Source of the DNA: a virus
DNA: 64,000 nucleotides
IMG/VR virus record: IMGVR_UViG_3300043570_001783
Span: 1-64,000 of that record
Strand: one strand, 5' to 3'
Shown here: in pieces, positions 1 to 64,000 of the stretch
Numbering within the stretch: the first letter of the stretch is position 1
Layout: every line of letters starts with the position of its first letter
Made by a program: the position numbers and the translations under genes
Notes under the pieces: generated by a model
Database searches by the model: none
What the model was told of the DNA's origin: nothing
Seen by the model: the letters and a program-made list of their open reading frames with translations, nothing else

Positions 1-1
1 C

Positions 2-9
2 TATTTATA
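2..9 (+). promoter_or_regulatory. TATTTATA late-promoter candidate
   Basis: Octamer TATTTATA ending 16 bases before the ATG of the beta-helix protein. It is one of a set of matching octamers before structural genes in this window. Confidence 0.5.
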
Positions 10-25
10 AAATAAAAAACAAATT

Positions 26-1945
26 ATGGCATTAACAGGTAAAACAATTGGACAACTAACATATCTTTCGGGAGTAACAACGGATACATTATTTCCCGTA
101 GAATTGAGTGGTGATACATACCATATATCATATTCTGCGTTCACTAATTCAAACTATAACGAAGGAACTTACGATAATTTATATTCATTCGCCACAGGTG
201 GAACATTAACCGCTGGAAGTTATTACTTAATGACTGACTTCCAAACGTGTTACGACCAACCAAATTATGATAATACTAAAACCCCAATAACAACGGGTAA
301 CTATAAAACAGGAACAACAGAGCCAATTTTATTATTGGCAATATCTACAACAGGATTTTCTCCTACCGTATATTCAACATTATACCCTAATGATAAAATA
401 ACATACGACATAACTTGGAATACAACTGAAGTAACTAGTAGTCCTGCAAAAGGTAGAATCACTGAAAGAATTGATAACTTTAATAATAGAACTGACTATG
501 ATAACAGAAGTATTTTATTTAAAAGATATAACGGATATTCATATGACGAAGATAGTCCATTAAGTGGTCTTGTTGGGATAAGTGGTTTAACAGGAACAAC
601 TGCCGTGTTATATGGTAACACGGGCACAACATTTAATTCAACTTTTACAACGGGGTCAATTGTTTCAGTACGAAATTTAAATCCTTCATTTTTTGAAGTT
701 ATATCAGTTGAGAGTGATTCTATAGCAATTATATCAGGTGTAACAATAAATGAAACTACAGATTCACCTTATTATTTTGGAAATAATGATGGTATAATGG
801 GTTATTATCAACCTAACATAAACCAAAATCAAGTTTACGAATACACAACATTTGGTGACGCTATTGATGATGGTGGGGCGGTTAATAACTATATTGGTAA
901 CTATTCTAATTTACATTTAGAATTTGGTACTGGGGATTTTTTACAGGCAAATAATGTATTATTAGAAGGTTCATTTAGAAACAACACCATCGGTAACGGT
1001 TCTTATAATAACACATTTAATGATGATTGTGATAATAATCAAATTGGTGATGGATTTTATAATAACTCAACGAATGATGATTTTGACGGTAATATAATTG
1101 GGGAAAATTTTAATAACAACTATATCACCTCTAATTTTAATAATAATCGAATTGGTAGTGATTTTGATTTTAATATCCTAATTGGTGGTTCTTTTTATAG
1201 AAATAATATTGGGAACGACTTTAACAATAATGTTTGGACTAATGGAGATTTTCAAAATAATGAAATAGGAAACCAATTTAATGATAATAAAATCTATAAC
1301 GATTTCTATAATAATGATATTGGTAATGGGTATAATAATAATGAAAGTTACTCAACTTATAATCGTAATTTAATTGGTAACGGATATAATGGTAATACCG
1401 TATATTCAAATTTCTACGAAAATACTATTGAACACGTTTTTGAAAATAATACTATCGGGACCAATTTAACTATTGGCTCATACAATTTCTCTAAAAATAG
1501 AATAGGGGATAGTTTTTATAGTAATGTTATTTCTGGTAATTTTCAATATAATGAGATAGGTAATGATTTCTATTCTAATAATATCGCTAATTACTTCTCA
1601 TATAATGAAATTAGAAATTATTTCTATTCTAATCTCATTAATAATGATTTTGGTTTTGGTAATAGTGTTAGTCAAGGTAATAAAATAGGTAATTATTTTT
1701 ATAATAATAATATTGGTGAATATTTTTATAATAATAATATTACTGACAATTTTTACTCTAACACAATAGGTAATGATTTCCAATTAAACGAAGTTAAATT
1801 TGGTTTAAATTCTGTAAATTTTAGTTTATCAACTCACGTATACGCTAACTATAATTGTACTATATTTTTAAGAAGTGATGCTCAACCTAGACTATCATAT
1901 TACGACTCAACTGATACACTGTTAATTACAGATGTGGCAAGTTAA
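26..1945 (+). CDS. Fibre-like protein with nine-residue beta-helix repeats
   Basis: 639 residues; function not recognised by family, but the architecture is clear. Residues 1 to about 315 are a non-repetitive N-terminal part (start MALTGKTIGQL), probably the attachment module. From residue 317 to about 595 the protein is some 29 copies of a nine-residue unit, F-x-x-N-x-I-x-x-x, very rich in Asn, with units ending IGN(D/G) alternating with others, giving an 18-residue double rung. This predicts an elongated parallel beta-helix, as in phage fibres and tailspikes. The last ~45 residues form a non-repetitive cap. The ATG follows an A-rich leader 16 bases after a TATTTATA element, and a strong terminator follows the stop, so it is probably a single-gene late unit or the last gene of one. 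Seen: the repeat; inferred: fibre or spike role. Confidence 0.75.
   Translation: MALTGKTIGQLTYLSGVTTDTLFPVELSGDTYHISYSAFTNSNYNEGTYDNLYSFATGGTLTAGSYYLMTDFQTCYDQPNYDNTKTPITTGNYKTGTTEPILLLAISTTGFSPTVYSTLYPNDKITYDITWNTTEVTSSPAKGRITERIDNFNNRTDYDNRSILFKRYNGYSYDEDSPLSGLVGISGLTGTTAVLYGNTGTTFNSTFTTGSIVSVRNLNPSFFEVISVESDSIAIISGVTINETTDSPYYFGNNDGIMGYYQPNINQNQVYEYTTFGDAIDDGGAVNNYIGNYSNLHLEFGTGDFLQANNVLLEGSFRNNTIGNGSYNNTFNDDCDNNQIGDGFYNNSTNDDFDGNIIGENFNNNYITSNFNNNRIGSDFDFNILIGGSFYRNNIGNDFNNNVWTNGDFQNNEIGNQFNDNKIYNDFYNNDIGNGYNNNESYSTYNRNLIGNGYNGNTVYSNFYENTIEHVFENNTIGTNLTIGSYNFSKNRIGDSFYSNVISGNFQYNEIGNDFYSNNIANYFSYNEIRNYFYSNLINNDFGFGNSVSQGNKIGNYFYNNNIGEYFYNNNITDNFYSNTIGNDFQLNEVKFGLNSVNFSLSTHVYANYNCTIFLRSDAQPRLSYYDSTDTLLITDVAS
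974..1804 (+). repeat. 27-bp (nine-codon) tandem coding repeat
   Basis: About 29 degenerate copies of a nine-codon unit encoding F-x-x-N-x-I-x-x-x. A few units are expanded (ten residues, or sixteen at two places). Alternate units carry I-G-N/D after the conserved Asn, so a 54-bp super-period is visible. The nucleotide copies are diverged, which argues for selection on the protein fold rather than very recent duplication. Confidence 0.8.
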
Positions 1946-1962
1946 ATTATTTTTTAAGATAA

Positions 1963-1995
1963 AAAAAAAGGGGGTCACAAAAACCCTCTTTTTTT
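1963..1995 (+). terminator. Rho-independent terminator
   Basis: A-run plus GGGGG pairs with CCCTC plus T-run around a nine-base loop (one G-U pair), followed by Ts. It lies just after the beta-helix gene and before the polymerase promoter. Confidence 0.8.
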
Positions 1996-1997
1996 AT

Positions 1998-2026
1998 TTG
2001 ACAAAAAACAAATTTACTAATATACT
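1998..2026 (+). promoter_or_regulatory. Promoter of the DNA polymerase gene (TTGACA-N17-TATACT)
   Basis: TTGACA at 1998-2003, a 17-base spacer, then TATACT at 2021-2026, 60 bases before the polymerase ATG. The -35 also reads TTTG, the Bacteroidota -33 element. No TATTTATA element is present here, suggesting early or middle expression by host polymerase. Confidence 0.55.
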
Positions 2027-2086
2027 TATTGATGTAAGGTAAATGTCGTTTTTAACGGCAGCTAATGAACCATTAAAATAAGTGAT

Positions 2087-4897
2087 ATGATAAACGAAGA
2101 AGAAATTAAGTCGTTCTTAGAAGGGAATGACCCTGAAGAACACATCGTGGCCATAGAATTTGATTATGTATCAGATTCAGTCTATAAAATAAAAGAAGAG
2201 CCAGGGAAAGGAAAAACAATCCAAAAAGATACATTTACCGCGTTTGCTTGGGTGGGAGATTTACGTGGTTTAAATTTCTACCAATCATCTAAGGCACTTC
2301 AAAAAGAAGGAATGTCTAAGCATGGAATTATGATTGAGAAATTACGAACAAGCCATGATGACGGAGTTGTTAATGACCGTTTAGAGTTTGGTTTAAAATA
2401 TATGGTTAAATCATTAAAAGGTTATCGTTCATTAATTCAATTCTTCCGTGATGGTGGACTCGACCCTTGGGGAGAAATAACTAAAGGTAAGGTTCTTATC
2501 TTACCTCCTGTAGAACAATACCTCATCTCAAGAGAAAAAAGATTATTCAAAGGTTTTGATGAGTACAATGACATCACGAGACTTGTATTTGACCTTGAGA
2601 CGACCGCTTTGGAACCTAAAGACGGTCGTATATTCATGATTGGGATTAAAACAAATAAAGGTCTACAACGAGTAATTGAGTGTTCTAATGAAGATGAAGA
2701 ACGTAGAGGTCTTGTAGAATTCTTTAGAATTATTGATGAGGTTAAACCAACTATTATTGGTGGTTACAATTCCGCAAACTTCGACTGGGTTTGGATATTC
2801 GAAAGATGTAAAATGTTGAATTTAGACATTAAAAAGATATGCCGTACCCTAAACCCTAAATCTAATATAAAACAGTCTGAGAACTTATTAAAACTAGCTA
2901 ATGAGGTGGAGAGATACAACCAAGTTGGTATGTGGGGTTATAACATTGTAGATATTATTCACTCTGTTCGTCGAGCTCAAGCTATTAACTCAAGTATTAA
3001 GTCCGCAGGTTTGAAATACATCACCAAATATATTGATGGTGAGGCTAAAGACCGTGTATACATTGACCACTTAGATATTGGACCATTCTATGCAAAAAAA
3101 GAAGAATATTGGTTAAACATTGAGAACGGTAACTACAAAAAAGTTGGGTTAGACTCAAAGATTGATTCCGTTTGTGAGAAACACGATAAAGTGTACATTA
3201 AAACAACAGGTGATGATTTAGTTGAGCGTTATCTTGACGATGACCTTGAGGAAACGTTATTGGTGGATGATGAATTCAACCAAGGAACGTTTCTATTAGC
3301 GTCCTTAGTACCAACTACTTATGAACGTATTTCAACAATGGGCACCGCAACATTATGGAAAATGATTATGTTGGCTTGGTCTTATAAACACAAATTAGCA
3401 ATTCCTGAGAAACAAGATAAAGGAGCATTTGTTGGTGGTTTATCAAGACTATTAAAAACAGGTTATTCAAAAGATGTACTAAAACTTGATTACTCTTCAC
3501 TATACCCCTCTATTCAGTTAGTTCACGATGTGTTTCCTGAGTGTGACGTTATGGGGGCGATGAAAGGGATGTTAGCCTATTTCCGTAACTCTCGTATTAT
3601 GTACAAGAACTTGGCGAAAGAATGGGAAAGTAAGGATAAAAAGACTTCCCTTAAATTTGACCGTAAACAATTACCGATTAAGATTTTCATCAACTCATTA
3701 TTTGGGGCTTTATCCGCACCACAAGTATTTGCTTGGGGTGATATGAACAAAGGTGAACAGATTACTTGTACAGGTCGACAATATTTACGTCAGATGTTAA
3801 GATTCTTCATGAACCGTGATTACACTCCACTAGTATGTGATACCGATGGTATGAACTTCTCATTACCTGAAGGTGGTGTTGATGATAGAAGATATGTTGG
3901 TAAAGGTCTTAATTGGTTAGTTAAAGAGGGTAAAGAATATACAGGTTATGATGCCGATGTTGCCGAGTTTAACGATTTGTTTATGAGAGGTGCGATGGGT
4001 CTTGATTGTGACGGTACATGGAAATCTTGTATCAACTTAGCGAGAAAGAACTACGCAACTATGGAACATAAAGGGAAAGTTAAATTAACAGGTAATACTA
4101 TTAAATCTAAAAAATTACCCTTGTATATTGAAAAGTTCTTGGATAAAGGTGTTAACTATTTGTTAGAGGGACAAGGTAAAGAATTTGTTGAGTGGTATTA
4201 CGAATACATCTCAATAATCTTTAATCTAAATATCCCATTGATGCAAATCGCTCAAAGAGCCAAAGTCAAATTGTCTATTAAAGACTACATGACAAGAACC
4301 ACTCAAAAAACAAAATCGGGTGGTGCAATGTCAAGAATGGCACATATGGAATTGGTTATGAAGGATAAGTTAAATGTTAATTTAGGTGACGTAATCTTTT
4401 ATGTTAATAATGGAACTAAAGCGTCTCAGGGTGATGTTCAGAAAGTAACTAAACTGAAAAGGGGATGGTCTCAAGACCAATTAGATTATCATTTTGAATC
4501 TTATGGGAAACACCCTGACGAATCGGTAACATCCATGATTCAAATTAATAGTTATAGATTGGACCCAAAGGTTATCGAAGAAAACCCTGATATGAAAGGT
4601 GAGTATAATGTACCAAGAGCAATTGCAACATTCAATAAACGAATCGAACCTTTATTAATTGTTTTTAAAGATGAGGTTAGAGATAATTTATTAGTTACTG
4701 ACCCTGAAGATAGAGGGTTCTTTACAACTGACCAATGTGAATTAATTAACGGGATTCCATTTAGACCTGAAGACCAAGATACTATTGAGGACTTGTTAAC
4801 AGTAACAGACCAAGAGTTAGAGTTTTGGAATAAAGTGGGGATTGACCCAAATTATATTTATGATTTGGCGAGTGAAGGGTATGAAGTATTCTTATAA
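2087..4897 (+). CDS. 43: Family B DNA polymerase (T4 gp43-like)
   Basis: 936 residues, close to T4 gp43 (about 900). Replicates phage DNA with 3'-5' proofreading. Exonuclease motif I is the Asp169-x-Glu171 of LVFDLETTALEP; exo II is in the segment IIGGYNSANFDW. Polymerase motif A is DYSSLYPS with Asp468, motif B is KIFINSLFGALSA near residue 536, and motif C is CDTDGM with Asp585 and Asp587; all expected catalytic acids are present. The start ATG follows an A/T leader without Shine-Dalgarno. It has its own sigma-type promoter and a terminator after the stop, so it is a monocistronic unit away from the other replication genes at 32-40 kb. Confidence 0.97.
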   Translation: MINEEEIKSFLEGNDPEEHIVAIEFDYVSDSVYKIKEEPGKGKTIQKDTFTAFAWVGDLRGLNFYQSSKALQKEGMSKHGIMIEKLRTSHDDGVVNDRLEFGLKYMVKSLKGYRSLIQFFRDGGLDPWGEITKGKVLILPPVEQYLISREKRLFKGFDEYNDITRLVFDLETTALEPKDGRIFMIGIKTNKGLQRVIECSNEDEERRGLVEFFRIIDEVKPTIIGGYNSANFDWVWIFERCKMLNLDIKKICRTLNPKSNIKQSENLLKLANEVERYNQVGMWGYNIVDIIHSVRRAQAINSSIKSAGLKYITKYIDGEAKDRVYIDHLDIGPFYAKKEEYWLNIENGNYKKVGLDSKIDSVCEKHDKVYIKTTGDDLVERYLDDDLEETLLVDDEFNQGTFLLASLVPTTYERISTMGTATLWKMIMLAWSYKHKLAIPEKQDKGAFVGGLSRLLKTGYSKDVLKLDYSSLYPSIQLVHDVFPECDVMGAMKGMLAYFRNSRIMYKNLAKEWESKDKKTSLKFDRKQLPIKIFINSLFGALSAPQVFAWGDMNKGEQITCTGRQYLRQMLRFFMNRDYTPLVCDTDGMNFSLPEGGVDDRRYVGKGLNWLVKEGKEYTGYDADVAEFNDLFMRGAMGLDCDGTWKSCINLARKNYATMEHKGKVKLTGNTIKSKKLPLYIEKFLDKGVNYLLEGQGKEFVEWYYEYISIIFNLNIPLMQIAQRAKVKLSIKDYMTRTTQKTKSGGAMSRMAHMELVMKDKLNVNLGDVIFYVNNGTKASQGDVQKVTKLKRGWSQDQLDYHFESYGKHPDESVTSMIQINSYRLDPKVIEENPDMKGEYNVPRAIATFNKRIEPLLIVFKDEVRDNLLVTDPEDRGFFTTDQCELINGIPFRPEDQDTIEDLLTVTDQELEFWNKVGIDPNYIYDLASEGYEVFL

Positions 4898-4899
4898 TT

Positions 4900-4930
4900 A
4901 AAAAGAGGGACCTAAATCCCTCTTTTTTTT
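4900..4930. terminator. Bidirectional terminator
   Basis: AAAAAGAGGGA, loop CCTAAA, TCCCTCTTTTT: a perfect 11-bp stem with A and T runs on both sides. It lies between the convergent polymerase gene and the minus-strand 115-residue gene and can serve both. Confidence 0.85.
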
Positions 4931-5276
4931 ATTCTAACTTTATTCCATCCGAGGATAATATATACCAATTACCTTCCACATTATAAAACTCAACACATGC
5001 ACCTTTATTAATTAATATTTCATCATATTCCTCATCAATTTTACCAATAAATGGTATGATAATAACATTAGTTAACGCTTTTATTTTAATGTATGTAGTA
5101 GTTGTTGAATCTAATACAATTTTAGATGCTGGTGTATTTCTAACAATTATTAGTGATTCACCTTTTGTTCTATACTCAGAAGTTTCCACAAATTTAATAT
5201 GTTCCCCATCATTAATTGGGTCAGTTGACATATAATATTTATGTCCAATAGTTCTTTTATTAATTAGTTTTCTCAT
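4929..5276 (-). CDS. Hypothetical protein, 115 residues
   Basis: No family recognised. The composition (many Ile, Val, Thr; short alternating hydrophobic segments; no Cys cluster, no membrane helix, one Cys) suggests an all-beta protein; the end reads VEFYNVEGNWYILSSDG. The start lies two bases after the stop of the gp13-like neck gene, so it is the last gene of the same late minus-strand unit and ends at the bidirectional terminator. From position it is probably a small virion or assembly protein, but this is inference only. Confidence 0.6.
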   Translation of the reverse strand: MRKLINKRTIGHKYYMSTDPINDGEHIKFVETSEYRTKGESLIIVRNTPASKIVLDSTTTTYIKIKALTNVIIIPFIGKIDEEYDEILINKGACVEFYNVEGNWYILSSDGIKLE

Positions 5277-5278
5277 AA

Positions 5279-6403
5279 TTAAATTACGTATATTTGTCTC
5301 GGCATTGCTCGGTACTTCAATTGTTTATTTAAATTTTCAGCTAGTAGTGCCTCACGTTCCATTACTTTATCAGGTTTTAATCTTGTTAGTCGTCCTTCAG
5401 CTCCCGTTAATTCATCAATTAATTTTGTTTTTTCATCTTTAGCTTCGGTAGCCAAAGATTGGTAGTCCATTGTTAATTCTGAATCAGGTGTTTTTAAATT
5501 ACCACTATATTTCCCACGAACTTTAGATAACGTTTCTTTACAGGAAGCAACAAACCAACGTCTTACCCAAACTTGAGCAGGATTATTCAATTCGGTCCAA
5601 GACATTTTATTGAATGGTACGTCCGATGGTAATTTAATAATGTCAGGATTATCAGCTAAACATTTATCTCTACCACCTTGTGATGTATCATAATAGTGAT
5701 ACCAAACTTTACCTCTCATCAAATTAGCATTACCAAAATCAAATTTACCACCAGGAGTGTTCATTAAATTTAAAGATTTTTTACCGCCTGGTAATGCCGT
5801 AATTGTATATGTTAAATCACCACCAATAATTCTTCTTTGTATATTGATTTCTTGCATTCTTAATAACATATCAAAAGCGGGAGCCATAAGGTAAGAACCT
5901 GACATACCCATTTGTGCTAAACCACCCGCACCACCAAGACCACCACCAGCACCAAGTGCTCCGAAAGACCAAGGGTCAAACATTGTATTATTTAATTCTG
6001 ACGGTGTAAACCACAACAATTCATTAATCTCTCTGTCCGCAGGTACTTCATAACTTTGTTGATTGTCTTTTAACTGAATATAATCTTTTTTAAGTTCCCA
6101 ATCACCTCCCGCTTGTAACCCAACTATTTTGGAGTATGCGTAAGTATAACGATTTTCAAAATCTAAACTTTTAGAAATGAACGCTCTTGATAATGATTGT
6201 GTGTCAAGATTAAGATTGTATAAAGAAGGCCATTGTGACTCGATTAAAAAATTTTGTACTTGTTCGGAATAGTCATCAATTGAAAATTCCAATAATGTGT
6301 CCATCTGTTCATCATCTAATTCGACTGAACGAACAGGTGCTCCCAATATATGTCTTATTTTCTTATATAGGGAACTTCTTTCTGGTTCGGGGATTACTGA
6401 CAT
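5279..6403 (-). CDS. 13: Neck protein, T4 gp13-like
   Basis: 374 residues. The N-terminus (residues ~10-55) has the pattern of T4-type gp13 neck proteins: a start LYKKIRHILGAPV followed by DDEQMDTLLEFSIDDYSE. The C-terminal third (QVWVRRWFVASCKETLSK, then a G-Y/K-SGNL segment and a charged helix DEKTKLIDELTGAEGRL) also fits that family, where the tail of the protein packs at the head-tail connector. A Gly/Ala/Met-rich loop around residues 150-170 is an unusual insertion. Gp13 completes the head and allows tail joining. A TATTTATA element lies on the minus strand just upstream (6418-6425). Assigned from remembered family patterns, so moderate confidence. Confidence 0.65.
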   Translation of the reverse strand: MSVIPEPERSSLYKKIRHILGAPVRSVELDDEQMDTLLEFSIDDYSEQVQNFLIESQWPSLYNLNLDTQSLSRAFISKSLDFENRYTYAYSKIVGLQAGGDWELKKDYIQLKDNQQSYEVPADREINELLWFTPSELNNTMFDPWSFGALGAGGGLGGAGGLAQMGMSGSYLMAPAFDMLLRMQEINIQRRIIGGDLTYTITALPGGKKSLNLMNTPGGKFDFGNANLMRGKVWYHYYDTSQGGRDKCLADNPDIIKLPSDVPFNKMSWTELNNPAQVWVRRWFVASCKETLSKVRGKYSGNLKTPDSELTMDYQSLATEAKDEKTKLIDELTGAEGRLTRLKPDKVMEREALLAENLNKQLKYRAMPRQIYVI

Positions 6404-6417
6404 AATTATATTTTATA

Positions 6418-6425
6418 TATAAATA
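6418..6425 (-). promoter_or_regulatory. TATTTATA late-promoter candidate
   Basis: Reads TATTTATA on the minus strand, 14 bases before the ATG of the gp13-like gene. Confidence 0.5.
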
Positions 6426-6455
6426 TTTAGCTTATGTTGTATTTTACTTCTAAGA

Positions 6456-7985
6456 CTAATAAATATGTTTAATAAGATTAATTTCAGGTATTAAATAATT
6501 ACCTTTAACTATCTTAATACCGTTATTATCAAATATCATAGCGTCTTTATTATTTTTAGAAAAAATTAACCAATCCGTTTTATACGGATTAACTTGACCA
6601 GTATCTAACATTTTATAAAACCCATCAACTAAATCATAGGACTTATATGGTTTAATTTGTGCGGTTTTAATTTCATCACCAATTTTAACTTCACAGTCAA
6701 TACCGTCAATCGCATCAACAGTATTACCAAGTTCACCAATTTTTTCAACATTTTTATCACCGTATTCTTTTTTAAGAATCTCAACAACTTTTATCTCAGT
6801 TAATTCGCCAAGTGAGTTAGTACTACCAAGTGTGACCATAATATTTTCAAAAGTCCCTGATGATAATGAAAAAATCCTTGTTTTAAATTCATTAGCTACA
6901 CTAATTAATCTTTTCGCTTCATTAATTTGTTCACCTACGGATTTATTTTTAAAAGTAATTTTAGGTTTACCCAATTTTTCCATAACGATATTAATGTCGT
7001 TTAATAAAACACAAAAGACTTCATAATTTGTATTCATTTTATTTATCACCGACCTACCTTTTTGTTCAAAATCATATATTCCTAACATTTGATTTGGTCC
7101 ATAAGCGTCTTTTTCATAATAATTATCGGGAAAAACTTCACTTAAAATTTTCTCAACACCGTATCTGTAAATATTCTTCACAAACTTATTGGTGTTAAAT
7201 AAATTTCGATATAATTGAACTTCACCTCGACTACATCTTTCAGACACACCTTCATTAATAATTCGTTTCAATTTAAAATTTTCGTTAATAGTTGTTTTAG
7301 TTTTCATTTTAAGTAATTCATTAACAAATTCCCAATTAACACATTTCCAAAAATTATGGATGTATTCATCTCTCTTGTTACGATACTTTAAATAATAAGA
7401 ATGTTCCCACAAATCTAAACCAAGTAATGGATAACCACCATTTCGAATAACATTCATTAATGGGTTATCTTGATTTGGTGTTGAGATTATTTTTAAAGTG
7501 TTACGTTTAGTTAAGACTAACCAAACCCATCCTGAACCAAATCTATTTTTAGCAACCTCCTCAAATTTATTTTTAAATTCTTTTAAACTACCAAATGAAC
7601 TATTAATTTTCCTTAAAATTGGTCCACTACATTCTTGTTCTTTTGGGGATAACATTTTCCAAAACAACGCGTGGTTAAAAGCACCACCCGCATTATTTCG
7701 TATTGTTTTGTTGTACTTACCAATACGTTTAATTATCTCCTCAAGTTCAACATCACCATAATCTTTCTTAGATAATGCGTCGTTTAATTTTTTAACATAT
7801 CCTTTATAATGTTTGTTGTAGTGAAAATCCATTGTTTCCGAATCAATGAAATTTTTCAAGGCAGAGTAAGAATATGGTAATTTTTCTATACCGATTTTTT
7901 TAGCTTCACTAAGTAAAGTTCGTTTGGCGTCTTCTTTTTTAATATTTTCAGTCAGTACTTTGACTTTATCTTCTAATGTTTTCAT
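6456..7985 (-). CDS. Mn-type superoxide dismutase fused to a PD-(D/E)XK nuclease-like domain
   Basis: 509 residues, more than twice the ~200 of a dismutase. Residues ~30-225 are an Fe/Mn superoxide dismutase: all four metal ligands are visible (His55 in DFHYNKHY, His105 in GGAFNHALFW, Asp191 and His195 in DLWEHSYYLKY). Gly101 together with Gln172 in NQDNPLM is the manganese-type arrangement. From residue 228 a second module starts with MKTKTTINENF, looking like a former start of a separate gene. Residues ~390-500 suggest a PD-(D/E)XK nuclease fold: helix with Glu396, then Asp430, then Gln443-x-Lys445. The N-terminus ends a short leader with L-T-E. It has its own TATTTATA element. The dismutase call is firm; the nuclease call and any joint function are inference. 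Confidence 0.85.
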   Translation of the reverse strand: MKTLEDKVKVLTENIKKEDAKRTLLSEAKKIGIEKLPYSYSALKNFIDSETMDFHYNKHYKGYVKKLNDALSKKDYGDVELEEIIKRIGKYNKTIRNNAGGAFNHALFWKMLSPKEQECSGPILRKINSSFGSLKEFKNKFEEVAKNRFGSGWVWLVLTKRNTLKIISTPNQDNPLMNVIRNGGYPLLGLDLWEHSYYLKYRNKRDEYIHNFWKCVNWEFVNELLKMKTKTTINENFKLKRIINEGVSERCSRGEVQLYRNLFNTNKFVKNIYRYGVEKILSEVFPDNYYEKDAYGPNQMLGIYDFEQKGRSVINKMNTNYEVFCVLLNDINIVMEKLGKPKITFKNKSVGEQINEAKRLISVANEFKTRIFSLSSGTFENIMVTLGSTNSLGELTEIKVVEILKKEYGDKNVEKIGELGNTVDAIDGIDCEVKIGDEIKTAQIKPYKSYDLVDGFYKMLDTGQVNPYKTDWLIFSKNNKDAMIFDNNGIKIVKGNYLIPEINLIKHIY

Positions 7986-8001
7986 AATCTTATTATAATA
8001 C

Positions 8002-8009
8002 TATAAATA
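8002..8009 (-). promoter_or_regulatory. TATTTATA late-promoter candidate
   Basis: Reads TATTTATA on the minus strand, 16 bases before the ATG of the dismutase fusion gene. Confidence 0.5.
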
Positions 8010-8027
8010 AGCTGAAATACTAAAATA

Positions 8028-9797
8028 TCACTTAATGAGTATACGATTCATTATTTCTTGAACAATATCACCACGGTCTATGTTATCACCCATAACAGTG
8101 TCGATAATATTCTTCTTATTTGATAAAATATCGTATATAGCACCTTCGATAGAGTTTTCAAATATTGGGTAATAAATGGACACTGAATTTTTTTGACCGA
8201 ACCTGTATGCTCTATCTTCAGCCTGTTGGTGGTCCGATGGAACAAATGATAAGTCATTCATTATACAAGCCTCACCAGCGGTGAGAGTAATACCGACACC
8301 CGCAGCTTTTAAATTCCCCACAAACACTTTAATTTTATTGTTCTCTTGGAATTGGTCAACCGCATGTTGGCGATGAGGTTTACTACAAGAACCATCTAAA
8401 TAAACGGCATCTTTCCCAAAATGTTGATATATTTTTTGTAATGTGTCGGTAAAATTTGTGAAGATGATTACTTTTTTATCTTGGTCAATAATATTTTGTG
8501 CTAACTCTATAGTTGTATTTATTTTTTCTTCAGCAATTATTTGTCTAACCTTCATCAACTTACTAAATTGTATTGTTAATGATGAAGATTCTTCTTTTTT
8601 ATTTTCATACCAATTGTAATACTCCCCCATCATGGCTTCGTACTCTTTTGATTTAAGTTTTAGGTAAACAGGTGTAATAATTTTATCAGGTAAATCTAAT
8701 ACATCAGTTTTTAATCGTCTCAAAACTTGTCTTGATGTTCTATCTCTCAATTCTTCCAAATTAGATGCCCCTGAAACATTCCAAACTTTTCTTTTACCTG
8801 CGTTAAATTGATACCCTTGACAATATCTAATAGCGTAAGCCATCCAATTTTGAGCCACAGGACTTTCAATTAAATTTAACAAATTAAAGTAATTCATTGG
8901 TCTTGAAGTCATTGGTGTTCCCGTCAACAACCAAAGATATTTTGTTTTTAGTACAAAATGATTAACCAATTTAGTTCTTTGGGCTTGTCCATTTTGGATA
9001 TAATGAGCCTCATCAATAATAATCAACTCAGGATTTAATTGAGTGATTAACGAATCTGTCTTACCTTTTAATTCGTGAAAGTTTTTTAGAATATCATAGT
9101 TAACAATTACAAAGTCGTGTTCCAATGAGAATTTTTTATTCTCGGCAATGAAAATACTTCTGTCAGTATAGTTCTCAATCTCCCTCATCCAGTTTATTTT
9201 CAAAGACGCAGGACAAATTATTAAAATCTTTTTAACCCCCGTTTCTAACGCAGCAATAATTGTACTTGTGGTTTTACCAAGTCCCATATCATCAGCCAAA
9301 ATAAAACGTCTCGTACCAACTAATTTCTCAATCGCCTCTTTTTGATGTTCTAATGGTGGTCTATTACTGTACTTAGAATAATCAATTATCACTTTTTCAG
9401 TTGTATGTGTTTTAATCAACGCACCCTTAGGCATCCAAAAGTCGTGTAATGTTTCACCCGAAAATACTTTACCCCAAATATGGTAAGCCTTATCTTTCTC
9501 AACTAATAATTTCTCAACCCAAATTTCTTTAGGTACAGTTGTATACAATTTTTCATCAGAAATTTTCTTAGCAAAATAGGGGTCGATTTCGACCCATTTC
9601 TTAGCAACTTTTGGTGTTACTTCTGAGTATGATATTACGTAATCTGATTGTGAACGTGTAGGAACAAAATTCTTATTGGTTAAGAATTTTTGTTTTAAAT
9701 TAATTAAAAAATTGTTAGCACCATTATATTCTTCCAATATATTAAGAGCTTTCCTTTCAATTACTTCAAAATTAAGTTTTATTTCGTTATTTTCCAA
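8028..9797 (-). CDS. SNF2-family DNA helicase/translocase
   Basis: 589 residues. Two RecA-like lobes follow an N-terminal ~140-residue region. Motif I is ADDMGLGKTT (Lys175), motif II is DEAH at 262-265, motif III LLTGTPM near 291-296, motif V GVGITLTAG, and motif VI QAEDRAYRFGQ. The DEAH box, the SNF2-style QAEDRAYRFGQ and the arrangement resemble SMARCAL1-like annealing or fork-remodelling enzymes. Such proteins in T4-like phages probably act in recombination-dependent replication, in a role comparable to UvsW. The protein is complete, with all motifs intact. It is divergent from the gene at 9847, with promoters for both in the short gap. Confidence 0.92.
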   Translation of the reverse strand: MENNEIKLNFEVIERKALNILEEYNGANNFLINLKQKFLTNKNFVPTRSQSDYVISYSEVTPKVAKKWVEIDPYFAKKISDEKLYTTVPKEIWVEKLLVEKDKAYHIWGKVFSGETLHDFWMPKGALIKTHTTEKVIIDYSKYSNRPPLEHQKEAIEKLVGTRRFILADDMGLGKTTSTIIAALETGVKKILIICPASLKINWMREIENYTDRSIFIAENKKFSLEHDFVIVNYDILKNFHELKGKTDSLITQLNPELIIIDEAHYIQNGQAQRTKLVNHFVLKTKYLWLLTGTPMTSRPMNYFNLLNLIESPVAQNWMAYAIRYCQGYQFNAGKRKVWNVSGASNLEELRDRTSRQVLRRLKTDVLDLPDKIITPVYLKLKSKEYEAMMGEYYNWYENKKEESSSLTIQFSKLMKVRQIIAEEKINTTIELAQNIIDQDKKVIIFTNFTDTLQKIYQHFGKDAVYLDGSCSKPHRQHAVDQFQENNKIKVFVGNLKAAGVGITLTAGEACIMNDLSFVPSDHQQAEDRAYRFGQKNSVSIYYPIFENSIEGAIYDILSNKKNIIDTVMGDNIDRGDIVQEIMNRILIK

Positions 9798-9811
9798 AAC
9801 TATATTATATT

Positions 9812-9819
9812 AATAAATA
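9812..9819 (-). promoter_or_regulatory. TATTTATT late-promoter candidate
   Basis: Reads TATTTATT on the minus strand, 14 bases before the SNF2 helicase ATG; one-base variant of the TATTTATA set. Confidence 0.35.
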
Positions 9820-9835
9820 ATAATCATAATTAAGA

Positions 9836-9843
9836 TATTTATC
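9836..9843 (+). promoter_or_regulatory. TATTTATC late-promoter candidate
   Basis: TATTTATC ending only three bases before the ATG at 9847, sharing the context ATATTTATCAAT with the sheath-gene element at 11796. If this is a -10-like element the transcript would be leaderless or nearly so. Confidence 0.4.
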
Positions 9844-9846
9844 AAT

Positions 9847-10362
9847 ATGTCAAATAATAAAGTTCCAATAACAAGATTAGGTAAATTTTTCGGTGCGGAA
9901 GATTTCGACTTAGATATATCTATGGGTGAAGAATGGTTACATGGTGACTTAAACTTTACAGTGGTGTTATATAGAATTGACAAACAAAAAACCATAACCG
10001 ACAATGTTTATGGTGAAACCGTTAGTGATGGTATTAAGTTTTTACCACCAATAGAATTTAAAGCGTATATTCAAATTATGGCCCCCGAAAATAAAAATGT
10101 TGCCACTTCTAAAATTGAACAATTTGAACCTGGTAACATTCGTGTTTCCGTTTATCAAAAACAATTGGATGAATTGGGTATTGATATTGAGTACGGAGAT
10201 TACCTTGGTTATTATGAAACTGAATCATTAGTTAGATACTATACCGTAAATAATGATGGTCGTGTTGTTTCTGATAATAAACATACTTATGGTGGTTATA
10301 AACCATTTTATAGAACCATTATGGCATCACCTGTTGGACCAAATGAATTTAAAGGATTATGA
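9847..10362 (+). CDS. Putative neck/head-tail joining protein
   Basis: 171 residues, not firmly recognised. The protein looks mainly beta, with NVYGE near residue 57 followed by a PPIEFKAYIQI strand, then EYGDYLGYYE and YYTV strands. This spacing resembles neck proteins of the gp14 type, where a GD(L/Y)-x-x-Y segment is followed by a strand ending near the C-terminus. Its position, upstream of a gp15-like gene and the sheath, also fits gp14 in the T4 order 13-14-15. The stop TGA overlaps the ATG of the next small gene (ATGA), implying coupled translation. Alternative: another small virion protein. Confidence 0.55.
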   Translation: MSNNKVPITRLGKFFGAEDFDLDISMGEEWLHGDLNFTVVLYRIDKQKTITDNVYGETVSDGIKFLPPIEFKAYIQIMAPENKNVATSKIEQFEPGNIRVSVYQKQLDELGIDIEYGDYLGYYETESLVRYYTVNNDGRVVSDNKHTYGGYKPFYRTIMASPVGPNEFKGL

Positions 10363-10517
10363 AACTGATTATAACTGAAGAACAACTAAAACTAATTGAA
10401 CATGTTATTGATAACGAAGTTTTTTGTGATAAATGTAATTGGAATTGGAGTTTAGACGAGGGTGGTGATGACCCGTATATTTGTCATAAATGTAGACATA
10501 ATAATGAAAAAAAATAA
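10359..10517 (+). CDS. Small zinc-ribbon protein, 52 residues
   Basis: A short gene in the gap between two longer ones: starts with the ATGA overlap at 10359, stops at 10515-10517, immediately followed by the next ATG. The translation begins MKLIITEEQLKLIEHV and has four Cys in two CxxC pairs: CDKC at 23-26 and CHKC at 42-45, separated by a Trp- and Asp-rich loop (NWNWSLDEGGDDPYI). This is a typical treble or ribbon zinc-binding arrangement. The coding frame fills the gap exactly, and the two CxxC pairs argue that it is real. Role unknown; the short helical leader ending I-T-E resembles other proteins here. Confidence 0.8.
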   Translation: MKLIITEEQLKLIEHVIDNEVFCDKCNWNWSLDEGGDDPYICHKCRHNNEKK

Positions 10518-11555
10518 ATGGCGTTACCTAAAAAAATAAAGAAACATATCCCATTAACGGATGAGAAAGTTGGGTATCCGAGAAGAGAGGAGTTACTTGA
10601 AAAAATTAATAGAGACGGTACTTACCTTCCTAAATCAATACTTCATGCCGATTTGGATGGTGGTATGATAGAATTTGTTAAAACAGATTTGAAAACTATT
10701 GTTTCAGGTAAAATAATCCCCATGATTGATATTTTAATAACCACACAAAATTGGGCTCAGTTTGCCCAAACTTGGGATATTCAAAATATCGACAAAAACG
10801 TAGAACCCCCATTTATCACAATTGTTAGAGTTCCTGAAGTTAAATACGGGACAAACCCGTCAACTGTTTATACAATACCAAACCGAAAACATTTTTTTTA
10901 CGCTCAAGTACCTACTTGGGATGGACAAAGAAATGGTCTGGACATTTATAAAATACCACAACCTGTTCCTGTAGATATAACATTCCAAGTTAAGATTGTT
11001 TGTAATAGAATGAGGGAATTAAATAAATTTAATCAAATTGTTTTAGAGAAATTTTCATCAAGACAAGCTTATACCAATATAAAAGGTCATTACATTCCAA
11101 TAATAATGAATGGTATTACTGACGAGTCGGTTAATGATATCGAAAAAAGAAAGTATTATGTTCAAAGTTATGAATTCACAATGTTAGGGTTTTTAATTGA
11201 TGAAGATGAGTTTGAGGTGTCACCTGGTATATCGAGGGTATTACAAGTATTAGAGATATCGACTAATAAAAGTAAAAAAGCTAAACACGAAAATACAAAC
11301 CCTGATAGTTTATCAACTAACGCATTATTTGTTGTTGGTAATAATATATTAACTGAATTATTTAATTATAGAGTGGATATTAATATCGGTAATCTTTCAA
11401 ATATAGACTCATTTGATGTTTATATTAATGATGATTATTACGGTAGTGATTTATCTGTAATACAAATAAACACAGGTGATAGATTACGAATTGAAGTTGT
11501 TAAATACGACGATACTAAGGAAGGTATTATTGAGTTAAATAGTACACTACTTTAA
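10518..11555 (+). CDS. Putative tail completion/sheath stabiliser, gp15-like
   Basis: 345 residues. Central region (about 140-245) has the pattern QPVPVDITFQVKIVCNRM, then a helix with KFNQIVLEKFSSRQ, then strands ending in YEFTMLGFLID, which resembles gp15-type tail terminator proteins of T4-like phages. The ~100 C-terminal residues form an extra beta-rich part (SFDVYINDDYYG, INTGDRLRIEV) that may be an Ig-like add-on. It directly follows the zinc-ribbon gene with no gap and precedes the sheath gene, as gp15 does in T4 order. Terminator gp15 caps the tail and stabilises the sheath. Recognition is by pattern only, so moderate. Confidence 0.55.
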   Translation: MALPKKIKKHIPLTDEKVGYPRREELLEKINRDGTYLPKSILHADLDGGMIEFVKTDLKTIVSGKIIPMIDILITTQNWAQFAQTWDIQNIDKNVEPPFITIVRVPEVKYGTNPSTVYTIPNRKHFFYAQVPTWDGQRNGLDIYKIPQPVPVDITFQVKIVCNRMRELNKFNQIVLEKFSSRQAYTNIKGHYIPIIMNGITDESVNDIEKRKYYVQSYEFTMLGFLIDEDEFEVSPGISRVLQVLEISTNKSKKAKHENTNPDSLSTNALFVVGNNILTELFNYRVDINIGNLSNIDSFDVYINDDYYGSDLSVIQINTGDRLRIEVVKYDDTKEGIIELNSTLL

Positions 11556-11716
11556 TTCTCCCCATAGATATCTTTAGAATCTTTACACTTATCCATTATT
11601 AACTTTTCAAGAAACCTGTAAATTTTAATACCACGTTTCTCACAATACTTCTTTAGGACATCGTGTGCCTCTTTCGAAATCTTTAAATTTTTTATCTCTT
11701 TCCCTTCATTTTCCAT
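11552..11716 (-). CDS. Small ribbon-helix-helix-like regulator, 54 residues
   Basis: Minus-strand gene in the gap before the sheath gene; its stop overlaps the end of the gp15-like gene by four bases. The translation MENEGKEIKNLKISKEAHDV continues with a helix-turn-helix pair (LKKYCEKRGI, then KIYRFLEKLIMDKC). One short beta strand (KNLKIS) followed by two helices is the ribbon-helix-helix layout of small DNA-binding repressors. A 12-base palindrome and a minus-strand TATTTATA element lie just upstream, as expected of an autoregulated repressor. The gene is short, but composition and context support it. Targets unknown. Confidence 0.7.
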   Translation of the reverse strand: MENEGKEIKNLKISKEAHDVLKKYCEKRGIKIYRFLEKLIMDKCKDSKDIYGEN

Positions 11717-11730
11717 AGTAGAAAAAAGGC

Positions 11731-11742
11731 AGAATATATTCT
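11731..11742. promoter_or_regulatory. Perfect 12-base palindrome, operator candidate
   Basis: AGAATATATTCT, fully self-complementary, lies between the minus-strand TATTTATA element (11751-11758) and the start of the ribbon-helix-helix-like gene. The half site AGAATAT occurs again at 11793 within the sheath promoter. Confidence 0.45.
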
Positions 11743-11750
11743 ACCTAATT

Positions 11751-11758
11751 TATAAATA
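11751..11758 (-). promoter_or_regulatory. TATTTATA late-promoter candidate
   Basis: Reads TATTTATA on the minus strand, 34 bases before the ATG of the ribbon-helix-helix-like gene. Confidence 0.5.
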
Positions 11759-11765
11759 CTTCCTA

Positions 11766-11790
11766 CAAAGTAAAGCACTTTGGTTTTTTT
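11766..11790 (+). terminator. Terminator-like hairpin before the sheath gene
   Basis: CAAAGT, loop AAAGC, ACTTTG, then G and seven Ts. A short six-base-pair stem with a clear T run; it would end plus-strand transcripts from the gp15-like unit. Confidence 0.55.
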
Positions 11791-11795
11791 CAGAA

Positions 11796-11803
11796 TATTT
11801 ATC
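11796..11803 (+). promoter_or_regulatory. TATTTATC late-promoter candidate (sheath)
   Basis: GAATATTTATCAAT context, 38 bases before the sheath ATG, immediately after the terminator hairpin. Confidence 0.5.
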
Positions 11804-11841
11804 AATAAAATAAATTAAACAAATAAAAAAACCAAAAAATA

Positions 11842-14800
11842 ATGGCGACAAACAGTAAAGTATTCGTATCACCTGGGGTTTACACATCCGAGGTCGATTT
11901 GAGTTTTGTAGCTCAAAGTGTTGGTGTTACTACATTAGGTATCGTAGGTGAAACTTTAAAAGGTCCAGCTTTCGAACCTATTTTTATCACTAACTTTGAT
12001 GAGTTTACATCTTACTTTGGGGGAACATCTCCTGAAAAATTTGTGAATACACAAATCCCTAAGTATGAAGCGTCTTACATTGCGAAATCTTATTTACAAC
12101 AATCTAATCAATTGTTCGTTACTAGAATATTAGGATTATCGGGGTACGACGCGGGACCTTCATGGTCTATAACAACCAAAGCAAACGTTGATAAAACAAC
12201 AGTTGATTTCTTTTGTGAAAGTGCAACAACAGTTGATTGTGTTACAGAATGTGTCGATTTCAAAACGATTGATTTTGCAATTGATTTCTCAGGATGTAAT
12301 AATAGTATTGACGGTATCACGTTCTTAGACCCAACACAATTTCCTGATGAAATTGCATCTAAACTTAATTTACCGTATGAAAATTTTGATAATAGTATTT
12401 CAACATTAAATACTGATATTAAACTACAAATTTTTAATATATTAAATGAACCAACAACAGAATTAAGTTCAATTAATTATTATGGTACTATACCTCATTC
12501 TGACTATGTTACTTTATCAGCATTCACTGGTTCAACTAACGTATTTGATGTTGACGGTATTGATTCGTTAAGTGCGGTTTACACGGCACCTCAAAATGAT
12601 TCTTGGTACTACGCATTATTTGATAATATCGGTAGTGGGTCTTATACAGGTTATTCTTTTTGGTCATTTGTTACAACTTTATCATTAATACCTGTTACAA
12701 CTACAACAACAATAATTAATCCAACAACAACTACAACAACAACAAATCCATGTGTTACACCTGTTCCAACAACAACTACAACTACTACAACCGCAAAACC
12801 TGTTCATTGTTATACAGGTACTTTAGTGGGTAGAGTTTATGTTTACTCAGGAACTGCGTACACTGATTACGATGATTTAGTTATCGCAACAATGCGTTCA
12901 AGAGGTTTAGCAACTTATGGTAGTGACAATGGTGCGGTTTATGAAGTATCAGGTTTAACAGATGTTGGTATGGTATGTACAGGTGGTTATTCAGGTGTTA
13001 CTAAAAACCCATTCTCAACGTTTGGTTTAAATGTTACTAAAGCGGACGGAACTAATTTATTCTTCGAGACTTCATTATCTACTTCAGATTCAAAATACAT
13101 TAGTAAAGTTTTTGGTAAATCGAATTTTGGTAAAGACAGAGAATCTATTCCATTATTTGTTGAGGAGTCATACGCAACTTTATTAATTAACGCATATAGA
13201 AAAGGTTATGTTAGAGGTTTAAGTTGTGAATTAAACGCATTAGATTCCGCAAGAAGTGAAAGTAATAGTTCAATCGGTTTCTATTTAGAGAAATACCAAT
13301 CACCAGTATCCCCATGGGTTGTTTCTGAGTTGAGAGGTTCTAAAGTATTTGACTTATTTAAATTTGTTACAATTTCTGATGGTGAAGACGCTAATACAGA
13401 AGTAAAAATTTCTATCTCGAATATCTCATTTAACAACGGAACATTTGACGTATTAGTTAGAGATTTCTTCGATACTGATAATAACCCTGTAGTTATTGAG
13501 AAATTCACTAACTGTAATATGAACCCAAATGATAACAATTACATTGGTAAAAAAGTTGGAACATCTGATGGTGAATACCAATTGAATTCAAAATATTTAA
13601 TGATTGAACTTAATGAAGACGCACCGATTGACGCATTACCATGTGGATTCAAAGGATTCACAACAAGAGAATACGCTGGAAGTCGTTCACCATTCCCATT
13701 AATTAAATCTAAATACGATTTTCCAGGTGAAGTTGTTTTTGACCCACCATTTGGTTTATCAACAGGTGCGAACGCAGTTTCAAGAAGTTCTGGTGACAAT
13801 ATTAGAAGAACTTACTTAGGTATCTCAGATACTGTTGGTATTGACACAGATTTCTACCAATATAAAGGTAAACAAATACCAAGCACATCAGTATGTGATG
13901 CGGTTACAGGTCCTGAATGGTCTTATAGAACTAAAGGATTCCATATGGATAAAAACGCTATCGTTATAACAATACCAAACGCGTTTTCAACAAGTGGTAC
14001 TCCTGAATTCGTTTGTGGTGATGCAGAATTTAGTTCAGACCCTGACGATGAAAATAACCCATACTACAGATTATATGCTAGAAAATTCTCTTTCTTAGTT
14101 AGTGGAGGGTTTGACGGATGGGATATCTATAGAGAATATAGAACAAACTCTGACAGATATGTGTTAGGTAGAACAGGTTACTTAAAAGGTTCTTGTCCAA
14201 CATTAAAATATCCTACGGCAACAGGTTGGGGTGCATTTAAACAAATTACTGTTGGTCAAAACAGAGTTGATTACGCAAATACTGACTACTACGCTTACTT
14301 ATTAGGGATTCAAACATTCTCTAATCCTGAAGCGGTTAACATCAACGTATTTGTAACACCTGGTATTGATTATGTAAATAACTCAGACTTGGTTGGAAGT
14401 GCAGTCGAAATGATTGAGTTTGATAGAGCGGATTCTGTTTATATTACAACAACACCTGATTATAACTTGTTTACACCATCATTAGGTGACCCAATTGATA
14501 TGATTTTACCACAAGAGGCGGTAGATAATTTAGAAACTGCGGGAGTTGACTCTAACTACACGGCTACTTATTACCCATGGATTTTAGTAAGAGATACTGT
14601 TAATAATACACAAATCTACTTACCACCAACAGGTGAAGTAACTAAAAACTTAGCGTTAACCGATAACGTAGCGTTCCCTTGGTTCGCGGCTGCGGGTTAC
14701 ACAAGAGGTATAGTTAGTGCTATCAAAGCACGTAAGAAACTGACTCAAGAAGATAGAGACGTTCTTTACAAAGGAAGAATTAACCCAATCGCAACCTTCT

Positions 14801-15171
14801 CAGATGTTGGTACGGTAATTTGGGGTAATAAAACTCTTCAAATTAAAGAGTCAGCGCTTGACAGAATAAACGTAAGAAGATTGTTATTACAAGCTCGTAA
14901 ATTGATTTCAGCGGTTTCGGTGAGATTGTTATTCGAACAAAACGATGATAAAGTAAGACAAGATTTCTTAAATGCGGTGAATCCAATATTGGACGCTATC
15001 CGAAGAGATAGAGGTTTATACGATTTCCGTGTAACAGTTTCTTCAGACACTGCGGATTTAGATAGAAACCAAATGACAGGTAAAATCTACATTAAACCAA
15101 CTAAGTCGTTAGAATTTATAGATATAACATTCTATATTACACCGACGGGAGCATCGTTTGAGAATATTTAA
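11842..15171 (+). CDS. 18: Tail sheath protein with inserted domain (gp18-like)
   Basis: 1109 residues against ~660 in T4 gp18. The N-terminus (VFVSPGVYTSEVDLSF, TTLGIVGETLKGPAFEP) and C-terminus (residues ~900-1109: ARKLISAVSVRLLFEQND, GLYDFRVTVSSDTADLDRN, then IKPTKSLEFIDITFYITP) are the typical sheath ends that form the inter-subunit mesh. Between them is a large insertion. Residues 286-317 carry three runs of five to eight Thr separated by Asn/Pro/Cys segments, followed by a separate small domain beginning HCYTGTLVGRVYVYSG (about 322-420). The extra parts would lie on the outside of the contracting sheath. Own TATTTATC element upstream and hairpin downstream. Confidence 0.95.
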   Translation: MATNSKVFVSPGVYTSEVDLSFVAQSVGVTTLGIVGETLKGPAFEPIFITNFDEFTSYFGGTSPEKFVNTQIPKYEASYIAKSYLQQSNQLFVTRILGLSGYDAGPSWSITTKANVDKTTVDFFCESATTVDCVTECVDFKTIDFAIDFSGCNNSIDGITFLDPTQFPDEIASKLNLPYENFDNSISTLNTDIKLQIFNILNEPTTELSSINYYGTIPHSDYVTLSAFTGSTNVFDVDGIDSLSAVYTAPQNDSWYYALFDNIGSGSYTGYSFWSFVTTLSLIPVTTTTTIINPTTTTTTTNPCVTPVPTTTTTTTTAKPVHCYTGTLVGRVYVYSGTAYTDYDDLVIATMRSRGLATYGSDNGAVYEVSGLTDVGMVCTGGYSGVTKNPFSTFGLNVTKADGTNLFFETSLSTSDSKYISKVFGKSNFGKDRESIPLFVEESYATLLINAYRKGYVRGLSCELNALDSARSESNSSIGFYLEKYQSPVSPWVVSELRGSKVFDLFKFVTISDGEDANTEVKISISNISFNNGTFDVLVRDFFDTDNNPVVIEKFTNCNMNPNDNNYIGKKVGTSDGEYQLNSKYLMIELNEDAPIDALPCGFKGFTTREYAGSRSPFPLIKSKYDFPGEVVFDPPFGLSTGANAVSRSSGDNIRRTYLGISDTVGIDTDFYQYKGKQIPSTSVCDAVTGPEWSYRTKGFHMDKNAIVITIPNAFSTSGTPEFVCGDAEFSSDPDDENNPYYRLYARKFSFLVSGGFDGWDIYREYRTNSDRYVLGRTGYLKGSCPTLKYPTATGWGAFKQITVGQNRVDYANTDYYAYLLGIQTFSNPEAVNINVFVTPGIDYVNNSDLVGSAVEMIEFDRADSVYITTTPDYNLFTPSLGDPIDMILPQEAVDNLETAGVDSNYTATYYPWILVRDTVNNTQIYLPPTGEVTKNLALTDNVAFPWFAAAGYTRGIVSAIKARKKLTQEDRDVLYKGRINPIATFSDVGTVIWGNKTLQIKESALDRINVRRLLLQARKLISAVSVRLLFEQNDDKVRQDFLNAVNPILDAIRRDRGLYDFRVTVSSDTADLDRNQMTGKIYIKPTKSLEFIDITFYITPTGASFENI
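12697..12792 (+). repeat. ACA/ACT triplet repeats encoding poly-Thr in the sheath
   Basis: Three runs of Thr codons, almost all ACA or ACT, encoding residues 286-290, 295-301 and 310-317 of the sheath. The triplet structure would allow in-frame length change by slippage. Confidence 0.85.
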
Positions 15172-15182
15172 TAAGAAGTAAT

Positions 15183-15214
15183 ATAAGCCGACATTTTTTT
15201 AAGTGTCGGCTTAT
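15183..15214 (+). terminator. Hairpin after the sheath gene, overlapping the next promoter element
   Basis: ATAAGCCGACA pairs with TGTCGGCTTAT (11 bp) around a T-rich loop. The 3' arm runs into the TATTTATA element at 15212, so one sequence may serve as terminator and promoter. Confidence 0.6.
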
Positions 15215-15219
15215 TTATA
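15212..15219 (+). promoter_or_regulatory. TATTTATA late-promoter candidate
   Basis: 16 bases before the ATG of the HAD hydrolase gene. Confidence 0.5.
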
Positions 15220-15235
15220 TTAAAAAGAAAATAAA

Positions 15236-16057
15236 ATGAATAGAAAAAGATTACGTGAAGGTTTTGACGATACAGGTACACCTGATATGAAATACTACGC
15301 ATTCGATTGGGATGATAATATTTTAGAAATGCCAACCAAAATCATTTTAAAAGATGAAAACGGAAATGAAGTACCGATGAGTACAGAAGATTTTGCTCAT
15401 TATAGAGGTAATTTAGACAGTAAGGAACCTTTTGAGTATGATGGACATACTATTGTTGGTTTTGCATCAAATCCTTTCAGATATTTCACAACAGAAGGTG
15501 ATAAAAACTTTGTGATTGATTCAATGTTAGCGAAGTTAGGTCCAGCATGGCCTGATTTTGTTGAGGCAATCAATAATGGGTCAATATTTTCAATAGTTAC
15601 CGCTAGAGGACATACACCTTCAGTAATTAAAGATAGTGTTTATAATTTTATAGCTAGTAATCATAAAGGTATTAATTCAAATGAATTAGTTAAAAATTTA
15701 GAAAAATATCGTGATTTAGCGGGATATGGTGATATGTCAAAAAAAGAAATGATTGAGGAATATCTTGATTTATGTAAATTTTATCCTGTAACTTATGGAA
15801 GTGGTTCAGCTACTAATCCTGAACAAGGTAAGATTGACGCATTAACAGAATTTGTTAATTATATTAAAGAAATGTCAAAATTCTTAAAAAAGAAAGCATT
15901 TCTTAAAAATGAAATTAGTAATAATTTTGTACCTCAAATAGGGTTTTCGGATGACGATTTAAGAAATCTTGATAAGGTAAAATCACATTTTGGGGATGAC
16001 CCAGAAAATATAATTAAAACAATTTCAACGCATGGAGGAACTAAAAAGCCTTATTAA
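15236..16057 (+). CDS. HAD-superfamily hydrolase
   Basis: 273 residues. Motif I is AFDWDDN, with nucleophile Asp24 and acid Asp26; motif II is SIVTARGHTP with Thr122; motif IV is GFSDDDLRN with Asp239-241. A Lys between motifs II and IV is likely motif III but cannot be chosen by eye. HAD enzymes are usually phosphatases; the substrate is unknown. The gene sits between the sheath and tube genes and is driven by a TATTTATA element, so it is late rather than a nucleotide-metabolism gene. The N-terminus MNRKRLREGF ends a short basic leader with L-R-E, a prohead-protease-like site, so it might be packaged. The protein appears complete. Confidence 0.8.
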   Translation: MNRKRLREGFDDTGTPDMKYYAFDWDDNILEMPTKIILKDENGNEVPMSTEDFAHYRGNLDSKEPFEYDGHTIVGFASNPFRYFTTEGDKNFVIDSMLAKLGPAWPDFVEAINNGSIFSIVTARGHTPSVIKDSVYNFIASNHKGINSNELVKNLEKYRDLAGYGDMSKKEMIEEYLDLCKFYPVTYGSGSATNPEQGKIDALTEFVNYIKEMSKFLKKKAFLKNEISNNFVPQIGFSDDDLRNLDKVKSHFGDDPENIIKTISTHGGTKKPY

Positions 16058-16178
16058 TATATTTATTAAATAAAGTTAATAAATAAAATAATATTAAAAT
16101 AATAAACTAGAACTAATTTTTATACTAGAATAATAATTTTTTAAATTCTGGAAGTAAATAGAAAAATTATTCAAGGGA

Positions 16179-16186
16179 TATTTATA
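16179..16186 (+). promoter_or_regulatory. TATTTATA late-promoter candidate (tail tube)
   Basis: Context GGGATATTTATAAATA, 35 bases before the tube-gene ATG. The rest of the 164-base gap (16058-16221) is very AT-rich; I see no gene in it. Confidence 0.55.
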
Positions 16187-16221
16187 AATAAAAACATAAA
16201 CAAAAATTAAAATAAATAAAT

Positions 16222-16710
16222 ATGGCTGATTTACTAATGAAAATGCCGCTTCCTTATGAACCAAAAAGACAAAATAGGTTTATATTAAGGTTTGATTCTT
16301 CACTAGGTATTAATGAATGGTTCGTTGAATCAACTGCTAGACCTAAATTAACTATTGCGGCAACTGAAATCCAATTTTTAAATACATCAACTTATGTTGC
16401 GGGTAGATTTACTTGGGGAACAATCAGTGTTAAATTCCGTGACCCGATTGGACCTTCAGCGTCTCAAGCGTTAATGGAGTGGGTACGTTTATGTGCTGAG
16501 TCTGTTACAGGTCGTATGGGATATGCTGCAGGTTATAAAAAAGACGTTTACTTAGAAATGTTAGACCCAACAGGAGTTGTTGTTGAAAAATGGTTACTTC
16601 AAGGTGCTTGGTTATCTGATGTTGACTTTGGTTCTTTAGGATATAGTACAGATGGTGTTGCAGAGATTAATGCAACTCTACGTCCTGATAGATGTGTCTT
16701 AATATACTAA
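16222..16710 (+). CDS. 19: Tail tube protein (gp19-like)
   Basis: 162 residues, the same size as T4 gp19 (163). Forms the stacked hexameric rings of the inner tube. The N-terminal segment (YEPKRQNRFILRFDSS) and the end (GYSTDGVAEINATLRPDRC) match the tube family: an N-terminal strand of the beta-barrel and a C-terminal strand with Asp-Gly-x-Ala-Glu-Ile. The middle TSTYVAGRFTWGTISVKFRDP and EWVRLCAESVTGRMGYAAGY are also typical. Own promoter element upstream and terminator downstream, consistent with high monocistronic expression. Confidence 0.95.
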   Translation: MADLLMKMPLPYEPKRQNRFILRFDSSLGINEWFVESTARPKLTIAATEIQFLNTSTYVAGRFTWGTISVKFRDPIGPSASQALMEWVRLCAESVTGRMGYAAGYKKDVYLEMLDPTGVVVEKWLLQGAWLSDVDFGSLGYSTDGVAEINATLRPDRCVLIY

Positions 16711-16731
16711 GATAAAAATATTAAATTTAAT

Positions 16732-16764
16732 AATCCACGTAATTTGGTTTGCGTGGATTTTTTT
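16732..16764 (+). terminator. Rho-independent terminator after the tube gene
   Basis: AATCCACG pairs with CGTGGATT around a 12-base loop, followed by a run of seven Ts. Confidence 0.85.
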
Positions 16765-16814
16765 GTGTTTATTAAAACAAGTTACCAATTATATTTAAAA
16801 TAAAAGTAATTTAT

Positions 16815-17573
16815 ATGGAACAAAGTTTAATGCAAGCTGGACAAGAAAATTTTAACTTACCACATGATGTGGTAACATTACCTAGTGGTGGTATTTTTTA
16901 TAAATCAAAGAAAAAATCGGTTAAAGTTGGTTATTTAACTGCGAACGATGAAAATTACTTATTGAATTCTAATCGAAATTCAAAAGAAAATATTGTAATT
17001 GGGTTATTGAGAAATAAAATATATGAACCTGATTTAAGACCTGATGAACTTTTAGAAGGTGATGTTGAAGCTATCTTAATCTTTTTAAGAAACACATCAT
17101 TTGGTTCTGAATATAGTGTTCAATTATTAGACCCCTCGACTAATAAATATTTTCCACACACAGAATATTTGGAGTCGTTAAATATTAAACAAACTGAACA
17201 TAAACCTGATGAAAATGGTTTATATACAACAACATTACCTAAAACTGAAATGACCGTTCAATTAAGACCATTAACATTTAATGAAATAGTTGAATTAGAT
17301 AGACAAGCGGAAGAATATCCTGTTGGATTAATTCCCCCAAAAATTACTTGGAGATTAAATAAATTAATTATATCTGTTAATGGAAATAATGACAGAGGGT
17401 ATATTTCAAAATTTATTGATACATTACCTATTATGGATTCTAAACATATCCGAAATTTTATTAACAATAATCAACCTTCTTTAGATTTAAAGAGGGAAGT
17501 AATAGCCCCGTCTGGAGAAAAGGTAACATTTGATGTATCCTTTGGGGCTGAGTTTTTTCGCCCTTTCTTCTGA
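16815..17573 (+). CDS. 26: Baseplate hub protein, gp26-like
   Basis: 252 residues (T4 gp26 is about 208). Features of the family: VVTLPSGGIFYKSKKKSVKV near residue 20, YLTANDENYLLN, then EGDVEAILIFLRNTSFGSEY near residues 80-100, and a C-terminal beta segment ending in FGAEFFRPFF. Gp26 belongs to the baseplate hub or its assembly. It lies between tail tube and tape measure, the usual position. The upstream element is a weaker variant, TATTTAAA at 16792-16799. The stop overlaps the start of the next small gene by about 40 bases. Confidence 0.65.
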   Translation: MEQSLMQAGQENFNLPHDVVTLPSGGIFYKSKKKSVKVGYLTANDENYLLNSNRNSKENIVIGLLRNKIYEPDLRPDELLEGDVEAILIFLRNTSFGSEYSVQLLDPSTNKYFPHTEYLESLNIKQTEHKPDENGLYTTTLPKTEMTVQLRPLTFNEIVELDRQAEEYPVGLIPPKITWRLNKLIISVNGNNDRGYISKFIDTLPIMDSKHIRNFINNNQPSLDLKREVIAPSGEKVTFDVSFGAEFFRPFF

Positions 17574-17715
17574 TTACGTAAAATATTTAATAGATGAGTT
17601 CTATATCTTAGCGAGATTTTTAAGGATGTCGTATACTGACTATTTAAATATCCCAACCTATATTAGGAAATATTTGATAGATAAAATCATCGAAGACAAT
17701 ACACCAAAGGATTAG
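17533..17715 (+). CDS. Small baseplate-associated protein, 60 residues
   Basis: Overlaps the end of the gp26-like gene in another frame. An ATG at 17533 is chosen over a TTG three bases before it. The part after the overlap (SSDYVKYLIDEFYILARFL, then MSYTDYLNIPTYIRKYLIDK) has the pattern of small proteins found after gp26 in T4-like tail clusters: an aromatic-rich helix, then a P-x-x-x-R-(K/R)-Y segment. Translation is probably coupled to the preceding gene. Role not known, possibly a hub assembly factor. The overlap makes the exact start uncertain; an internal start at MSYTDY is possible. Confidence 0.6.
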   Translation: MYPLGLSFFALSSDYVKYLIDEFYILARFLRMSYTDYLNIPTYIRKYLIDKIIEDNTPKD

Positions 17716-17736
17716 TAAAATATTCTTTGGTGTATT
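17698..17736 (+). terminator. Hairpin spanning the stop codon and the next promoter element
   Basis: AATACACCAAAG pairs perfectly with CTTTGGTGTATT (12 bp, 15-base loop that contains the stop codon). The 3' arm overlaps TATTTATA at 17733. No T run follows, so termination is not certain. Confidence 0.5.
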
Positions 17737-17740
17737 TATA
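17733..17740 (+). promoter_or_regulatory. TATTTATA late-promoter candidate (tape measure)
   Basis: 20 bases before the tape-measure ATG. Confidence 0.5.
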
Positions 17741-17760
17741 TTATAACAATTTAAATTAAT

Positions 17761-19653
17761 ATGGGTTTCTTTTTTCAAACTAATGACGGTGTTGGTGACG
17801 GTGTTAATAACACAACGAAAAAAATTAGTGAAGGTCTTACTGATATAGGTCAAAAATTAGGTCAAGCGTTTAAGGACGCTATCGACCCTACTAAAATCAT
17901 GAATGTTATTATTGATGTTGATGATAAAACATCTGAAGTCATTAAAAAATTTGGTCAAGGTAGAGCCCAAATTGACAACTTAAAAATCAGTATGTCTGAT
18001 GCCGTTGTTGAGGTTACTAAATTAGGTGGTGGTTTTGAAAATATTCTTGAAATACAAAAGAATGTTTCTGAAAGTGTTGGTAGAAATTTAGTTCTTACAA
18101 CAGAATCATATAAAGATTTATTTGCTATTCAACAAGTATTACCTGGTCAATCTGACTCATTAATTACAGGACTTAAAGACGTTGGTATTTCTTTATATCA
18201 ATCAACTAGTCAAGTTCAAAAAATCATGGATAGGGCTCGAGAAATTGGGGTGAGTGCTGAAAAAGTAGGTGGTCAAGTCGCTCAAAATCTTGACCTGATG
18301 AATAAATACACATTTCAAGGGGGTGTGGATGGTCTTGCTAAAATGGCGGCTCAGGCGGTTAATATGAGGATTAATATTCGTGATATTGGAAATACAATTG
18401 ATAAAGCATTCAATCCTGAATCAGCGATTGAGATGGCGGCATCATTACAAAGATTAGGTGTTGCACAGTCAGATTTATTAGACCCACTTCGTTTAATGGA
18501 TTTAGCTCAAAATGACCCAGCTGAATTACAAAATCAAATTGTTGAAATGTCAAAACAATTTACGACTTTAAATGAAAAAGGTCAATTTGAAATTATGCCA
18601 GGGGCTAAACGTCAAATGATGGAGGTTGAATCGGCATTAGGTATGACACAAGGAAGTTTAGCGAAGATGGCGTTAAGTAGTGCGGAACTTGGTGATAAAA
18701 TGTCTAAGATTCGTTTTTCAGGAAATTTCACTGAAGAAGAAAAAACAATGATAGCTAACATGTCTGAAATGAGTGCTGGTGGTGAGTACAAAATGACACT
18801 TGATGGTAAGTCTTTAAATATGGAAGAAGCTATGCAGTCAATTAGTAGTATGGGTGAGGATGAAAGAAAATCGTTTTTTGAATCACAAAAACCTAAAGAC
18901 ATTACTGAGTTAGCTAAAGACCAATTAAGTGTTTCAACTGCGATGGCGGCAAGTTTAAAAACAATCGAAAGTAAAACACAATACGCATTTGCGGGAGCTA
19001 AAGCGACAAGTAAAGTATTAAAAGGTGCTAAAGAAGGTTCACAAAAATTGGCGGATGCGTTTGATGATAAAAACGCGGGTACTACTACAACTCAACTTAG
19101 AGAACAATTAAATCTAACAACTGGTGGTTTAGCGGAATCATTTAAAGGTGGTAAACTTAATTTTGATGCGTTAACTACAACAATGAAAGGTTTTGGGGAA
19201 TATGTTGATGGTGCATTTACCAAAACATTTCAAAATCTTAATACAATAATAACTGATACGTTTAATTTTTCAACGATTAAAAAAGATGGTGTGACTGACA
19301 ACGCAAAAATAGATGTTCAACCTCAGAGTACACATGCTATTGAAAAAGTTGATGATATGATAAAAATGCCTGGAAAAACTGTTAAAACATTACCTCAAGA
19401 TTCGATATTCGCAATGACCAAAGGTCCTGAATTTTTGGAGAAATTAAATATGTTGAATCAACCTATGAATTCACAATCAAATGGTACGGTAAATGAAAAT
19501 AAAAATACTCACGATATTACATTATCAATCAAGATTGATGGTGGGAATCTTTCTGAAACTAAAGTAATGGAAGTATTAAATAAAACTGATACATTACAAG
19601 CGTTAAGTAAAAAATTAAAAGAAACGTTAACTAACAACGGATTAACTGTTTAA
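17761..19653 (+). CDS. Tape measure protein
   Basis: 630 residues, close to T4 gp29 (590). Largely alpha-helical with heptad-like spacing; starts with a glycine-rich segment then amphipathic helices (KISEGLTDIGQKLGQAFKDA). The middle contains long helices rich in Ala, Met and Lys. The C-terminal ~40 residues end with HDITLSIKIDGGNLSET and a helix, as in many T4-like tape measures. It follows the hub gene and precedes the baseplate tube-initiator gene, the expected place. Function: sets tail length inside the tube and reaches the hub. The position and helical composition are seen; identity is inferred. Confidence 0.75.
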   Translation: MGFFFQTNDGVGDGVNNTTKKISEGLTDIGQKLGQAFKDAIDPTKIMNVIIDVDDKTSEVIKKFGQGRAQIDNLKISMSDAVVEVTKLGGGFENILEIQKNVSESVGRNLVLTTESYKDLFAIQQVLPGQSDSLITGLKDVGISLYQSTSQVQKIMDRAREIGVSAEKVGGQVAQNLDLMNKYTFQGGVDGLAKMAAQAVNMRINIRDIGNTIDKAFNPESAIEMAASLQRLGVAQSDLLDPLRLMDLAQNDPAELQNQIVEMSKQFTTLNEKGQFEIMPGAKRQMMEVESALGMTQGSLAKMALSSAELGDKMSKIRFSGNFTEEEKTMIANMSEMSAGGEYKMTLDGKSLNMEEAMQSISSMGEDERKSFFESQKPKDITELAKDQLSVSTAMAASLKTIESKTQYAFAGAKATSKVLKGAKEGSQKLADAFDDKNAGTTTTQLREQLNLTTGGLAESFKGGKLNFDALTTTMKGFGEYVDGAFTKTFQNLNTIITDTFNFSTIKKDGVTDNAKIDVQPQSTHAIEKVDDMIKMPGKTVKTLPQDSIFAMTKGPEFLEKLNMLNQPMNSQSNGTVNENKNTHDITLSIKIDGGNLSETKVMEVLNKTDTLQALSKKLKETLTNNGLTV

Positions 19654-19661
19654 AAACAGTT
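19644..19661 (+). other. Small hairpin spanning the tape-measure stop codon
   Basis: AACTGTT, loop TAAA, AACAGTT: seven-base-pair perfect stem with the stop codon in the loop. Could be a weak terminator or mRNA-end structure; no T run follows. Confidence 0.4.
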
Positions 19662-19669
19662 CGATAATC

Positions 19670-19677
19670 TATTTATA
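19670..19677 (+). promoter_or_regulatory. TATTTATA late-promoter candidate
   Basis: 14 bases before the ATG of the 1600-residue baseplate gene. Confidence 0.5.
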
Positions 19678-19691
19678 TTAAAATAATAAAA

Positions 19692-22600
19692 ATGCCAAGT
19701 CCATTATCATTTGCATCTACGACAAGTTTTAGAAATACTTTAATTGTAAAAAATTTAAGTCCCTATAGTGTTACAGGTACTTATAGTCCACCAAGTGGTG
19801 CTATTAATTATGAAACAAGTTTAAGTAATTTTAGTGTAATTGATTCCCCTAATAATCTTAATATTTTGTCTCCGACTAATTATTATGTTATTAATGGTTT
19901 TGGTCCTAACGGTGGGTACAATTTAAGTATGTATGATTTTCAGGTGTTAAATAACGCACCAAATCAAGGTCCATACTTAGAAAGTTTTTTACCGTCAAAA
20001 TATACACCATATTCAATATTACTTAATAATAATCCAACAGGTTCTGATGGTTCATTATCTCAAGATTCTTATCTAGCTAAATTAGGTGCGACTTTTTTAA
20101 AGAAAGCGTTTGAAGATAGAATAAATTTTGAAATATACCAAAGTACTGTTGGTGTTGTTAATTTAAGTTCATTACAAGACCCATTTCAAGCTGCCTTAAT
20201 CGCCACAGGACAACAACCATTAATTTATAGAAATTGGAAGATAACAATTCCTGAAAATCCTATAATCGCGGCGGCGGATTTCGCCACAAGACTTGCGGGG
20301 GCTTATTGGCCCGTTTCATTTATCCCTGGTGATTATTTTGAAGAAAATACTAATAATAGTTTACCAACGTCACAAACTTCGGGAGCTTTAAGTACCGTTA
20401 ATGATTTAACGGGAGGATTACTTGGACCTATTTTAAATTTAAAAAGAAACCCTTCACAAATATTTTTAGCTAATACGGGTAATGGTCAAAAGTCGGCTTT
20501 ATTTGCCAATTTATATTATAATAAATATTCACCTAATTATGACTCAGAAATTGGTGGACCTATAGGTGCGGTTGTCGGATTAGTTAATAGTATTGCTAAT
20601 GCTATAAATCCTAATGGTACGGTAACAAGTAGTTTTTATATCGGTAGTCCAAATTCAGACCCATCTCAAATTACTTCACCAGCAAATCAAATTCCTGTTA
20701 ACTCTAGTGGTAAACAAGTATTGGCACCTGTTTATGGTCCTGATGAGATTTCTAAATTATATGAGGGTAACATTAGTACTTTAAATTTTGGTTTAAATGG
20801 TGATGGTAAAAGTATTGATGGTAATTTTGTTTGGACATCACCAAAGTATAAAGGTAATGCTGGATTTCGTCCAACAGTTGGTGGTGGAACAGGTGGTGTT
20901 GATGAAGAATTTAATATTATTAGTTCTAAATATCAAAGCAATGAATCGACTAATTTAAAATTAAAAAATGATTCAATACTTGATAATACTCAAAAATTAA
21001 TTAATTCTGCGGATAACGTTACGGGTCCAAATAGATTAAAACATGTTGGTAACGCAATTAATCAAGTTTCCAAAGTGTTTAATGATGGTTATAAAGAAAT
21101 GACTAAAGGTTCTCAAGTTGTATCATATACAGATAATACGACAGGTGCTGAGGCGGGGGTTGAATATTGTCGAGTATTTGCTAAAGATACACCGTATTAT
21201 ACTTACTCCGATTTACAAAAAACTGATGGTATTACTACTTCAGGTCGACAATTTAATAATTCTGTATTAGATAATACGTTTAACCTTAATATTGCTCCGT
21301 TAAAGAATCCTGGGTCATCAAATATTGTTGCTGGAACGGGTTGGAATGATGCTGGGGGTTACGCTAAAAAATATATGTTCTCAATTGAGAATTTAGCTTG
21401 GAGAACTTCAGGACGTGATGGGTTCCGAGTAAGTGATTTGCCTGTATGTGAAAGAGGTCCAAATGGTGGACGTGTTATGTGGTTTCCACCGTATGACATT
21501 AAGTTTAATGATTCAAGTCAGGCGAATTGGAATCCAACTAGTTTTATCGGTAGACCTGAACCAATTTATACTTATAAAGATACGAGTAGAACGGGTAGTT
21601 TATCTTGGAAAATAGTAGTTGACCACCCATCGGTTTTGAATTTAATTGTGAATCACCAATTAAAGGATGCTAGTTCAGAACGAACTAATTCTATTATTGA
21701 ATCGTTTTTTGCGGGTTGTGCTAAATTTGATTTATATACTTTAGCTCTAAAATATAACAAAGTACCTGTTTCCGAATTAGAACAAATACAAAACGCATTA
21801 AACAACCCAAGATTAACACCTGAAGAATTATCAACGTTAAAACAGTCGATACCAGCCCAAAATACGAGTACAGGTGGTAATGCCGCTAGTACAGGTGACC
21901 CACAAAAGACATCAACAACTTCGGATACCGCGGCAAAAGAATTTGAAAATAAGTATAAAGATTTTTCTTTTTACTTTGAAAATGATATACCTAAAACATC
22001 GGGAACTAATTATAAAGGAACTTATGACGTATATACTAGTGATAGTAATATTGATAACTATTATAATAAATCAAAAGTAACATTTGATGAAGGTAACATC
22101 AATCGTAATACGGATGCCTTTTTTAATTTAATTAAATGGAATTATGAAACAATTACAAAAACTGATGGTTTTATTGTTGAGGCCTATAATTTACTTAAAA
22201 GTAAAACATTAAAAAGTATTACTATAACTATGGTTGGTTCGGCATCGGCCGTTGCTTCAGTTGATTATAATAAATCATTATCAGAACGAAGAATTAGTTC
22301 TGTTAAAGAATTTTTTAAAACGACAAAAATAGGTGAGGCTAATTTAGGTGAATTTATGGTTGCTGGTAAAGAACAATTTAAAGTTGTTTCAGCAACTGCT
22401 AAAGGTGAAATTGAAACCGTGATAGTACCAAAAGGTGATGGGGGTTCAGGTGAATCTATAGATTGTCATATTGATATATCAGGGAGTACAGGTGTTAGTA
22501 ATGCGGTATCTCAAAAATATGCGTTAAGTGCGATGGCTTGTAGACGTGTTAATATCAAAAATATAACTGCGGAACCTATGCCACCACCACCACCTCCTGT

Positions 22601-24494
22601 TATTGAAAAACCTGAAACTATTGAGAATAAAATAACACCATTAAAACCACAACCAACTAAGGATGTTAGTAAAACTTTTAAAGAAGGGTTAAGTAAAAAA
22701 GTGTTAAGGGCTTTATTGTCAGAATGTGATTATTTTGACATGATTAAAGAAAATGACCCGATGATTTATAGTTCATTTAAAGAAAAAATTAAGTACTTCA
22801 ATCCAGCGTTTCACTCAATGACACCTGAAGGGTTAAATTCTCGTATAACATTTTTAAATCAATGTGTTAGACCTGGTGATACGATTCCTGTTATTGGTCC
22901 TGATGGGAAACCTGTTTATAATGATGCGACAAATACATCATTTGGTTCAGCACCTGTCTTAGTACTTAGGATTGGTGATTTCTATCATACTAAAATTATA
23001 CCTAATAATCTTAGTTTCACATATGACCCATTATTATTTGATATGAACCCTGAAGGTATTGGAGTTCAACCAATGATAGTTGAGGTTAGTTTAGGTTTTA
23101 ACATAATTGGTGGTATGGGGTTAAAAGGACCTGTTGACCAATTACAGAACGCGTTGTCTTTCAATTATTATGCGAATACTGAGATTTATGACGAAAGAGC
23201 TACGGCAACTGAAGATACTTCGGCCTTAGATAAAAAAATATTTGACTCTATTGTTGCAAATTCAAGTAACGGTAAAAATGAAACGGTTAATAATCAGCAA
23301 CCGAATAAAGGTGGAACACCAATTGGTGAAATTAAAACAACACCAGCAACTATTGGTGATACGGGAGAAATTCTGTATGGTAAAGTTATGGATAGTTTAT
23401 TAGATGTGTCCACTAAGTATTATACTAATATTCCAAATCAAATGGAAAAAGTGGTTTTACAATATAACTATGGTACTTTACAAATGATGAATAATATTGG
23501 TACTCGTCAATATACGGATGGTACTATTGGGGTCGTAAATAGAACTAACATAATTTATGGTAAACCCGATATAACTGAACAAACTAAAACATTGTTTGAA
23601 AAAGTAATTACATTTATTAAAGTTGGTAATGTTAATCCAATAATTGGATATATTTTGGACGATAAAAATATTGATGATGGAACTGTTGGTATGACTTTGT
23701 TGAGACAAAACATGGAACAATATGTGAATAACATGGTTAGTGATTATAATTCAGGATTATCAACTATTATTGGTGATATGGTGTCACAACAAAATGAATT
23801 ATTAGGTTTGATAAGACAACTTAATTTAGTAAAAACTAAAACTGATGGTATAATTAAAGATGGGTTAACACCTGAAGTATATAATCTTAGTGGTTCGACA
23901 AAACAAGGTGATGTTAGTAGTACAAGTATTGCCGCTAATACGTTTATTGAATTTGAAACTGATTACGACAAATTACCAAAAAGTTTAGAGGATTTTTATA
24001 AATTATTAAAAACTAAAAAGTTAATAATTGAAGACTTTAATATTGGTGATGGTGAACCATTTAAACCATTAACTGATATTAGTAATGTACTGTTTTTTAT
24101 GGTGATGGCAAGAGTTTTAACCGATAGTAGTAAATTACAAGGTTTTAAAGATTTTGTTATTTCAGGTCCTTTAACTAATGATGTAAACAAAAAAATTAAA
24201 AAATATTTTAATAAAATTTGTGATAAATTATCTGACGATTATCTTAAAGAATTAAAGAAAGAGGAAAAACTTATTAGTGATTTTAAGAAAGATAAAGAAT
24301 ATACTAAATATACTACGGGTATTAGTGAAGTTATGTATCCTAAAGGTAAAGTTAGAAGAATGGATTATAATACAATTAAAGACGACACAAATAACGAAGT
24401 TCAAGAACAGACCCTTAAAAATATTTATGGTACAACTAATTATGGTTCCGATGCTACAGTATTATCAACTTTTGATGGTAAAATAACGATATAA
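19692..24494 (+). CDS. Large baseplate protein with gp48/54-like and OmpA-like parts
   Basis: 1600 residues. Region ~595-650 (MWFPPYDIKF, then FIGRPEPIYTYKDTSRTGSL) has the pattern of T4 gp48/gp54 tube-initiator proteins that link baseplate to tube; a related beta part recurs near residues 1095-1160 (VLVLRIGDFYHTKIIPNNLS). Between them, residues ~795-955 look like an OmpA C-terminal peptidoglycan-binding domain: ITITMVGSASAVASVDYNKS followed by LSERRISSVKEFF near 862. A short poly-Pro linker (six Pro) follows near 963-968. The C-terminal ~350 residues are mainly helical. The stop shares a base with the next ATG (TAATG). The OmpA-like part may be anchored to cell wall during injection; that is inference. 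Confidence 0.7.
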   Translation: MPSPLSFASTTSFRNTLIVKNLSPYSVTGTYSPPSGAINYETSLSNFSVIDSPNNLNILSPTNYYVINGFGPNGGYNLSMYDFQVLNNAPNQGPYLESFLPSKYTPYSILLNNNPTGSDGSLSQDSYLAKLGATFLKKAFEDRINFEIYQSTVGVVNLSSLQDPFQAALIATGQQPLIYRNWKITIPENPIIAAADFATRLAGAYWPVSFIPGDYFEENTNNSLPTSQTSGALSTVNDLTGGLLGPILNLKRNPSQIFLANTGNGQKSALFANLYYNKYSPNYDSEIGGPIGAVVGLVNSIANAINPNGTVTSSFYIGSPNSDPSQITSPANQIPVNSSGKQVLAPVYGPDEISKLYEGNISTLNFGLNGDGKSIDGNFVWTSPKYKGNAGFRPTVGGGTGGVDEEFNIISSKYQSNESTNLKLKNDSILDNTQKLINSADNVTGPNRLKHVGNAINQVSKVFNDGYKEMTKGSQVVSYTDNTTGAEAGVEYCRVFAKDTPYYTYSDLQKTDGITTSGRQFNNSVLDNTFNLNIAPLKNPGSSNIVAGTGWNDAGGYAKKYMFSIENLAWRTSGRDGFRVSDLPVCERGPNGGRVMWFPPYDIKFNDSSQANWNPTSFIGRPEPIYTYKDTSRTGSLSWKIVVDHPSVLNLIVNHQLKDASSERTNSIIESFFAGCAKFDLYTLALKYNKVPVSELEQIQNALNNPRLTPEELSTLKQSIPAQNTSTGGNAASTGDPQKTSTTSDTAAKEFENKYKDFSFYFENDIPKTSGTNYKGTYDVYTSDSNIDNYYNKSKVTFDEGNINRNTDAFFNLIKWNYETITKTDGFIVEAYNLLKSKTLKSITITMVGSASAVASVDYNKSLSERRISSVKEFFKTTKIGEANLGEFMVAGKEQFKVVSATAKGEIETVIVPKGDGGSGESIDCHIDISGSTGVSNAVSQKYALSAMACRRVNIKNITAEPMPPPPPPVIEKPETIENKITPLKPQPTKDVSKTFKEGLSKKVLRALLSECDYFDMIKENDPMIYSSFKEKIKYFNPAFHSMTPEGLNSRITFLNQCVRPGDTIPVIGPDGKPVYNDATNTSFGSAPVLVLRIGDFYHTKIIPNNLSFTYDPLLFDMNPEGIGVQPMIVEVSLGFNIIGGMGLKGPVDQLQNALSFNYYANTEIYDERATATEDTSALDKKIFDSIVANSSNGKNETVNNQQPNKGGTPIGEIKTTPATIGDTGEILYGKVMDSLLDVSTKYYTNIPNQMEKVVLQYNYGTLQMMNNIGTRQYTDGTIGVVNRTNIIYGKPDITEQTKTLFEKVITFIKVGNVNPIIGYILDDKNIDDGTVGMTLLRQNMEQYVNNMVSDYNSGLSTIIGDMVSQQNELLGLIRQLNLVKTKTDGIIKDGLTPEVYNLSGSTKQGDVSSTSIAANTFIEFETDYDKLPKSLEDFYKLLKTKKLIIEDFNIGDGEPFKPLTDISNVLFFMVMARVLTDSSKLQGFKDFVISGPLTNDVNKKIKKYFNKICDKLSDDYLKELKKEEKLISDFKKDKEYTKYTTGISEVMYPKGKVRRMDYNTIKDDTNNEVQEQTLKNIYGTTNYGSDATVLSTFDGKITI

Positions 24495-24820
24495 TGGCTG
24501 GAAGACAATATTATAACAGATATAACAATTTTGTTTTAAATGGTGAACAAACGGTTGTTCCGTATATTACATTACCAACTAAAACTAGTGATAAACGATA
24601 TATTTACAAGGTTGGACAATCAAGATTAGATATTTTATCACAACAATATTATGGTTCCCCATACTTTGGGTGGTTAATTTTAATTGCTAATCCCATGTAC
24701 GGAGGATTGGAATGGAATATTCCTGATGGTTCAATCTTGACAATTCCAGTTCCTTTAGTAGCTTCTTTACAAGATTATAAAAACGCATTAGATAACCACT
24801 TCTTATATTATGGCAGATAA
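24494..24820 (+). CDS. 53: Baseplate wedge protein with LysM-like fold, gp53-like
   Basis: 108 residues. N-terminal segment YYNRYNNFVLNGEQTVVPY, then KVGQSRLDILSQQYYGSPYF and GWLILIANPMYGG and IPDGSILTIPVP, the LysM-like pattern seen in phage gp53 wedge proteins and related baseplate proteins. T4 gp53 is 196 residues, so this is a compact version. It starts on the last base of the preceding stop and overlaps the next gene by 11 bases, showing translational coupling across three baseplate genes. Likely role: joins wedges around the hub. Confidence 0.75.
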   Translation: MAGRQYYNRYNNFVLNGEQTVVPYITLPTKTSDKRYIYKVGQSRLDILSQQYYGSPYFGWLILIANPMYGGLEWNIPDGSILTIPVPLVASLQDYKNALDNHFLYYGR

Positions 24821-27800
24821 AATAGAAAATATTTTAGTAGAATTTGATTACAATAATATCACAATTGTTGACCCCAATAAAGTGGTTGATTTAGATGGTA
24901 ATGTAAAAGAACGATATGTAAAACAAGAAAACTTGGTAATGTATGCTAACTTAGAGTGTAGAGTATTACCGAGAACTAAATTATCGGTAGGGTCGGCAAA
25001 TGGTGACGCTATCCAAACAGTTTCATTGGCATCAATTAATTTTCTTAATCCTGGAGGTAAAGGATTATTAGATAATGCCTATACAAATGAAATAACGGGA
25101 CAAAGTTCTTTAGATGGTAAAGGTATTAACCAACCAACACAAAAACAAATTTTTAATCCTAAAAACAAAGAAGATTGGTATATCAAACAAACAACTAAAT
25201 CTAATGGTGATATAGGAGCAACTGACAATGGATTGTTAGGTATGACAAGTATTAGTATTAATCAGGACCTTTCATTTATGCCACGAGTAGACATTCAATT
25301 AGAGGACGTTAAAGGTCGTGCGTTATTTGAAGCGGGGGATAATTCACCATACGCGGCATTCTTCAATTTACCTTATCCATTATTCCATTTAACTATTAAA
25401 GGTTATTATGGTAAAGCGGTTAAATTAGCGTTAATGTTACAAAGTTTTTCATCTCGATATGATTCAGGTGATGGGAATTTTAAAATTAGTTTAAATTTTT
25501 ATACTTACAAATATACTATTTTAGGTGAGATAAGTATGGGGTATCTTATTGCAACACCTCATATGTATAAATCAAGATTAAAAGTCCAAACCCAACAAGG
25601 TGGACCTAGTAATTTTTCAAACGTTGATAATGCTATTGTTGAGAAAGGTTATCAGAAAGTGAAAGAAATGTACAATGAATATAAATCAAAAGGATTAATT
25701 CCTGACGATTTTCCTGAGTTAACTATTGTACAAATGAGGGATAACATTGAAAACTTTATTAAAAATACTTTAGATTCTTTTACTAAAGCTAATTTAGACC
25801 CAATAACCGATATTGATACTTATCAGAGTACTTTGAATGAATATGAGAAAGAAATATTCTTATATTTATCGGATGGAAAAGGGTCTTGGTTTGATAAATA
25901 TATGGATAGAACCAATTTCTTAATTAAAAAGGATGGAACTAAAGTTTATACTTTTAAAAAAGAATTGTCAGATGAACAAAGTCGAAAAAACGCTAAAACT
26001 GAATTATTTGGTAAGTTGGGTGAGTATAATGACTTATTAAATAAAAATAAAACTGTTGGAATAAATGGTGGGTATACTATTGATGGTAACCGTAAAACAT
26101 GTCAAGTTGAAAACCGAATAACTGAAAATATTTTTACGGCAACAATAACACCGTCAGAAATTGATTATGTTCCGACATATAGACAAGTTAAAAAAGTTAA
26201 AGTTGACCCATCACCTGATGATATTAAGAATTTTCAAAATGAACTAAAAGAGGCTGGTATTTTTAATGTTACAAATGAGGTTAACATTAATAATGTTAAA
26301 ATATTACCAACTGAATGGTTTAAATTTGAGGGTTCTAATTCTTTTATGGATTTAACGGGTAAAATGTCTAAAGACTTAAAAGTAATCCGTGAAGAGATTG
26401 AGACCGCTTTAACAGAGTCATTATCAAAATTATTGGTAAGTAAAACTAATGGTATTGGGTTTACACCTAACATTCGAAATGTGTTAGCCGTTATTTTTGC
26501 TAATGGTGAAGCGTTTTTACGTCTATTAGATGAGGTACATACTAAGGCTTGGAATGTTAGGGATGATAAGATTAGAAAAGATGCTATCTTTGATAAAGAT
26601 GTTTCTAACGCTAGTCCTGATACTAAAGATGTTAATGTGAGTAGTGATATACCTGTTTATCCTTGGCCACAATACATTGTTTCGACATCGGGTGAAGATG
26701 GTCATGAAAAATATGAAATACAGTATCCTGGTGATTCTAAAGTGGTTAGTAAAACTAAAGGTTTTTTATTTGATGTGTGGCCAGAAATTGAATTTGTTGA
26801 GGAATTTATAAAAGGATTTGTTGAACGAACAACACCACCATCAGACCCTACGGCGGGTAATAATGGTGAAACCCAAACACAAAGAATAACATTAAATTCT
26901 ATAGAATATCCTGCAAGTAATGAGATTTTTGGTAATAAAGAAGAGGTAAAATTTATCTACGAATTATATGAAAGATTATTAATTTATACTTATTATACTC
27001 GATTAAGTAGAGTTTATGGTACGGGTGAAATTGATAGTATTGCTCAAGTTGTTGCTGACGTTGAAAGTAACAATGTCTTGAAATCATTATCTAATAGTAA
27101 TCCATTTTTAATTTTAAAACTAAAAGATTATGCGTTAAATTCGAGAAATATTATACCAACATTAAAACATATATCAAATGACGGAGTTGGTTTAAGTTGG
27201 CAGAACTATATTAGAGGGATATTCAATACGGTTTATTTAAAGAACTATGTTAATGATTCTCAATTTGAAATTATGTCGGAAATTTCGGGTAAAGATATAA
27301 CAATCTCATTAGAAACTGAACCTGTAATTACTAATTATATATCAGCATCCACAACATCTAATTCTGTGACATTTACTGAAACATATCCATTTACGGATTT
27401 AAATTGGGAACAAGGAAATCTTGCAAATGGTGTAACCATCGCAAATACTAGTGTGGCGTTTAATACAACCAAGGTATTGAACTTTAATAAAAGTAAAAAA
27501 ATAATTACTAACTTTAAAAGTGGTGATGATGATAAAACAGTTTGTTTACCTTTTAGTAATTTCTTAAAAAGTTCGGATGGTATTAAAAGTAATGATGTTA
27601 AAAATTATTATTCTGATAGAACTAGTGAAAAACAGTTTTTTACTGAAGGTAATTTAAAATACGTAAATTACAGTGGGAATGTTAATACTAATCAAACGGT
27701 ATCAATGATGAACACACCTTATTTTGTTAATGCAATCCAAAATGGTGTGGATAATTTTAGAAATTCTGACTTATACCCATATAAAGAGGCCGCTTATTTG

Positions 27801-30800
27801 TTTTTAAATAGTTTACCTTTGGCGACATTAAGGGAGAAATATAAAACCAAAAATACAGGTGGTTCTACTACTGATTTAGATTATATTTTTGCTACTATGA
27901 AAAAATTTGGGGCTATTCATAGAGTACCATATGCTTGGATATTAAAATATGGGTCAATTTGGCATAGATATAAAAACTATATTGAAACGGGAAATGATAT
28001 CTTAGATAATTCTTGGAAAAGTTTTGATTATGCGGGAAATTATGACCCTGTTGCAAGTGGATTAACTACAGTATACTCATTGACAATTGGTGGTGGTAAT
28101 GTTGATATTATATTGGAAAAAAACACAACCATTAGTATGGGACCTGGCCTTACTGATACCTCATCATTAATAAACGTTGGATTTTACCCTAAAACACTTA
28201 ATGATTTTAACGTATTTTATCAAGGGTTTATGTTGTATACGGGATATACGTCAACTGATATACAATATGGTATAGCGTCAGGTTTAACTCTAAATTACGT
28301 TGATGGGGCTATAATTAATCAATCAACTAACTTACTTAATACTAGTACTGCGGATACTAAAAATTTAAAAGTAATACCTTGGTCAATATATGTTAAAACT
28401 TTAGATGATACTAGTTTCTATTTGATGCCTTCTGAGGGTTCTATAATTAATCAAACATATCAAGAATGTTTTAATGGTAATGAACAAAAAATTGAAGTAA
28501 CGGGTAATACCGCGGTTTTTAATGGTTCAGTTAGAACATTTTGGGCTGCACCTAATTATGGATATTTTGATGTTGATAAATTAATTAAACCAACACCATC
28601 TCAATATTTAAAAGAAATTTTTACAGGATTAACATCTTCACAAGAAAATTTTTCGATAAATGGTGATAGTAATGGTTATGACGATATTAGTGAAATGTTT
28701 AGTGTCTTTGAAAAAGACGTATTAGATATTCTTGAACAAGAGTTTTTAAATTATTCGAAAACAATTTACGATACTTTGGAAGGGGACCCTACACACAACT
28801 TCCAAAGTATGATGAGAACTTTAGCTAAAATCCCTAAAACTACTGGTACAAATAGTACAAATTTAATTGAAAATATACAATTAAAACAAGTTGAAAATCT
28901 TAATAATACAATTATTGAATTTATGAATTCTAAAAAGATTATTAAATTTGGTAACCCAACTAATTACAATAAAAAACTTTTTTACACATTTTCGTTTTTA
29001 AATATTGTAGACCAATACAAATATGGTGATTATAGTATTGTAACACCAAACGCATTACCACCAAATACAAATTTGGTAACATCAATAACTAATTATCCTA
29101 ATGAATGGAAAGCCCTTGAAACTTATGTGGGTTTCTCAAATATTGATAAATTAAAATATGATGATAATGGTTCATATATTACCGACTTTTTTATTGATAA
29201 CAATGTTTCATTTGAAATTAGTAATATTAAAGATTTGGCGCCATTAATTAAAATTTATGCGACTAATAAATTAAAGGATAGTACCTTTAATAACACTAAG
29301 TTTTTACAGTCAATGACTGATTATTTAACACAGACAGATTATTTTTTAGATAAAGTTTTTGATAATATCATGATAACTTTAAATAAAAAATTACCTAATG
29401 TTAATAATAGTCCTGAGAATCAAGTAGTATCTGATTTGGAAGGACCTCAATCAAAAATTGAACTTTGGGAGTCGTTTAAATCATTAAATGACAAGTGGAT
29501 ATCGGGTAATGACTTTAAAGTTAAAACATTGTTTGAAGATATATTGTTATTGGATAGAGCTAGTAGAAATATTGGGGAGAAAGTTTTAGTTGACGTATAT
29601 AAATTAAAAAATAGATTACAAAACGTGTTGGATTCCCCTAAAGTTAGTATGTTATCTTTCGTACAAACTATATTACAGGAAAACAATTTTGTTGTACATA
29701 ATTTACCGTCATATGTGAATTTTTATAATGTACAAGACGTTAGTAAAAACCCAAAACCAAAACCTGAAGGTACTTTAGAATTTGCAAATACATTATTTGG
29801 TACATTTATGGATGTTGATTATAGAGAATCGGGACCTAAAATGGTTTGTTATTATGCGGGTAAACCATCTGAACAATTGGATTTAAAAGAAAACGTTGAC
29901 TATAGATACAGAAATGATGCGTTTGATTTAAGACGTGTTGATAATCCATTAGTGGAAAACCAAGTCGGTAAAAAAGATTGGGATAAGTCTAACAAGGTTG
30001 TTGGATTTAATGTTGATATTGGGCCTCAAAATCAATCTATGTTTTATGGGTTTATGGTTGACCAAAAAAATAGTTCATCAACAGTGGAATCTTTGGAGGT
30101 GATTAACCAAATGGCAAATCAAGCAGGTAATAGAGGTGGTAGTTCACAAAGTTTATCTTTGTATAATTTATATAAGAATAGAAGTTATACCTGTACAGTA
30201 TCTATGATGGGTAATGCGTTAATACAACCGACGATGTATTTCAATTTAAGATATGTACCAATGTTTAATGGTCCATATATGATTCAAACAGTTAGTCATT
30301 CAATTACCCAAGGTTCATTTGAAACCATTATTACAGGTATTAGACAACCTACGGCATCTTTACCTAAGATTGATGGATATATCCAAACATTGAAAAATAA
30401 CTTATTGAAAAGTATTATTGAGAATAATAAAAAGGATAAAGAGGCTAAAGAAAAGGAAAGTAAAAACGCTGATGGAACTGCTAAATCACAACAAGAGAAA
30501 ATACAAGCGATTAGTGGTGGTGATAAAGAATTGACACAACCACAAACATGTAAACCAGTTGCACCATATGATGAATTCCATGATATTACCCCTACCGTGA
30601 ATAACTCAACATTCTCTAAAGTTAAAAATGAACTTAAAAATGTTTTAATATCGGATGGTGTTGATGGAAGTGTATTACAGTATGTCGTATTCGCGGCCTT
30701 ATATGTTGAATCGGCCAATGGTGATATTAAAATGACTGCGTATGAAAGTAACTACGGTGGTGTAACATTATCTGATGGTGCTTGGGGTTCTTCAGAAACT

Positions 30801-31106
30801 TACTTTATAGGTAATAAACAATTTTTTTGTTTGACATCGGCGAATGATAGTACAATATTACCCTATGCGGTATTCAATGACTTGTATAATCATTTGAAAT
30901 TTATTGTTGGTAGATGGAAATCAAGAATGGGTAGTGTTGAGGTGACGGCATCCTCTATTGCAAAATTTTTAATTATTAATAACTTAACAATTAAGGGGCC
31001 TATGATGAAAGATATGAGTGTGTATAATAGTTATGATAAAACTAAGTTGAAAAACTTAGAAGATAAGGTAAAAAAATCAATTGACGTATATAATGCGATT
31101 AATTAA
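24810..31106 (+). CDS. Giant baseplate hub protein with C-terminal lytic-like domain
   Basis: 2098 residues. Early part (residues ~150-235: LPYPLFHLTIKGYYGKAVKL, KISLNFYTYKYTILGEI) and a late part (~1799-1848: MMGNALIQPTMYFNLRYVPM, GPYMIQTVSHSITQGSFETI) have the layout of gp27/gpD-type hub proteins. A Lys/Glu-rich linker (~1870-1910) then leads to a domain at ~1950-2060 with AALYVESANGD and WGSSETYFIGNKQFFCLTS and LPYAVFNDLYNHLKFIVGRW. The Glu in YVESANG near residue 1966 is in the position of the catalytic Glu of lysozyme- or glucosaminidase-like enzymes. This would correspond to T4 gp27 plus gp5 in one chain. The lytic role is inference. Confidence 0.7.
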   Translation: MADKIENILVEFDYNNITIVDPNKVVDLDGNVKERYVKQENLVMYANLECRVLPRTKLSVGSANGDAIQTVSLASINFLNPGGKGLLDNAYTNEITGQSSLDGKGINQPTQKQIFNPKNKEDWYIKQTTKSNGDIGATDNGLLGMTSISINQDLSFMPRVDIQLEDVKGRALFEAGDNSPYAAFFNLPYPLFHLTIKGYYGKAVKLALMLQSFSSRYDSGDGNFKISLNFYTYKYTILGEISMGYLIATPHMYKSRLKVQTQQGGPSNFSNVDNAIVEKGYQKVKEMYNEYKSKGLIPDDFPELTIVQMRDNIENFIKNTLDSFTKANLDPITDIDTYQSTLNEYEKEIFLYLSDGKGSWFDKYMDRTNFLIKKDGTKVYTFKKELSDEQSRKNAKTELFGKLGEYNDLLNKNKTVGINGGYTIDGNRKTCQVENRITENIFTATITPSEIDYVPTYRQVKKVKVDPSPDDIKNFQNELKEAGIFNVTNEVNINNVKILPTEWFKFEGSNSFMDLTGKMSKDLKVIREEIETALTESLSKLLVSKTNGIGFTPNIRNVLAVIFANGEAFLRLLDEVHTKAWNVRDDKIRKDAIFDKDVSNASPDTKDVNVSSDIPVYPWPQYIVSTSGEDGHEKYEIQYPGDSKVVSKTKGFLFDVWPEIEFVEEFIKGFVERTTPPSDPTAGNNGETQTQRITLNSIEYPASNEIFGNKEEVKFIYELYERLLIYTYYTRLSRVYGTGEIDSIAQVVADVESNNVLKSLSNSNPFLILKLKDYALNSRNIIPTLKHISNDGVGLSWQNYIRGIFNTVYLKNYVNDSQFEIMSEISGKDITISLETEPVITNYISASTTSNSVTFTETYPFTDLNWEQGNLANGVTIANTSVAFNTTKVLNFNKSKKIITNFKSGDDDKTVCLPFSNFLKSSDGIKSNDVKNYYSDRTSEKQFFTEGNLKYVNYSGNVNTNQTVSMMNTPYFVNAIQNGVDNFRNSDLYPYKEAAYLFLNSLPLATLREKYKTKNTGGSTTDLDYIFATMKKFGAIHRVPYAWILKYGSIWHRYKNYIETGNDILDNSWKSFDYAGNYDPVASGLTTVYSLTIGGGNVDIILEKNTTISMGPGLTDTSSLINVGFYPKTLNDFNVFYQGFMLYTGYTSTDIQYGIASGLTLNYVDGAIINQSTNLLNTSTADTKNLKVIPWSIYVKTLDDTSFYLMPSEGSIINQTYQECFNGNEQKIEVTGNTAVFNGSVRTFWAAPNYGYFDVDKLIKPTPSQYLKEIFTGLTSSQENFSINGDSNGYDDISEMFSVFEKDVLDILEQEFLNYSKTIYDTLEGDPTHNFQSMMRTLAKIPKTTGTNSTNLIENIQLKQVENLNNTIIEFMNSKKIIKFGNPTNYNKKLFYTFSFLNIVDQYKYGDYSIVTPNALPPNTNLVTSITNYPNEWKALETYVGFSNIDKLKYDDNGSYITDFFIDNNVSFEISNIKDLAPLIKIYATNKLKDSTFNNTKFLQSMTDYLTQTDYFLDKVFDNIMITLNKKLPNVNNSPENQVVSDLEGPQSKIELWESFKSLNDKWISGNDFKVKTLFEDILLLDRASRNIGEKVLVDVYKLKNRLQNVLDSPKVSMLSFVQTILQENNFVVHNLPSYVNFYNVQDVSKNPKPKPEGTLEFANTLFGTFMDVDYRESGPKMVCYYAGKPSEQLDLKENVDYRYRNDAFDLRRVDNPLVENQVGKKDWDKSNKVVGFNVDIGPQNQSMFYGFMVDQKNSSSTVESLEVINQMANQAGNRGGSSQSLSLYNLYKNRSYTCTVSMMGNALIQPTMYFNLRYVPMFNGPYMIQTVSHSITQGSFETIITGIRQPTASLPKIDGYIQTLKNNLLKSIIENNKKDKEAKEKESKNADGTAKSQQEKIQAISGGDKELTQPQTCKPVAPYDEFHDITPTVNNSTFSKVKNELKNVLISDGVDGSVLQYVVFAALYVESANGDIKMTAYESNYGGVTLSDGAWGSSETYFIGNKQFFCLTSANDSTILPYAVFNDLYNHLKFIVGRWKSRMGSVEVTASSIAKFLIINNLTIKGPMMKDMSVYNSYDKTKLKNLEDKVKKSIDVYNAIN

Positions 31107-31116
31107 AAAATGACGA

Positions 31117-31124
31117 TATTTATA
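31117..31124 (+). promoter_or_regulatory. TATTTATA late-promoter candidate
   Basis: Context CGATATTTATATAG, 14 bases before the ATG at 31139. Confidence 0.5.
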
Positions 31125-31138
31125 TAGAAAGATATATT

Positions 31139-31363
31139 ATGAATACTAAACTAATATTAGATAATTACTTAGGTAAGAATACTAAAACTACAGAAAAAGA
31201 TATGGGTGACGGTACTAAACAAGTTTGTGATTTAGATACTGGTGATTGTTACACAATTAGAATGAGAGATGGTTTAATTGAGAGAGTTGATAACACCATC
31301 AATAGAAACAGACGAGTTCAGGTTGAAACACATAACGGAGTTAAACAATTATTAAATGGATAA
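31139..31363 (+). CDS. Hypothetical small protein, 74 residues
   Basis: No family recognised. Charged and small: MNTKLILDNYLGKNTK, then VCDLDTGDCYTIRMRDGLIE, and a basic end. The two Cys (VCDLDTGDCY) could pair. Overlaps the next gene by eight bases and shares its promoter element, so the two probably act together. Late by promoter type. Function unknown. Confidence 0.7.
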   Translation: MNTKLILDNYLGKNTKTTEKDMGDGTKQVCDLDTGDCYTIRMRDGLIERVDNTINRNRRVQVETHNGVKQLLNG

Positions 31364-32066
31364 GAGCATGAAAATAGATGTTAAAATTTTAAATGAGTTA
31401 AAAAGATATAACTCAATTAATAGATATATTACAGAACAAGACGCGGGAGCATTACCCCCACCACCTGATGAGGGAGCATTACCTCCACCACCTGATGCGG
31501 GAGCAATTCCGCCTGATGCGGGAGCGTTACCCTCACCTGACGCTATGGGAGCGGTTCCACCAGCGGCTCCTGATGCTATGGGTGGAGACCCAATTGCAGA
31601 ACCAATTGATATTACATCTGACCCTGATGTTGAGAAACTTGACGATAAAGGAAAAGATAATAAAGAACTTGAAATAACTGACTTAGTTAAATCTCAAAAA
31701 AATGTTGAGAAAAAACAAGAAGAATATTTCGAACAATTATTTGGTCAATTAACAAGTCTTGAAGAAAGATTGGGTGATATGGATAGTATTGTAGATAAAC
31801 TTAATAGTTTAGAAGCAAAAATTGAGAAATACAGAACAAAATCACCTGAAGAAAAAATGGAACTAAGAAGTTTAGATTCAGGACCTTTCAATCAGAAATT
31901 AAGTGATTATTTCGATGATAATCAAGAAAAATTTGAAAAACAGGGAAAAGAAGAGTATATTTTAACTCAAGACGATGTTGAAGATTACACACCAAGTGAT
32001 GTAAAAAAATCTTTTAGAGATTTTGAGAATAGTAAGGAACCTGATAACTTTAAAAGAATACAATAA
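31356..32066 (+). CDS. Pro/Ala-rich and coiled-coil protein
   Basis: 236 residues, not recognised. After a leader (MDKSMKIDVKILNELKRYNS ending Y-I-T-E at residue 27) comes a low-complexity stretch (~28-75) of repeated GALPPPPD-type units, then a charged coiled coil (~95-160: SQKNVEKKQEEYFEQLFGQL, SLEERLGDMDSIVDKLNSLE) and a highly acidic end. Such a linker plus coiled coil suits a scaffold, spacer or packaged internal protein. A start at M5 is possible. Ends at a terminator just before the gp32 promoter. The leader ending I-T-E is like the T4 prohead-protease cleavage pattern (I/L)-x-E. Confidence 0.75.
   Translation: MDKSMKIDVKILNELKRYNSINRYITEQDAGALPPPPDEGALPPPPDAGAIPPDAGALPSPDAMGAVPPAAPDAMGGDPIAEPIDITSDPDVEKLDDKGKDNKELEITDLVKSQKNVEKKQEEYFEQLFGQLTSLEERLGDMDSIVDKLNSLEAKIEKYRTKSPEEKMELRSLDSGPFNQKLSDYFDDNQEKFEKQGKEEYILTQDDVEDYTPSDVKKSFRDFENSKEPDNFKRIQ
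31441..31590 (+). repeat. Repeats encoding Gly-Ala-(L/I)-Pro-Pro-Pro-Pro-Asp units
   Basis: Near-identical units of about 24 to 30 bases built on GGAGCATTACC and CCACCTGATG segments, encoding GALPPPPD, GAIPPDA and related repeats. Probable slippage-prone linker. Confidence 0.7.
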
Positions 32067-32068
32067 AA

Positions 32069-32097
32069 AAAAAAACGAGTTTAGGCTCGTTTTTTTT
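32069..32097 (+). terminator. Rho-independent terminator
   Basis: ACGAG, loop TTTAGG, CTCGT flanked by A and T runs. Ends the preceding late unit. Confidence 0.8.
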
Positions 32098-32108
32098 AAC
32101 TGACATAA

Positions 32109-32137
32109 TTGACTGACAAGAATTTTTAGATTATAAT
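32109..32137 (+). promoter_or_regulatory. Promoter of the gp32-like gene (TTGACT-N17-TATAAT)
   Basis: TTGACT at 32109-32114, 17-base spacer, TATAAT at 32132-32137, 27 bases before the ATG. TAATTTAG directly overlaps the -10 and is one mismatch from the Bacteroidota TAnnTTTG element. Strong match to the major-sigma consensus; the TATTTATA element is absent. Confidence 0.7.
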
Positions 32138-32163
32138 TTAGTAAACAATTTAAATTAACATAT

Positions 32164-33030
32164 ATGGCGACAAACAGTTTAGACGCGGTGTTATCTCAGT
32201 ACGAGAAAGCACAACAAACGGGTAACTTTACCCCAAAAATGTCTCAAGAAGACAGAATGAAAAGATACTTCGCAGCTATCTTAGAAAAAAATGAAAAACA
32301 AGGTCAAAAAAGACTGAGAATTTTACCAGCTACTGATGGTGGTTCACCATTCGTTGAAGCTTGGTTCCATGAAATTCAAGTTGACGGACAATACCTTAAA
32401 TTGTACGACCCAGGAAAAAACGACAATGAGCGTTCCCCACTAACAGAAGTTTACGATGAGTTGATGTCAACAGGTAAAGAGAGTGATAAAAAATTAGCAG
32501 GTGATTACAGAGCCCGTAAATTTTATATCATTAAAGTTATCGACAGAGACAGACCTGAAGATGGTGTTAAGTTTTGGCGTTTTAAACACAACTACAAAAA
32601 TGAAGGTGTGTTAGACAAAATCATTCCTATTTGGAGAGCTAAAGGTGATATCACTGACCCTGAAAACGGTAGAGACATTATCCTTGAATTAACTAAGGCT
32701 AAGACACCTAAAGGAAAAGAGTATACTGTTATCCAAACAGTTATGTACGATGACCCAGCACCTGTTCATGAGGATAAAGACGTTGCTAATGAGTGGGTTA
32801 ATAACTCATTAACTTGGAGAGACGTTTATTCTAAAAAACCTGTTGAGTACTTAGAAGCTATTGCTAATGGTCAAACACCAAAATGGGACACTGTTTTAGG
32901 TAAGTACACTTACGGTGATACTGACACATCTGAAGAAACATTCGGTGGAGCGTCAAAAACTAAAGTTACGACTGAAGTTTTAGTTGATTCTCAAGTGAAT
33001 GACGAACCTGAAGAAGACTTACCATTCTAA
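32164..33030 (+). CDS. 32: Single-stranded DNA-binding protein (gp32-like)
   Basis: 288 residues; T4 gp32 is 301. Binds ssDNA in replication and recombination. Matches: basic-aromatic N-terminal B region (SLDAVLSQYEKAQQTGNF, KMSQEDRMKRYFAAILEK), OB-fold-like strands (KRLRILPATDGGSPFVEAWF, KFYIIKVIDRDRPEDGVKFW) and an acidic C-terminal tail. No Cys is present, so the T4 zinc site is missing. The last six residues EEDLPF are like the DDDIPF tip of bacterial SSB that docks partner proteins. First gene of the replication block with its own strong promoter and terminator. Confidence 0.9.
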   Translation: MATNSLDAVLSQYEKAQQTGNFTPKMSQEDRMKRYFAAILEKNEKQGQKRLRILPATDGGSPFVEAWFHEIQVDGQYLKLYDPGKNDNERSPLTEVYDELMSTGKESDKKLAGDYRARKFYIIKVIDRDRPEDGVKFWRFKHNYKNEGVLDKIIPIWRAKGDITDPENGRDIILELTKAKTPKGKEYTVIQTVMYDDPAPVHEDKDVANEWVNNSLTWRDVYSKKPVEYLEAIANGQTPKWDTVLGKYTYGDTDTSEETFGGASKTKVTTEVLVDSQVNDEPEEDLPF

Positions 33031-33044
33031 TTGAATTATTTCAT

Positions 33045-33075
33045 GATAAACCCCATATTTGGGGTTTATCTTTTT
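33045..33075 (+). terminator. Rho-independent terminator after gp32
   Basis: GATAAACCCC, loop ATATTT, GGGGTTTATC, then TTTTT: a perfect ten-base-pair stem. Confidence 0.9.
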
Positions 33076-33098
33076 AAAATTTATTAATACATTTATTT

Positions 33099-34103
33099 AT
33101 GGCAATTAAGAAAAAAGAAATATCATTAGACACTATTAAAGAAAAGTATTCTACTAAGACAAAATACAAACCTGAGAGTTTTTACAATTGTGGTGAGGCG
33201 TTTACTGAAGCGTGTGGGATACCAGGGCCAAGTAAAGGACACATCAGTATGTTTTTAGGGCACTCAAACTCATCTAAAACAACTGCAATGATTTTGGCCG
33301 CGGCGAACGCACAAAAACAAGGTGACTTACCTGTATTCATTATTACTGAAAGAAAATGGAATTGGGAACATGCGGTTGAATTAGGACTTCAGGCTGAACA
33401 AAACTCTGATGGAGAATGGGACGGTCATTTTATCTTCAATGATAGTTTTGATTACATTGAACAAGCAACGGAATTTATCAATAATATTTTAGATGCTCAA
33501 GATAAAGGTGAAATTCCTTTTAACATTATCTTTTTATGGGATTCTGTGGGTTCAATACCTTGTAAGATGACATTTGATGGTAAAGGTGGTAAACAACATA
33601 ACGCAGCAACTTTTGCCGATAAAATTGGTATGGGTATTTCAGCGAGAATATCTAAAACTAAAAAAGAAGATGTTCCTTATTGGGCGAGTATGGTGGTTAT
33701 TAATCAACCTTGGGTAGAATTACCTGATAATCCTTTTGGACAACCTGAGATTAAGGCTAAAGGTGGTGAAGCTATATGGTTAGCATCGTCATTAGTATTC
33801 TTATTTGGTAATCAAAAGAAAGCGGGTATTAATCACATTACCGCGACTAAAAATAATAGAACGGTTGTTTACGCAACGAGAACAAAAATTTCAATATTGA
33901 AGAACCACGTTAATGGGTTATCATATAAAGATGGTAAAATATTGGCAGTTCCTCAAGGTTATATCAAAGACGATAAAACCGAGATTGACAAGTACAAAAA
34001 AGAATTTTCCGAATATTGGAATCAAAAATTAGGTGGTGAAGGTGACTTCAAACTGAGTGAAATTTTTGCATCTACTGAAGCGGAAGAAGAATTCGAAGAT
34101 TGA
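33099..34103 (+). CDS. uvsX: UvsX/RecA-type recombinase
   Basis: 334 residues, shorter than T4 UvsX (391). Catalyses strand exchange. The Walker A box is GHSNSSKTT at 54-62, lacking the Gly before Lys60, as in T4 UvsX. Walker B is IIFLWDSVGS. The ATP-binding core and the following NQPW, NHVNGLSYKDGK and acidic C-terminus (EAEEEFED) are consistent with UvsX. No complete promoter found before it; transcription may read through from gp32 or start in the AT-rich leader. Followed 25 bases later by the RNase H gene. Confidence 0.9.
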   Translation: MAIKKKEISLDTIKEKYSTKTKYKPESFYNCGEAFTEACGIPGPSKGHISMFLGHSNSSKTTAMILAAANAQKQGDLPVFIITERKWNWEHAVELGLQAEQNSDGEWDGHFIFNDSFDYIEQATEFINNILDAQDKGEIPFNIIFLWDSVGSIPCKMTFDGKGGKQHNAATFADKIGMGISARISKTKKEDVPYWASMVVINQPWVELPDNPFGQPEIKAKGGEAIWLASSLVFLFGNQKKAGINHITATKNNRTVVYATRTKISILKNHVNGLSYKDGKILAVPQGYIKDDKTEIDKYKKEFSEYWNQKLGGEGDFKLSEIFASTEAEEEFED

Positions 34104-34128
34104 TTGTAGAACCATTTAATGGTAAAAA

Positions 34129-35127
34129 ATGACAAAAACCCTATTAATTGACGGGAATAATTTATTTAAAATTGGATTTCATGGTGTAAAAGAATTTTAC
34201 CATGAAGGACGACATGTGGGTGGAATTTGGCACTTTTTAAACACCATTAGAAAATTTATTGAAGAACATAATTTTGATAAAGTAGTAGTATTTTGGGATG
34301 GGGAAGATAATTCCTCATCTCGAAAACTAATATACCCTCAATACAAAGAAAACCGTAGAGTTTACAAGAACTTTAACGAAGAATCTTATCACCAACAAAG
34401 ACAACGAATCAAACAATATTTAGAGGAAACATTTGTTAGACAAATTGATATTCCTAATAATGAAGCCGATGATTTAATTGCTCATTATTGTCATATTTCC
34501 GAAACTGAAACTAAAGTTATTTTTTCTGATGATAAAGACCTTACACAACTTATCTCTGATAAAGTGAGTGTCTATTCACCATCACAGAAGAAAGTCTATA
34601 AGAATGGGGATAAAATCAAAATTGACAACATTGAGATACCTCATCAGAACGTTACAACCTATAAAATACTATCGGGTGATAAGTCAGATAATATTGACGG
34701 TATATATTACTTAGGTGAAAAAACATTTATCAAATTATTTCCTGAGATACTTGAAAAAGTGGTATCTGTTTCCGATATTTTAACAAGAGCTGAGGGTATG
34801 TTAAAAGAAGATAAAGAAAACTCGGCACTTAAAAATTTATTAAGTGGTAAAACAAAAAATGGTATATTTGGTGATGAATTTTTTGTTATTAATGAAAAAA
34901 TAGTTGATTTGTCGAACCCTTTAATTAATGATGATGGAAAAGAAATTGTAGAACTTTATTACTCAGAAACTTTAGACCCTGAAGGTAGGGGGTACAAGAA
35001 TCTGATGAAAATGATGATGGAAGATGGTTTATTCAAATACCTACCTAAGAGAGATAATGAATGGGTGAAATTCTTGACACCCTATTTAAAATTAGCAAGA
35101 AAAGAAAAAAGAAAGTTTAAAAATTAA
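34129..35127 (+). CDS. rnh: RNase H-type 5'-3' nuclease (T4 Rnh-like)
   Basis: 332 residues, T4 RNase H is 305. Removes RNA primers from lagging-strand fragments. FEN/PIN-like motifs with metal-binding acids: Asp8 (LLIDGNN), Asp57 (VFWDGED), Glu112-Asp114-Asp115 (NEADDLIA), Asp134-Asp135-Asp137 (SDDKDLTQL), and Asp184-Asp187 (SGDKSDNIDG). All expected acids are present, so probably active. Four bases before the next gene; part of one operon with uvsX. Confidence 0.9.
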   Translation: MTKTLLIDGNNLFKIGFHGVKEFYHEGRHVGGIWHFLNTIRKFIEEHNFDKVVVFWDGEDNSSSRKLIYPQYKENRRVYKNFNEESYHQQRQRIKQYLEETFVRQIDIPNNEADDLIAHYCHISETETKVIFSDDKDLTQLISDKVSVYSPSQKKVYKNGDKIKIDNIEIPHQNVTTYKILSGDKSDNIDGIYYLGEKTFIKLFPEILEKVVSVSDILTRAEGMLKEDKENSALKNLLSGKTKNGIFGDEFFVINEKIVDLSNPLINDDGKEIVELYYSETLDPEGRGYKNLMKMMMEDGLFKYLPKRDNEWVKFLTPYLKLARKEKRKFKN

Positions 35128-35131
35128 AAGT

Positions 35132-35584
35132 ATGAAAGAACAAACGGCAACAAAATTGGAATTTTTAATGAAAGTGAATAACAACATTATCGTTCAAAGA
35201 CTTTTTAATATTAAAGATTATAATCCGAAAGCGAAAGGCTCGATAGATTTGTATAATCTAATTAAAGATTTCAAGAATGATTTGGAACGAGAATTAAAGA
35301 TGAAATCTGCAACATATATGTTGGATAACATGTATGAAATTATGAACAACCCTTCAGTACTTGATACATCATATACTGATGGACCTGAGTCTTTTAGTGT
35401 CTATATTAAAGAGGGAGACGTGACAATTTGTCATAGAGAGTTTGATGCTAAAATATACCCTCCGAAGATAAGATACACTGTGGACGTACGCCCACACCTA
35501 AAAAACTTACTTATGTCTTTGACTGACATTTTTTCATCTAAAAATTTAACTTACGAATATCTTGGAATTCCACTTGAGGTTTAA
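35132..35584 (+). CDS. Conserved-looking hypothetical protein in the replication operon
   Basis: 150 residues, no family recognised. N-terminal half helical (LYNLIKDFKNDLERELKM), C-terminal half strand-like with HREFDAKIYPPKIRYTVDVR. One Cys, no metal motif, no membrane segment. It starts four bases after the RNase H stop and precedes the helicase gene, so a replication accessory role (for instance helicase loading or RNase H partner) is plausible from position alone. Confidence 0.75.
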   Translation: MKEQTATKLEFLMKVNNNIIVQRLFNIKDYNPKAKGSIDLYNLIKDFKNDLERELKMKSATYMLDNMYEIMNNPSVLDTSYTDGPESFSVYIKEGDVTICHREFDAKIYPPKIRYTVDVRPHLKNLLMSLTDIFSSKNLTYEYLGIPLEV

Positions 35585-35592
35585 TATTTATG
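35585..35592 (+). promoter_or_regulatory. TATTTATG element before the helicase gene
   Basis: Context TTAATATTTATGATT, 21 bases before the gp41 ATG. If genuine, it may allow late expression of the helicase and ribonucleotide reductase genes. Confidence 0.35.
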
Positions 35593-35613
35593 ATTAATAC
35601 AATATAAAAACAT

Positions 35614-37032
35614 ATGAGTTCTAAGAAAAATTTTGATTATTTAGGAAGTAGTTTTCAACTACAGTTATTAAACCAAATTATTGTTGATAAGGAATTTGCA
35701 AGGTCTATTATTGACGTAATAGAGGTGAATTACTTTGAAAACAAGTACTTTAAATTAATCATGCAGATGATTAAAGAGTACTACGTTAAATACGAGCATA
35801 CACCAACGTATGATACGTTAGAACAGATTACAAAATCTGAACTACAACAAGAATTGGCGTCAAAAATGGTTATTGATACCATTAAAAAAATTAAAGAGTC
35901 ACCTATTGAAGGTGGGGACTTTGTTCAGGATAAAGCAATGAAGTTTTGTAAACAACAAGAACTTCAAAAAGTGATGAACAAAGCACAAAAAATCATAGAT
36001 GGTGGTGAGTTCGAAAACTATGATAAAGTTGAACAATTAGTTAGAGAGGCTTTACAAGTAGGTCAAAGAGAAAGTGGTATGTCAGACGTGTTTTCTGACT
36101 TAGATTCTGTTTTAAATGAGGATTATAGACATCCTATACCAATGGGAATACCAGGTATTGACCGATTATTAAAGGGTGGTTTAGCTAAAGGTGAAATTGG
36201 TGTTGTTTTGGCACCGACAGGTGTGGGTAAATCTACGTTATTAACTAAAATCGCGAATAACGCATTTAATTTAGGTTATAATGTCCTTCAAATATTTTTT
36301 GAAGATAATCCTAAGATTATCCAAAGAAAACACATAACTTTGTGGACAAAAGTTCACCCTGATGATTTATCAACTAAAAAGGATGAAGTTATGATTGCGG
36401 TTAAGGAAATCAAGGAAAAAATGGAGAACCAATTAATCCTAACGAAATTACCGTCTGATACAATATCAATGTTCCAAATAAAAAACCAAATCAGAAAAAT
36501 GATTGCTGATGGTAATAAAGTTGATATGGTTCTTTTGGATTACATTGACTGTGTTATACCTGATAGACAACATAGTGATGAATGGAAATCTGAGGGGTCT
36601 GTGATGAGGTCATTTGAGGCTATGTGTCACGAACTTGATTTAGTTGGTTGGACCGCAACTCAAGGTAATAGAAGTTCAATCTCATCTGAGGTTGTTACTA
36701 CTGACCAAATGGGTGGTTCGATTAAGAAAGCACAAGTAGGTCACGTTATTATCTCAGTTGCTAAAACTTTACAACAAAAAGAGATGAAATTAGCAACTAT
36801 TGCGATTACTAAGTCTCGTATCGGTGATGATGGGGTTGTGTTTGAGAACTGTAAATTTGATAACGGAATGTTAGAAATTGATACAGAGTCATCAGTTACA
36901 TTCTTAGGTCTTGAAGAACAAAAAGAAGAACAAAATAGACAGAGAATTAAAGATTTGATGGAGAAACGTAAATTGAATCAAAAAAGTAATGATAACAAAG
37001 ATAACAAAGATAACAAAGAAAAACCTGAGTAA
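35614..37032 (+). CDS. 41: Replicative DNA helicase, DnaB/gp41-like
   Basis: 472 residues, T4 gp41 is 475. N-terminal helical domain (~1-150) then the RecA-like motor. Walker A is APTGVGKST (200-208), Walker B is [11 protein letters not shown] near 305-315. Also typical are [20 protein letters not shown] just before and the later [11 protein letters not shown] and KSRIGDDG. It unwinds the fork 5'-3'. The C-terminus has the low-complexity run [14 protein letters not shown], encoded by short tandem repeats. Stop is two bases before the NrdB ATG. Confidence 0.93.
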
Positions 37033-37033
37033 T

Positions 37034-37981
37034 ATGGAAAATATTTTAAAACCAAACCCTGACAGATTTGTGGTATTCCCAATACAATACCATGATATTT
37101 GGCAATTTTACAAAGACCACAAAGCGGCGTTTTGGACGGCTGAAGAATTTGATTTGAGTGATGACATTAGAGATTGGGAAAATTTATCAGATAATGAAAA
37201 ATATTTTATCAAAAATATCTTAGCGTTTTTTGCGGCATCTGATGGTATTGTTAATGAAAACATTGCTGAGAACTTCTCAAGAGAGGTTCAATATCCTGAG
37301 GCTAAATTCTTCTATGGTTTTCAAATTGCGATGGAGAACGAACACTCATTAACTTATTCTTTATTGATTGATACTTATATCACAGACTCTAAGGAAAAAG
37401 ATGATTGTTTTCACGCAATTGACAGATTAGAAGCAGTTCAAAAGAAAGCAAAATGGGCTTTAGATTGGATTGAGAACGCATCTTTTCAAGAACGATTGAT
37501 AGCATTTGCAGCGGTGGAAGGGATATTTTTTTCTGGTTCATTCTGTTCAATATTTTGGTTGAAATCAAGAGGGATTATGCAAGGTTTATGTGACGCTAAC
37601 GCATTGATTTTCAAAGACGAAAATCTTCACTGTGACTTCGCTATTCACTTATTGAACAACCATATTGAGGACAAACCAAGTGAAAAACGTATTAAAGAAA
37701 TCTTACTTTCAGCATTGGAAATTGAAAAAGAATTTATAACCGAATCACTACCTGTTTCTTTAATTGGAATGAATTCTAATTTAATGAAACAATATTTAGA
37801 ATTTGTGGTTGATGGTCTATTGTACAAGTTAGGTTGTAGTAAAGAATTTAATGTCGACCAACCTTTCAAGTTCATGGAACAGATTGCGGTTGAAACTAAA
37901 GGTAACTTCTTTGAAAATAGAACCCTTGAATACCAAAAGGCTAAATTGAATGAAACAATTACGTTCACTGACGAGTTTTAA
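37034..37981 (+). CDS. nrdB: Class Ia ribonucleotide reductase, small subunit
   Basis: 315 residues from the ATG at 37034, chosen because the segment [19 protein letters not shown] is the conserved N-terminus and an upstream in-frame start overlaps the helicase gene. Holds the di-iron/tyrosyl-radical site: metal ligands Asp70, Glu101, His104, Glu162, Glu196, His199, and radical Tyr108 ([11 protein letters not shown]). The sequence resembles the eukaryote/Bacteroidota R2 type ([13 protein letters not shown]) rather than the E. coli-T4 type. Works with NrdA to supply dNTPs. In the same operon as helicase and NrdA. Confidence 0.95.
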
Positions 37982-37999
37982 TAAAATATTATAATTGAT

Positions 38000-40417
38000 A
38001 TGATGTCATTAAAAATTAAAAAAAGAAACGGGGAGAAACAATCATTTAATCCTCAAAAAATTTACAACAGAGTTAAAAAAGCGTCCAAAGGGCTTAATGT
38101 TAACTTTGATGAGATTTTCATTAAAGTAATAACTTCAGTACCAACTGAAGGTTATATTACTACTAAAGAATTGGATAAATTAGTATATGAAATTGCGTCA
38201 TCGTACACTGGTAGTCATCACGACTACTCAAGATTGGCGTCATCAGTTGCTATCTCAGCGTATCATAAAGATACCTTGGATAGTTTTTCTGAGACTATTA
38301 AAGTTTTACATACTGAAGGTGTCGTTCACGATAAATTGGTTAGTATAATTGAGGAATATGGACCAAGTAATATTGATTCTGTTATTAATCACGAAAATGA
38401 TTATAACTTTGACTTTTTCGCTTGGAAAGCATTACAAGAAATGTACTTGTTGAAATTACCTAACGGTAAAGTTATCGAAAGACCCCAACATATGTATATG
38501 AGAATCGCTTTGTGGGTTACTGAATCATATGAGGAGGCTATGGACTACTACAAATCTTTATCAGAACAAAGAATCTCTAAAGCAACCCCAATTATGATTA
38601 ACTCAGGAACATTAATCCCTCAGTTAGCGTCTTGTGTGTTACATTATAATGATTCGGATTCAAGACAAGGGTTATTAAACACATTCAGTGATATCTCAAC
38701 TTATTCTTCTGATGCTGCAGGTATTGGTTTATGTATGTCTAACTTACGTAGTAAAGAAAGTCGTATAACAAGTTCAGGTGGATTCGCGGGTGGTTTATTA
38801 AAATACTTAAAAATTGTTAATGAAGGGTTAAGATTCTTTAATCAACAAGGAAGAAGACCTGGTAGTGCGGCAATCTATATCGAACCTTGGCATAAAGATA
38901 TTTTCGATTTATTGGATATCAAAAAGAATACAGGTAAAGATGAGTTAAGAGCGAGAGATTTGTTCACGGCATTGTGGATTCCTGATAACTTCATGCACGC
39001 GGTTAGAAACGGTGGTGATTGGTATTTGTTCTGTCCTAATGATATTAAGAAAGCGGGTCTAAAACCATTACAAGAGTCTTATGGTGATGAGTATGAACAA
39101 ACTTATGCAAAAGCAGTTGAATTAGGATTAGGTAAAAAAGTAAGTGCTACTGAGGTTTGGACAAAAATTTTGGAGTCTCAAATTGAAACAGGTGTTCCTT
39201 ATTTATGTTCTAAAGATAACGCTAATAAGAAAACTAACCACCAAAACATTGGAGTTATTCACCAATCTAACTTATGTGCTGAGATATTCCAATACACTGA
39301 TGAAGAAACGACGGCCATATGTACATTATCATCTATGGTGTTGAAAAACTTTATTATTGACGGTAAATTCGACTTCAAATTATTATTTGATGAGGTTAGA
39401 AAAGTTACAAGAACATTAAACAAGGTTATTAACATCAATAGTTATTCAACTCAGAAAGGACTTAAAGGTGGTTTAGAACAAAGAGCAATTGCTATTGGTG
39501 TTCAAGGATTAGCTGACGTGTTTTATTTAATGGATTATGTTTTCACATCTGATGAGGCAAGAAAATTAAATAAAGAAATTTTCGAAACAATTTATTTCGC
39601 ATCAATTACTGAGAGTAATCAATTATGTGTTGAAGGGAAATATCAACCATATGGTTACTTTGAAGGTTCTCCAATGTCGAAAGGTGTGTTCCAATTTGAT
39701 ATGTGGGGGTTATCTGAAGATGATTTATCAGGAATGTGGGATTGGTATTCATTAAAAGATAGTGTGATGAAACACGGTATTTGTAACTCATTATTCACGG
39801 CTCAGATGCCTGTGGCATCTTCAGCTAAGATAACGGGGTCATTTGAAATGACTGAACCAGCTCACTCAGCGTTATTTAACAGACGTGTAGTTGGAGGTGA
39901 GATTTTAATTGTTAACAAGTATTTAATTCAAGATTTTGAAAAAATTGGTGTTTGGTGTGAAGATTTGAAAAATGATATCATCTTAAATGAGGGGTCAATT
40001 CAAAATATTAACTTCAATCATTACCTTGATGTTGAGGATAAAAATTACAATAAAAAAGTTACACGTATTGAACATTTAATTAACAAATACAAAACAATTT
40101 GGGAGATTTCACAAAGAGAATTGATTGATATGGCGGCTGAGAGAGCCCCTTTCATCGACCAATCACAATCAATGAATATCTATATGAATAATCCAACATT
40201 ATCAAAAATAACCTCATCACACTTTCACGGATGGGATAAAGGATTGAAAACTTTAAGTTATTACATTAGAACTAAAGCGATTTCAACAGGAGCGAAACAC
40301 TTAGCAGTGGATATCTCAAGAAAAGAAAGACCTGTTACTAATGAAAAACCTAAAGTCGACGTGATACCTGAAAAACCAAGTGATTCGGAATTTGAATGTT
40401 TTGGTTGTTCATCATAG
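38000..40417 (+). CDS. nrdA: Class Ia ribonucleotide reductase, large subunit
   Basis: 805 residues. Residues ~1-100 are an ATP cone (KIKKRNGEKQSFNPQKIYNR). Catalytic set visible: ASCVLHYNDS for the substrate-side Cys, NLCAEIF for the Asn-Cys-Glu triad, TAICTLSS for the second Cys, the radical-transfer pair in KTLSYYIRT, and a C-terminal FECFGCSS with CxxC for re-reduction. Reduces ribonucleotides to deoxyribonucleotides. Two ATGs (38000, 38003) are equally possible. Ends just before the terminator at 40433. Confidence 0.97.
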   Translation: MMSLKIKKRNGEKQSFNPQKIYNRVKKASKGLNVNFDEIFIKVITSVPTEGYITTKELDKLVYEIASSYTGSHHDYSRLASSVAISAYHKDTLDSFSETIKVLHTEGVVHDKLVSIIEEYGPSNIDSVINHENDYNFDFFAWKALQEMYLLKLPNGKVIERPQHMYMRIALWVTESYEEAMDYYKSLSEQRISKATPIMINSGTLIPQLASCVLHYNDSDSRQGLLNTFSDISTYSSDAAGIGLCMSNLRSKESRITSSGGFAGGLLKYLKIVNEGLRFFNQQGRRPGSAAIYIEPWHKDIFDLLDIKKNTGKDELRARDLFTALWIPDNFMHAVRNGGDWYLFCPNDIKKAGLKPLQESYGDEYEQTYAKAVELGLGKKVSATEVWTKILESQIETGVPYLCSKDNANKKTNHQNIGVIHQSNLCAEIFQYTDEETTAICTLSSMVLKNFIIDGKFDFKLLFDEVRKVTRTLNKVININSYSTQKGLKGGLEQRAIAIGVQGLADVFYLMDYVFTSDEARKLNKEIFETIYFASITESNQLCVEGKYQPYGYFEGSPMSKGVFQFDMWGLSEDDLSGMWDWYSLKDSVMKHGICNSLFTAQMPVASSAKITGSFEMTEPAHSALFNRRVVGGEILIVNKYLIQDFEKIGVWCEDLKNDIILNEGSIQNINFNHYLDVEDKNYNKKVTRIEHLINKYKTIWEISQRELIDMAAERAPFIDQSQSMNIYMNNPTLSKITSSHFHGWDKGLKTLSYYIRTKAISTGAKHLAVDISRKERPVTNEKPKVDVIPEKPSDSEFECFGCSS

Positions 40418-40432
40418 GATAATTTAAGTTTT

Positions 40433-40462
40433 AAAAACTCTCGACACTGTCGAGAGTTTTTT
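40433..40462 (+). terminator. Rho-independent terminator after nrdA
   Basis: AAAACTCTCGAC pairs with GTCGAGAGTTTT around a three-base loop, followed by TT. Ends the replication and nucleotide operon. Confidence 0.85.
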
Positions 40463-40472
40463 ATTTTATATC

Positions 40473-40480
40473 TATTTATT
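40473..40480 (+). promoter_or_regulatory. TATTTATT late-promoter candidate (upstream copy)
   Basis: 30 bases before the gp25 ATG, just after the nrdA terminator. Confidence 0.4.
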
Positions 40481-40498
40481 GGAAATATTATAACATTA

Positions 40499-40506
40499 TA
40501 TTTATA
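40499..40506 (+). promoter_or_regulatory. TATTTATA late-promoter candidate (downstream copy)
   Basis: Four bases before the gp25 ATG; a second copy behind that at 40473. If active it would give a nearly leaderless transcript. Confidence 0.35.
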
Positions 40507-40510
40507 TAAT

Positions 40511-40966
40511 ATGGCAAATGGAAATACATACGGTATTAACTTCCCTTTTAGAGATTCTTTTGACGGTAAATATTTAGATTTATCTCAAACGAATGAAGAA
40601 GAGATTAGAAGTAGTTTGATTCACCTTTTATTAACAAGAAAGGGGACAAGGTATTATTTACCTGATTTTGGTACAAGATTATATGAATATATTTTTGAAC
40701 CACTTGATGGTCCAACATTTTCAGAAATAGAATCCGAAATTAGAGATTCTGTTGATGAATATTTACCAAATCTTAAAATAACAAGTATTAGTGTCAAAGC
40801 AGCATCTGATGGTGAGGAAGATAAAGGTACTTATGTAGATGGGGATGAAAGAGTATTTAGAGTACCAGGAATTTCCGAAAAAGAACATACCGCTAAAGTT
40901 AGGATTGATTATGTCGTAACTAATGACGCATTTAACCCAAGTGACTTTGTAATTATTAATATATAA
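40511..40966 (+). CDS. 25: Baseplate wedge protein gp25-like
   Basis: 151 residues (T4 gp25 is 132). Contains the conserved gp25 features: GINFPFRDSFDGKYLDLS at the start, EEEIRSSLIHLLLTRKGTRY, then LPDFGTRLYEYIFEPLDGPT, followed by IESEIRDSVDEYLPNLKI. The EPR-like patch is here FEPLD. Forms part of the wedge that triggers contraction. A middle acidic insertion (SDGEEDKGTYVDGDE) is present. First gene of a long baseplate and fibre operon; six bases before gp6. Confidence 0.93.
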   Translation: MANGNTYGINFPFRDSFDGKYLDLSQTNEEEIRSSLIHLLLTRKGTRYYLPDFGTRLYEYIFEPLDGPTFSEIESEIRDSVDEYLPNLKITSISVKAASDGEEDKGTYVDGDERVFRVPGISEKEHTAKVRIDYVVTNDAFNPSDFVIINI

Positions 40967-40972
40967 AAAATT

Positions 40973-42811
40973 ATGGCTAATAAAAAAATATCTTATACGA
41001 CTAGAGATTTTCAATCAATAAGAACTGAATTAATAAACTTCACTAAAACGTATTATCCTGATTTAGTTGATAACTTTAATGATGCGTCGGTATTCTCCGT
41101 ATTATTAGATTTAAATGCTGCGGTTACCGATAACTTACAATTTAATATTGATAGAAGTATTCAGGAAACAGTGTTACAATACGCTCAACAACCTTCTTCA
41201 ATATTTAATATTGCTAGAACTTATGGATTGAAGATACCAGGTCAAAGACCTTCGGTTGCTTTAGTTGATTTTTCAATTACAGTTCCTGCGTTTGGTGATA
41301 AGGAGGATTTAAGATATTGTGGTATATTGAGACGTGGTTCTCAGGTGAATGGTGCGGGACAAAGTTTTGAAACGGTTTATGATATTGATTTTACATCCCC
41401 AACTAATGCTGATGGGTACCCTAACAGAAAAAAAATCCCTAATTTTGATTCTAATAACAAATTACTTAATTACACTATTGTTAAAAGAGAAACAGTTGTT
41501 AATGGTCTTACAAAGGTATTCAAAAAAGTTATAACTGCCAATGATGTTAAACCTTTTTATGAAATGTTTTTACCTGATAAAAATGTGTTAGGTATTACTA
41601 GTCTTTTATTGAAGGATGGTACACAATATACTAATGTACCGTCGGCACAAGAGTTTTTGGGATTAGAAAATAGATGGTATGAGGTAAGTGCGTTAGCTGA
41701 GGATAGAGTTTTCATTGAGGACCCAACAAAAGTATCCGATAAACCAGGTATTAAAGTTGGTAAATATATTGCAACAAGTGATAAGTTTATTTCAGAATTC
41801 ACACCTGAAGGTTTCTTAAAAATGACATTTGGTGGTGGTAGTCAATCTGCTGACGAACAGTTAAGAGAATTTGCTAGAAATGGGTTTAAATTGGATTTAT
41901 ACAAGTATTCTAATAACTTGGCGTTAGGTAGTACATTAAAAGGTAATTCTACGTTGTTTGTACAGTATAGAGTTGGTGGTGGTACAGGAACTAATGTTGG
42001 TGTTAACGTTATTTCTCAAATTGGAACCGTATCATTCTTTGTTAATGGTCCATCACAATCAATTAATACAACTGTGGTTAATTCACTTGGTTGTACTAAC
42101 GTAACTGCGGCAATTGGTGGGGCTAATTTCCCTACTATGGAAGAAGTTCGAAATTTGGTTTCATTTAACTTTGCGGCACAAAAAAGGGCGGTAACAGTAA
42201 ACGACTACGATTCAATTATTAGAACAATGCCATCTCAATTTGGGGCACCTGCTAAAGTTGCTATCACTGAAGAAAATAACAAAATCAAAATACAAATATT
42301 GGCTTACGATGAATCGGGAACATTGAGTGAGGTTGTTTCTAATACGTTAAAAAGTAATATTGCTAACTATCTATCAAACTATAGGATGATAAACGATTAT
42401 ATCTCAATAGAATCCGCAAATGTGATTGATTTGGGATTAAATATTGATGTTGTATTGGATAGTAGTCAAACACAAGGGGCGGTTATTTCACAAATCATTA
42501 CTTTAGTTTCAACATACTTTGAACCGTCTAATCGACAAATGGGTCAGAATGTTAATTTATCGGAAATTAGACGACAAATACAAAGTCAGAATGGAGTAAT
42601 ATCATTATCGGATATTAAAGTATTTAATAAAGTTGGTGGTCAATATTCATCGTCTCAAACATCACAAAGATATGTTGATAATGAAACAAAAGAGATTGAG
42701 TTGGTTGACGATACTATATTCGCGGAACCAAATCAAACTTACCAAATTAGATATTCTAACAAAGATATTAATGTAAGGGTTAAAAATCTATCAACAGTTA
42801 ATTTCAGTTGA
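40973..42811 (+). CDS. 6: Baseplate wedge protein gp6-like (gpJ family)
   Basis: 612 residues, T4 gp6 is 660. The N-terminus (SYTTRDFQSIRTELINFTKT, then DLNAAVTDNLQFNIDRSIQE) is the gpJ/gp6 signature, followed by IARTYGLKIPGQRPS. The C-terminal part has the repetitive beta domain (NLVSFNFAAQKRAVTVNDYD, NYLSNYRMINDYISIESANV) typical of gp6. Gp6 forms the inner ring of the baseplate with gp7 and gp25. Follows gp25 directly, as in T4-like clusters. Confidence 0.95.
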   Translation: MANKKISYTTRDFQSIRTELINFTKTYYPDLVDNFNDASVFSVLLDLNAAVTDNLQFNIDRSIQETVLQYAQQPSSIFNIARTYGLKIPGQRPSVALVDFSITVPAFGDKEDLRYCGILRRGSQVNGAGQSFETVYDIDFTSPTNADGYPNRKKIPNFDSNNKLLNYTIVKRETVVNGLTKVFKKVITANDVKPFYEMFLPDKNVLGITSLLLKDGTQYTNVPSAQEFLGLENRWYEVSALAEDRVFIEDPTKVSDKPGIKVGKYIATSDKFISEFTPEGFLKMTFGGGSQSADEQLREFARNGFKLDLYKYSNNLALGSTLKGNSTLFVQYRVGGGTGTNVGVNVISQIGTVSFFVNGPSQSINTTVVNSLGCTNVTAAIGGANFPTMEEVRNLVSFNFAAQKRAVTVNDYDSIIRTMPSQFGAPAKVAITEENNKIKIQILAYDESGTLSEVVSNTLKSNIANYLSNYRMINDYISIESANVIDLGLNIDVVLDSSQTQGAVISQIITLVSTYFEPSNRQMGQNVNLSEIRRQIQSQNGVISLSDIKVFNKVGGQYSSSQTSQRYVDNETKEIELVDDTIFAEPNQTYQIRYSNKDINVRVKNLSTVNFS

Positions 42812-42860
42812 TAATTTATTTTTATTCATAATCATCTATTTTTAAAAATAGTATATAAAC

Positions 42861-42868
42861 TATTTATG
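42861..42868 (+). promoter_or_regulatory. TATTTATG late-promoter candidate
   Basis: Context AACTATTTATGTAA, 13 bases before the ATG of the 1631-residue gene. Confidence 0.45.
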
Positions 42869-42881
42869 TAAAAAGAATATT

Positions 42882-45800
42882 ATGTCAAATTCTTATAGAA
42901 TAAGAACAACACCTGGAGTAGATAAATCATTAAAAGTAACAATTGACCAAGAATTTGAATATCTTGAGATATTATCATTAAAAATATTACAAGACCAAAT
43001 CTATACAAGACAATGCTCGGATTATGGGGTAGTTATTGGTAGGGTTAGTGTGAATAATGGTTTAGGGTTACCTAATGCCAGAGTTTCTGTATTTATACCG
43101 TTATCCGAACAAGATGCGGATAATCCGATTATTTCCGAGATATACCCTTATAGAGTAATAACGGACCAAAATGAAGATGGGTATAGATATAATTTATTAC
43201 CTTATGCACCATCATATAATGGACACACTCCGACAGGGACTTTTTTTGATAGAGAAGATGTTATAACTGACCCAACATTAATAGAAGTTTATGACAAATA
43301 TTATAGATATACTACTGTGACTAATGATAGTGGTGATTTTATGATATTTGGTGTACCTACAGGACCTCAAACATTATTTGTTGATTTGGATTTGTCAGAT
43401 ATTGGTGAATTTTCATTAACACCTAATGATTTAATTTCAATGGGTTTGGCAACATCTTCTATGGTTGATGGTAATAGTTTTAAATCTTCAACTAACTTAA
43501 ATTCATTACCTCAGATACTATCATTCTCTCGTAATGTTGAAGTTGAACCATTATGGGGTGAACCTGAATTATGTAGTATTGGTATAACAAGGACTGATTT
43601 TGATATTTCTGAACAAGCTAATATTCGAATAAATCCTGTTGCGATTTATATGGGTTCTATGATTTCAGACATTGATGAATCATCAATTAGTACTAAATGT
43701 AAACCCAAAAGAAAAATGGGTCAACAATGTTCGTTAATTACGGGAACGGGTCAAATTAAAGCTATTCGACAAACAATAAATTTAGATAGTAAAGGTAGAC
43801 CCTCATTAGAAAATTTCCAATTAGATAATGGTGGTCAAGTTATTGATGAGAATGGTGTTTGGATGGTAAATGTACCAATGAACTTGGATTATGTAACCAC
43901 AAATGAATTTGGTCAACAAGTTATATCAACCGACCCTAGTATTGGGGTCCCAACTAAAGGTAAGTACAGGTTCAAAGTAAAGTGGAATCAATCACCATCT
44001 TTAAGTGCCTCAGTTAAACGAGGGTATTATTTGGTCCCAAACATTAGAGAGTATGGTTGGTCGTCTAGTGGTCCTGTTCCTGGTGGTGCCTCGGATAGGA
44101 TGCGTTCATATTCGTTTAGTGTAAATTGGGATGATTATGGGGATGATACTACTACTTTTGGTCAACAAATGATAATTGATGCTATTGATTGTAAAGATAA
44201 ATTTTATGAAATGGTGTATAACAAAGTGTATACAGTTTCAAGTCTAATATCACAATATAGACAAGGTGTTAATAAGAAAAAATTTATTGGTATTAAATTT
44301 ATTACTGATACAACATGTGAATCTGATAATGTTAAATTTCCGATTAATGATGGTCAACACCAACCTGATTTTCTGTATACATTGTACATGATATTCATGA
44401 TATTATTTTTCCCCACAATTTTCTCCTTATTAATGGTACTTCACGTTTTAAAACTTATAGCGTGTATTTTATTTCCCATACTTGCGGTTGTTTTATATGT
44501 TATTGGTGGAATTATTTACGCTATTGGAGCCATTATTGATAGTATACCTGGTACGGGTAGTAAAGGTCAAGACATAAAAGATTCTGCACAAGGAATATTT
44601 GATGCCGCAAAAGCGATGGTTAGTCTATGTACTGAATTTAGAATACATGTATGTTTATTATCTTATCCTGATTGTGAAAACTGTGAAAAAGGTATGCAAG
44701 CTTCGACTGATTTAACACCACCACCTAATGCTACTACAAACTCAATAAATGCTAGTCAACAGAGTTTAGGAAGTTCGGGTGTAATTAGTAGATTTTATGA
44801 TACCTCGGCATATAACTGTGGTTCACAACCTGTAATTTATTCGGAACTTTTAGCGGGTAAGGGTAATAAATCTCAAGGATTACATCAATTGAGTGGTGTA
44901 GGTGATAAATACGTTTTTAGTTCAAGTTTAACATTATCAAACAGACTAAACTTATTCAATACTAAAGCAAAATACTTTAATCCAACAGTAACACCTGGAG
45001 GTGGTGTAAACCAAATTAAAGTTACTTTTGATGTTAATTTGAATAATTCGGGGACTACTTGGCATTTAGATAATGTGATTTGTGTCCCTGTTGACCCAAA
45101 TTTTATTGATAGATATGAAGTTGGTGGAATTTACACATTTACTGACCCGACAAAATCAATGGATATTAATTTAACGGGTGCGACAACTAATATATATTCA
45201 ACGAACTCAATAACAGGGTCGACAATTGGTACACCAACATTAATTGCGAATGTGAATCAATTTACAAGACAAGTTAGTTATGCTAACCCTAATAATGGTG
45301 GTACAATTTCACCACCTAATTCATTATATACGTTTACCGCATTTACTGAAGATGTTACATATTCGAACTATCCGATGGATATTGAATATTTCCAAGTGAT
45401 TAAGGTTCAAACAATTAACGATTTCTTAACTTTATCATCAACGGCTTTACCAAATTCATTACCTTTTCGTTTTATTAATAATTATGCTTACTCGATTTAT
45501 ATTAATAGTGATTTTTTAAATTGTAGTGATAACTTTAATTTTTCACCTGTTAGTTGTTTTAAATCTTTTAGTGGTCAAAGTTTGGTTTTTATGGTTAGAG
45601 GGGTTGACCCAAACACTAGTAAAAGAAAATGTAGTTATGATTTAAGTAAGTTATATGGTCATTCATCGTTTGGTAATTCTAACTCAATTGTTGTTGGAGA
45701 TTTTAACTTAAATATTCCAATACAAGGTAAATTACGTAATGTTAAACATAATTCACCAGCAATAATCGCTAATAGTTCTACGGTAGATACCTATTCTAAT

Positions 45801-47777
45801 CAGACATTGTTTTATGATTCTTATCAATATTTACCAGGTAATCAATTTAGTGCGTTTACAACAACAATGACTAAATATTACTCAAGTTTAGATGAAACAC
45901 ACCAATCATTAACACCTCCACTATCGACAACTATACCATCTGCAGGAGGTATTGCGGTTAGTTTGAATAATGACATGGCTAAGGAATGGAATATTCAATT
46001 GGGTCCGTCTAGTTGTTATTATTATTCTCCTAGTACTAATTCACAAACAACTGGTAATAATAGAGGTTATTTCCCTAATGAACAAGTTGAAGGTGGTTCA
46101 GTTTTATCATTACAAGTGGTATTTAATTATCCACCATCTCCAGTAGCAACAAATCCTTATGATACTAGTAGTTTATATTCTAAAATTTACGGAACTTTAA
46201 CTATGGTGTTTAATTTGGGGTCGAGTGGTCGTCAAATTATTATGAGGTCGGATAGATTACCTTCATCAACCTCGGAATTAAATAATTCAGGAAATAATTG
46301 TGTTTTGATGGAAAACGGTAACTTAATGATTTATAGCCCAAATGGAGGTGGTGAGACAACTACATTTGATTTATCACAAGTTAGTTTTGATTCTAATTTT
46401 GATGATGTTACAGAAGATTTAGGTGGTAGTGATGTATTGGCTAGTCTTCAATGTGATGGGATGGTTCCGTTAGGTTGTTATGTTGGTGATAATCCTGACG
46501 GTCAAGTGACCATAAAAGAGTCTGATAGTGCCTGTTTTACCTCATTAATTGGAAAAAAACCGATTATGGAAGGGGGTTGTTATGTTTTCGTAAGAATACC
46601 AATTTTAAGTATGTTTGAGGATTTCTTTTATTTAGCTGAATGGTATAAACGACAAACAATTATGTATGGGGTTTGTCGTGAAATCTTTTCATTCATGTTT
46701 ACCAATAATTGGATTAATGGTACTTTATACGCATTCCCATTCAAAAATACAACATTTTTTGATGATGAAAATCAACCGTTTTCTAAATATTGTGTTGATA
46801 CTATGGTTTTTGATAGTACTAATGGGAATTATTATTATAGAAGCGCACCATATTCATATAGTAATGAATTTGTTGGTCAAGATTCGGGAAATAATAATGG
46901 TAACAAACGTAATTTAATGTTTCCAACAACTATGATGGATTTAGGACCAAAACAAAAATTTTTAGAGGAGGTTTCATTATCGAATAAATATAAAGGGTAC
47001 GTTATGGATAAACTTGGCCCTACATCATATAATGGTATTGAAGATATACTTAGTTTATTTATTACGTTGAGAATTGCTAATAGTACTAATATAGGTGGTA
47101 TAAACTCGTTTTTTAGTCGACCTAAACAAGGTATTGATGGTGATTTAGCTCAAATGTTGTCAATTAATTCTGAAATGGGTATAGTTCCTTTTGAACCTGG
47201 TTATTATAGTGGAAACTCGATTTTTTCTTTTACTAAATTTGGTAAAGGGAGTGTTTTTGGTGTTTTTTATAATTCTGATACACAGGCGAGAGATTATTTA
47301 ACTCCTAAGAGAATTATATATACAGGTGTTGGTAATGTTTCAGATAATTGTGGGTTAGAGGATATTCCGACATTTTCACAAGAAGTACCGTATTATCAAT
47401 GGACTATTAAACAGAGAAATGGGTTCAAAGATAATGTTTTTGGTACTCAAGATAATGATTGGGACACTGACGGTGTTGCAACTGGTAACGTATTTTTTAA
47501 ACACAAATATCAAGAGTTGGATAGATTAGAAAAAAGTTCAAGATATTTTAGAACAACTAACCTGAATCAAACTAATTATTTTAAAGGGTATATTTATTCG
47601 GTTGATAGTTCAGGACAACTTTCGGCTGACATAACCACTTGGGATAGAAATTCACCATCACCTGATTCGATTACGGTAGGTGCTCCATATCATTTTTACT
47701 TTGGATTAAAACAAGGTAAAACTGCTTATGATAAATTTGCAGAATCTTGGTTTGATTTTGATGATATTACATATTAA
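42882..47777 (+). CDS. Giant baseplate protein with membrane-like segments (position of gp7)
   Basis: 1631 residues, family not certain; its place after gp6 suggests the gp7 wedge role. Residues ~50-175 have a carboxypeptidase-regulatory/Cna-B-like fold: VVIGRVSVNNGLGLPNARVS followed later by TVTNDSGDFMIFGVPTGPQT. Residues ~496-560 are a long hydrophobic stretch, two to three membrane-helix lengths (MIFMILFFPTIFSLLMVL, IACILFPILAVVLYVIGG), followed by a Cys cluster (CLLSYPDCENCEKG). Much of the rest is beta-rich. Membrane helices in a virion protein are unusual and may act at the host envelope. The next gene starts on its last base. Confidence 0.7.
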   Translation: MSNSYRIRTTPGVDKSLKVTIDQEFEYLEILSLKILQDQIYTRQCSDYGVVIGRVSVNNGLGLPNARVSVFIPLSEQDADNPIISEIYPYRVITDQNEDGYRYNLLPYAPSYNGHTPTGTFFDREDVITDPTLIEVYDKYYRYTTVTNDSGDFMIFGVPTGPQTLFVDLDLSDIGEFSLTPNDLISMGLATSSMVDGNSFKSSTNLNSLPQILSFSRNVEVEPLWGEPELCSIGITRTDFDISEQANIRINPVAIYMGSMISDIDESSISTKCKPKRKMGQQCSLITGTGQIKAIRQTINLDSKGRPSLENFQLDNGGQVIDENGVWMVNVPMNLDYVTTNEFGQQVISTDPSIGVPTKGKYRFKVKWNQSPSLSASVKRGYYLVPNIREYGWSSSGPVPGGASDRMRSYSFSVNWDDYGDDTTTFGQQMIIDAIDCKDKFYEMVYNKVYTVSSLISQYRQGVNKKKFIGIKFITDTTCESDNVKFPINDGQHQPDFLYTLYMIFMILFFPTIFSLLMVLHVLKLIACILFPILAVVLYVIGGIIYAIGAIIDSIPGTGSKGQDIKDSAQGIFDAAKAMVSLCTEFRIHVCLLSYPDCENCEKGMQASTDLTPPPNATTNSINASQQSLGSSGVISRFYDTSAYNCGSQPVIYSELLAGKGNKSQGLHQLSGVGDKYVFSSSLTLSNRLNLFNTKAKYFNPTVTPGGGVNQIKVTFDVNLNNSGTTWHLDNVICVPVDPNFIDRYEVGGIYTFTDPTKSMDINLTGATTNIYSTNSITGSTIGTPTLIANVNQFTRQVSYANPNNGGTISPPNSLYTFTAFTEDVTYSNYPMDIEYFQVIKVQTINDFLTLSSTALPNSLPFRFINNYAYSIYINSDFLNCSDNFNFSPVSCFKSFSGQSLVFMVRGVDPNTSKRKCSYDLSKLYGHSSFGNSNSIVVGDFNLNIPIQGKLRNVKHNSPAIIANSSTVDTYSNQTLFYDSYQYLPGNQFSAFTTTMTKYYSSLDETHQSLTPPLSTTIPSAGGIAVSLNNDMAKEWNIQLGPSSCYYYSPSTNSQTTGNNRGYFPNEQVEGGSVLSLQVVFNYPPSPVATNPYDTSSLYSKIYGTLTMVFNLGSSGRQIIMRSDRLPSSTSELNNSGNNCVLMENGNLMIYSPNGGGETTTFDLSQVSFDSNFDDVTEDLGGSDVLASLQCDGMVPLGCYVGDNPDGQVTIKESDSACFTSLIGKKPIMEGGCYVFVRIPILSMFEDFFYLAEWYKRQTIMYGVCREIFSFMFTNNWINGTLYAFPFKNTTFFDDENQPFSKYCVDTMVFDSTNGNYYYRSAPYSYSNEFVGQDSGNNNGNKRNLMFPTTMMDLGPKQKFLEEVSLSNKYKGYVMDKLGPTSYNGIEDILSLFITLRIANSTNIGGINSFFSRPKQGIDGDLAQMLSINSEMGIVPFEPGYYSGNSIFSFTKFGKGSVFGVFYNSDTQARDYLTPKRIIYTGVGNVSDNCGLEDIPTFSQEVPYYQWTIKQRNGFKDNVFGTQDNDWDTDGVATGNVFFKHKYQELDRLEKSSRYFRTTNLNQTNYFKGYIYSVDSSGQLSADITTWDRNSPSPDSITVGAPYHFYFGLKQGKTAYDKFAESWFDFDDITY

Positions 47778-49588
47778 TGAGTGAAAGAATAGAATATAGA
47801 GTTGTATTAGGGTCTTTGAGATATAAATCAGCTCCTGACTTAAATTTATTGTTTAAAGTACCTTTAGTACAAACATATAAAGAAAATGTTGAATTTGATA
47901 GAAATATTAGTATTGATTTACAACAGATATATGATGATGAAAGACAAGCGTCGACTATATTTAGACCGATTAGTAAAATGTCTTTATTGTTTAATAATGT
48001 GTATATGGGAACCACAAATTATTACCCATATAAATCAAGTTTATATTATGAAAATGAAAAGTCGTTAGCGTATAAAATATGTACTAGTGGTTCGACTGTA
48101 TTATTTAGTGGGTTTCCACAATTTTATGAGTTTGATTTTGTAAGGATTGATAATGATATCTCAGGTTATACGACTAACGATAGTGGTAATATTAAGCATT
48201 TAGATTTCATTAACAAAAGTGCTTACACATATAATTGGTCGATTTATGTGAGTTATGTTTATGATAATTTATATAATAAAAAAATGTCATATTTTGATGA
48301 AATTGCAAATGTTGGGTTAAATTGGGTATCCTCGGATGGAATACCATTTGTTGTTAGTCAAGGTAGTGACCAATCTCAACCTGTAATTTCCTTTAGGTGT
48401 CCTGTTGCTCATGGTTTATCGGTTGGTGAATTTGTTAAATTAAGTTTTAATTATGATGGTATAGATTCTTTTCAGGTTTACTCGTTAGGTGACCCATTCT
48501 ATGGTACTAATGAATATATTTTCAATATATATAATGTTGGTTTTACGGGTACGACTTTTACTAATAATCAAACGGGTACATTTAAACGTATAATTGACAT
48601 AACGAACAGTGGTGAAACTATGTCGACATATTATGTCAGACAACATAAAATATTGACTGATGAGGATAGTATTGTTTTAGGTAAGTCAGGATTTGAACAA
48701 CAAATTTTTAAATCTAATAGAAAACTTATAAGTAGTAATATATCACCAAATAAACAAAGTCGTATTTCTATTAAAAATGGTAGCACTGTGTACACTTCAT
48801 CATTTAGTGATGATATTGATACGTCAACTATAATTGATAATCATAAACGACCGATTAGTGAACTATATTATTCAATAATATGGAAAGGGTATCTTGGTTG
48901 GACATTTGGTTTAACTAAATCTGGTGGAGGGTTTTATGGGTTAAAACAAGGATGGGAATTCAATACACATCCGTTGAATATTAATCCAACTGCGTCAAAT
49001 ACTTGGTGGAGAAACTCTAATCCCGATTCCAATACTAATTTTACTATGGGTTCTTATACCACACCGTATGGAATACCTGGTAAACCTTTTACTTATGTTA
49101 ACGCACCTTCTAAAGGTGATGTGTTTGATGGGGATTATTGTGAATGGAATGATTACAGTCAAGAAGAACGAGTTATTTCGGATATGTATCATAAATTTAG
49201 ATTTAATCCGTATTATTTTAATATTGGAGTGTCCCCTAACTCAAACCCATTTGGAGATAATTGCAAGGGTTACTACTATAAACCACTTTATCCTGTAAAA
49301 ATTAGGGCTTATTCTGATTATGTTGAGGAGGGTAATCCCATGAATGTGGTTGGTATACCTGATTATGCGTATTTTTCACAAAATGATAATAAATTTCGTT
49401 GGAGAGATATATACCCTTACGGATATGTTGATAATGATAATATTGGTGTTGATTACCCATTTTTAAACAATGCACATTATCCTTATATTGATATTATTTT
49501 CAGATTAATTGGTGAAGGAAGTAATTATAGTTATGGGTTAATAAACAATTCCGTAGTTGCGGCACCTAAAATTGACGAGTGTGAATAA
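47777..49588 (+). CDS. Baseplate or fibre protein, 603 residues
   Basis: No family recognised. N-terminus SERIEYRVVLGSLRYKSAPD; aromatic- and Gly-rich; beta-like throughout (many Tyr, Ser, Asn; few Lys/Glu helices). The stop and the next start overlap within GTGAATAA, indicating translational coupling with neighbours. It lies in the baseplate wedge gene series after gp6 and the 1631-residue protein, in the place of gp8 in T4 order, but no gp8 motif can be claimed. Probably a virion surface protein. Confidence 0.65.
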   Translation: MSERIEYRVVLGSLRYKSAPDLNLLFKVPLVQTYKENVEFDRNISIDLQQIYDDERQASTIFRPISKMSLLFNNVYMGTTNYYPYKSSLYYENEKSLAYKICTSGSTVLFSGFPQFYEFDFVRIDNDISGYTTNDSGNIKHLDFINKSAYTYNWSIYVSYVYDNLYNKKMSYFDEIANVGLNWVSSDGIPFVVSQGSDQSQPVISFRCPVAHGLSVGEFVKLSFNYDGIDSFQVYSLGDPFYGTNEYIFNIYNVGFTGTTFTNNQTGTFKRIIDITNSGETMSTYYVRQHKILTDEDSIVLGKSGFEQQIFKSNRKLISSNISPNKQSRISIKNGSTVYTSSFSDDIDTSTIIDNHKRPISELYYSIIWKGYLGWTFGLTKSGGGFYGLKQGWEFNTHPLNINPTASNTWWRNSNPDSNTNFTMGSYTTPYGIPGKPFTYVNAPSKGDVFDGDYCEWNDYSQEERVISDMYHKFRFNPYYFNIGVSPNSNPFGDNCKGYYYKPLYPVKIRAYSDYVEEGNPMNVVGIPDYAYFSQNDNKFRWRDIYPYGYVDNDNIGVDYPFLNNAHYPYIDIIFRLIGEGSNYSYGLINNSVVAAPKIDECE

Positions 49589-50399
49589 TAAATATAAATT
49601 TACGGTACCAGGTACTAATCAAAATATAACAATACCTATTGAAATTCAGTGGGATTTTTTGGGTAGAGATGATAGTATTGAAGTATATCAAGATGAGGTT
49701 ATTAAAATAGTGTCGGGAATACCTGACGATTTTGAGGTAATTAGATTTGCTCATTCACCATACAAATCAGGTAATAAAACAGTTTTAAATTACGAATTTA
49801 ATTTTTATTCGGGGTTAACTAGTAACGTTACTGCGTCAACAATTAATGATTGGACCAATAGTTATATAAGTGAAGGATTTACTAAAGAAGAAATTTATGG
49901 TTTAACTAAACCATTTAAAAAATCATTTTTTAAATTGGATTTTTACGATTCTAATGACGGGACTAAACAAACTAATTATTTTACGGTTATAATCCCATCA
50001 TATAGTGGTTTATATGAAACTGTTGATATGTCGATAAGTTTAAAAAATGTAATAATCAAAAAACCTAATTATTTATTTGACTATATAACATCACCTGGTG
50101 AAAATTCCATTAACATGGATGGGTTTTTCTATTATTGGTTAAAATCAAGAAAAATAATAAATCTTGATACATTTTATGTGTCAATTAAATTTTTTGACGC
50201 TAAACAAGGTGTGTATGTTAGAATGATGACGGTACCTCAATCATCGTTACCTAATAAATTTTTATTTAACAATGAAAACTTTTTTTATAATAAAGTTGTG
50301 TTGGATTATAATGATAAAACCTACAAAATCTATAATTACTTAGGTAGTCGAATCGGGAATGGTACTCCCATAAAATGGTATGAATATGTTAATCCATAA
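49581..50399 (+). CDS. Baseplate or fibre protein, ~272 residues
   Basis: No family recognised. The start is uncertain: GTG at 49581, overlapping the preceding stop by eight bases, is chosen because the segment NNKYKFTVPGTNQNITIP directly follows it; a TTG at 49557 would add eight residues. Beta-rich with the segments IPIEIQWDFLGRDDSIEVYQ and FFKLDFYDSNDGTKQTNY. The stop shares a base with the next ATG. Part of the coupled set of four virion genes at 47777-52520. Role inferred from context only. Confidence 0.55.
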   Translation: MNNKYKFTVPGTNQNITIPIEIQWDFLGRDDSIEVYQDEVIKIVSGIPDDFEVIRFAHSPYKSGNKTVLNYEFNFYSGLTSNVTASTINDWTNSYISEGFTKEEIYGLTKPFKKSFFKLDFYDSNDGTKQTNYFTVIIPSYSGLYETVDMSISLKNVIIKKPNYLFDYITSPGENSINMDGFFYYWLKSRKIINLDTFYVSIKFFDAKQGVYVRMMTVPQSSLPNKFLFNNENFFYNKVVLDYNDKTYKIYNYLGSRIGNGTPIKWYEYVNP

Positions 50400-51586
50400 T
50401 GAGTGATAGAATATATAATGTAAGAATATCTCCTGAAGTAATTAATGGTGATATATTTTTAATTGACTATACAGGTAATTCTTATAACGAGGAATTTGAT
50501 GTTGAAATTTGTTGTGATATTTTTACAAGTGCGGTAACAAAAAATTATACGGGTCAAACATTTGTTTATTCGTCAATGACTGAAGTATTATCGGGTGGTA
50601 CTTACAATACGGGTACGACACAATATAATTCATTATTAACGGGTTTAACTATCCCTATTTTTATAAGTGAAACTTGCATCGACATTGGATATTATTCAAC
50701 GTTTGACGGGGCGGTATTACAAAAGGATGTTGTGAATAATTTTTTATTTTCCTCAACCACATTAAATCCTTATGAATATTATTTTTATAATACCTCAGAT
50801 ATTCAATCTCTAAGTTACTTACAATTTTCAGATTATAAAGTTGATTGGGGGGATGGTATAACGGAAACAATAACGAATTTTTCACCTAATTATTACACCC
50901 ACACATACGTTGCAAGTGGTGACTATACGATAAGTATGTCAGGTATGAGTCCATGGGGGTACAATATTATAAAAAAAGAAATATCGGTACCATATTCGGA
51001 TGTGACAATAACAAATCCAAATGGTACTGCTTATTTTGTACCTGCAGGTGGTAATTGGTCGGGAACTCCGATAATGTATGATTATATTTTTAGTGGTGAC
51101 TCTAATTGTGATTTAGAAGTATATGATGTTTCATCATCACCAATAATTATTACGGGTTATACAACGTCAAATGTTAATGGGTTGGAAGTCTACGGTAAAA
51201 AGGCTAATTTATTTGCTGAGAAATTTTTAATAGGTGTTCCGATAACGGGTACTTCAGGTAATATAGGTACGTTTTGGGGACCTGATTTGGGTAATACGTA
51301 TACCGCCTATACAATTAATGATATTGATTACTATGATTATGTTGATGGTACGACAATTTTTGTTGTTCAATCATCGGGAATAACGTCAGATATGTTGGTT
51401 TGTTCGGGTTTAACAAAAAATGAAGTATTATTAAATGTTATTGATGATGCAGAAGTACAAAGTGATGTATTTATAGATAGAGGAAAAGTTAGTGCTTACG
51501 AAAGAGTACAAAGATTGAATGAAGTTAGGAGTATTGGTGAAATAGTTAATTACGGTTACGGATTTTTCAATATCATAACTTATTAA
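50399..51586 (+). CDS. Virion protein with PKD-like domain
   Basis: 395 residues. Residues ~145-195 resemble a PKD (Ig-like) domain: DYKVDWGDGITETITNFSPN followed by YTHTYVASGDYTISMSG, the typical WGDG ... H-x-Y ... G-x-Y-x-(I/V) pattern. The N-terminus (DRIYNVRISPEVINGDIFL) and the last third (helix VSAYERVQRLNEVRSIGEI) are not assigned. PKD domains often serve as spacers or carbohydrate contacts in adhesins. It follows the preceding gene with a shared base and ends 26 bases before the next start. Confidence 0.7.
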   Translation: MSDRIYNVRISPEVINGDIFLIDYTGNSYNEEFDVEICCDIFTSAVTKNYTGQTFVYSSMTEVLSGGTYNTGTTQYNSLLTGLTIPIFISETCIDIGYYSTFDGAVLQKDVVNNFLFSSTTLNPYEYYFYNTSDIQSLSYLQFSDYKVDWGDGITETITNFSPNYYTHTYVASGDYTISMSGMSPWGYNIIKKEISVPYSDVTITNPNGTAYFVPAGGNWSGTPIMYDYIFSGDSNCDLEVYDVSSSPIIITGYTTSNVNGLEVYGKKANLFAEKFLIGVPITGTSGNIGTFWGPDLGNTYTAYTINDIDYYDYVDGTTIFVVQSSGITSDMLVCSGLTKNEVLLNVIDDAEVQSDVFIDRGKVSAYERVQRLNEVRSIGEIVNYGYGFFNIITY

Positions 51587-51611
51587 ATAAAAAAAAAGAT
51601 AATATAATAGA

Positions 51612-52520
51612 ATGGCAACAGGAACCTATGGTACTATAAGACCCGCGGATGTATCTCCTGAAGATGTTGAAATAATTTTAAATTATACACCATCAAGGGA
51701 TGAAACTGACAACTTTGTATTAAAAAAGTTAGACGCATCATCATTACTAAAACCGTATTTTAATAATGCGAATACAGGTGGTAATGCTAATGTTGAGATA
51801 TTGGGTGGGTTATATAATTTAACTTTACCAGCGGACCAATTTAATAAAATTGGGATTTATACATTATATATTAGACCTGCACAAATTAGAACAAAAATAA
51901 TGGATTGTGGTGTTTTATCAGCACTTCCAAATGTTAAAGGTATTGTAATTAATTTAAATGAGGTACCATCTAATTATCGAAATAAATTTGTTAATCAAGG
52001 GTTAGTTGGTTTTAGAATTGAATACTTAAATTCTGATGGTACAAAGATACCTAATTTTTTTAGATTAGTTACCTCATCATTTTTCTGTGAGCCCGTGGTA
52101 CAAAATGTTACGAACTCTTCTCAGAAGGCTATTAGGTATAGATATACTGACAGTAATAGTAACCTGTTATTTTGTACGTTATCACCATCATCGGCTCCGA
52201 CAAATAAACCAAATGCCACACCATATATTGGTCAACCTAACCAAGATATAATTATAACTAATACCTTTTTCAACCCGATTACTTTGGATATTGAATTGGC
52301 CGAACATGATTTCTCAACATTGGCAATTGCTCTATATGGTAATCAAACTAAGTCAATGGATGATGGTATTTACACTCTTTATGATACTAACAATAATATC
52401 TACAAACAATATAACCTTTACGAAATCAGAGACCAATTTAATTCATTATTATATGAAGTTAGACAAGATAGAGGTAATAACATTGATTTTAGTAAAAACT
52501 TTACAAATATAACACAATAA
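51612..52520 (+). CDS. Virion structural protein, 302 residues, unknown
   Basis: No family recognised. N-terminus ATGTYGTIRPADVSPEDVEI; then ASSLLKPYFNNANTGGNANV. Likely beta-sandwich, with a Pro/Ser/Asn-rich mid-part and an end IYTLYDTNNNIYKQYNLYEI. No membrane or metal motif. Shares its last base with the next ATG, so tightly coupled to the 1119-residue baseplate gene; the two may be assembly partners. Confidence 0.65.
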   Translation: MATGTYGTIRPADVSPEDVEIILNYTPSRDETDNFVLKKLDASSLLKPYFNNANTGGNANVEILGGLYNLTLPADQFNKIGIYTLYIRPAQIRTKIMDCGVLSALPNVKGIVINLNEVPSNYRNKFVNQGLVGFRIEYLNSDGTKIPNFFRLVTSSFFCEPVVQNVTNSSQKAIRYRYTDSNSNLLFCTLSPSSAPTNKPNATPYIGQPNQDIIITNTFFNPITLDIELAEHDFSTLAIALYGNQTKSMDDGIYTLYDTNNNIYKQYNLYEIRDQFNSLLYEVRQDRGNNIDFSKNFTNITQ

Positions 52521-55500
52521 TGGCGATTAAAAAATATACTTGTCCACCACAAAGTGCCGCAGGGTCAGGAACCTTTTCCGATGATTTGGTTGGATTCCAA
52601 TTAGTGCAAGGAGGTGGGTTAACGCAAGGTAATTTTGAATTTACAGAATCCGTTACTGAAAAAGTTAATAGAACCTTTACGACAGGGGTATTTTCTAACC
52701 CGATAAACCTACAAGGTTTGGGGATTGATACCGTTGAACAATCTAAAGCAATTTTTGAGAATAATTTTAAAGTTTATCCAAATTTTGATTTATCACAAAT
52801 TACCAATTTCAACCTCTATGGTTCGATGGTTAAGAGAATTTCGGCTTCGGTTGAAAATATTATTAATTATTATCCTGGTGCGATTGAATCTACAGTGTAT
52901 GCACCTGATTATACAACAGGTGCAACGGCATTAAATATTGTTTACGATAGTGTTCAAGATGTTACAACTTTCGAATTAAACATCGTTAAACTTAGAAATC
53001 CATTCGGTATTGATTTTACGGTTAATGCAACTAGAAATTTAGAATTAAGGGAAATACCTGTATCACAATTAAGAAATATGACGGTGGAATACGCCAAGTA
53101 TTCTTTATACATTAATGGTGAAGGTTATTCATTACTAAGAATAACACCAACACAATCATTGGTTAGTGGGATATTAACATTGGTTGTTGAAGGTAATCCA
53201 TTTAATGGGAATGGTGTTAGTTATGACTCATTAGTTGTTAGACCTAATGATTTTGAGGTTAATAAAGTATTTAATGAAAAGTTGGACCAAGTGGAAAATT
53301 TCTTATTAAATAGAAATGTCACACCAAAATATTCAGCAACTTTTAATATACCAATGTCATCTGAAGATGGGACGTATTATACAGGGTTTAAAACTGTAAC
53401 ATGGCCAATTAATTCTATTTGGAACATTGATATTATCACTGGGTCATTCACAAATTATTTAAGTCAACTTAACGAGATTAGTGTTAGTTTTGATGGATAT
53501 AAAACTGACTTAATCTCAAGATTTTTAACTACGGGTGCGTTTAATGAGTTTGATACTACAGGTCAAAAAGTTCAAAAAGTATTACAAGTATATGGTAGAA
53601 GTTTTGATGAAACTAAAAAATTCATTGATGCTTTGGCGTATGTGAACTCAGTAAATTATAATGTTGGGAATGATATACCGTCACAATTATTAAAGAATTT
53701 GGCCCAAACATTAGGTTGGAAAACAAATATATCCCCAATATCTAACGAAGAATTATTGAGTTCAGTATTTGGCGATAAAAACGCTCAAAAATCGGCATTT
53801 AGTGGCATTAATTCGGTATTAACACCCGATGAATTAAATTACCAATATTATAGAAATTTAGTCTTAAATTCTGCTTATTTGTTTAAGTCTAAAGGAACTA
53901 GAAAATCAATTGAGACTTTGATGTCGTTAATAGGTGCTCCTGAGGCATTAGTTGAATTTAATGAACACGTATATCTTGCCGACCAAAAAATTAATTTAAA
54001 ACAGTTCAATAGTAATTTTACGTCAATATCAGGAGGTACTTATGTACAGGATACACCTGTTTTGGACTCCACATATATATTCTCTATCATGGGGAATACA
54101 TACACAGGGTTTACAACACAAAACTCATTACAAGACGTTAATATAACTAGAGATGAATATCCGATGGATGATTTTGGTTACCCGTCAGCACCCGAAGACA
54201 CTGAAACTTATTTCTTTCAATCGGGAAGTGGGTGGTTTGAACAAACACCTGAACATAGGGCTCCTGAACAAGTTAATTTAACCACAAGTGTTTTTACAGG
54301 GGCAAATCCTAGTTTCCAAACTTCATTAAAACCATATGCTTATGGTCAAGATTATTTAGATAGATTCCGTAAGTTCCCATTTATGAAACTTGGGTATAAA
54401 TTAAAAATTAATGTTGATAATAATAAAAGTTGGACTGATAAAGAAGTTGGTTTAAGAAGTAACTTGGATGGTAAATATAATGCTAGATATTATACAACTA
54501 ATGATAAATTAGTTTTAAATGTTAAAAACGTTGATTTATTTTTAAATCCTGGACAAGGGATTGCATATGATATTTGGTATATGTCGAGACAATATAATTA
54601 TCCGATTCCGAATCAAGGAATGAATTATATTCCATCAACAACTATTACCTTAAATCTATCAGCGACATATGAACCTGGGTCAGTAAAAGCGACATTTAAC
54701 GTTACTTCAAATGTATCAAAAGATTTTGACATTAGAATAGATTTTAAAAATACTTTAGGTAAGGTTTCAGGACCTGATTTAGAAATATCAACGGGTGTAA
54801 CTATTAGTTCAGGGTCATTTACAGGTAGTACTGAAATAAAAGTACCTGACAATTTTGCTGATTTAACATTAACTAGTCTTTTTAGTAATATTGTTATTGG
54901 TCCTAATGCGATTACTTATGGTGTTGCGGTTAATCCTGAGTTCTTAACAGTACCGTCACCAACTGTATTACCAACACAATTTTATAATGTTATACCTAAA
55001 AATATCTATCCAAGTAAAGGTGGGGTTGATTGGACTGAAATAAATCCACAACCAAAAACACAAACATTTTTCGAATTTGCACAAACGTTTTGGTTGAATA
55101 TGATTAATGTTAGGGATAGACAGTTTAGTGGTAGTAAAGTAGGTGGATATCCAACTTTAGGTTCGATATTTTGGAAGTATTTAGAATCTCAAAATGCTAT
55201 TGGTGTTTCTAATGATAATTTTTCATACCAAAAAATGATTGAATACGTTAATGGTATGGGTAGTTATTGGGTGAGATTGGTAGAACAAATGATACCAGCA
55301 TCTACAATATGGAATACAGGTGTTAAGTATGAAAATTCAATTTTCCATAGACAAAAATTTGTTTGGAGAAGACAAAGAGGTTGTGAAATTGTTCCTGTAC
55401 CTTGTAAACCTTGTACATTAACAACAAGTATATTCCCTATTGATTGTCCTGTACAATCAACAGAATGTCCTGTTTATCCATGGGATACTAGTCCAAGAAT

Positions 55501-55879
55501 ACAACAATATAGTGGTGTTTTAAGTTACTTATTAAACCAATATTTAAGTGAAAATGGTTTTACGTTAAATGACTGTGTTATAAATTCATTGAATTCAAGT
55601 TGGTTTGTTGATATCAGAATAAATGATATTATGATTATACAAATACCGTTCTTTACAGGGGTTGGTTTAACAATACCAAATCTAAGTTACCCAACAACCA
55701 ACACTGGGTGGGACATTGCTTTGGAAACCGCTTTTGATGAATTGAAAGTGTATGGATATGATTATAATTTCACAGGTAACGACACTGTGATAATATTTAA
55801 TAATATATGTTCAGAAAATGATAATGGGGTTAATTTAAAAATTAATGTCGGAATAAATTTTAATATTTTATGTAATTAA
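52520..55879 (+). CDS. Large baseplate protein with tail protein I-like segment
   Basis: 1119 residues. Middle region ~450-485 reads YLFKSKGTRKSIETLMSLIG and AP-EALVEFNEHVY, a pattern shared with tail protein I / wedge proteins that position fibres at the baseplate. The N-terminus (KKYTCPPQSAAGSGTFSDDL) is unassigned. Near residue 955 lies a Cys-rich segment (CEIVPVPCKPC, then FPIDC and TECPVYPW). The last ~125 residues (after LSYLLNQYLSENGFTLNDC) form a domain that recurs in the next protein. Start and stop share bases with neighbours, so this belongs to the coupled baseplate/fibre operon. Confidence 0.7.
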   Translation: MAIKKYTCPPQSAAGSGTFSDDLVGFQLVQGGGLTQGNFEFTESVTEKVNRTFTTGVFSNPINLQGLGIDTVEQSKAIFENNFKVYPNFDLSQITNFNLYGSMVKRISASVENIINYYPGAIESTVYAPDYTTGATALNIVYDSVQDVTTFELNIVKLRNPFGIDFTVNATRNLELREIPVSQLRNMTVEYAKYSLYINGEGYSLLRITPTQSLVSGILTLVVEGNPFNGNGVSYDSLVVRPNDFEVNKVFNEKLDQVENFLLNRNVTPKYSATFNIPMSSEDGTYYTGFKTVTWPINSIWNIDIITGSFTNYLSQLNEISVSFDGYKTDLISRFLTTGAFNEFDTTGQKVQKVLQVYGRSFDETKKFIDALAYVNSVNYNVGNDIPSQLLKNLAQTLGWKTNISPISNEELLSSVFGDKNAQKSAFSGINSVLTPDELNYQYYRNLVLNSAYLFKSKGTRKSIETLMSLIGAPEALVEFNEHVYLADQKINLKQFNSNFTSISGGTYVQDTPVLDSTYIFSIMGNTYTGFTTQNSLQDVNITRDEYPMDDFGYPSAPEDTETYFFQSGSGWFEQTPEHRAPEQVNLTTSVFTGANPSFQTSLKPYAYGQDYLDRFRKFPFMKLGYKLKINVDNNKSWTDKEVGLRSNLDGKYNARYYTTNDKLVLNVKNVDLFLNPGQGIAYDIWYMSRQYNYPIPNQGMNYIPSTTITLNLSATYEPGSVKATFNVTSNVSKDFDIRIDFKNTLGKVSGPDLEISTGVTISSGSFTGSTEIKVPDNFADLTLTSLFSNIVIGPNAITYGVAVNPEFLTVPSPTVLPTQFYNVIPKNIYPSKGGVDWTEINPQPKTQTFFEFAQTFWLNMINVRDRQFSGSKVGGYPTLGSIFWKYLESQNAIGVSNDNFSYQKMIEYVNGMGSYWVRLVEQMIPASTIWNTGVKYENSIFHRQKFVWRRQRGCEIVPVPCKPCTLTTSIFPIDCPVQSTECPVYPWDTSPRIQQYSGVLSYLLNQYLSENGFTLNDCVINSLNSSWFVDIRINDIMIIQIPFFTGVGLTIPNLSYPTTNTGWDIALETAFDELKVYGYDYNFTGNDTVIIFNNICSENDNGVNLKINVGINFNILCN

Positions 55880-58770
55880 TGGCTTGTCCTCTTTCATATA
55901 GTTTAAGTATTACAGGTGATTGTTCGAATACTAATAGCGGGGCGTTTACTATCGAAATTACGGGGACTGCTCCTGATTATACTATACAATGGTTAACACC
56001 TTCTTCTTATGGTACGATAGCGTTAGGTGTAGGTGTTACTGAATATACGGTAACTGACTTATCGGCATCCACATATTCATTTACAATTATTGATAGTTGT
56101 AACCCAATAAATACAGTAATACCTGTTAACGTTTATATATCAAGTGGTACTTGTGTTTCAGTGGATGGGTTTACTAATACTTTATGTGGTAATGATAACG
56201 GTAGTGTTACTGCAACAACTACGAATATGTTTGGGAATGCGATATTTTACTTATACGACTACGATAATGGTTTTATAACTTCGGCATTAACTACGTATGA
56301 GACTTTCGAGTTCACTAATTTATCTGCTAGTACTTATTATGTTGTTGCTGATGATGGTGGTGGTTGTACGGGTAAAAGTGAAACGATTATTATACAAGAC
56401 TCAAATACAGTTGACTATGGATTTTATGTGGTTAATGATGCGGGTTGTGCGGTTAATTCAGGTAAAATTTTTATCACGGGTTTAACGGGTAACCCACCTT
56501 ACACTTATTTATGGTCAAATGGAACTACAGGTTCAACATTAACAGGTTTAACAACAGGTGGATACAATGTTACGGTAACGGATAATACAGGTTGTTCTGT
56601 TAGTAAGACGACTTTGGTTAGTCAAGTGCCCCCACTTGGAATTGCAACAATATTAACTACTGACCCATCTTGTTATAGTTCTGATGGTGAAATTACAGTT
56701 GTGGTAACGGGTGGTACCGCACCTTATAACTTTTCAGCATCATCAATTGGTAATTATTTTACTTTTGACGCTGAATATACATTTACAAATGTCTCAAGTG
56801 GTAATTATAATATTTTAATTACGGATTCAGGTCTATGTACCGCGTCGGGAATTGCTACTTTATTAACTCCAGGTGGATTCTCGGTGGTGTCTTTTTCGTA
56901 TTCACCTTCTGTTTGTGGGTCTTCGGGTTTTGTGACAATGAATTTAAATGGTGGTTCACCTCCATATGTTTATACACTAACTAAAGTTGGAGGTACAACA
57001 ACAACCCAAACACTTCCAAGTACCACATGGACGTTTAATAATTTGACCTATGGTGATTATACCATATCCATTACTGATAATGGGCCTTGTGACTATACCA
57101 ATTCATTTACTATTGAAAATGATAATACGTTTAATTTATCTTCAAACGTTACAGGAACAACATGTGGTAATGATAACGGTGTTTTTGAGGTTATAATATC
57201 GGGAGGTTCACCTAATTATACCTATACTTTAGATGGGGATGAAATAGTAATTACTTCATTAACTTCCCATACCTTCACCAATTTATCTTCTGGAATTCAT
57301 AGTGTTGACGTAACGGATAACAATGGTTGTACTCAAACAATTGTTGATAGTGTAAACATATCTAGTGGGGTTGATTTTATATTAACGTCAACTGATTCAA
57401 CGGTTGGTAATAATGGGACCATTACCGCACTAATAACGAGTGGAATACCACCATTCGTGTTAACGTGGAGTTCAAACGTAAATGGTCAAACAGGTATGAC
57501 TGTTAATAATTTATCTGCGGGAACTTACACATTAAAGGTTGTTGATAGTAATGATTGTGAGAAAATTAGAACGGTAACTATTGATGGTAATGTATTTGTA
57601 TCGTCATATCAAGTTTATAATGTGTGTGACTCTGATTTATCTAATTATGGTGAGTTATTAACTAAAGGACCTAAACAAATGTTATTGGAAGGGTTTTATG
57701 AGTTGACTCTAAATGAATTTAATTGTGTTTTAAATCAATCTATATTTGAAGCTTCAGTAACCGTTAGTGGTGTGACGACAACCCAAGAATTTTATACAGG
57801 AACTACATTAAATGAATATCCAACGGTGAATGAGTGGGATGATGTTATTGAGTCTATGTTACTTAGTTATGATGGGATAGCTTCGGTTACCTTCGATGTT
57901 GAAGAAAATAAAATGACTATAACAACCGATTGTAATAGTATAGTATCGTTAAATGACGCTGATGTTGTGATTAATATGGTTATATATTATGATATATCAT
58001 GTGAATTGTGTACAGGATGTTATACTCCTGAATTTATACCGATAAATTGTGAAATAACTAATGAATATTGTGAAACTACTGATACTAAAGTTATTTCTCC
58101 GATAACTTGGAATTATTTTGGGGCGGATTACCTAAGTGATTCGGATTTCATCCCTAGTAGATGTACTGAATTACCTTTTTATAATCCTAACGATTGTCAA
58201 GGTGTAATTCCTGGTGTTGAACAACAATTCCAACAAATTAGAATGGCTTACCTTAAATATCAAAATGAGTATAATGGATACCTTACTTACGGTCTTATAA
58301 CTGCCGCGGAAAATTTAACGGTTGTATTACCACCATCGGCCGAAGAATTTGATTTTTATGATTATGGACAAAATAATATTGGTTGGTATAAATTTAACGT
58401 ATTACAAGGATGTAGTTGTAAAAAAATATTTGCTGATGAAGGTCTTATCGGGCCTCAATATGATTTTGATATAGTATATTTGACTGAGGTACAATCATAT
58501 GGTGATTTACCGTTAACTAGCAACTTTGGTACGTTTTGTTTTGTTATAGATGATAATCTTTTTTATCAGTGGGACCCAAATACTAATACTTGGACACCTT
58601 ATGGTACTGTGATAATTGGTTATCCTGATATTGAGGATTGTGATTTTGCACAAAGAAGTCAATCTCAAGCTTATTTTAAAGCATTAAATGAATTGTTACT
58701 TGCTTGGAAACCATTTACTTGGGCGACATTTCACGCACCATTATATCAAATATTTAAATATAAATTTTAA
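55879..58770 (+). CDS. Tail-associated protein with seven SprB-like repeats
   Basis: 963 residues. Residues ~5-570 contain seven beta-sandwich repeats of ~70-85 residues, each with a G-(G/S)-x-P-x-Y-x-(Y/W) start and a (L/T)-(S/T)-(A/S)-G-x-Y-x-(V/I)-x-(I/V)-x-D end, e.g. GNPPYTYLWSNGTTGST and GGYNVTVTDNTGC. These resemble SprB repeats (Pfam family SprB), found in surface adhesins of gliding Bacteroidota. Residues ~588-711 form a domain shared with the preceding protein's C-terminus, followed by a Cys-rich segment (CELCTGCYTPEF, FIPINC). The end has NIGWYKFNVLQGCSCKK. Likely a receptor-contacting fibre or baseplate extension. Confidence 0.8.
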   Translation: MACPLSYSLSITGDCSNTNSGAFTIEITGTAPDYTIQWLTPSSYGTIALGVGVTEYTVTDLSASTYSFTIIDSCNPINTVIPVNVYISSGTCVSVDGFTNTLCGNDNGSVTATTTNMFGNAIFYLYDYDNGFITSALTTYETFEFTNLSASTYYVVADDGGGCTGKSETIIIQDSNTVDYGFYVVNDAGCAVNSGKIFITGLTGNPPYTYLWSNGTTGSTLTGLTTGGYNVTVTDNTGCSVSKTTLVSQVPPLGIATILTTDPSCYSSDGEITVVVTGGTAPYNFSASSIGNYFTFDAEYTFTNVSSGNYNILITDSGLCTASGIATLLTPGGFSVVSFSYSPSVCGSSGFVTMNLNGGSPPYVYTLTKVGGTTTTQTLPSTTWTFNNLTYGDYTISITDNGPCDYTNSFTIENDNTFNLSSNVTGTTCGNDNGVFEVIISGGSPNYTYTLDGDEIVITSLTSHTFTNLSSGIHSVDVTDNNGCTQTIVDSVNISSGVDFILTSTDSTVGNNGTITALITSGIPPFVLTWSSNVNGQTGMTVNNLSAGTYTLKVVDSNDCEKIRTVTIDGNVFVSSYQVYNVCDSDLSNYGELLTKGPKQMLLEGFYELTLNEFNCVLNQSIFEASVTVSGVTTTQEFYTGTTLNEYPTVNEWDDVIESMLLSYDGIASVTFDVEENKMTITTDCNSIVSLNDADVVINMVIYYDISCELCTGCYTPEFIPINCEITNEYCETTDTKVISPITWNYFGADYLSDSDFIPSRCTELPFYNPNDCQGVIPGVEQQFQQIRMAYLKYQNEYNGYLTYGLITAAENLTVVLPPSAEEFDFYDYGQNNIGWYKFNVLQGCSCKKIFADEGLIGPQYDFDIVYLTEVQSYGDLPLTSNFGTFCFVIDDNLFYQWDPNTNTWTPYGTVIIGYPDIEDCDFAQRSQSQAYFKALNELLLAWKPFTWATFHAPLYQIFKYKF

Positions 58771-58781
58771 TTTTATTATGT

Positions 58782-59321
58782 ATGGCATTTTTTTACGATA
58801 ATTGTGATTATATTAACTTAGGGATATTCGGAACAGGAACAACTGAATCGGATTGCTCAACTTGGGAAAACATGTATACTACCGCAACCGAAACTAAAAA
58901 TGCGTTTTTTAAGTCGTTTAGTAATTATATTGATGTGACATCTGTTTGTATTTCTGGAGAACCATGTGAGCCTGAGTTCGAACAGAAAATTTATATTGAT
59001 TTTTGGGAAGTGTGTTATTTGGATTATCATAAAAAATATTTGGTTTTTTGGAATATGATGATTTGTACCCCCCAAACAGGTGTTCAAAATGAAACCTTAA
59101 TTATTCCAAATATAAGTGGGGGTCAGGACACTCTTAGTTTTACCGTTGATTATGGTGACGGTACTTTTGACATAACAATTGCTGAAGAATACCAGGTCTT
59201 GGAGGCGGAAGTAATGTGTTGTGTTAAAAATGTTATGGTGTTACTTATGGATGAACAGTTTGAACAATCAACAATACCTAATTTTAACCAAATTACTACA
59301 ACTACAACAACTATCGCATAA
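58782..59321 (+). CDS. Cys-rich virion protein ending in a poly-Thr tail
   Basis: 179 residues, no family recognised. Nine Cys residues, e.g. FYDNC, SDCSTW, CISGEPCEPEF and EVMCCV. The last ten residues are a Thr run ending IA (QITTTTTTIA), so the tract may be an exposed tail. Begins 11 bases after the preceding stop. Same operon as the SprB-repeat proteins, so probably a small fibre-associated piece. Confidence 0.65.
   Translation: MAFFYDNCDYINLGIFGTGTTESDCSTWENMYTTATETKNAFFKSFSNYIDVTSVCISGEPCEPEFEQKIYIDFWEVCYLDYHKKYLVFWNMMICTPQTGVQNETLIIPNISGGQDTLSFTVDYGDGTFDITIAEEYQVLEAEVMCCVKNVMVLLMDEQFEQSTIPNFNQITTTTTTIA
59295..59312 (+). repeat. ACA/ACT repeat encoding a C-terminal Thr run
   Basis: Six consecutive Thr codons (ACT ACA ACT ACA ACA ACT) just before the stop of the 179-residue protein. 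Confidence 0.7.
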
Positions 59322-59381
59322 AAGATTAATATATTATCATTTATTAAATTGACTTCTTTAATATTTTTAATTTAAAAGAAG

Positions 59382-60371
59382 ATGGATTTTAATAATTTAG
59401 TATTTGTTTCAGCACAACCTGATGTCCCATATTTTCATTGGCAAATTAAGGTTTATGTACATAATTTCATCGAGAAAGGTATTAACCCCAATAATATTCA
59501 TGTTGTGCTAGCAATGGTTCAGGGTAAAAAAGAACCTAGTGAAGAATCTTTAGAATTAAAAAAATTAGGAATTAATGTTCATCATTATTTAGATGATAGA
59601 GAACGAAAACATTATATACCAAATATTAAACCATTTTTAATCTATAAATGGTTGGTGGAGAATCCACAATATGGTAAGTCATTTTTTTTACATGACGCTG
59701 ATATCATCTTTAGAGAATTACCTGATTTTAAAGCGTTATTAGATGATGACATAACATATGTATCGGATACTGTGGGTTATATTGGTTATAACTATATTAT
59801 GGATTGTTGTGAAAGATATGAGCAACAACACCCCAATTCAAATAAAGGTCAATTGATTCAAGAAATGGTTGATGTTATTGGTGTTGATGTTGAATGTGTT
59901 AAATGTAATCAAGAGAATTCGGGTGGTGGTCAATATATTATTAAAGACACTGACGCTAAGATGTGGGAAAAGATATATAATGATTGTGTTCCATTATATG
60001 ACCAAATGATGAGTTATCAAAAACGATACCCAATCAGTCCTGGTGAAATACAATTTTGGACTGCGGAAATGTGGTCGGTCTTATGGAATCTATGGTATTT
60101 TGGTAAAGAAACTAAAATAACAAAAGAATTAGATTTTTCATGGGCGACAGATGATATTGTAATATATGAAAAGAAACCAATTCTTCATATGGCGGGAGTG
60201 ACTCAAGATTTAAAAGATAGGAAATTTTATAAAGGGGAATATATTAATGAGGACCCCTTAAAAAAGATTGAAAGTGACCCTAATTATTTTGATTTTATTG
60301 AAAAGAATAGTTCAACCATAAAATATATTGAAGTTATGAAGTCGTTAATTCAACAAAAACGGAATAACTGA
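59382..60371 (+). CDS. Glycosyltransferase-like protein (GT-A fold candidate)
   Basis: 329 residues. N-terminus FVSAQPDVPYFHWQIKVYVH followed by a strand-loop-strand region, then the DxD-type metal motif FFLHDADIIF with Asp105 and Asp107, which in GT-A enzymes binds Mn and the sugar nucleotide. Later a conserved-looking acceptor region: EIQFWTAEMWSVLWNLWYF and KKPILHMAGVTQDLKD. The arrangement resembles GT-A enzymes that attach sugars to hydroxy residues in proteins. The gene lies in the fibre cluster beside proteins with poly-Thr tracts. Upstream TATTTTTA (59362-59369) is a weak variant of the late element. Substrate unknown; it might also modify host cell surface or other phage proteins. 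Confidence 0.75.
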   Translation: MDFNNLVFVSAQPDVPYFHWQIKVYVHNFIEKGINPNNIHVVLAMVQGKKEPSEESLELKKLGINVHHYLDDRERKHYIPNIKPFLIYKWLVENPQYGKSFFLHDADIIFRELPDFKALLDDDITYVSDTVGYIGYNYIMDCCERYEQQHPNSNKGQLIQEMVDVIGVDVECVKCNQENSGGGQYIIKDTDAKMWEKIYNDCVPLYDQMMSYQKRYPISPGEIQFWTAEMWSVLWNLWYFGKETKITKELDFSWATDDIVIYEKKPILHMAGVTQDLKDRKFYKGEYINEDPLKKIESDPNYFDFIEKNSSTIKYIEVMKSLIQQKRNN

Positions 60372-60372
60372 T

Positions 60373-60380
60373 TATTTATA
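60373..60380 (+). promoter_or_regulatory. TATTTATA late-promoter candidate
   Basis: Context GATTATTTATATAAA, 16 bases before the ATG at 60397. Confidence 0.5.
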
Positions 60381-60396
60381 TAAAAACAGAATAATA

Positions 60397-61869
60397 ATGC
60401 CTGAAAATAATGAGTGTCAACCTATAGTAATATTCCCACTTGGGGTTGCGTGTCAAGTAACTAATCCTAGTGGACAGAATGCGTCTAATGGTACTGCAAC
60501 TTTAATTGTTACAGGTGGAACACCACCTTACAATATTACTTGGGAAAATGGTAATAGTTCATTTGCAATTAATAATTTATCGGCAGGTTCGTATCCTGCA
60601 ACGATTGTTGATTATTATGGTGATTTTACTGCAAATACTACTTGTGTATTAACAGGGCCTGTTGTCCCAACAACAACTACAACAACAACAACATCACCAA
60701 TTATTACGTATGATTTCTGTATGGTTATTCATTATTTTAAAGGTGATAGTGTGGTTGATTTATCTATTTATTTTAATCCTAATGGGATTGTGAATGGTAA
60801 ACAAAGTTGGATTTCAGATGATGTTTTATATACCATCGTTTGGGATAACGTTGATAATCGTTGGGAGTTGGTTGATACTGTAAATAATTTAACGGTTATT
60901 AATAACGACCCTACCTATCCACCATTAAGTGGGTGGTTAATGTTGGGTAATCAAGGTACTGTAACTGTAACTGAAGGTGAATGTGTTAATGTTGGTAATT
61001 TAAGATTAATGGTAACTAAAAATAACCCATCATGTACAAGTTGTGATGCTTCAATAACAATACAAGGTCTTGGAGGTGTACCACCATATCAATATTCGGT
61101 AAATGGGGGAACAACATGGGTGAGTAATCCATTATTCAATAACTTATGTCCTGATGTGACTTTTACACCTCAAATTAAGGATAGTGAAGGTACAATTGTA
61201 TCATCTCAATCAGGTAATGTAATATTCACTAGTGAACCTATGACGGTTTATACTATATCAATGAATATATTTTCTACGGTTCAGGTATCTAGTACATCTT
61301 ACGAATATACGTATGTTGTAAATATTACACCATCATTACCTAATGATGGAACAACAATTAAGTTTAATATGGATTTTTCTGGAATGTTTACTCAAACGCC
61401 TTATCTTAATTCGGCAACTAAATCGTATACCACAGAAATTATTAAAAATGGTTTAACAATACCAAGTGTTGATAATGATGTCGTAACAACGGTTGCTAAT
61501 ACGACACCAGGTTGTACTAATTATTTGAAGTATCAGACGAATTTTAATCGTAACTATACTGACTTAACTATTAATTCAACGGATGTTTATAGTATTAAGT
61601 TAATAACTGATTATCTGTTAACATGTAATAATCCACCACCACCACAAGCATTATTTGAAAGTCAAACACCTGAACCAACACCATTACCAAATGAGTATGA
61701 TAACGTTGATTTGGGTGATGGACCTCTTGGGCCATTAAAATATGGTGTGACGGCAACTGGTAGTGGTTGTTGTAGTGCTAATTTTGCTACCACTAATTCG
61801 TTTGTTACTAACGCTAGCATTACAGGTTGTAATTGTTGTAGTGTTCTTAATCAATCGTTGTATGAATAA
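60397..61869 (+). CDS. Fibre-like protein with SprB-like repeats and poly-Thr linker
   Basis: 490 residues. Residues ~17-85 form a SprB-like repeat (TGGTPPYNITWENGNSSF, LSAGSYPATIVDYYG), then residues 92-99 are eight Thr preceded by VVP, then a ~100-residue domain and a second SprB-like module near ~205-275 (GGVPPYQYSVNGGTTWVS). The remainder is beta-rich, with another Pro/Glu segment (PPPPQALFESQTPEPTPLP) and a Cys-rich end (GSGCCSANF, GCNCCSVLNQ). Probably a surface-exposed fibre piece. Confidence 0.75.
   Translation: MPENNECQPIVIFPLGVACQVTNPSGQNASNGTATLIVTGGTPPYNITWENGNSSFAINNLSAGSYPATIVDYYGDFTANTTCVLTGPVVPTTTTTTTTSPIITYDFCMVIHYFKGDSVVDLSIYFNPNGIVNGKQSWISDDVLYTIVWDNVDNRWELVDTVNNLTVINNDPTYPPLSGWLMLGNQGTVTVTEGECVNVGNLRLMVTKNNPSCTSCDASITIQGLGGVPPYQYSVNGGTTWVSNPLFNNLCPDVTFTPQIKDSEGTIVSSQSGNVIFTSEPMTVYTISMNIFSTVQVSSTSYEYTYVVNITPSLPNDGTTIKFNMDFSGMFTQTPYLNSATKSYTTEIIKNGLTIPSVDNDVVTTVANTTPGCTNYLKYQTNFNRNYTDLTINSTDVYSIKLITDYLLTCNNPPPPQALFESQTPEPTPLPNEYDNVDLGDGPLGPLKYGVTATGSGCCSANFATTNSFVTNASITGCNCCSVLNQSLYE
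60670..60693 (+). repeat. ACA/ACT repeat encoding eight Thr
   Basis: Eight Thr codons, seven ACA and one ACT, inside the 490-residue fibre-like protein. Confidence 0.8.
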
Positions 61870-61889
61870 TAAAATTAAAAAAATATTAT

Positions 61890-64000
61890 ATGAGTTATAT
61901 ATTAAAAAATACATCAGCGTTAATTAACAGTAGATTAACTGATACGGGGAGAGAAAAATTATCACAAGGTAATTTTAACATATCTTATTTCCAAATTGGT
62001 GATAGTGAGGTTTCTTATAATGTCTTACCAACATCATACAATCAATTAGAGACGATGATATTGGAACCAGCATTTAATGCTCAGAATTCAAGTGGGGCTC
62101 CCCAATCAAACAAACAGAATATTAAATATCCGTATTATGTAAAAGGATTTACAGGTAATACGTATGGTATACCATATATGGATTCGATTGATAGTCCTGT
62201 CTATAACAGAGCGGAACCGAGAGGTTTCTTCACAGGAATTACGTTAGACAACTTTACATATTGGAGTGCGTTTACGGATAATCAACATGTTATTAATTCT
62301 AACTACATGATTGATATGTCAACATTAACAGGTAGTGATGTGATTACTGTTATTTATTCAGGTTGTAATACAAATATAGCAAGATTACCACAGGCTGGTG
62401 ATTTAATCACAATTTATTTTGATGGTCGAGCTAAAAATGATTGTGGATGTGGTACAACATCGACTACAACAACAACAACAACTACCTTATCGCCAACTAC
62501 GACAACCTCAACAACTTTACCGTGTGATACTACGACAACAACAACTACGGTATTCCCAACACCAACACCTGTTGATATACCTAATTGTGGTATGAGCATG
62601 TTTAGTTGTTATGGTATTTTAACTTATAGAATTTTAGATGTTTGTAATAACGAGATTACGTTAGACAGACCAACACCTGATTATGGTGATTTATTAAGTG
62701 TGTGTTACGCTAGAACTATTATTTACCCACCTAATATGACTAACCTATATGATAGTGTTACACCATTAAATCATTACAATACTGATGTTATTAATTTTGA
62801 ATCGTTATGTGATACTGATGAGTTGGATGTTAAGATATGGAATATGAATATTCCTTGGTCAGAAGATTTAGCTGGATTAGATGGTGATGTTGTTAAAGGT
62901 TTTTCTAAGTTTGGTTCCGCACAATATGTGGGTACTAAAGAATATTTAGGGTATCAATCAAGTTCAGGTCAAACATTCTACGTTGACCCAACTTTAAGTG
63001 CTGAAACGACCGATACATATTATTATAATTCATTTAGTGAGATTGTTAAGGTCCAACCTGAAGAACAAAAGGCAATTGCTATTATTCATTATACCAATCA
63101 GACAATTGATTTTTATTATGGTGAAAAATTTGCGTTACAACCTTTAGACCCAACATTACCTGAAGATACTGTTGGACAAGCAAGAAACTTCAAAATTAGT
63201 TTACCATCATTGATGTGGCATAAAAATCCTGATTGTTGTCAAGGACAAACATTTTGGGTAGACCCTCCAGGGTTTGAGGATTTTGACTTATTTCAGCCTA
63301 GCTATATTGAGTCTAAGAAAAACCTTGATATGAACACACCTGGTATTCGTTATTATCATTTATGGGATGATAACCCAAGTATTAATGGTTTACCGAATAG
63401 AATTGGTAAGGTATTTCCTGACCATAAAATTGTTATTATTGATGATGAAGAAATTATTGCATCGTTATCATATAAATCAAACCGAAATTGGACGTTACCA
63501 GCTCCTAAAGTAGGGTTAACTACGCCAAACACTTGTGGACCATCAAATCAATCAAGTGAGGGGATTTTAACGGGTAATACTGAGTACTTATACATTACTT
63601 ATAGATTGGGTAATCAATATTCTTTTACAAATTCGTTACATTGTAACTATTATACTAAAATACAAGGACCTAATTTATCTTGTTTAGACATTGGACCTCA
63701 AAATGTCTCAGTAAGATTTGGGTCCGAATTTAATTGTTTAAATTATAAATCGTATTCACCATCTACGACTACAACAACAACAAGTGTTATTACAACAACA
63801 ACCACAAGTGTTTACACAACAACGAGTACAACACTTTGTCCTGATGTATGCGATTTATCGACAGGATTCTTTGCTGATAAATTTGAAATTATTTGTCAAA
63901 AAGTAATTGGTGATGGTAGACCTGACCCTACTGAATGGAAAGTTATTGATTATACCGATATATTATCGGCGACAACGATTAATGGTTATATTACGGCAGA
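61890..64000 (+). CDS. Partial large tail/fibre protein (runs off the window end)
   Basis: Open from ATG 61890 to the last base with no stop; at least 703 residues are inside. The N-terminus SYILKNTSALINSRLTDTGR followed by EKLSQGNFNISYFQIGDSEV is typical of phage tail-associated proteins with a conserved start module. Two poly-Thr regions (62454-62549 and 63765-63833) with Ser, Val and Pro interruptions separate folded parts, one of which contains PSLMWHKNPDCCQGQTFWVD. Other Cys pairs (NDCGCG, LCPDVC) are seen. It follows the 490-residue gene by 20 bases. Function in detail unknown; a large fibre or whisker is likely. Confidence 0.85.
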   Translation, partial: MSYILKNTSALINSRLTDTGREKLSQGNFNISYFQIGDSEVSYNVLPTSYNQLETMILEPAFNAQNSSGAPQSNKQNIKYPYYVKGFTGNTYGIPYMDSIDSPVYNRAEPRGFFTGITLDNFTYWSAFTDNQHVINSNYMIDMSTLTGSDVITVIYSGCNTNIARLPQAGDLITIYFDGRAKNDCGCGTTSTTTTTTTTLSPTTTTSTTLPCDTTTTTTTVFPTPTPVDIPNCGMSMFSCYGILTYRILDVCNNEITLDRPTPDYGDLLSVCYARTIIYPPNMTNLYDSVTPLNHYNTDVINFESLCDTDELDVKIWNMNIPWSEDLAGLDGDVVKGFSKFGSAQYVGTKEYLGYQSSSGQTFYVDPTLSAETTDTYYYNSFSEIVKVQPEEQKAIAIIHYTNQTIDFYYGEKFALQPLDPTLPEDTVGQARNFKISLPSLMWHKNPDCCQGQTFWVDPPGFEDFDLFQPSYIESKKNLDMNTPGIRYYHLWDDNPSINGLPNRIGKVFPDHKIVIIDDEEIIASLSYKSNRNWTLPAPKVGLTTPNTCGPSNQSSEGILTGNTEYLYITYRLGNQYSFTNSLHCNYYTKIQGPNLSCLDIGPQNVSVRFGSEFNCLNYKSYSPSTTTTTTSVITTTTTSVYTTTSTTLCPDVCDLSTGFFADKFEIICQKVIGDGRPDPTEWKVIDYTDILSATTINGYITA
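62454..62549 (+). repeat. Thr-codon triplet repeats
   Basis: Imperfect ACA/ACT/ACG/ACC runs encoding three Thr-rich blocks broken by LSP, S and LPCD. The opposite strand reads as poly-Val, which creates a false open frame. Confidence 0.85.
63765..63833 (+). repeat. Thr-codon triplet repeats
   Basis: Runs of ACA/ACT/ACC/ACG coding Thr blocks separated by SVI, SVY and S, in the partial last gene. Confidence 0.8.

Follow-up and report, generated by a model that had tools for sequence, protein, structure and literature searches.

We have found that a single gene in a family of T4-like phages encodes, as judged from its sequence, an antioxidant enzyme together with a predicted DNA-cutting domain. 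The gene was studied in a 64,000-nucleotide stretch of viral DNA, referred to as the window, and its product comprises a short leader, an iron/manganese superoxide dismutase (SOD), a linker and a nuclease-like module. Comparison of the family's sequences establishes the fusion, the retention of active-site residues and the conservation of (L/I)-x-E sites at the module boundaries. We hypothesize that the protein is a late, head-targeted polyprotein that is cut by the prohead protease gp21 into SOD and nuclease, both of which would be ejected with the DNA, and we hold this to be moderately probable. Late expression, packaging, cleavage and ejection, as well as both enzymatic activities, are what we infer rather than observe. 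The ORF and its two modules are as follows.

6456..7985, minus strand: SOD-nuclease ORF, 509 amino acids plus stop, with an ATG start and without an internal stop
7281..7904, minus strand: Fe/Mn superoxide dismutase module, residues 28-235 (Pfam matches 34-223), recognized by Pfam, PDB sequence match and fold
6459..7250, minus strand: predicted nuclease module, residues 246-509, recognized by its predicted model, fold match and conserved catalytic set
6459..6821, minus strand: PD-(D/E)xK core of that module, residues 389-509, with Glu397, Asp430, Gln443 and Lys445, recognized by fold match and conservation

A preliminary description of this DNA, made from the letters alone, had proposed a full SOD and a second module in one uninterrupted frame, and the open frame of 509 residues with its Pfam SOD domains bears this out. 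PF00081 (E = 1.5e-23, residues 34-113) and PF02777 (E = 4.5e-39, residues 121-223) were both matched above the curated Pfam cut-offs. The four metal ligands that it named, His55, His105, Asp191 and His195, are all present and are invariant in 31/31 representatives (<95% identity) and in 71/71 distinct complete fused proteins, and Gly101 and Gln172 occupy positions that would be typical of Mn-type enzymes. The best PDB sequence match of the module was 6gsc (E = 4.9e-58), and its predicted fold was closest to that of 2a03 (Z 22.4, rmsd 2.4, 190 residues aligned). The whole protein missed the NCBIfam equivalog cut-offs for SodA and SodB (193.2/363 and 173.9/348 bits, respectively), a result that bears on these named equivalogs and not on the SOD superfamily. 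The module would be expected to have SOD activity.

The second module is predicted to have a PD-(D/E)xK nuclease fold. A model of residues 236-509, built on an alignment of the 31 representatives, had a pLDDT of 84.6, and the top solved match of its last 120 residues was the archaeal Holliday-junction resolvase Hjc 2wcw (Z 8.5, rmsd 3.3, 100 residues aligned), although, by the caution attached to the fold comparison, a Z value of about 8 may reflect a common arrangement. NhoI, DpnI and I-Ssp6803I were matched as well, resolvases and restriction enzymes made up most of the best 50 rows, and the best Foldseek E value was just 0.045 (2ost). The matches nevertheless agree with one another, and the catalytic residues provide independent evidence. 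That set had been anticipated as Glu396, Asp430 and Gln443-x-Lys445; the last three residues stand, whereas residue 396 is Thr and the invariant acid is Glu397. Glu397, Asp430, Gln443 and Lys445 are invariant in 71/71 distinct complete fused proteins and are kept in 10/10 copies of a nuclease alignment whose first sequence is a distant paralogue, to which the others are 19-30% identical. The module would be expected to have nuclease activity.

By sequence, the module had no convincing match to a named family in Pfam (best E 0.044 and 0.069), PHROGs (a regulator at 0.048), NCBIfam (BT1927_fam at 0.039) or PDB sequences (best E 0.34). When 31 members were compared with Pfam, one matched PF20290 MC4 (E = 2e-4), one PF18381 (0.0016) and two PF20247 DUF6602 (best 0.033). 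Neither Hjc nor another nuclease family was found by sequence in Pfam, NCBIfam or PDB sequences, and the likeness to Hjc lies in the fold alone. The phage collection held no match to the module or to its paralogue, and one scan of genome contigs found no relative. Matches in a structure library include A0A6J5L953, a deposited 501-aa 'superoxide dismutase' of an uncultured phage that matches the nuclease module, and A0A8D9CCA0, a protein of 1113 aa from an uncultured marine phage that may be a larger polyprotein.

The fusion recurs widely in the loci that were compared. SOD and nuclease are fused in one frame in 132/163 loci, the window's own record (L085) among them, and the nuclease stands alone in the other 31; a locus was counted as fused when it contained an SOD match and a nuclease ORF of >450 aa. 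By hand count, 26 of the 163 are repeats of an already counted contig, all of them fused, leaving 137 separate records with 106 fused and the same 31 nuclease-only forms. These proportions describe only the loci analyzed, since they were drawn from the best 80 of 183 relatives in a whole-protein scan of viral contigs and the best 80 of at least 458 in a nuclease-profile scan. In the first-scan set, which includes a few repeated contigs and the window's own record, 85/85 loci have an uninterrupted fused frame of 508-525 aa, and both ends are present in 131/132 fused loci overall (508-534 aa). An assembly or annotation artefact was rejected because one frame and the same gene order recur across 132/163 loci.

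Removing identical sequences left 71 complete fused proteins and 17 stand-alone nucleases of 277-309 aa. In 15/17 of the latter, a fused-like leader of at least 30 residues is joined to the last linker site; in the two others (L125 and L133), 14 residues precede that site. Two stand-alone forms (L136 and L137) keep a short remnant of the SOD start. A tree was constructed from 53 nuclease modules, namely 36 fused rows of <93% identity and all 17 distinct stand-alone forms. On this tree, which is rooted at its midpoint and includes several long branches, stand-alone forms nest among fused ones. Three changes between the two forms are required, and the well-supported branches demand the same number. 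Three separate losses of the SOD are the simplest reading; one gain and two losses may also fit the change count alone, although the nesting and the SOD remnant in L136 and L137 point to loss rather than gain.

These comparisons also bear on how the joint arose. The preliminary description had suggested checking relatives for conserved acids and for separate copies of the halves, and in them the acids are kept and 31/163 loci encode the nuclease alone. Its view of Met227 as an old start codon is unsupported, since Met occupies this position in 55/71 fused proteins and none of the stand-alone nucleases begins there. Its alternative, in which two proteins were joined by the loss of an intervening stop, finds no support within the family, where the nuclease-only forms carry a full or shortened leader and lie among fused forms, a rejection that leans on a tree with a midpoint root only. 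A lost stop or an old start at Met227 was thus discarded on the stand-alone leaders, the tree nesting and the variation at residue 227.

The segments that flank the two modules are of particular interest.

7905..7985, minus strand: N-terminal leader, residues 1-27, ending in Leu25-Ser26-Glu27; a possible capsid-targeting propeptide, delimited by conservation
7251..7304, minus strand: linker, residues 228-245, with two putative prohead-protease sites, delimited by alignment and low model confidence
7281..7283, minus strand: Glu235, putative site Ile-Asn-Glu-then-Asn (Glu in 71/71)
7251..7253, minus strand: Glu245, putative site Ile-Asn-Glu-then-Gly (Glu in 71/71; Leu/Ile at 243 in 71/71)

According to PMC9026906, the T4 prohead protease gp21 cuts after L/I-X-E, and N-terminal propeptides of 10-19 residues are the targeting sequences of T4 internal proteins. 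In our family, Glu27, Glu235 and Glu245 are each invariant in 71/71 distinct fused proteins, all three lie at module boundaries, and Leu or Ile precedes them at -2 in 71, 64 and 71 of the 71, respectively. The N-terminal segment thereby ends in the L/I-x-E pattern of a T4-type internal head protein in 71/71 sequences. Residues between the sites vary in the alignment, and residues 231-248 are the sole segment (at least three residues) with pLDDT <50 in a model of residues 28-509 that is itself of moderate quality (mean pLDDT 79.2, pTM 0.52). The last linker site keeps (L/I)-x-E in 17/17 distinct stand-alone nucleases.

The motif carries little weight by itself, being short and occurring in neighbors, and its strength lies in its place at each module boundary. 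Among 30 representatives, nine Glu columns reach a conservation of at least 95%, and L/I/M is found at -2 in four of them: Glu27, Glu235 and Glu245 in the leader and linker, and Glu194 in the SOD active-site stretch, or 1/6 elsewhere. In six neighboring proteins, 12/76 comparably conserved Glu residues carry L/I/M at -2, and one of these, residue 6 of the neck-like protein, is close to an N-terminus. The pattern was spotted first and counted afterwards. Several details count against a head polyprotein: residue 233 is Met in six and Val in one of the 71 proteins, and the 27-residue leader exceeds the 10-19 residues of T4. Conservation is lacking at residue 13, a possible inner site of the leader (Glu in 54/71). 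Residue 28 is Met in 63/71 fused proteins, so that an internal start could alternatively account for the conserved surroundings of Glu27-Met28.

The (L/I)-x-E sites at the joint, which the preliminary description had not mentioned, suggest that the two modules are separated there by cleavage during maturation and are not linked for good. Were the chain to stay joined, as a bifunctional enzyme whose SOD shields the nuclease or the DNA on which it acts, the keeping of one frame in 132/163 loci would be readily understood, but the nuclease-only forms in 31/163 loci, the cut-site pattern and the low-confidence linker in the model speak against such an arrangement, which we find very improbable.

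A rarer form of the protein (L199) extends the pattern. Over 882 aa it comprises a leader, an SOD and two nuclease copies, with tandem sites before the first nuclease (LME-S, IKE-E) and again before the second (LTE-S, LLE-G). It represents one distinct case, since the identical protein is found on five contigs in all, and L199 and L203 are one contig. A distant paralogue of the nuclease (E = 3.6e-12 to the nuclease profile) adjoins gp21 or gp22 in 13/13 loci, in the order gp21, paralogue, gp22; each of these loci shows one or both head genes, they are 81-100% alike, and the source record L189 was left out. In L181, the PD-(D/E)xK-like paralogue at 6105-7061, between the prohead protease and scaffold genes, starts with MKITISEG and so has its own I-S-E near the N-terminus. 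The same locus has two ORFs with signal-peptide-like N-termini adjoining the capsid gene (10700-12216 and 12250-14559), one of which resembles subtilisin-type proteases below curated cut-offs; their look gives the impression of a Bacteroidota host.

The gp21 family (PF03420) was matched in 5/11 records searched, including all four of >300 kb; three of the five (G001, G002 and G008) carry the fused gene and two (G003 and G004) lack the SOD. The Gp23 capsid protein was matched in 6/11. The window's own 67-kb record had no gp21 match and no gp23 match, and the prohead protease is therefore known from relatives only. When five head regions were compared, each of three head proteins showed a motif at the aligned place in 5/5 related genomes, these putative sites being LINE-A in the capsid protein, L-x-E-Q in the scaffold and [IL]-x-E-[AS] in a third head-cluster protein.

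The surroundings of the gene bear on when it would be expressed.

8002..8009, minus strand: TATTTATA, a late-promoter-like element common to tail, baseplate and neck genes, upstream of the SOD-nuclease ORF
8028..9797, minus strand: uvsW-like helicase gene, upstream in gene order in 163/163 loci
5279..6403, minus strand: neck-like (head-tail adaptor) gene (phrog_211, E = 3.9e-10), downstream in 159/163 loci, the 159 being those with a listed match

According to the preliminary description, the gene has its promoter element in common with virion genes, and TATTTATA indeed also stands upstream of tail, baseplate and neck genes. It lies within 80 nt upstream, on the sense strand, of 9/36 window ORFs and occurs 14 times in the window on both strands together. 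We take TATAAATA, the reverse complement of TATTTATA, to be the T4 late consensus, and TATTTATA is a candidate late promoter of this phage group. In the 90 nt upstream of the family gene, TATTTAT is found in 57/71 fused and 13/17 stand-alone cases (shuffled mean 4.2/88) and the full TATTTATA in 46/71 and just 2/17 (shuffled mean 1.7/88), counts that are not independent because the genes are related. The gene itself adjoins uvsW, neck and polB genes outside the head cluster, which counts against a head polyprotein. In L080, a 530-aa ORF (1967-3559) with an N-terminus similar to that of certain ORFs close to the capsid gene is inserted between uvsW and the SOD-nuclease gene. The window also encodes a 1109-aa tail sheath (11842-15171), with Thr-rich stretches around an apparent inserted domain and its best-scoring stretch to the top sheath family at residues 819-1107, and a 639-aa ORF (26-1945) that matched nothing in Pfam (E up to 1) or in PHROGs.

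This setting has to be weighed against the view that the phage carries the SOD as a host-support (auxiliary metabolic) gene acting against oxidative stress in the infected cell, its fusion to a nuclease being incidental. Such a role has been proposed for defense genes against reactive oxygen species, SODs included, in freshwater phages (PMC6802176), and the retention of all metal ligands agrees with it. The element common to virion genes and the adjoining neck and tail genes do not, nor do the apparent SOD losses that leave the remaining protein in place; moreover, nothing else in the SOD-lacking relatives G003 and G004, each >300 kb, matches PF02777, the C-terminal family of Fe/Mn SODs. We consider this role improbable.

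The strongest rival to a head polyprotein is an Hjc-like cytoplasmic resolvase. T4 gp49 debranches DNA before packaging, and the nuclease could be the Holliday-junction resolvase that does so late in infection, with the SOD an attached accessory, the protein unpackaged and the linker merely flexible. The archaeal Hjc resolvases that head the solved fold matches are in keeping with this, as are the presence of the nuclease in 5/5 long relatives and the constant order of uvsW and nuclease in 163/163 loci. In six records, no Endonuclease_7 match above the cut-off (one of the six has one below) and no RuvC match (0/6) was found, negatives that cover those two families in possibly fragmentary records. 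A resolvase of this kind leaves unexplained the invariant Glu of (L/I)-x-E at each boundary, the repetition of sites before the second nuclease of L199 and the retention of the last site where the SOD is missing. We regard it as unlikely, though deserving of weight, and both readings could hold if the resolvase were carried in the head.

We therefore return to the head polyprotein, which is favored by the boundary sites, the linker at low confidence, gp21 and gp23 in relatives and the L199 repeats, and also by the last site kept in nuclease-only forms, the paralogue beside gp21 and gp22 and the promoter element. The protein would be made late in infection and taken into the prohead core by its leader (residues 1-27). 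A gp21-type prohead protease would then cut after Glu27, Glu235 and Glu245, discarding the leader and linker peptide and freeing the SOD (approximately 28-235) and the Holliday-resolvase-like PD-(D/E)xK nuclease (246-509) inside the head. Both would be ejected with the DNA, like T4 internal proteins; the SOD might curb damage by superoxide as infection begins, and the nuclease might have host DNA, rival DNA or branched DNA as its substrate. It counts against this scheme that a nuclease inside a DNA-filled head would have to be kept inactive. The packaged enzyme imagined in the preliminary description is plausible. As a tentative extension, which we think quite possible, SOD and nuclease would be loaded as one chain, separated by the capsid protease and both injected, and the (L/I)-x-E linker would serve to join cargo, so that modules such as the SOD or a second nuclease could be added or dropped. 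If true, a capsid protease would release enzymes from a cargo polyprotein in addition to maturing the shell, a phage head would contain a natural antioxidant cargo, at least some of the 'auxiliary metabolic genes' that encode SODs in phages would be recast as virion enzymes, and a sequence signature would be available for finding further head cargo.

There are precedents for SODs in phages, for internal head proteins and for gp21 processing. Among the titles and abstract starts listed by the searches of open-licence PMC papers, none concerned a fusion of SOD and nuclease or the packaging of an SOD by a phage. In the phage collection, 28 records had an SOD match and 0 covered 80% of the fused protein; in the three inspected (MW462191, Vibrio phage 2.275 and PA5oct), the SOD is a short separate gene. 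The SOD-like protein of Pseudomonas phage PA5oct (L207 2510-3058; MK797984.1 172979-173527) is annotated as hypothetical with the record note 'ESI-MS/MS', and is possibly a detected phage SOD, the sample being unstated in that note. Compared with SodA and SodB, the family protein has both Pfam domains, the metal ligands and the fold in common, but its SOD is embedded in a longer protein with leader and nuclease and scores below the NCBIfam equivalog cut-offs. The nuclease shares its predicted fold with archaeal Hjc and PD-(D/E)xK nucleases, and its order of Glu ... Asp-x12-Gln-x-Lys is presumably also that of Hjc; it differs in having Gln in place of the second acid, an extra helical N-terminal part (246-388) and no convincing match to any named sequence family. 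We know of no SOD among the head proteins cut by gp21 relatives in the giant phages phiKZ and SPN3US, whose cleaved head proteins differ from the SOD-nuclease protein in identity. They are likewise cut after a Glu-ending motif by gp21 relatives (PMC9026906). The closest parallel is with the internal head proteins of T4 (IPI-III and Alt), which have a gp21-cut targeting sequence: the N-terminal segment ends in L/I-x-E in both, and gp21 and gp23 homologues are present, here in long relatives. In our family, by contrast, the cargo would be an SOD and a nuclease behind a 27-residue leader, with packaging putative, and the predicted cuts lie not only at the N-terminus but also between two folded modules.
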